From: Dastarcus helophoroides
Lineage: Eukaryota > Arthropoda > Insecta > Coleoptera > Bothrideridae
Assembly (NCBI GenBank): GCA_028583605.1
Contig: CM053332.1
Coordinates: 23,510,823 to 23,574,822, forward strand
Length of the DNA: 64,000 nucleotides
Reading direction: 5' to 3'
This document shows, piece after piece, positions 1-64,000 of the stretch. The notes beneath the pieces are model-generated. The model did not search any database, was not told the DNA's origin, and saw only the letters and a program-made list of their open reading frames with translations. Numbering within the stretch: position 1 is the first letter of the stretch; the number at the start of each line of letters is the position of its first letter. Both the position numbers and the translations under genes were made by a program.

Positions 1-298
1 AGTAAGTTTATAAATTTGAAATCTGCTCACAAAAAAATTAACGATATCCGGTTTTAAGTTTGATCTAGTAGTAATTATTGTTTTATCGTTAAAAATCAAA
101 AATAGAAGAGATTACAACAACCTTGAACGCTTTATATTTATTTTTCACTTGATTTGTATCATTTTATGACTATTTTTATTGAACTGTTCGATTTCCGATT
201 AATTTTTGTTCAAGTACTTTCCTCCTGCAATTTATTAATTTGTGACTCAGCAAGGTTAACGTATTTACTTTGAAATATGATTTTTTTTATTTTTTCAG

Positions 299-336
299 CG
301 GAGGAATAAAATTTAGCGATTTGAGCGAGGATGAAG
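299..336 (+). CDS. ttd14: ttd14 internal exon ([12 protein letters not shown])
   Basis: A 38-base exon between a TTTTTCAG acceptor and a GTAAGT donor. It encodes [12 protein letters not shown] plus split codons at both ends. The last base G joins CT of the exon at 12795 to give Ala, so the protein reads SEDE-A-VQFQEN across a 12.5 kb intron. The upstream codon ends in C, compatible with the Ser expected before GGIKF. Confidence 0.85.
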
Positions 337-3300
337 GTAAGTTCCGTTTTTTTTTTATGTTGAGTTACATAACTTCGAAATTTCATTTGATTTACGTAAC
401 TTCGAAATTTCATTTTGCTGCGGTACTGGCATAGGCGAAGTTTCGAGCAAATTAAAACATCTTTCGATTTTATTCGAAATTGGTTAGTGTTAGAGAGCAA
501 ATTAAAACGTCTTTCGATTTTATTCGAAACTGGTTAGTGTTAGAGAGTAAATTAAAACATCTTTCGATTTTATTCGAAACTGGTTAGTGTTAGAGAGTAA
601 ATTAAAACATCTTTCGATTTTATTCGAAACTGGTTAATGTTAGAAAGCAATAATTTTGATGGAACGGACTGGTCCTTGGTTATCTTCAAAAATTAAAATA
701 CAGAACTTGTCCCCTGAAACCAAGAAATATTAAAAAACACAACAAAGGTTACTGGCTAACGCGTTTCGACAGTCAAACTGTCATCTTCAGAGAGAAACTA
801 GTAGTTTCGACAGTCAAACTGTCATCTTCAGAGAGAAAGCTAGTAGTTTCTCTCTGAAGATGACAGCTTGGCTGTCGAAACGCGTTAGCCAGTAACCTTT
901 GTTGTGTTTTATAATATTTCTTGGTTTCAGGGGACAAGTTCTGTATTTCAATTTTTTGTTAGAGAGCAAATTAAAACATCTTTCGATCTTATTCGAAACT
1001 GGTTAGTGTTAGAGAGCAAATTAAAACATCTTTCGATTTTATTCGAAGCTGGTTAGTGTTAGAGAGCAAATTAAAACGTCTTTCGATTTTATTCGAAAGT
1101 CGTTAGTTTTAGAGCGGATTCGGTCGAGTTTTGCTTGAAGATTCGCCGTGCCACATACCGAACTGTCTTTGAAATGAAAGGGGTTTCACCTCCGAAATGT
1201 TTACGTTGTGGAATTTTGGCGTTTGCGTTGATTAGACCAGAAGCGACATGGTTCAGCTTTTAAACTAATCTGAAAAGGTACTTTAAGTAAAAAGGTATTT
1301 GTTAATGCACTTCAGTAGCAAAAGTGGTCACGAGATTGCGCGCAATCGAGGATAAATTTGTTTAAATCGCCAGTCGCGATAATGAAACGTTTTGAATATA
1401 ACAAGTAACAAAGTAAGGGTAGAAAGATAGGAAGCACTCGAAATAAGCTAATTAGAGAACGAGTGGTGTTAGCGTCATAATCCCGTGGTTCTACCCACGC
1501 AGACGTTATTCCCAAGTGTACTAACAATAAGCTGAAAAAATTAGCGCTGTTTGTTAAACTGTGGCGTTTTTAACTCGATAATTCGGCCAAGAACCGAACA
1601 TAGTTCGACCAAGAACTGAATATAGTTCGGCTAATAACATAGTTTGGCTAATAACATAGTTTGGCCAATAACTGAATCTAGTTTGGTCAATAATTGAATC
1701 TAGTTCGGCCCATAGTCCCAATATAGCTCGTTTTTGTTGCAAATTCAGGTTGCACAAAAGTTGGTAAATTTCCACGCTTTAATTCGCCAATTAATCGCCA
1801 ATGCTAGACCTTGTCACACATTTCTGTCTGCTTGCATAAAAATTGAAGCCAAAAAAGTGGGGATTTGATAGCCTCAACGGAATTCCTGAAAATTTTCCTT
1901 ACGCGTCAAAGTGCGAAATTCAACACCGGTTTGCTCGAGTTTCGCAGCCGCGAAGCGGTTAACAATCGTTTTTAATTGCACATCTCTCTGTTTAATTAAG
2001 CCGTGTTTGCATTAGTTGACAAAACAATAAGATATATCGTGCTGTTTGTCGCCTTCACAATTCGCACCAATTTAACTGGATTATTACGTTATTGCGACCA
2101 AGTGACAGATGCTGGCGAACAATTTTTGGAGTGTGCAATAAAATTGTCAATTTCAACTTCTCTAAAAGTTTCCATTTCAACTCTTTTTAAACAAAAATCT
2201 TCTATTTTTACAAAGTTTCTATTTTTGGGGAAAAAATCGAAAAATTCGAAATTTCTTTGAACAATTATTTAATGAAAAGTTCGAAATTTTGAGAAACATT
2301 CAATTGAACTCATTCTTCTAGGAAGAAAGAGAAAAAATCGACATCTTTCCCGTTATAAATACAAACATCTTTGAATTAATCCTAACCCTTTAATTCAAAG
2401 GAAGATTCGAACAATTTCTTTATGGAAAGTTCGAAATTGACATCGAAATTTCAATGAAATTTTTTGTTGATCAGGAAGGAGGAAAAATCGACATCTTTCC
2501 CGTTATAAATACAAAAATCGTTGAATTAGTCCAAACTGTTTTGTTTCAAACGAAAAATTGAACAATTAATTTATAGAAAGCTCGAAATTGACACTGAAAT
2601 TCGAGTGAACTCTTTTTTTGAGGAAGAAAAATCGACATCTTCCTCTTGATAAATACCAAAATCTTTGAATTATTCCCAACCCTTTTGGTTTGGAAGGAAC
2701 ATTGTTGAACTTACATCGCCAGGTTATCTAAAAATAATGAATAAAATTGAGCCAGAGCCAAGACGTACCAGTTAGCAATTAAATCGTTTTTCATTCACAT
2801 TTTACTTTCAAGACTGCTCTCCATAAATATTTCGCTTATCCTAAATTCTAGTTCTAAATAATTTTAAACTTGGCGGCTCTCTTTTGGCAACGGAATTCTT
2901 GAAACTACGAGAACGGTGGACTTTTTCAGAAAATCTATTTTTCAAGACCTCTTTGAAAAAAGCGTTGACATTTAGAAACAAAATTGACGTTTAGAAAAAA
3001 AATTGACATTTAGAAAAAAGTTAAAATTCCAAAAAAGTTCCAAATATAATAAATGATAAATGACCAATTAAATGTTCTGTAATTAAACAGTTAAACGTGC
3101 TTAAAATTGAAAATATGTACAACCGCAACCATAGACTAGTTTCGGCCTTCCTTGGCCTCGTCAGCATGGTACGGTGGTTGTATACACTTCCAATCCAAAT
3201 AATAAATGATAATAATACGATATCAAAAACTGAATATTCCTGAAGAAATCGAAATTAATTGAATGTGATATATTCAAGCTTTTTTTTTATTGTTGGTCAG

Positions 3301-6300
3301 ATACATTTTCGAAACTTGGGTGTGTGTAAGCGAGCCCCCAGCGTATTTTGATAAATATTCCTTCCGATAAAACGTCGTTGAAGGACAACAGTATCACGTG
3401 CGCCAAAGCAAACACGTAATTTAAATATTATTTAAGGTTTCTTATTTCAAGGAACAATCATATCGATTCGGTATTTCATTTTCCTAGTTGTATTTGAACA
3501 ATGCACGGCATAATTCCTATTGATTCCTATCGCGTTTACGTTCTATGTACTTCGATAACGACGCTCCGTTTAAATTTGTAAAATATCGATAAGCTTCCCC
3601 GTTTCATCGGAAAGATACAAGATAACGATCGTGCGTATCATTTTGTTTGTTTAACATTTTGGCACCGAAGTTAACATCGTTTGGCAAATTTTCGCTAATT
3701 AACTAATTTTTTTTTTAATAACCCAAGTTTTGTTTTGTGCTTGTCCGGCCAAGATTTTTTGTTTATTCACTGACCTATAGTTATTTTTTTCTATTAGCTC
3801 AAGCGCTGCTACCGAAACTTGGCAAATCGGACAAAGCGTTGCGTGGCAAATTGCCTGAGGGTAGGTAATGGTAATATGATTGCTAACCGATGGTAATATG
3901 ATTGCTAACCAATGGTAATAAGATTGCTAACAAATGGTAATATGATTGTTAATCGATGGTAATATGATTGTTAATCGATGGTAATATGATTGCTTACCAA
4001 TGGTAATACGCCTAGGCTACCAAAGCTTTTTTTTTGCCTTATCACGTGCCATTTATTCCATGAGTAATGCTCGTGTTTTGGCCTCATTAAATCCGACACG
4101 ATGCAAAAATCGCTTCTAGTAATTGAAGGTAAAGCCAACGTCATAATATAATTGTATCAAGAGCGAACGTAGTTATGGCTAGGGGGCCCTATATTCCGAC
4201 ATTTTTTTAAATGAAGATATTACGAATTCAAACTTTTTTTGGAAAATAAATGTCAGAACATGGACCTTACGTTTAAAGAAATGTATCGATAGTTTTCAAT
4301 TTTGTAAAAGGGTTAATTAATACATACCGATTAATTAATACATACCGATTAATTAATACATACCGATTAATACATATCCATTAATTAATACATATAAAAT
4401 ACTAGTTATTTCAGATAAGAGTAGGGCGCCAAATATTAAACCAACCTTTACATAAGTTGCTAAAAAAATCACCAAATGCTTTCACGCGTAAAATTTTGTT
4501 GATTAATCTGTCGTCTACATTTTAGGGGTTTGGCACAAATAATCGGGCTGAATGTTTTCCATTTTGTTTGTAATAGCATTTGTAACAATAAAATTTCTGC
4601 AGCAATTGGTATAAAATATAAAATATTCACTCTTAAAGCAACCGACAACGACATTTAGGTTAGAATTTTAGGAACACAGAACACCATCAAGAAATGTCAC
4701 AGTGTTGCCACACGACCAAGTCTATAACTAGTTCTTGTTGTCGCCACTACAAAATTAAAAGCCCACAACCTACATTTAAGCAGATTTATCTGAAATGGAC
4801 TATAGTCATGTGGCGACTCTACGACTTTTTTTAATGATCTGTGTTCTTAAAATCCTAACCTATCATTAAATATTGTGATTTGTTGTGTTTCCTTTTAAGA
4901 GTAATTCTTTATATTTTATGCCGATTTCTACAGAAAATTATTAAAAATGGTTATAAAAAGTGCCGAAAACATTTATTTGATTGTTTCTCTCAAACAAACA
5001 ATGAATGTTACGATAAACATGTTTACGTGTGAAGCCAGTTCACGGATTGTAGAAGAGCATCCTAAAAAACTGTGTCGAAAAAGCGTCTCGAGCGCAGTAG
5101 TATCTTCTCGTGATATCAAGATGGAATTTTACTACAAACACATATGTAATACATATATGATTACAAATTAGCATATATGTAATACTTCTATATGGCCAAT
5201 TCCTCGTTCTTATGGGAAAGACTTCTCTTTCTCGTTGACCTTCACACATATTAATGAGCCGCAATGCGCAGGTGTTACAAATCATCTGTGCATGGCCAAA
5301 GTCAGCTGTGCACGGCCAAACCTAAACACCCGTTTAACCCGCTGGTAGCGATTGGTTCACTTCCTTCATTCATGCGCAATACTCGCCATTTATCGATGTT
5401 CCATCTTTATCGGATCTGGTCAGGATAAACTCGCGAAGAGAATAGGGAGCTGGCCATATAGAAGTATTACATATATGCAAATTAGGAACGAAATAAATAA
5501 ATATGGCTACTAAATGGTTGTTGAGAAATGTCAAAACTTGCCGATTGCATTTAATTTTAATGTTACTTCTTAACGTGTTCATTCATATTTTTTACGAGAA
5601 AAATGTTGTAGGAGAAATCTACAAATGTTCCGGGTGGGTTATTTGTAGTCTTACCATAGAATAACTGAGCTGCAATTACTATTATATCTTGCGCTTACGC
5701 GCTCTATACATGACCACTGACATCGATTATCGATAAAAAAAAATTCGATATTATCGATCATCGATATTTGTCTGCTGTCAATATTTATAACTGTATTAAA
5801 ATTATCTTGCAGCATCCCTAAACGAGCGAGATAATAAAAATATTCGAAAGTACTTTATTGCCTAGACGCACTTTGGTCAATTTTTTATACAGGCCAATAT
5901 AGGGAGTGCACTAACCTTATTCTATAATCCGTGAGTGACAACAAGAACTAGTAATATTCACATATAGTCATGTGGCAACACTGACGTTCCTTAATGATAT
6001 TCTATGTTCTTTAAATTCTAACTTAAATATCATTACATATTTTGCTTTGTTGTCGGTTGTTTTAAGAGCGATTCTTTTATATTTTTTGTCAATTTGCGCA
6101 GAAAATTATTAAATTGTTAATAAGGTGAGCCGTATACCAAGGATACATCAGACATGCGTCATAAGGTAAATACCATATATGTAATACTTCTATATGGCCA
6201 GCTCCCTATTCTCTTCACGAGTTTGTTCCAACCAAATTCGACAAAGATGGAACATGAATTAATGGCGAGTATTGCGCATGAATTGAATAAAATGAACCAA

Positions 6301-9300
6301 TCGCTACGCGCGGGTTAAACGGGTGTTTATGTTTGGCCGTGCTCAGCTGATTTGTAACACCTGCGCATTGCGACTAATTAATTCGTGTGAAGGTCAGCGA
6401 GAAAGAGAAGTCTTTCCCATGAGAAACGAGGAACTGGCCATATAAAAGTATTACATATATGGTAAATACCGCGCAGAACACCATCAAGAAATGTCACAGT
6501 GTTGCCACACGACCATGTCTATAACTAGTTCTTGTTGTCGCCACTACAAAATTAAAAGCCCACAACCTACTCTTATTCTTCATGGTAGACCCTTATTGAC
6601 CGGAAATATTATGTTTTTTTTTCAATTTATTTAACATTTCTTCGGCCCAGTTTGGAAATATTTAAATTTTTATGGTTTGTTGACAATTTTCTAAACAATT
6701 TTTGAAATGCGACTACATGAAAACTGTCATGAAGTGACGTTTTCAATAAATTTAAATATCACGTAGTCGCATTTCAAAAATTGTTTAAAAAATTGTCAAC
6801 AAACCATAAAAATTTAAATATTTCCAAACTGGGCCGAAGAAATTTTAAATAAATTGAGAAAAAAAACCTACTCTTATGCAGATTTATCTGAAATGGACTA
6901 TAGTCATGTGGCAACACTGTGTTTTTTTTTAATGATCTGTGTTCTTAAAATCCTAACCTATCATTAAATATTGTGATTTGTTGTCTTTCATTTTGACTGA
7001 TTCTTTATATTTTATGCCGATTCCTGCAAAAAATTATTAAATTGTTGAAAATGGTTACAAAAATAGTGTCGAAAACATTTAGTCCGATTGTTTCTCTCAA
7101 ACAAACGGTGAATGTTATAAAAATGTTTACGCGTAAAGCCAGTTCACGGATTATAGAAGAACATAGAATACTGTTGTAAAAAACGGTGCCGATAAAGTGT
7201 CTCGAACGTAGTAGTACCTTTTCGTGATACCGAAATTGAATTTTACTGCACATTATACCCAAATCAGGAACGAAGTAAATAAATATGGCTACTAAATGGC
7301 TGTTGAAAAATGTCAAAACTTGCCGATTGCGTTTAATCTTAATGTACCTTCTTAGCGTATTCATCCATATTTTTTATGAGAAAGATGATGTGGGAGAAAT
7401 CTACAAATGTTCCAGGTGGGTTATTTGTAGTCTTGCAATAGAATAACTGAGCTGCAATTGCTATTATATCTTGCGCCGTTGATCAACGCTTGCGCGCTTC
7501 AACGATATTTATATCAATATCATGATATTTTTGATATGATATTATCGATATTGCCGATAGCCTATACAAGTCGTCGTCAATAATGAGGATACAGAAATAC
7601 GGAGATCAAGGGTTTTTTTTTTGTCATTAAAAATAACACGCACGAAGTACGCGGAAATTTCAAAACCGTTTAAAACATTTTTTGTTAATTTCCAAACATC
7701 GATTATCGATAAATAAATTTTCGATATTATCGATCATCGATATTTGTCTGCTGTCAATATTTATATCTGTATTAAAATTATCTTGCAGCATACCTAAACG
7801 AGAGAGTGAATAAAAATATTCGAAAGTACTTTATTGTCTGGACGCATTTTAGTCAATTTTTTATACAGGCCAGTATAGGGAGTGCACTAACCTTATTCTA
7901 TAACCCGTGAATGACAACAAGAACTACCAATATTCATATATAGTCATGTGGCAACACTGACGTTCCTTAATGATATTCTATGTTCTTTAAATTCTAACCT
8001 AAATATCGTTTAATATTTTGCTTTGTTGTCGGTTGTTTTAAGAGCGATTCTTTTATATTTTTTTGTCAATTTGCGCAGAAAATTATTAAATTGTTAATAA
8101 GGTGAGCCCTACACCAAGGATACCTCATAAGGTAAATACCGCGCATATACTTTTACCGCATAAAACCAATAGAAACGCGTAGTTTCTGTTTCTAACATCG
8201 TATACCGGGCGTGTAGGTGCACATGTTGCGCGGCACATCTGCGTGCAACATTTTGAGCGTGTCTTGTATTTAATATGCGGTTGACGAGGATTTTGTCAAA
8301 ATTGTTTAATTTTTTTTCTAACTTCAATCCACTTGCAAAGGGCAACCCCGTTATGCCTTCAAAGCAGCGTGAGTAGGATGTGGAAGCAATATCCTTGTTT
8401 ATGGAACTATACTTTGACTGAATGAAGTAATTCTTGAAACTGTTCAGCGTATTATTAAAATAATGAAACATTTACTACACCTGTTAACGCGAATTAGCAA
8501 CGATTTTTACCTCATTTTACATTCTTCATGGTGCACTTTTATTGACCGGAAATATTATGTTTATTAATTTTATTTAACATTTCTTCGGCCCAGTTTGGAA
8601 ATATTTAAATTTTTATTGTTTGTTGACAATATTCTAAACAATTTTCTCTGTAAAATAAACTAAACATTTCAAACACTTTTTAGAATATTGTCAACAAACA
8701 ATAAAAATTTAAATATTTCCAAACTGGGCTGAAGAAATGTTAAATAAAATTAATAAACTCATTTTACATATCGCGTGATGCATGTTTGATGTATCTTTGG
8801 TGTACGCCTACCTTAAATGGAAAACGTTTAATCCGATTAATTCTGCTAAAGAACCCCTCCCAAGACGTTAATCATTAAAATCTTCACCCGTGAAGCCAGC
8901 TTTAGTTTTGGTGATTTTTTTTTTTTTCGTAACTTATGTTAAAGTTACTTCACCGCCTACTCCATAGACATTTACCAGAAACAGTGTTGCCAGGTGCACG
9001 GCAATTATCGTTTTATACGATAATTACCCTTTCCGTGCGATAGTTTAAAGACGAAATTTCGACTATAACCTCAAAATTTCAATTTTAACCCCAAAGTTTC
9101 AACTTTAACCCCAAAGTTTCAACTTTAACCCCAAAGTTTCAACTTTAACCTCGAAATTTAAATTCTAACCTCTAAATTTTTACTTTAATTTTAAAATTTT
9201 TGATCCTTTTCCTCAAAACTTTGCCTTTAAACTAGAAATTTCCGCTTTCAACTTGAAATTTCAGTTTTTTCTCGGAGTTAAGACTTTTCTCGAAATTTCC

Positions 9301-12300
9301 GCCTTAAAGTCGATACTTCGACTTTAAACTTGAAATTTCGATTTTTTTTCTCAAAATTTCGACTTTAATTCCGAGATTTCAACTTTAAATTTAAAATTTC
9401 GACTTTTTTCTCAAAATTTTGAATGTAAACTTGAAGTTTCGACTTTAGTCTTGAAATATCCTCTGTAATTTCTTTGCGAAGTATTCATATTTGTATGCAG
9501 TTTTATTGGCTTTTTCTTCGCGGGTCACTCCTTTCACAATTCTAAATTTCAGTATCAGTTATAGATTGTCGCAAACAGTCTTGAAATTTCGATTTTAATT
9601 TTGAAATTTCGACTTTTTTCTCACAATTCCGAGTCGAATACTTTGAACTTGATATTTCGACTTTAATCTCGCAATTCGACTTAAATCTCGAACTTGCTAT
9701 ATTCTGTGGATAAATTAGACAGATGACAGTTGCGTCCCACCACACCCGTTTCTCAACAATGACAGTTGGCAGTAGAGTGCGTTCAGTATTTTCTATTTTT
9801 AGTTAGCAAAATATCGAGATTAAAAGTCGAAAATTTGAAAAAAAAAATCAAAATTTTCGAATTTTTAAATCAGAATTTTGGGATTTAAGTTGAAATTTCG
9901 ACTTTAATACCGTAATTTCGCGAAAAAAAATCTAAATTTCGGGATTAAGTCAAATTTGAGATTAAAATTGTAATTTCGAAAAAAAAGTCGACATTTCAAG
10001 ATTAAAGTGGACATTCGAGATTAAATATCGAGCTTAGAGTCGAAATTCTGATATTAAAGTCGAAATTCTGAGATTAAGGTCGAAATTTCGAGTTTAAACT
10101 CGAAATTTTGGAGAAAAAGTTGAAATTTCGAATTTAAAATCAAAATCGCAATTCGACTTAAATCTCGAACTTGCTATATTCTGTGGATAAATTAGACAGA
10201 TGACAGTTGCGTCCCACCACACCCGTTTCTCAACAATGACAGTTGGCAGTAGAGTGCGTTCAGTATTTTCTATTTTTAGTTAGCAAAATATCGAGATTAA
10301 AAGTCGAAAATTTGAAAAAAAAATCAAAATTTTCGAATTTTTAAATCAGAATTTTGGGATTCAAGTTGAAATTTCGACTTTAATACCGTAATTTCGCGAA
10401 AAAAAATCTAAATTTCGAGATTAAGTCAAATTTGAGATTAAAATCGACATTTCGAGAAAAAAGTCGAAATATCCAGTTTAGAGTCGAAATTCCGAGATTA
10501 AAGTCGAAATTTCGAGTTTAAAGTCGAAATTTTGGAAAAAAAAGTTGAAATTTCGAATTTAAAGTGAAAATTTCGGGATTAAAGGTGAAATTTCGACTTT
10601 AATACCGAACTTTCGCGAAAAAAAATCGAAATTTCGAGATTAATTCGAAATTAAAATCGTAATTTCGAGAAAAAAGTCGACATTTCAAGATTAAAGTGGA
10701 AATTCGAGATTAAAATCGTAATTTCGAGAAAAAAGTCGAAATATCGAGTTTAGAGTCGAAATTCTGAGATTAAAGTCGAAATTATAAGATTAAAGTCGAA
10801 ATTCTGAGATTAAAATCGACATTTCGAGAAAAAAGTCGAAATATCCAGTTTAGAGTCGAAATTCCGAGATTAAAGTCGAAATTTTGGGAAAAAAAAGTTG
10901 AAATTTCGAGTTTAAAGTCGAAATTTTGGAGAAAAAAGTTGAAATTTCGAATTTAAAGTGAAAATTTCGGGATTAAAGGTGAAATTTCGACTTTAATACG
11001 GGAATTTCGCGAAAAAAGTCGAAATTTCGAGATTAAGTCGAAATTAACATCGAAATTTCGAGATTAAGTCGAAATTAACATCGAAATTTCGAGATTAAGT
11101 CGAAATTAACATCGAAATTTCGAGATTAAGTCGAAATTAACATCGAAATTTCGAGATTAAGTCAAAATTAACATCGAAATTTCGAGAAAAAAGTCGAAAT
11201 TTCGAGAAAAAAATCGAAATTTCGAGAAAAAAGTCGAAATTTCGAGAAAAAAGTCGAAATTTCGAGAGAAAAATCGAAATTTCGAAGAAAAAGGTCGAAA
11301 TTTCAAAAAAAAAGTGGAAATTTTGAGCAAAGTAAATTAAAAAAAAAAGTGTAATCGATATCCTTTTCTACATCTTCGTACAGTTTTGAGTTGGAAATCA
11401 ATTTAATTTCGCCTCCAAATGTCAAATTATTCAAGAAACGTTTATATTATTTGTCATTTCAACTCTAATCTCGAATCATCAACATTTTTTTTCCTGAAAT
11501 ATTAAAGAAAACTTGGGCATTTGGAGGTTTTTGTTTGATATTTTAAAGTTAGTTTAGTTGGAGGAAAAGCAGACAGACCAGAGCTCCTGAAACGCATTAG
11601 GAGCCTAAAAATAACGAGAGCGCCACCGTCAACTCACGGATGAAGGTCCGTACTTTTCAAAGTGTGCAATTATAATGAAAACATTGGTCCCATCGGATTT
11701 TCCACCTAATTTCTAATTATTGTCCTCTTTAAATTCGAATTCGTTACCTTTTTTCTCTTCGGGGACTTTTTTCCGTAGAACTTCCAAGCTATGGAACTCG
11801 TTACCGAACGGAATTTTCAAAACTTAGAATCTATCCTTGTTTAAGAAGGGGGTACATCGCCATCTATCCTTATTTCCGCATCCTACTCGCGGTGCTTTGA
11901 AGGCATAATGGGGTTATCCTTTGCGAGTGGATTGAACATCAAAAAATTGAATTTAAAATCGAATTTTCGAATTTAACGACACAATTTTGAAAATTTCGTC
12001 TTAAATCACAAAATATCAACGTGAAAGTTGCTAGTAGTATGAATTTTAATAATTCAAATTTTGAAAAGGGCAAAGATTTAAAAACAGGACAAATTTCTTA
12101 AAAAAATGAAAAAAATTCAGTTCAGTTCAGCTCAAAATTTTTACATTTTAAGTGTTTTTATTTTCGAACTTAATTTAGGTTTTAAACTCGACATTCTACC
12201 TTTTTCTAAAAAGTTCGACTCTACTAGAAACTTCATTAAAGTTGAAATTAAAAAAATAGAATTTCCATTTTAAAATTTTTTCGAAAAGTCGGAAATTTTA

Positions 12301-15300
12301 GAGTTAAAAATTGTTTTCTCAAATTTTCTTTCTGGATTCACCACGCAGCTAAATAAGTACAAAAATTGGTTACATTTATCGTTTATTGGAAAAACAACTT
12401 GTAACATGTAAGGGAAAAAAAATTGGGGCTTTACATAGCTTTTTTTGAGTTCATTTATGACTTCATGGGATTCCCTTAATTCCACGTTGTCTACGCCAGT
12501 GTTGCTTAGTATGCCTTATCGTTGCTAATCAATTAGATTCATTTAAGCATATCGAGACCATGTATTGGTAAATGTTTAAATTATTATTTAAATAAATGAA
12601 ACTTCCTTTGATTGTTATAATAGTTTAGAGTTAGATTAGTTTAGAATTAAATAAGAAACAACATATTCTGTATAATACAGTAAACATTTCGAAGATTCAT
12701 AGTAAACATTTCGAAGATTCATTGATTCATGTAATACTGTACTCAAAAATAATCCCACTTTTGGACGTTTTACTAGAATTACATTTTTTTGCAGCTGTGC
12801 AATTTCAAGAGAACCTTCTCAAGACAATGCTTCAGATAGAAAACACCTTCTTCGAGCTGGGAAGAACGTGCAACAGAAACTGTCTCATAATTTGTGATAG
12901 GGGCGCCATGGATGCTTCAGCATGTAAGTCAATTTAAACGTCAATTTAGTCAATAACACATCCAAAATGTGTAGACCACTAGCGTTCAACGCCAATAGAT
13001 TTCAATATTTATCAGATTCAGACTTTGGGAACCAAAGACCGGTTTCGACTTGATAGTAGTTTAGGTCGTACTCCATTTGGGTAACGTTCAAAAGTGAAAT
13101 CAGGTTTAATTTCTGCGTTACTTTTAAATAAAAATTAAAATAGTTCTGTGTTGGCATTTTTAAATCAAAATTTAGTTTTCGAGTTTCACCTTTTATTATA
13201 TTTCGTGGCGGCGGCATCAATTGTTAGATTGTTAGTTTCGCTCGAGTGCACTTTCCAATTTATTTTGCAGTTATTACGGAAGAAAAATGGGAATCCATCA
13301 AAAAGGACAACTGCTGGAACGACGTGGAGCTTCGCGATAACAGATACAATCAGATTATCCATATGGTCTCGGCGGCCAAAGGAGCGGAAGAATTTTACTC
13401 CATAGAGGTACGATTTTGCTTGTAAATATTTTCAACTGTAGCACGTTCGACTGTCTAATTATAGAACATTTAATTGACTAATTATAGAACCTTTGACTAA
13501 TTATAGAACATTATATTTTCTTTTCCGTTAGGACCACAACTGCAGGTCAGAAGACGTGGAACTCGCCCGCGACCTGGACACCAAAGCGGCCGCTTCCTGG
13601 ATCGGCCACCCCTATTTCGACGTCATTGACAACTCGACGGATTTCGAAGGGAAAATTCGCCGGATGATCGGCTCGGTCTGCCTTAAAATCGGCATCGATA
13701 CCGGCGACAGATTGCTCAAGAATTCGAGGAAGCGAAAATTCCTCGTCAAGGGCCCATTGCCCAATATGGAAAAATTCGTTTCCTTTCAAGACTTCGAAGT
13801 CGTCCACAACTATCTCCAGTCTAACGCGCCCACGCAAGTTAGGTTGAGAAAACGTGGACAGAAAGGTGAGGAAAAAAGACATATTCGGGATCTGTAGAAT
13901 TTTTACTTCGTTTATTTTTTATTTAATCGAATCGATGTATTTTGGAGAAATATAGTTTTAAATGCATGACCCGCATTTTATTTCTTTATCAAAAAAAAAG
14001 TTACGATTGCAATAATTTAAAATAGGTAAGCATTCGTTTGGTGGTTTTATAAGTAAACTTGCATGCATTACAGAGTGACAAAAAAGTTAAAAATACTGTT
14101 CGGTGTTTCATCTGCAATTCCTGAGGTTTACCATCAGATTCTTGATGTTTACCATCAGATTCCTGATGTTTACCATCAAATTCCTGATGTTTACCATCAA
14201 TGAAACAGAAAAAATAGTTTCCACAACAACAGCGCTATGACTGGTATTTGTGTTACAAAATAAAAATTTTCAAATAAACGAAATTTTTTGCCAAATTTCG
14301 CTTATATTAGATTATATCGAAACATAGTCTAACGCTTTTGGTGAAATAGGTCACTACAGCTACATCCACACGGTCAGGAGACAGAATCAGCCGGGTGGTC
14401 AAATCATCGAGGTCAAAACTCAAATCACACACCGGGACTATATCAACTTGTTGACGCAAAAAGACGATTCGCATTTCACCATCTTTAAAAAACGGAGGTG
14501 CTTCCTCGTCAATAATCAGTATTTTCAACTTGACATCTATCAAGAACCGAGCCATCCGAGATGCAGAGGTTTAATGCTCTTGGAGACTTACTCTGTCTTG
14601 GACGACGATAAATTGTTGAACACGTTACCAAAGTTTTTGGACATCGAGCGAGAAGTAACTGGAAACCCTGACTATTCCATGTATAATTTGTCGCTGAGGG
14701 AAGATTGGACTACTTCGAAAAAATTCTGGACGTTCGGAGAAAGTAAGTAAATCATTCGACTCGTAGCTGCTGCGTTATCAAGCTAAAAATAAGGAAAGCG
14801 GCAGAAATCTTATATAAAATATTTGTTAAGTTGCTTGCTTATTTAAAACGTAAATTCAAGCACAAAAATATCATACTCACTGAGGAAATTTCGACTTTTT
14901 TTTAATCTATTGACTTATTTTGAAAATTTCAAATTTCAGATTCTCATTTTGAAAATTTCAAATTTCAGATTCTCATTTTGAAAGTTTCAAATTTCAGATT
15001 CTCATTTTGAAAATTTCAAAATATCCAGTTTTCAAATTTTGACGATTTCAACTCTTTCGATATTTCATCTTTTCTCGACATTTAGACCTATCTGCTAAAG
15101 TCAATTTTTGTCCAAAATTTCGCCTTATTTGATAAATTTCTTCTAGCTTCTTCAGCTACTTAAATAAATATGGGATAGACAATAAGATCAACATGAAAAC
15201 CTTCTTTTTAAGTAATTAATTTTCTCTACTTTCAGGCCCCGAAGATCTACCATGCCGTTCAATCAAAGGCCCACAAGGGGATAGTAAAGTGAATGGACTC

Positions 15301-15387
15301 GATTGCGCTCTCGATTGCAAACAGCAGACGGCCAAATTAAACAGCCATCAAGATTTGAACGGGAAAGCTTGCAATGGAAAAGCTTAG
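299..15387 (+). CDS. ttd14: TRPL translocation defect protein 14 (TTD14), 3' six coding exons
   Basis: Coding exons are 299-336, 12795-12923, 13271-13407, 13532-13865, 14350-14742 and 15236-15387 (stop TAG 15385-15387). All junctions are GT-AG and all phases join without a break. The family has an N-terminal P-loop NTPase domain and a C-terminal CYTH-like domain; in fly photoreceptors it is a GTP- and phosphoinositide-binding factor for trafficking of the TRPL channel. Visible here: GGIKFSDL (exon 1), [20 protein letters not shown] followed by [10 protein letters not shown], a Walker B-like acidic segment (exon 2), [17 protein letters not shown] (exon 4), and [19 protein letters not shown] of the CYTH-like half (exon 5). 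The start codon and P-loop GGPCGGKT-type motif must lie left of base 1. The 12.5 kb first intron is very large. I recognise the family from memory; no alignment was run. Confidence 0.9.
440..655. repeat. 50-bp minisatellite, left part
   Basis: About four copies of an exact 50-bp unit containing TTAAAACATCTTTCGATTTT and TTCGAAACTGGTTAGTGTTA. The phase starts recur at 491, 541 and 591. The array resumes at 957 after an inserted fold-back element. Confidence 0.9.
651..956. mobile_element. Fold-back element of the GGACAAGTTCTG family (family F2)
   Basis: The left arm (about 690-835) and right arm (about 845-950) are inverted copies of one dispersed sequence containing TTTCAGGGGACAAGTTCTG, TTTGTTGTGTTTT and a CTGAAGA...GAAACGCG hairpin. 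Near-identical 13-bp direct repeats (TGTTAGAAAGCAA at 638-650, TGTTAGAGAGCAA at 957-969) flank it and come from the interrupted minisatellite, so they may be either a target-site duplication or the unit itself. Other copies lie near 16.3, 33.35, 39.2, 41.9, 47.0, 49.2 and 61.1 kb. Confidence 0.75.
850..890 (+). other. Hammerhead-like fold in an F2 element
   Basis: In order: CTCT, CTGAAGA, one extra T, GACAG, loop CTTGG, CTGTC, GAAAC, GCGTT. This resembles a hammerhead core with a 5-bp stem II, except for the extra base after CTGAAGA. The 3' strand of stem I reads AGCC, not the AGAG of better copies, so helix I is lost here. Confidence 0.45.
957..1130. repeat. 50-bp minisatellite, right part
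   Basis: Three further copies of the same unit as at 440-655, the last one degenerate. The two parts were one array before the insertion at 651-956. Confidence 0.85.
1131..2179. other. ttd14 intron, no gene seen
   Basis: AT-rich intron. The only structure I see is a degenerate ~26-bp repeat of the type TTCGGCCAATAACTGAAT at about 1575-1725. Short open frames here show no family features. Confidence 0.5.
2180..2700. repeat. Three degenerate copies of a ~150-bp unit
   Basis: The block AAAAATCGACATCTTTCCC followed by TTATAAATACAAA recurs at about 2336, 2486 and 2629. Copies have diverged by scattered substitutions and small gaps. Confidence 0.75.
3060..3198 (-). mobile_element. Hammerhead-bearing retroposon, 5'-truncated (family F1, copy 1)
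   Basis: A 139-bp insertion flanked by 14-bp direct repeats ATAATAAATGATAA at 3046-3059 and 3199-3212. In minus orientation it begins TTTGGATTGGAAGTGTATAC, carries the hammerhead at 3119-3181, continues through CATATTTTCAATTTTAAGC and CAGAACATTTAATTGG, and ends at the left target-site duplication. It aligns with the longer copy at 20084-20298 but lacks that copy's first ~75 bases. A 5' truncation with a shared 3' end and long variable TSDs indicates target-primed reverse transcription. Confidence 0.85.
3119..3181 (-). ncRNA. Type I hammerhead ribozyme (minus strand)
   Basis: Read on the minus strand: ACCATG (stem I 5' strand), CTGACGA (core), GGCC-AAGGAA-GGCC (stem II and loop), GAAA, then C-T-A-G-T-C with cleavage expected after the C complementary to 3134, then TATGGT (stem I 3' strand). 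All conserved core positions are present (CUGANGA, GAAA, the A-U pair beside the cleavage site, C17). An outer helix ACAACC/GGTTGT (3176-3181 with 3119-3124) extends stem I beyond an internal loop. Stem III is the palindrome ACTAGT, so it would have no loop in a monomer. Confidence 0.85.
3866..4012. repeat. 22-bp minisatellite
   Basis: About seven copies of GGTAATATGATTGCTAACC plus a few bases, with substitutions concentrated at the end of the unit. Confidence 0.85.
4312..4400. repeat. 18-bp minisatellite
   Basis: Four to five copies of TAATTAATACATACCGAT. Confidence 0.85.
5172..5477. mobile_element. MITE with 8-bp TSD, copy 1
   Basis: 306 bp with near-perfect terminal inverted repeats of at least 27 bp starting CATATATGTAATACTTCTAT and continuing ATGGCCA. 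Flanking 8-bp duplications CAAATTAG lie at 5164-5171 and 5478-5485. The paralogous site near 7262 (CCCAAATCAGGAACG) lacks the element. An 8-bp TSD fits hAT or P-like superfamilies; the CA...TG ends resemble P more than the usual CAG...CTG of hAT, but superfamily is unresolved. No transposase is present. Confidence 0.92.
6174..6461. mobile_element. MITE with 8-bp TSD, copy 2 (opposite orientation)
   Basis: 288 bp, same terminal repeats as the 5172 copy with the interior inverted relative to it. The 8-bp TSD GTAAATAC lies at 6166-6173 and 6462-6469. The empty site is preserved near 8132 (CATAAGGTAAATACCGCGC) in the second duplication unit. Confidence 0.92.
6577..6865. mobile_element. Fold-back retroposon, TCTTCATGG family (F4), copy 1
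   Basis: 289 bp between 12-bp direct repeats ACCTACTCTTAT (6565-6576, 6866-6877). It starts TCTTCATGGTAGACC and TTATTGACCGGAAATATTAT. The arms containing ACATTTCTTCGGCCCAGTTT and TTTATGGTTTGTTGACAAT are repeated inverted around a centre near 6720. One end is the same in all family members; the other is variable. Confidence 0.85.
8330..8405 (-). mobile_element. SINE-like fragment (family F6)
   Basis: On the minus strand it contains CATCCTACTCACGCTGCTTT and GGCATAACGGGGTTGCCCTT, shared with copies at 11790, 44880 and 59110. Only the middle of the unit is preserved. Confidence 0.7.
8523..8757. mobile_element. Fold-back retroposon, TCTTCATGG family (F4), copy 2
   Basis: 235 bp between 12-bp direct repeats CTCATTTTACAT (8511-8522, 8758-8769). 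It has the same fixed end TCTTCATGG and inverted arms around GGCCCAGTTTGGAAATATTT as copy 1, with a shorter centre. Confidence 0.88.
9040..11378. repeat. TCGAAATTTCGA repeat complex with core, copy 1 (family F7)
   Basis: From about 9040 to 9690 the plus strand is pyrimidine-rich (TTTCGACTTTAA, CCCCAAAGTTTCAACTTTAA). At 9690-9785 is a non-repetitive core containing GATGACAGTTGCGTCCCACC. From 9800 onward the strand is purine-rich (GAGATTAAAGTCGAAATTTC). A 477-bp tandem duplication repeats the core at about 10165-10265. Five copies of a 31-bp unit (AACATCGAAATTTCGAG...) lie at 11030-11175. The right end carries GATATCCTTTTCTACATCTT, the inverse of the GGCGTAGAAAGGACATCGAT motif found in other copies. 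Confidence 0.8.
9466..9545. repeat. Short dispersed repeat (TTCTTTGCGAAGTATTCATA)
   Basis: TTTCTTTGCGAAGTATTCAT with TGCAGTTTTATTGGCTTTTT and CTTCGCGGGTCACT; related copies at about 16165-16250 and, as a small fold-back, 42905-43000. Here it interrupts the F7 left arm. Confidence 0.6.
11790..11955 (+). mobile_element. SINE-like element (family F6)
   Basis: Contains GAATCTATCCTTGTTTAAGA, CATCGCCATCTATCC, CCGCATCCTACTCGCGGTGC and GGCATAATGGGGTTATCC, followed by an A-rich end. Three other copies are in the window. I see no clear A or B box, so polymerase III origin is unproven. Confidence 0.7.
11956..12794. other. Remainder of ttd14 long intron
   Basis: AT-rich, with scattered degenerate GAAATT motifs and a short direct repeat CATTTCGAAGATTCAT near 12690-12720. 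No gene seen. Confidence 0.5.
12795..12923 (+). CDS. ttd14: ttd14 exon, NTPase core
   Basis: Acceptor TTTTTTGCAG, donor GTAAGT. It encodes [13 protein letters not shown], the [14 protein letters not shown] segment and [13 protein letters not shown]. The CDRG acidic motif is the Walker B-like element of this NTPase family. Confidence 0.9.
13271..13407 (+). CDS. ttd14: ttd14 exon, NTPase domain continuation
   Basis: Acceptor TATTTTGCAG, donor GTACGA. It encodes [10 protein letters not shown], then [19 protein letters not shown] and [18 protein letters not shown] is highly characteristic of TTD14 orthologues. Confidence 0.9.
13423..13470 (+). mobile_element. 3' remnant of the hammerhead retroposon family (F1)
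   Basis: TAAATATTTTCAACTGTAGC, ACGTTCGACTGTCTAATTAT and AGAACATTTAATTG match the 3' part of the copy at 20084-20298 closely. The ribozyme region is absent. TTGACTAATTATAGAAC-type repeats follow to 13511. It is in the sense orientation of the ttd14 intron. Confidence 0.6.
13532..13865 (+). CDS. ttd14: ttd14 exon, end of NTPase domain and linker
   Basis: Acceptor TTCCGTTAG, donor GTGAGG. It encodes [33 protein letters not shown], the basic [13 protein letters not shown] strip and VVHNYLQS. An antisense open frame over the same bases is a shadow. Confidence 0.9.
14105..14205. repeat. 21-bp minisatellite
   Basis: Four copies of TGATGTTTACCATCAGATTCC. Confidence 0.85.
14350..14742 (+). CDS. ttd14: ttd14 exon, CYTH-like domain
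   Basis: The exon begins after GAAATAG and encodes [67 protein letters not shown] and LDIEREVTG, the alternating strand pattern of a CYTH-like tunnel domain. The donor is GTAAGTAA, and reading through it meets a stop at once. Confidence 0.9.
14925..15040. repeat. ~29-bp minisatellite
   Basis: Three to four copies of the unit containing TTTGAAAATTTCAAATTTCA and GATTCTCA. Confidence 0.8.
15236..15387 (+). CDS. ttd14: ttd14 terminal exon
   Basis: Acceptor CTACTTTCAG. It encodes a hydrophilic, poorly conserved tail beginning [16 protein letters not shown] and ending NGKACNGKA, then TAG. The frame is set by the split Ser codon with the previous exon. I recognise no domain in this tail. Confidence 0.8.
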
Positions 15388-15444
15388 TTACTTGTAACCC
15401 TTAAGTTTGGAAAAAGTAGAATTTAGATCACTCTATGGTAGAAA

Positions 15445-15450
15445 AATAAA
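15445..15450 (+). promoter_or_regulatory. ttd14: ttd14 polyadenylation signal
   Basis: AATAAA 58 bases after the TAG stop, followed by a T-rich stretch. Confidence 0.6.
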
Positions 15451-16160
15451 TTTTATTTTTATATTGTAATCAAATATCAGCAATATTTTATTAGCGCGTA
15501 AATAGGGGGTTAACTTATAGTTGTACTTCTCACAATTTATTTCGTCCGTTACCTTTTTTTATTAGATAATTCACCTCTGAAATTGTACCTGCTGCTTAAA
15601 TTCAATCTATTGTGTGATTAAAAATATAATGGATGTCAATTTTAAAGTCTTATATTGTACTTACACCACTCATTGGTTGAGATTCCAATGTCTTATAATT
15701 TATTGTGACTTATAATTGTAATAAAGACATTTTCCGTCAACTGGGTATTTATTAGAGACCAATCGAAACGAAATTTGCATTCAAATAGACATTTCCGCTT
15801 GGTCTAATTTGATCTCAAATCGAAACGAAAAGATCCAAATTTATAGAATAAAACTACGTAAATTTTTATTTATTCATATGCTCTAAAATTATGCACATTT
15901 CGAGAAATATTCAAAATTATACGTACTTCAGGTTTTAAAACAAAAAGTTTCGAGTTGAAATTAAAATTTTAGAAACAGCTTCAATAGTATCGATTTGAAT
16001 CTCGTCGATGCATCTTTTGCTAATCTTTTTAGATTAGTACGCTTGAAAATGCCTAGTTCTGCTGGTGAAATACGTATCGCGTAATTATTTATTTCATTGC
16101 CGATGTGGTAAAGGGGTGAAACCTTCTTGGACTTAAAAACTTCAAATTACAAAAAAAATG
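15451..16160. other. Intergenic, ttd14 to mobile-element cluster
   Basis: AT-rich, no open frame with family features and no clear repeat. Confidence 0.5.
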
Positions 16161-16254
16161 GTTCATATATTCCCTATAACTTCTTTGTGAAGTATTTTCA
16201 CCAATGTTTTATTAGCTTTTTCTTTGCCACTTGCACAAGTCAAGATTTTTAGTT

Positions 16255-16408
16255 ACTTCGGTTAAGGATTTTGGTGGAATGAACTCGTCCTTGGTTATCT
16301 TCAAAAATTGAAATACAAATCTTGTCCCCTGAAACCAAAAAAGATTAAAAAACACAACAGAGGTTGCTTTAACGCGTTTCGATAGCCAAGCTATCATCTT
16401 TGAGACAT
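16255..16408 (-). mobile_element. F2-family element, degenerate copy
   Basis: On the minus strand: GATGATAGCTTGGCTATCG, AAACGCGTTAAAGCAACC, CAGGGGACAAGATTTGTATT and TTGAAGATAACCAAGGACG. The helix II equivalent is GATAG/CTATC here against GACAG/CTGTC in other copies, a paired change. The CTGAAGA core has decayed (CTCAAAGA). Confidence 0.7.
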
Positions 16409-16430
16409 CTGGCATTGGGTTGGATCCCTA

Positions 16431-16862
16431 TTTTATTTATTTATTACTATGGAGTCAGTCACCCTTGCAGCACTGAAGCTGTCGCTTATTGTGCCCCCCC
16501 CCCCCATGATTATCTCATAATAGGCCCGTTCTTTTGAAAAATTCCAGAATATTCTTTATGGGTGTCACCATTATTTATTTACTCGTTCCAACAGACTTAA
16601 GTCTTTGGTTCAGAGCATTTCCAAAGCTGGAACGTCTGTCCCTTGGCAGAGCCGAACATTCACATAATATGTGTAAAGGAGTCTCTTCTTCCTCTCCACA
16701 CATTCTACAAGTAGAATTTTCTTTTACGCCAATTGTTGTAAGATGTTTTATTAGGGCACAGTGTCCCGTAAATAGTCCAACTGACCACCTGAGCTGATTT
16801 TTGCTTAATTGTAATAGTTTTCTGATGGTCCGTCAATGAACTTCAGCGATTGCCTCAGACCA
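16431..16862 (-). mobile_element. 5'-truncated LINE (non-LTR retrotransposon) remnant
   Basis: Flanked by 11-bp direct repeats TTGGATCCCTA (16420-16430 and 16863-16873). The minus strand encodes, across one frameshift, LRWSVGLFTGHCALIKHLTT and CRMCGEEEETPLHILCEC, the Cys/His-containing C-terminal end of ORF2 in LINEs with an RNase H domain (Jockey/I/R1-like group). A 3' untranslated part with a run of about 13 G on the minus strand and an A-rich AATAAATAAATAAAAT tail follow. It is dead: truncated and frameshifted. Confidence 0.85.
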
Positions 16863-17150
16863 TTGGATCCCTAACAGAAGGTAACTAAAAATCTACTTTA
16901 GTGGAAGAAGCAACTGGTGAACAAAAAGCCAATAAAACATGAACAAAAATGGTTCACTATCCCAGAAATTATAAAATAAACAAATTTCAAAATAAAACGA
17001 TTTAAAAACGAAATTGCAAATCTGGTACTTGCTTTTCAGCATCGTTTTTCTAGAAGAAATAAGTTTGAAACATTGATCAAATTTCAACCTTTGAGCAACA
17101 TAAGGCGCCAAACATACATATAAACACAAAAATAGATAAAAATGGAATCA

Positions 17151-17156
17151 TTTATT
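17151..17156 (-). promoter_or_regulatory. Polyadenylation signal of the CCCH gene
   Basis: AATAAA on the minus strand, about 90 bases after the stop codon at 17246. Confidence 0.5.
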
Positions 17157-17245
17157 GCCACACAATATATGCAGGAACTGATGTCGCACTGAGAATACAC
17201 CTAATAACTACATTAATAAATTTTTGTACTTGAACTTAAACCAGA

Positions 17246-17926
17246 TTATTTCTTTTGACTAATGTACTGTTTCATAACTTTTTTGCCGGGCACCAGGCCC
17301 TCGCTCAAGCCTGGTCTCTTCTTCTTATTCCTTTGATTTAAAACCGCCTCGTCCTTGATTTTGTTTATTTCCTCGAGCGTCGGTTGCGGTATATCCTGGT
17401 TTTGGCACACCACCGTGTGTTGCGTTTGTTTCTCGGCGTCCAGTTGTTCTTTCGTCTTTTGTAAATCCGAATCGTGCGCGTATTTACAATTATGTCCAAA
17501 CCTACATCTACCTTTTCGATAATTCCAGCATATCCTCTTCCCGTTGATTACGATGAGTTTATCCTTGGCGTCCACCATTTTTACATGTTTCTGCAACAGA
17601 GCCTCTTTGGCATTTTCCGCTTCCATGAACGGATTTTTAAATACTGAATTAGAGAGCGCTGTGCTGGGGTCATCGCCGATGAAACTCGGTGGTGGTAGCT
17701 TTGTTTTCGATTCTTCGATAGCGCTGAAACATGCAACAGCTAAACCTTTTTTTGTAAAGGTGAATGACCCAAATTCGCAACAAACGTAGTTACATTTTTA
17801 AAAGCGTAGCTAATAAGCTGGCGATGTTTTACTTTGACGTTACCTTATCACTTCGGTTTCTTCCTCGCTTTCACTTTCGGATGATGAAGAGGCCGAGGAA
17901 TTTCCATAATCGGGCACCAAAGACAT
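17246..17926 (-). CDS. Small CCCH-type zinc-finger protein
   Basis: Two exons: 17844-17926 (ATG at 17926) and 17246-17723 (stop TAA 17248-17246), joined by a 120-bp GT-AG intron; 187 residues by splice prediction. The N-terminus MSLVPDYGNSSASSSSESES is acidic and serine-rich. Exon 2 has a PPPSFIGDDPSTALSNSVF segment, then ICWNYRKGRCRFGHNCKYAH, a C-x7-C-x5-C-x3-H zinc finger of the RNA-binding type. The C-terminal half is lysine-rich (RNKKKRPGLSEGLVPGKKV). I know small conserved metazoan proteins of this layout but cannot name the orthologue. The first exon and upstream region are duplicated at 19680-20390. A nuclear RNA-related role is inference from the finger and basic tail. Confidence 0.85.
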
Positions 17927-18330
17927 TATAAATTAAATAAAATAGTAGTTTGGTAAATGACAGTTTGATTTTGAGGTTAAATTTTATTTATATTCTATGC
18001 TTCCACTTTATCAGTGTTGCCAATGTATTAAACAGAATTTATATATACTTAACACTAAATATATAGGCGTATAAGAGAATTGAAAATTAAAAGCGCCATC
18101 TACAAAGAAAAACGAAGCTTTTAAACGTAGTGGCACGAAATTAATGTTTGACTTAAATTATCGTGCCTTTAAAGTAATTGCGTATTGATTCATATCAATT
18201 GCATTTAAATAAAATTAGAAATAAAATGTTTGATTACATTATCAAGTAAGACGTTAAAGGTTGAATATTAATAGTATTCTATGATTGTATTGTGCCCGCA
18301 TTGCCAGATTTACAAACTTCTCTTCAGAAT
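17850..18330. repeat. Source copy of a segmental duplication (CCCH gene 5' end and promoter)
   Basis: Exon 1 of the CCCH gene and about 400 bp upstream are repeated at about 19680-20390 in the same orientation with some 5-10% divergence by eye. Shared blocks include CACTTTCGGATGATGAAGAG, GGTTGAATATTAATAGTATT and CTATGATTGTATTGTGCC. Confidence 0.85.
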
Positions 18331-18600
18331 TTTGTTCCATTAAGAAGTATTGAAGAAAATAGTAATATTTTTAGAAAAATTACTCAAATATGAATAATTT
18401 TTGTTGAAACTGAATTATTTTGCCAAAAATATTCAAACATTAACAAACCAAACTGAAAAAAAATAAATTTTTTAATAATTTTAACTAAATTTCCAAAATT
18501 ACGAGAAACGGTTGAAGTTTCGAGTTAAATTGTTCGAAAAACAGATTATAAATTGAAATAGATCAATTGAGGTAATTGTCTGGTATTGCAAGGTGCATAG

Positions 18601-18952
18601 TGTAACGCAATGTAAATAGATAGAATAGAATTAGTGCGTAAGAAAAGTTTTCAGAAAGATCTGATAAGGGAAAAGCGGCCGCGGAACAAACGGTAGATAA
18701 GCGTTCCAGAAATTTCGGCAAACGATAAGCCTTATCTGCGTGATTTTTGTAGAACCTGGGAGCCAAAACTATATAAGGCGGTCAGTTTTCCCTCGAGTTA
18801 GTTAGTCAGCATTATAATTAGTGAGTTACTAGTTAGAAGTAAATAAGTGAGTTCATTATTCAGTTGTAGTGTTCCAAGTTTAGTTTGGTAATAAAGTGGG
18901 TACCATTCAGTTCACATGTTAATAATCAATTCGAACCGATAAGCCCGCAACA
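18601..18952 (+). mobile_element. Solo LTR, copy 1
   Basis: 352 bp from TGTAACGCAATGTAAATAGA to AAGCCCGCAACA (TG...CA ends) with a 4-bp target duplication ATAG on each side. It contains a TATA box (TATATAAG at 18770-18777), an initiator-like GTTAGTTAGTCAG about 25 bases later and an AATAAAG signal near 18889. About 75-80% similar by eye to 45534-45909. No primer-binding site or internal region follows. The 4-bp duplication fits a Ty3/gypsy- or BEL-type element. Confidence 0.85.
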
Positions 18953-19076
18953 ATAGCAATATCCAGCGCCCTCTACCTTTTATTTATTTATTTTTGTAGT
19001 ATGTTAAACTTACAATAACAATAACAACAAAACTATTTATTAACAAAGTACAAAAAATAACATTCAAAATACTGAA
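18953..19076. other. 3' flank of RAD51D
   Basis: Contains AATAAA on the minus strand at 19041-19036, about 36 bases after the RAD51D stop, a candidate polyadenylation signal. Confidence 0.5.
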
Positions 19077-19550
19077 TTACAAGGATACAATCCCTCGGGA
19101 AGAAATTAAAACATTGGTCTTTCCCTTTGGTAACACTCTGCTTTTATCAATGGAAATTAGGACCTCATTATTGTCCGGATTTTTTTTCATAATCAACCGC
19201 GTGTCTGGAATATTCAACCAGTATTTTCCACACGCTACTTTTTCGGTTGAGCCCAGCGTTACTTTAAAGTCGCCCTCGACGAAAGTGGTCAATAAATTCA
19301 CGACCAAAAAGCAAACGTAAAATTTATTGGCAATGTAACGCATGATATTTGCGATGTGGTTGAGGAGGTTGTTTCTTTCATCACAGGACGATGAGTCCAC
19401 CATGGCGGCAGGTAATGAGTCTATAACGACGAGTCTCATTTGCAAACCATTTTCCAATTCGTTTTTGATGGCATATAGGCTGTTTAACAAATCGTACTTG
19501 TTTGTGGCTTTCTTAATTAGGATGTTTTGTAGTGCCTCCGCTAATGTTAC
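19077..19550 (-). CDS. Rad51D: RAD51D exon 4 (Walker B and C-terminal core)
   Basis: Acceptor GTATTTTCCAG on the minus strand. It encodes VTLAEALQNILIKK, then MRLVVIDSLPAAMVDSS (Walker B, hydrophobic stretch then Asp), FLVVNLLTTF in the position of the conserved NH(I/L)T strand, and GKYWLNIPDTRLIM near the C-terminus. It joins exon 3 in phase 0. Confidence 0.9.
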   Translation of the reverse strand, partial: VTLAEALQNILIKKATNKYDLLNSLYAIKNELENGLQMRLVVIDSLPAAMVDSSSCDERNNLLNHIANIMRYIANKFYVCFLVVNLLTTFVEGDFKVTLGSTEKVACGKYWLNIPDTRLIMKKNPDNNEVLISIDKSRVLPKGKTNVLISSRGIVSL

Positions 19551-22500
19551 CTGGAAAATACATCTTAGGTTAGCAAACGTTTGTTATTTTAAGAATTATA
19601 GATAAACTGATGTATTGATTGATTGATGTCGTTGATCAAATATTTATTCCATCAACGATGACGTCGATTGACGTTGACTTCGGTTTCTTGTTTCTTCCTC
19701 GCTTTCACTTTCGGATGATGAAGAGGCCGAGGAATTTCCATAATCGGGCACCAAAGACATTATAAATTAAATAAAATAGTAATTTGGAAAATGACAGTTT
19801 GATTTTGAGGTTAAATTTAATTTATATTCTATGCTTCAACTTTATCAGTGTTGCCAATGTATTAAACAGAATTTATATATACTTAACACTAAATATATAG
19901 CCGTATAAGAGAATTGAAAATTAAAAGCGCCACCTACAAAGAAAAACGAAGCTTTCAATCGTAGTGGCACGAAATTGATATTTAACTTAAATTATCGTAC
20001 CTTTAAAGTAATTGCGTATTGATTCAAATTGAATTTAAATAATATTTTAAATAAAGTGTTTAATTACATTATCATGATTATTTTAAAAAAAGTCAGTTAC
20101 AAGCCACCCGATGGAGGTTTACTCTCTTGGATACTTATACAACTGACTAACGGCTTTAAGTTGGAAGTGTATACAATCACCGTACCATGCTGATGAGGCC
20201 AAAGAAGGCCGAAACTAGTCTATGGTTACGACTGTACATATTTTCAATTTTAAGCACGTTTAACTGTTTAATTACAGAACATCTAATTGGTCGTTTGTCA
20301 TGATTATTTAAGTAAGATTTTAAAGGTTGAATATTAATAGTATTCTATGATTGTATTGTGCCGCATTGCCAGATTTACAAAATTTTCACAACACAAACAG
20401 ACAGACGAACATACTTCCCCAGAGACTATACTTAGTTTCTCTATGTACTTCCCCATTTATATATTAGTTGCAAGGATATAATGTTTTAACGAGGGGTACC
20501 CATGTCACAAAAGTTAGGGAAAGGGCACACAGATGTCGAAAGTTTGGGAAACATTGCACTAGACGTTTTCTTACCTTATCGTCACAATCTTCCAATAATT
20601 GTTTCATTTTTCTGCCTGAAAAATCATTTTTAGTGTCGATGTAGTAGCAAGACTTTTTCAAATGTAATACTGTGTGTCTGACGACAGTTAACGCAAATAT
20701 TGTCTTCCCTGACGCTGGAGGACCGCATATTTCGTATATGTTTCCAGTCAGTAGACCTCCATCGAGAATCGAGTCGACACTGAAAATGTTATCACACGAA
20801 TCAGGAACGTATACTGTTTCTACTGGTTGCAAATTAAAATAATAAGTGGGAAATTTTGAAAATCTGATTAAAAAAATAAATCGAAATTAATCAAATTATT
20901 TTCCCGCAGTTTTACTTTTTTATTTTCATTTTGACTAACTCAAGCTAGACTTGGGGCTTTTTGAAAATGAACTTTCTTTAAAATATCAATCAAGAAGGAT
21001 ATTCGACATTTTCAAAACAAGAAATTTTAAAAATTTCGAATTTTTCAAAATTTTGTTTTTCGAGGTTTTCGACTTTTGAAAAATTTAGATTTTTTTTCTA
21101 ATTTCCCCCTTTCTATTGTTGCAAATTTCGACCTTTCTTAAAATATTCGATTTCCAAAATTTCGACTTTTTTGTAATTTTAACATTTTTTTCAAATTTGG
21201 ATTTCTCCAGAATTTTAGATCTTGATTTTTTTTTCCAAACTGTCGACTTCGGAAGAATCGGCCTTTTTCACAGTTTTCACATTTTGATAATTCCAATCGT
21301 TTTCCAAAGTTGGCGTTTTTTCGAAATTTTGACTTTTTTTTTGATGTTTTTGATTTATTTTTTCATGATCTCTCTTTTTCCCGAAATTTTGACTTTATCT
21401 CGTAAATTTTCACTTTTCCGAAAATTTTAGTTGTGCTTTTTTCACAAAATGTCAACTTTTGAAATTTCGATTATTTTCTCATTTTATCATTTTTATGAAA
21501 ATTTCAACTATTTTCAAAATGTTGACTTTTTCTCGAAGTTTTGACTATTTGCCGAAAGATATGACTTATTTTTGATGTTTTAAGCTTTTTCTTTAAATTT
21601 CAACTTTTTGTAAACTTGACTTTTTACTTAAAAAATTGAAGTTTCTTTTCAAAATTTGGGCTTTTTTGACAATTTGAACCATATTGAAAATTTTGTAGTT
21701 TTGAAAATGCCGATCTTTTTCGAAATTTCCTCCCTTTTTTTTTGAAAATTTCTACGAGGCGTAGAAAGGACATCAATAAAAAATAAAGATTTCGAGTTTA
21801 AAATCGAAGTTGCGACCTTTTTCTCAAAATTTAAACATTCATCTCGAAATTTCGACTTTTTTCCTAAGATTAAAGTCAAAATTTTGATTTTAATCACAAA
21901 ATTTCGACTTTAGTTAAGAAGGCGTAGATAGGACATCGATTAAAACAAATTATTTTTAGAAATTTCGACTTTTTTCTCGAAATTTCGACATTTTTCTCGA
22001 AATTTCGACTTTTTTTTAGAAAAATCCAATTTTATCTGGAAATTTAGACCTTTTTCTCGAAATTTAGGCTTTTTTCTCAAAATTTCGACTTTCTTCTAGA
22101 AATTTTGACTTTTTTCTCGAAAATTCGTCTTGTTTTTTTCTAGAAAATTCTCCTATTTCTCAAAATTTCGACTGTTTTCGAAACATTTCGACTTTTTTAT
22201 AGAAAATTCTATTTTTTCTCGAAATGTCGATTTTCTCCTCGGAATGTAGACTTTTTTTTAGAAAATCGAACTCTTTAATCGAAATTTCGGCTTTTTCTCG
22301 ACATTGTTACTTTTTTCTCGATATTGCTACTTTTTTCTCGACATTGCTACTTTTTTCTAGAAAATATCACATTTTTCTCAAAATTTGGACTTTTTTACCG
22401 AAATTGTAACTTTTTTTTCTTGAAATTTTTATTTTTTTTCTTGAAATGTCGACTTTTCTCAAAAATTTGACTTTTTTCTGGAAATTCCAATTTTTATTTC

Positions 22501-25500
22501 AAAATTTGTATATTTTAATAAAATTCGACTTTTTCTCGAAAATTCGATTTTTTTTAGAAATTTCGACTTTTTTCTTGAAATTTCGACTTTCTTCTAGAAA
22601 GTTTGACTTTTTTCGCAACATTTCGACTTTGTTTTAGAACATTCTAGTTTCATCTGGAAATTTAGACCTTTTTCTCGAAATTTAGGATTTTTTCTCGAAA
22701 ATTCGACTTTTTTTTTAGAAATTTCGACTTTTTTCTTGAAATTTCGACTTTCTTCTAGAAAGTTTGACTTTTTTCGCAACATTTCGGCTTTTTTTGGAAC
22801 ATTCTAGTTTTATCTGGAAATTTAGACCTTTTTCTCGAAATTTAGGATTTTTTCTCGAAATTTCGACTTTTTTTTAGAAATTTCGATTTCTTTCTTAAAA
22901 TTTCGACTTTCTTGTAGTAAAAAGTTTAACTTTTTTCGCAACATTTCGACTTTTTTTTAGAACATTCTAGTTTTCTCTGGAAATTTAGACGTTTTTCTCG
23001 AAATTTAGGATTTTTTCTTGAAATTTCGACTTTTTTTGCAACTTTTCGACTTTTTTCTAAAAAATTCTATTTTTAGCTGGAAATTTAGCCTTTTTTCTCG
23101 AAATTTAGGTTTTTTTTTCTGAGTATTTCGACTTTCTTCTAGAAATTTCGATTTTTTTACTCGAAATTTCGACTTTTTTCTCGAAATTTAGTTTTTTTTT
23201 TCTAGAAAATTCTATTTTTTCTTGAAATTTCGACTGCTTTCGAAACATTTCGACTTTTTCTAGAAAATTCTATTTTTTTTTGAAATGTCGATTTTCTCGG
23301 AATTTCGACTTTTTTTCTAGAAAATTCCACTTTTTTCTCAAAATTTAGACTTTTTGCTCGAAATTATAACTTTTTTTTCTCGAAAATTCGTCCTTTTGTT
23401 TTTAGAAATTTGTATATTTTTATAAATTCCGACTTTTTCTCGAAAATTCGACTTTTTCTCGAAAATTCGACTTTTTTCTGGAAATCTGAACTTATTTCTT
23501 GAAATTACGACTTTCTTCTAGAGTTTTCAACTTTTTTCTAGAAAATCCTACTTTTATCTGGAAATTTAGATCATTTTCTCGAAATTTAGACTTTTTTCTG
23601 GACATTTTGACTTTCTCCTAGAAATTTCGACATTTTTCTAGAAATTTCGACTCTTTTGTCTAGAAATTTCGACTTTTCTCTAGAAATTTCGACTTTTCTT
23701 TAGAAACTTCGACTTTTTTCTAGAAAATCCCACTTTTATCTGGAAATTTAGATCATTTTATCGAAACTTAGACTTTTTTCCCGACATTTTGACTTTCTTC
23801 TAGAAATTTCGACTTTTTTTCTCGAAATTTCGACTTTTTTTCTAGAAATGTCGACTTTTCTCTAGAAATTTCGACTTTCTTCGAAAAATTTTGTCTTTTT
23901 TCTGGACAATTCTATTTTTTTTTCGAAATTTCGACTGTTTTCGAAACATTTCGACGTTTTTCTAGTACTTTTTCTCGAAATGTCGATTTTCTTCTCGGAA
24001 TGTCGACTTTTTTCTAGAAATTTCGACTTTTTTGTCGAAATTTCGACATTTTATCGACATTTCGATTTTTTTTCTCGCCATTTCGAACTTTTTCTCTTGA
24101 AATTTCGCCTTTTTCTCTCAAAATTTCGACTTTTTATCTCGAAATTTGGACGTTTTTCCCGAAATTTGGATTTAATCTCCGGATTTCTATTTTGATCTCG
24201 AAATTTCGAATTTTTTGTCGAAATTTCGATTTTCATCTCGAAATTTCGTCTTTAATCTCGGAATTTCCAAAAAAAAGACAACTAACCTACTGTCAACTGT
24301 CAATATTGTTGGCAAAGGAAAGTAATGGTACGCAACTATCATCTGCCCAACTGTAGAGTATAGAAATTTCTACTTTAATCTGGAAATTGAAAGAAAAATG
24401 TCGAAAATTCGAGATTAAAGATGAAATTTCGACATTATCCTGCATTTTCAAGAAAAAAGTCGAATTTTCGAAAAAATAAGTTTAAATTTCGAGATCTAAG
24501 TCAAAGTTTCCAGATTAAATTGAAAATTTCAAGAAAAAAGTCGAATTTCGAGAAAAAAATCGAAATTTTATGAAAAAAATCGAAATTTCGAGTTTTAAGT
24601 CGAAATTTTGAGAAAAAAGTTGAAATTTCGAGTTTTAAGTCCAAATTTTGAGAAAAAAGTCTAAATTTTGATTTTTTATCTCGAAATTTGGACGTTTTTC
24701 TCGAAATTTGGATTTAATCTCCGAACTTCTATTTTGATCTCGAAATTTTGACTTTCATCTCGAAATTTCGACTTTAATCTCGGAATTTCCAGAAAAAAGA
24801 CAACTAATCTACTGTCAACTGTCAATATTGTTGGGAAAGGGAAATGGTGATACGCAACTGTCATCTGTCCATCTGTAGAGTATAGGAATCTCTACTTTAA
24901 TCTCGAAATTGAAAGAAAAATGTCGAAAATTCGAGATTAAAGATGAAATTTCAACTTTAATCCTGCATTTTTAAGAAAAAAGTCGAAATTTCAAGAAAAA
25001 AAAGTCTAAATTATGAGATTTAAGTCGACGTTTCCAGATTAGAGTCAACATTTTGAGAAAAAAGTCGAAATTTCAAGAATTAAGTCGAAATTTCGAGAAA
25101 AAAAGTCTAAATTTCGAGATTTGAGTCGAAGTTTCCAGATTAAAGTCAAAATTTTAATAAAAAAGTCGAAATTTCAAGAAAAAAGTCGAAATTTCGAGTT
25201 TTAAGTCGAAATTTTAAGAAATAAATTTAAAATTATTAGATTAGCTTCCCTATTTATAAACGGCACGAAGCGCCATTGTGTTTGAATAGGGGAAATTTTT
25301 TACCTTGAAAAAGTGTTAGGGTCGCCACTTATAAAAGATATGGGACGCCACTGCCTTTTTGTTCTATGTTCTATATGTAATTCAATTTTTGTCTAGCGTC
25401 ACAGAGTAACGTTTGACATATATTTTAAATGTCACATTCGAAATTTAAACTATAATAATTAGACAACATTTTTAAATAGAATAATAACAAGTCGATACAA

Positions 25501-25865
25501 AATTTAAGCAAATAAAAAATATATTAAAAGCATAAAGGTTAGTGTGATGTACCTTTTTATACCTGTAGGAAGTATAGCACAATTTTTCAACAGTGCTTTA
25601 TAATAATCAAATCCATTTTGCGGTTTAGTGGCAAAATCGGCCAACAAAACTTTCCGCAGCTGCAACACGTCCTGAAAATCACCCATTAGAAAATCAAACA
25701 TCGCGAGTTTCGCTTTTTACTTTGAATACGAGCCGGGAAACTTGCGCCAAAACCTGAGGATCGCCCTGGAGGTAATCCTCCGACGGTAAATATTTGTTTT
25801 TTATTTAGCGCTTTCACAACATCTTCGCTAAACAAAGGGTTTATTTTGGCACTCAGACGATCCAT
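19077..25865 (-). CDS. Rad51D: DNA repair protein RAD51 homolog 4 (RAD51D), with a 1-nt frameshift
   Basis: Exons on the minus strand: 25865-25721, 25671-25563, 20822-20575 and 19550-19077 (stop 19079-19077); introns of 49 bp, 4.7 kb and 1.0 kb. The predicted protein is 324 residues once the frameshift is discounted, close to vertebrate RAD51D (328). Order: N-terminal helical domain (start MDRLSAKINPLFSEDVV), LQLRKVLLADFATKPQNG linker, Walker A GPPASGKT in exon 3, Walker B LVVIDSLPA in exon 4, and a C-terminal RecA-fold segment. RAD51D works in the BCDX2 RAD51-paralogue complex in homologous recombination. Exon 1 has one base too many at 25781/25780; the second half of the exon matches the family only after a +1 shift. 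The gene is head to head with dom. Confidence 0.9.
19682..19760 (-). pseudogene. Duplicated exon 1 of the CCCH gene inside a RAD51D intron
   Basis: The minus strand reads ATGTCTTTGGTGCCCGATTA and the Ser/Glu-rich codons of MSLVPDYGNSSASSSSESES, then diverges before a usable donor. It is part of the 19680-20390 segmental duplicate. There is no CCCH exon downstream, so it cannot make that protein. Confidence 0.75.
20084..20298 (+). mobile_element. Hammerhead-bearing retroposon (family F1, copy 2)
   Basis: 215 bp between 12-bp direct repeats TCATGATTATTT (20072-20083, 20299-20310). The related sequence at 18230-18260 (ATTATCAAGTAAGACG) lacks it. It begins TAAAAAAAGTCAGTTACAAG, contains the ribozyme at 20172-20236 and ends CATCTAATTGGTCGTTTG. 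It is the longer of the two ribozyme-bearing copies. It lies on the plus strand, antisense to RAD51D. Confidence 0.9.
20172..20236 (+). ncRNA. Type I hammerhead ribozyme (plus strand)
   Basis: ACCATG 20184-20189 (stem I), CTGATGA 20190-20196, stem II GGCC 20197-20200 and GGCC 20207-20210 closing loop AAAGAA, GAAA 20211-20214, CTAGTC to 20220 with cleavage expected after C20220, and TATGGT 20221-20226 (stem I). Every conserved core base is canonical. An outer helix (20173-20178 with 20230-20235) pairs ACAATC with GACTGT with one mismatch; relative to copy 1 a C-G pair has become T-A. Stem III is the palindrome ACTAGT with no loop. Confidence 0.9.
20575..20822 (-). CDS. Rad51D: RAD51D exon 3 (Walker A)
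   Basis: Encodes SVDSILDGGLLTGNIYEICG and GPPASGKTIFAL, then CYYIDTKNDFSGRKMKQLL. The first TA completes a Val codon with the last G of exon 2. The donor is GTAAGA. An in-frame ATG near the exon start is internal, not the start. Confidence 0.92.
20985..25240. repeat. TCGAAATTTCGA repeat complex with two cores, copies 2 and 3 (family F7)
   Basis: About 20985-24285 is pyrimidine-rich on the plus strand, dominated by CTCGAAATTTCGACTTTTTT variants at ~19-25 bp spacing. A core at 24285-24365 (TGTCAACTGTCAATATTG, CGCAACTATCATCTGCC) is followed by purine-rich AAAGTCGAAATTTCGAG to 24660. A short pyrimidine arm 24670-24790, a second core 24795-24890 and a purine arm to 25230 complete a second element. 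GGCGTAG(A/T)(A/T)AGGACATC motifs lie at about 21768 and 21922. Translations here are repeat artefacts. Confidence 0.85.
25563..25671 (-). CDS. Rad51D: RAD51D exon 2
   Basis: Encodes DVLQLRKVLLADFATKPQNG and FDYYKALLKNCAILPT. The acceptor is GATTTTCAG; the 49-bp upstream intron contains in-frame stops. The alignment with the vertebrate protein around LRRVLLAQF is gap-free from memory. Confidence 0.88.
25721..25865 (-). CDS. Rad51D: RAD51D exon 1, frameshifted
   Basis: The ATG at 25865 gives MDRLSAKINPLFSEDVVKAL and NKKQIFTV, the same spacing as the vertebrate N-terminus. An upstream in-frame ATG at 25895 would add ten residues without family support. After IFTV the reading must move by one base (extra G at 25781/25780) to give EDYLQGDPQVLAQVSRLVFK before the GTAAAA donor. 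Confidence 0.8.
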
Positions 25866-26160
25866 AGCGTTGAAATTGGCGGGGCGCACGCGCAATCCGC
25901 ACCAAACGCGTGCGCGTTCGAGCTGACTTCGTCCAGGCGATCGCTCGGATTCAGCGATTAGCGAAAGAGCCCGTCGCCATGTTTACGAGAACGATGCGTC
26001 CTTGATGTAGCGCGTAAAATGTTCAAAATTACACGAACGTATTCCGACTCGAAGGTAACGTGGAATACCCGATATTAGAGTAAAGTTCGATCGGGGCGTT
26101 AGTGGTGTTTTTATCAGCGGATGACCGAGATTTACCCGAATAATTTGTGATTACATGATG
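25866..26160. promoter_or_regulatory. Probable bidirectional promoter of RAD51D and dom, with dom 5' UTR exon
   Basis: A locally GC-richer, CpG-containing stretch lies between the RAD51D start codon (25865, minus) and a strong plus-strand donor GATG|GTAAGT at 26161. The first acceptor before the dom start codon is at 31191, so a non-coding dom exon ending at 26160 is the simplest model. No TATA box stands out in either direction. The start sites are not determined by sequence alone. Confidence 0.55.
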
Positions 26161-29100
26161 GTAAGTTGCATCAGCTCGATCTTATTAAAACATGGCGACC
26201 GGGGTTGTTCCTTTGTTTTTCACAACGGACGGAAAATTCCGATTTTTGGGCCCGATCGAAGTAAAATCGCTCTACAAACGGTCGATTAGGCGATTTTAAG
26301 GATTAAAAACGACCGATTAATTAATATTCCACTTTTAAGCGTACGAAGGCGGTTCTCTTTTTTTCACGACTGCGTGCCTTCCTTCTTACGAATAACTTCG
26401 CAAGTCCGCCTTGGTCAATATAAATTCTACGTCATATATTGATTTCGATTTGTCCTCACTTTAGTACACTTTGTTTTTGCTTTTCGATTGAAATTCGGAA
26501 GAGCACCCAAAACAAACTTGTTTATCGACGATCTGCACTCTAGTTTTAATTGTTAGCGCCAAAGTTTGGCGCAGTTTCAAAATAAGGTTTTGAATTACGT
26601 CAACGATTAAAAAATAAATTCGGGCATTTTCGGTAAAACTGGGGGTATATTTTAAATCGACGGCTATGAAATAATTCGATACGTACTAGAAATGTTCTAA
26701 ATTGTTAGTTGTAATTATTATACAGTGGATATTATTAATTGCTAGTTGACAGTTGAAATGATATTTAATCTTAGTCGACGCGAGGCGTATACTTTAATTA
26801 AGTAAGCAGACAAGAAATTTTGTGCAATCTGACGAAAATTACATAGTTTTTTTTTTTATATTTATCAAGCATGTTTATATGGCGCTGCCTACTTTATATG
26901 ATTAAGTTAATATTTAGTAAACACAATTTTAACTGACTTCGTAGTTGTTAGTCATCGTATTTTTCCATTGAGAAAGCTTTTTTTGTTCTGATGATAAATA
27001 GGTAAGAGGTCTTTTAAATTTCTAGTTGTAATTTGGTTGGATCAGTATTTATTATCGTAAATGTGTGTTGTCGTATTATCGAATTTAGATTTAGGTTAAC
27101 CCGTTACCATAGAATTTGTGTTTGCAGCAAACCCAAAACTTTTTCAACCATAGAAAAAATTTTGGTATCTAATATTTTAGGTGTCTTTCAAATTTTTAAT
27201 TTAATTTTATTTCTCGAGGCTCACAAATATCAATTCGGTTTTAAATTGAATTTTTTTAATCAATTAATTTAATTGGGGTAAACGTTCTTGTTTTTTAATT
27301 TTGTCTGCGTTTTTCGTTAACGGAAATATTATAGTCTGTATATTTTTCTATGGTTATGTTTGAATCAGAATCATAGAATAACTTTATTGCTTACAATAGA
27401 ACCACAGATACACTACTGTGGTGTATTACTGCTCTGTATCTGTGGTTATATCTAACACGGAATAATCTGTATAAAATATAACCTCAAATGTCCTTTTCTG
27501 AAGTCTTCGTTTCCGCAAAACTAATTTATCATTTTCGGGCAAATTACTTCTCGAAGTAATGTCCAGTCTAAAACATTTAGCCTAATAGTAATAATAATTC
27601 AAAACTTACGTTATAACGACCCCTTGTTACAATTAAACGTATCTGATTATAAATTAATGTCATTTATATGACGTTTGGCGTTAGAAAATTACGTCGTAAG
27701 AAGAATAATCTGCACTTTCTACACTTGCAATTGCAATGATGCCAATCCTAGAAACTTACCTGCGAAAGTCATTTTGAAATCTGCTTTTGTTAATGACAGA
27801 ATGGATTGTAATAAAATGAACACTGGTTACTTACTAAACAGCAAGAAGACTATAGTCTTCTTGCTAAACAGGTATTGCGGTAATTATGTGCTTGCCGTTT
27901 CTTTCGATGCCGACTTCTGTCAAAAAATCGTGGGCGTTTGATTCCGATGGCTGCGATATTGCCGTTCCGTTACAACGTTCAGGCAACAACGAATTTCATA
28001 TAAAATTTTCGTAAGAAATACTACATTTTTGGGTGTCTTGAATTGCGTTTGTGTATATTAATTATAAAAAACATTATAATGTTATCAAATATCGGATTTA
28101 TTCTCGAGAAGAATCGTTCTTACGACTCGTGATAAAAACAATCGTGTTTACTATTTACTTCTAACTTAACCAAAGTCAAAGTGGATGCATTAAAACCCGA
28201 ACTTCACGCAGTATACAGCATTGGATTATGTTTTAATTTAGCAAATAATATGTAAACAGGAAATAATATAACTGTACCTTATATATTTCACAGGAAACGT
28301 CGCTTGTCCCAACAATTAATCATTATTACACGTTGAAGTCGTTATTTTACATTTTAAATGTGTTTAATGCTGTTAAATATATGATTTTAAAACGCTGTCA
28401 AACTTGCACTGTTGCCAACTTTAACAATGGCTGCGCCCTAATGCCAACTAATTGTTCTGTGGCTTCAACCTTAATAAAGGCGTTTTCACAACAAAATGTC
28501 AGATTAAAAATTGCAAGTATACAGTTTGCTTCGTTTTATTCTTTAATGTGCGTTGCTGCTTCGTTTTATTCTTTAATGTGCCTTGCGAAATGTAGGTACA
28601 CGACTAAGGAACGATAATTTAACCGTCGTTATTAATTTTGACATCTTTTTATATTTGATGGTGGCGCTGGCATCGATTTATCATAGGCAACTCGTTAGGT
28701 GGGTCCACGGGATTGTGCTACGTGTTTGAGTTATAAATATCGATCAGGGTGGCATTTGAATTGCAACAACATATACTTCAATCGTAAAACAAAATGAGTT
28801 AACAAATTTTTGTCGTTTGATTGACACCTTTTTATATTTAATGGTGGCGCTGGCGTCGATTTATCATGGGCGACTCGTTAAGTGGGTCCACGGGATTGTG
28901 CTACGTGTTTAGGTTATAAATATCGATCAGTGTGGCATTTGAATTGCAACAACATACATTTCAATCGTAAAACAAAATGAGTTAACAAATTTTTGTCGTT
29001 TGATTGACACCTTTTATATTTGGTGGTGGCGCTGGCGTCGATTGATCATGGTCGACTCGTTGGGTTGGTCCTCGGGATTGTTCTACGTCATGTAGCATGT

Positions 29101-31191
29101 TATGAACATAAATATCAATCAATGTCGCATTCAAAACATCGAATTGCGACAAATTACATTTCAATCGTAAAACAAAACTAGTTAAAATGAGTTTTGTCAT
29201 TTAAACGTTAGTTTAAAACGTTAAAACCAGCATCAGCGTTAAAAAATTCTCAATTTTAATAACAGATCGCGTTAAAGCGCTTGAAAAATAAATTATAAAA
29301 ATCATGGAAAACCATTATCGAATTTTTAAGGTTAAAATCGAAATTTTACGAACAACATTGGAATTTTGAATTGCGAACAACATTGGATTTTTGAATTTAA
29401 GGATGACATTGGATTTTTGAATTTAAGGATGACATTTTCATAAAAATAGTTGAAAATTTGGTATTACATCGATACTTCCAATCAGAATAAAATTTTGAGG
29501 TTAGAATTGAAATTTCGTCCGAATTGGCGACACTTGGACATCGGAGCAAAATTTGGTCAACTTTTCAGTCGCAGTTGATTCGAAAAAAAAAACAATTTGG
29601 AGGTTAAGTATGAAATTATTGGTTTCAAAAGTGGAACTTTGGTTTGAATGTTGAATTTTATTTTATTTTTCAAAATTTCAGCCTTTTTCAAAATTTTAGT
29701 CTTTTTCAAAATTTCAGCCTTGTTTAAAATTTCAGCCTTGTTTAAAATTTCGACCTTTTTAGAATTAGTATATTTTTCAAATCTCGATTTTTTTTCGAGG
29801 GTTTGTTATTTTCTAAACATTTCGTGTCCGATTATTTCTGCCAAATCACTCTGGAAATGTAGGCAAATCAATCATCAAAATGTTTATGCGTGAAGGTAGC
29901 TTTAGTTGGCTGGTGATATTTTTGGTAACTTATTTAAAGGTTGGCGGCCTATTTTGATGCACAGTTATTTGAAATAGACTCTATGGTGCTGACACACTGT
30001 TGCCAACCGTAGATTTTAGAAATTATATTGTTGCAAAGCGGCTCTCGCATATTAACGGAACACTTTTTAACCCTTTAAGAACGGCTGTCGTTAATAGACG
30101 ACGCAGCGCAACGACTCTTTCATAAGCCATTTAACAAAATAAACCAGGATTGGGTGTCACTTATTGACGATTCTGTCAAAGTTATGTCACGTAGTTCCTA
30201 TTAAAAATACATTTACAATTACCTTTTCAGTATTCATTCTTGCGTTTCTATTAACGATTTTGCGGTAATATTTCCGCAGTTGAACGGTTAAAGAAAATAA
30301 CTTTATTAGCTAACTAAAAACAACACTAACAAAAACGTCTTAAAGACAGTACAATTTCGACATGTATCTATAACAGCGGCTAAACAAATTGTTGGTATTA
30401 CCGCCGATGATGCAGTAAGGCGAAAGCTGTGTTCGCAAATATTTAACGAAAACCTTACTGGAATTTTTAAATTTTGTTGCGTTTTTATCGTTAATAAAGT
30501 TTATTAGTTATGAATATTAAAGAATTCCACGAAGTAAGGGTTGGAAATGTCAATTATGTATCTGTATGACGCATATATAATCTTATTCTATGACATTAGA
30601 CATTTGACATAACATACACAGAATAATTTATCCCATCTGAACTATTCTGTGGTACAGATAGATATAAAACTATTTCTACGCTAATTTCAACACAATCGGT
30701 TGCTGGTTTAATGTTCAAAAATCCACTGGTTTTTCGTTATGGTTTGTGATTGTTATCTAAAAATATTCGGGAGGACGAGTTTTTTAGTCGTGGTAAATAT
30801 TTTGGGATATCTTACGTGGAAAGTAATTTACGGAACGTGACGTTTTTTGTTATTGGTTAGTAGTTGACAAAAAAAAGTACACTTCCACCAAATAATGGTA
30901 AAAATGTCATTATTCATATAAAATAACTAGTTGTATATTTACAGGTTTTTGTTTTAAACTTTCACGTTTTCCTATCGTTTATTATTTTATCATATAAAAT
31001 TGTTCTGCATGAAGGGGTTGGTAACACTGGATAATATTCTTTAAATTTTCGATAGCAACGTGAGCTGGAGATTTGTGAATGCAGCTTTACAAAGAGTTCA
31101 CAGATAACGCAAATTTGGGAAATTTCATAACCTCAATCGCGTTACCGGTTTTAAAACGAGCTGTCTCTTAAGTGTTTATTTTTGGTTGCAG
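26161..31191. other. dom: Inferred dom 5' UTR intron
   Basis: About 5 kb, AT-rich, without recognisable genes. It holds a small inverted repeat AACCACAGATACACTAC / GTATCTGTGGTT at 27402-27448, three copies of a 183-bp unit at 28640-29200, and a short F7-like pyrimidine block at 29650-29800. The exon-intron model rests on the donor at 26161 and the acceptor TTTTTGGTTGCAG at 31191. Confidence 0.5.
28640..29200. repeat. Three tandem copies of a ~183-bp unit
   Basis: GGTGGCGCTGG recurs at 28660, 28843 and 29025, each followed by TCGTTAGGTGGGTCCACGGG-like sequence, ATAAATATCGATCA and AATCGTAAAACAAAATGAGT. The third copy is the most diverged. Confidence 0.9.
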
Positions 31192-31202
31192 GAGCGTGAA
31201 CG

Positions 31203-64000
<32,798 letters not shown>

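Follow-up and report, generated by a model that had tools for sequence, protein, structure and literature searches.

Genomic setting of the insert

We analysed a window of 64,000 nucleotides from the beetle Dastarcus helophoroides, the minus strand of which carries a gene whose exons have Rad51-family Pfam matches. Between these exons lies an intron, assigned from splice consensus only, that runs from 20574 to 19551 and contains a short retroposon bearing a hammerhead ribozyme. This element, copy 1, measures 214 bp between its direct repeats (20084..20297, plus strand). Since the ribozyme lies on the strand opposite the host gene, it cannot form in the pre-mRNA of the Rad51-family gene. Copy 2 is found on the minus strand at 3058..3194, with its hammerhead at 3100-3194 and a predicted cleavage site between 3134 and 3133. 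Copy 3 consists of the tail only, followed by 19-nt tandem repeats (13421..13476, plus strand).

Copy 3 is located within a 123-nt intron (13409-13531) that is mostly element tail and 19-nt tandem repeats. An introner origin of this whole intron from the element was considered and mostly dropped. The intron was checked by aligning 10 chosen proteins from the 120 listed of 166 hits to the spliced reading. P0124 and P0126 cross the junction unbroken, and the intron is seemingly absent from them; their genomic nature is taken from the length of their longest contigs (294 kb and 112 kb). P0163 begins slightly ahead of the junction, by three or four residues, and its first residues do not match the exon; this was taken as an intron at the same place, and intron 13409-13531 is therefore probably old.

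Elsewhere in the window, the exon 31510-32946 matches Helicase domino proteins, the best named one among the matches listed (120 of 279) being that of Anoplophora glabripennis at 69%. A repeat pair at 18597-18955 and 45530-45912 (~74% identity) may represent solo LTRs; by eye, its first member shows AATAAA as well as a TATA-like box. Large diverged AT-rich repeat arrays, TTTCGAAATTTCGAC-like by eye, are common to distant parts of the window (at least 21316-25240, 53364-57220 and 9044-11380, the last one inverted), and direct repeats with a spacing of ~620 bp and an inverted copy nearby are present at 36115-39262 and 41962-42898.

Structure of the hammerhead

The ribozyme of copy 1 is a type I hammerhead with an extended stem I (20160..20254, plus strand), as judged from an Rfam match, the predicted fold and pair counts. 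The inner stem I helix pairs ACCATG (20184-20189) with TATGGT (20221-20226); the core CTGATGA occupies 20190-20196, stem II pairs GGCC (20197-20200) with GGCC (20207-20210) around loop 2, AAAGAA (20201-20206), and the core GAAA follows at 20211-20214, all on the plus strand. A15.1, U16.1 and C17 are at 20214, 20219 and 20220 of the same strand, and position in the hammerhead fold places the predicted self-cleavage site 3' of C17 (20220..20221, plus strand). The original prediction had named the invariant bases, the GGCC/GGCC stem II with a 6-base loop, GAAA, the A-U pair and C17 at 20220, and we found all of them as claimed, on the plus strand. An inner 6-bp stem I followed by an outer helix beyond an internal loop was likewise borne out: internal loop 1 reads ACCGT/TAC on the plus strand, and by fold and pair counts the outer helix joins 20160-20178 with 20230-20248. 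The motif is indeed present in the span first assigned to it, 20172..20236, but the extent was too short, as the outer helix reaches beyond it to 20160-20248. This helix has 18 pairs, with a single unpaired position breaking it. An A.C mismatch takes the place of one of these pairs in copy 1, whereas all 18 are paired in copy 2; over the two copies, 55 of the 56 pair cells of the stated structure hold standard pairs. The internal loop of stem I (ACCGU/UAC) and the 6-nt loop 2 are candidates for a loop 1-loop 2 contact in copy 1.

Both ribozyme copies contain the type I invariants, namely CUGANGA...GAAA, A15.1-U16.1, H17 and an open stem I, and this list of invariant hammerhead bases agrees with the HH9 alignment. 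A stable helix III is not formed. Instead, helix III is the single pair A15.1-U16.1 around a CUAG loop, giving the palindrome ACUAGU (20214..20219, plus strand). To call the motif "canonical type I" was thus right as to type, given the Rfam match in two copies, and an overstatement as to "canonical", since a one-pair helix III with palindromic CUAG is of the weak axolotl kind. According to a 2020 review (PMC7761336), helix III is stable in most motifs of invertebrates, in contrast to the weak helix III seen here.

We next consider the behavior of the single strand. In the minimum-energy structure of both copies, the core CUG pairs with UAG just upstream of the cleavage site; stem II is retained, as is the greater part of stem I together with its long outer portion. 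Forcing inner stem I and stem II to form raises the energy by 1.0 kcal/mol in copy 1 and by 0.2 kcal/mol in copy 2. The pair probability of stem II is 1.0, and that of the closing pair of inner stem I is 0.13 in copy 1 and 0.31 in copy 2; the other five inner pairs have probabilities of 0.53-0.99, so that the ranges including the closing pair are 0.13-0.98 and 0.31-0.99, respectively. Since energy models leave out tertiary contacts, the competing fold does not exclude activity, yet it fits a weak monomer.

ACUAGU is self-complementary, and a 6-bp helix III is therefore possible between two molecules. The axolotl motif HHR_Amex1 likewise has a helix III of a single pair, capped by a palindromic tetraloop; it is described as cleaving poorly alone and well as a dimer (Cervera and de la Pena 2020, PMC7229834), and it is said to resemble amphibian satellite motifs. 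As described there, it is unlike our element in that the host here is an insect, there is no satellite array, and the copies measure 137-214 bp compared to ~330 bp. The pDo500 satellite of Dolichopoda cave crickets offers an insect hammerhead for which a double-hammerhead form has been proposed; it is a satellite repeat, however, and its double form pairs through stems I and II rather than stem III (PMC2837043). In a two-strand cofold of our sequence, the palindrome duplex was not the optimum, and dimer action therefore relies on the amphibian precedent. By that analogy, fast cutting probably needs a dimer, with two copies paired.

Rfam HH9 (RF02275) matches copy 1 at 20172-20242 with 25.7 bits (E=1.3e-4 when 201 nt are scanned and E=2e-4 when 301 nt are scanned) and copy 2 with 22.7 bits (E=0.0019). 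The gathering score of HH9 is 52 bits; copy 1 lies at half of this value and copy 2 below half, which is why a default Rfam scan misses copy 1. Indeed, scanning the whole window at gathering thresholds returned no hammerhead, the sole match being a snoRNA. The covariance-model check put forward with the original prediction thus gave a match that is significant but lies below the threshold.

Could the motif have arisen by chance? The bare CTGATGA..GAAA pattern has one match in the window compared to 1.15 expected by chance, and it therefore carries no evidential weight. Two hammerhead descriptors were composed only after the motif was known. The loose type I version finds two window sites, both of them copies of this element, and hits 3 times when 200 windows are simulated with similar dinucleotide content; the stricter version, which requires the outer helix, finds two window sites, one per strand, and gives 3 hits in 1000 simulated windows. 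When the 95-nt ribozyme region was compared to 200 shuffles, the z-scores were -3.63 for copy 1 and -5.13 for copy 2, with no equally stable shuffle in either case; these energies refer to the minimum-energy structure, not to the hammerhead fold itself. A covariance model built from copies 1 and 2 gave no matches in the window beyond these two loci and the strands opposite them (E 0.009 and 0.015), and hence no third ribozyme copy. Searches with ACUAGU-containing patterns gave no loci in viral contigs and, when the GGCC stem was included, none in prokaryote species genomes, two collections in which insect DNA is not expected. The scores below the gathering cut-off, the loose-descriptor hits and the expectation for the simple pattern speak for a chance hammerhead-like motif. 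Against it stand the stricter descriptor, the fold z-scores and a core preserved between two mobile copies, and we regard chance as very improbable. The motif is a genuine type I hammerhead, under Rfam's curated threshold, inside a small retroposon.

Copies, direct repeats and the empty site

A 467-bp segment is present in two copies that are ~94% identical, without the element at 17856-18322 and with it at 19690-20387. Alignment places the insert-free paralog of the insertion region at 18017..18322 (plus strand), with the empty site at 18243/18244 in the sequence ATTATC/AAGTAAG; copy 1 is missing from this segment, and apart from that, the insert-free and the filled segment align with just two gaps, 4 nt and 1 nt long. 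The insert-free duplicate, the second copy and the tail-only copy together identify a dispersed mobile element of ~214 bp. The description "intron-borne retroposon" therefore stands in its intron position and, through the insert-free paralog, in its mobile insert, with the qualification that the ribozyme is antisense to the host gene. The longer outer helix, the single-pair helix III, the second ribozyme copy and the tail-only copy go beyond what had been predicted.

As a separate observation, the intron of the Rad51-family gene seems to have received, through the duplication 17856-18322/19690-20387, an upstream region and first exon from the CCCH zinc-finger gene next to it; the CCCH zinc finger comes from Pfam, and the first exon was assigned by eye.

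We compared the copies with one another. The region 20161-20308 is 92.6% identical to 3193-3048 on the opposite strand. Copies 1 and 2, aligned over 137 bases running from the foot of stem I through the tail, differ by nine substitutions, all transitions, and one end gap. Four of the substitutions fall in outer stem I and two in the tail, and U7, loop 1 and loop 2 have one each; the invariant core bases, stem II, inner stem I and ACUAGU are free of them. Position 7 of the hammerhead core, which is changed to C between the copies, is free to vary. One outer stem I pair changes from U-A to C-G in a compensatory manner, a result that does not exceed shuffles (269/500; two sequences only). Copy 3 corresponds to 20233-20289, with 84% identity over 57 bases (nhmmer E=5e-21). 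Divergence from copy 1 is accordingly 7.4% for copy 2 and 16% for copy 3.

The 5' starts of the copies differ. Copy 1 starts at 20084; copy 2 starts at the equivalent of 20160, which is the foot of stem I and 76 bases downstream; and copy 3 starts near 20233, past the ribozyme. A 5' hairpin domain (20090..20150, plus strand) is present in copy 1 only; its MFE is -17.7 kcal/mol, with z=-3.24 and none of 200 shuffles reaching that stability. Its similarity to the exon 14550-14590 (E=0.003) was judged to be chance among many comparisons. The 3' tail (20255..20297, plus strand) is common to copies 1 and 2 and partly to copy 3. Three copies, few as they are, thus show a fixed 3' part with variable 5' starts, and copy 3 ends differently past the tail. 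Similarity searches of the window, together with a tandem repeat finder applied to 18500-21000 only, showed the element in tandem at none of the loci of copies 1, 2 and 3.

Both ribozyme copies are flanked by direct repeats. Those of copy 1 are the 12-nt TCATGATTATTT on the left (20072..20083, plus strand) and again on the right (20298..20309, plus strand); they look like a 12-bp target site duplication but may instead be terminally redundant. For copy 2, the repeat reads TTATCATTTATTATATTTGGA on the 3' side (3039..3059, minus strand) and TTATCATTTATTATTTGGA on the 5' side (3194..3212, minus strand); it is 19-21 nt long, and its two sides differ by 2 bp. These lengths compare to target site duplications of >4 bp, when present, as the retrozyme criterion, and the paralog is without the copy 1 repeat. 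A plain target site duplication would not lead one to expect this. The absence of TCATGATTATTT from the empty site means that either the paralog has a small unrelated indel or the repeat is part of the element.

The second possibility would suit retrozyme monomers derived from circular RNA, in which reverse transcription slightly over one round leaves the 12-21-nt repeats as terminal redundancy instead of target site duplications. We consider this origin unlikely. It would explain why the repeat is missing at the empty site in a segment with otherwise few gaps over 467 bp, although a 10-bp indel in the paralog would equally account for this. When random 12-mers from the window are scored against the left repeat of copy 2, 191 of 20000 do as well as the copy 1 repeat (151 of 8844 when GC-matched), a modest likeness, but the likeness to the right repeat is weak (2235 of 20000; 1955 of 8844 GC-matched), and TTTGGAA occurs twice in the right flank of copy 2, so that this portion of the repeat looks like target sequence. 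Animal retrozyme RNAs are reported as ~170-400 nt, both linear and circular, which speaks for such an origin. Circular templates should, however, yield permuted ends and often tandem copies; here, the three copies share their 3' and not their 5' part, and no tandem copy is present in the window. Target-primed reverse transcription yields ragged 5' ends and a common 3' part. Judged from the sequences, it would be the best fit to the common 3' part and the differing 5' ends.

Class of the element and proposed mechanism

How does the element compare to known classes? Copy 1, at 214 bp, fits the low-GC retrozyme unit size of 150-450 bp, and copy 2, at 137 bp, is slightly under it; the GC content of copy 1 is 37% over 20084-20308, and its predicted RNA is highly self-paired. 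Metazoan non-LTR retrozymes (PMC7229834) are alike in having a type I hammerhead, a short AT-rich sequence without LTRs and a highly self-paired predicted RNA. Our element departs from them in its single copies (three seen), where retrozymes form tandem dimers to multimers, in its common 3' tail with variable 5' ends and in a helix III of the axolotl kind. Since the tandem feature is lacking from the available copies, the element is not filed as a retrozyme proper. An Rfam scan of 20040-20340 gave, apart from the hammerhead, no tRNA or other small-RNA family of note, the remaining matches having E=2.9 at best. TTTT at 20241 and 20248 could stop polymerase III. In its way of working, the element may resemble a retrozyme or a SINE that bears a ribozyme. 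An origin from a DNA transposon or Helitron is disfavoured, with no terminal inverted repeats seen by eye.

We also weighed whether the element is a piece of a Penelope-like element or Terminon; the terminal repeats of these contain minimal type I hammerheads without helix III. In the sections of the review that treat them (PMC7761336), these motifs resemble ours in that helix III is all but missing and most are reported as dispersed. They are described there as minimal, without helix III or loop-loop interaction, whereas stem I here is extended by a long outer helix beyond an internal loop. Penelope-like elements are defined by a reverse transcriptase gene with hammerhead pseudo-LTRs; copy 1 is a 214-bp insert bounded by the empty-site paralog, too short to encode reverse transcriptase, and elsewhere in the window the check for this enzyme was a Pfam search of 10 chosen ORFs. 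Such a fragment is improbable.

A fold-capable sequence, catalytic bases intact in both ribozyme copies, dispersed copies and an insert-free paralog are observed. The best explanation, and a reasonably likely one, is a short non-autonomous non-LTR retroposon whose RNA contains a type I hammerhead on a long (18-pair) outer stem I. The element would be transcribed on the ribozyme strand, and its RNA would be cut 3' of C17 (20220), weakly as a single molecule owing to the one-pair helix III. Cutting may become faster when two molecules or adjacent copies join via ACUAGU to form a 6-bp helix III. Reverse transcription into new sites would follow, presumably helped by an autonomous LINE or Penelope-like partner. 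A more specific version, which we put forward tentatively and lean against, is that the element moves as linear RNA by SINE-like target-primed reverse transcription, with a 3' tail shared with its autonomous partner and a ribozyme made dimeric via ACUAGU.

The non-autonomous retroposon may also be a decayed inactive relic, with the ribozyme as a mark of past activity, a reading that partly coincides with the best explanation and is compatible with it. The divergence of copies 2 and 3 from copy 1, the loss of the ribozyme from copy 3 and, in copy 1, the stem I mismatch and competing minimum-energy fold all point in this direction. The complete core, stem II and inner stem I kept in both ribozyme copies point away from it, and we hold decay to be quite possible while leaning slightly toward doubt.

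A literature search at the level of titles and openings of abstracts, with Penelope hammerhead papers outside its scope, gave no beetle hammerhead retroposon among the matches listed, which is weak evidence of absence. In conclusion, the hammerhead is of a kind already known from many animals, and the element is a new example in an insect intron. A default Rfam threshold can overlook an insect hammerhead with reduced helix III. If movement as linear RNA is true, the route would be unlike the circular-RNA cycle proposed for animal retrozymes. If the pattern is true genome-wide, an animal hammerhead would be linked to a retroposon that is dispersed, is ragged at its 5' ends and has a paralog free of the insert, and whether its template is linear or circular would become a question that can be asked.
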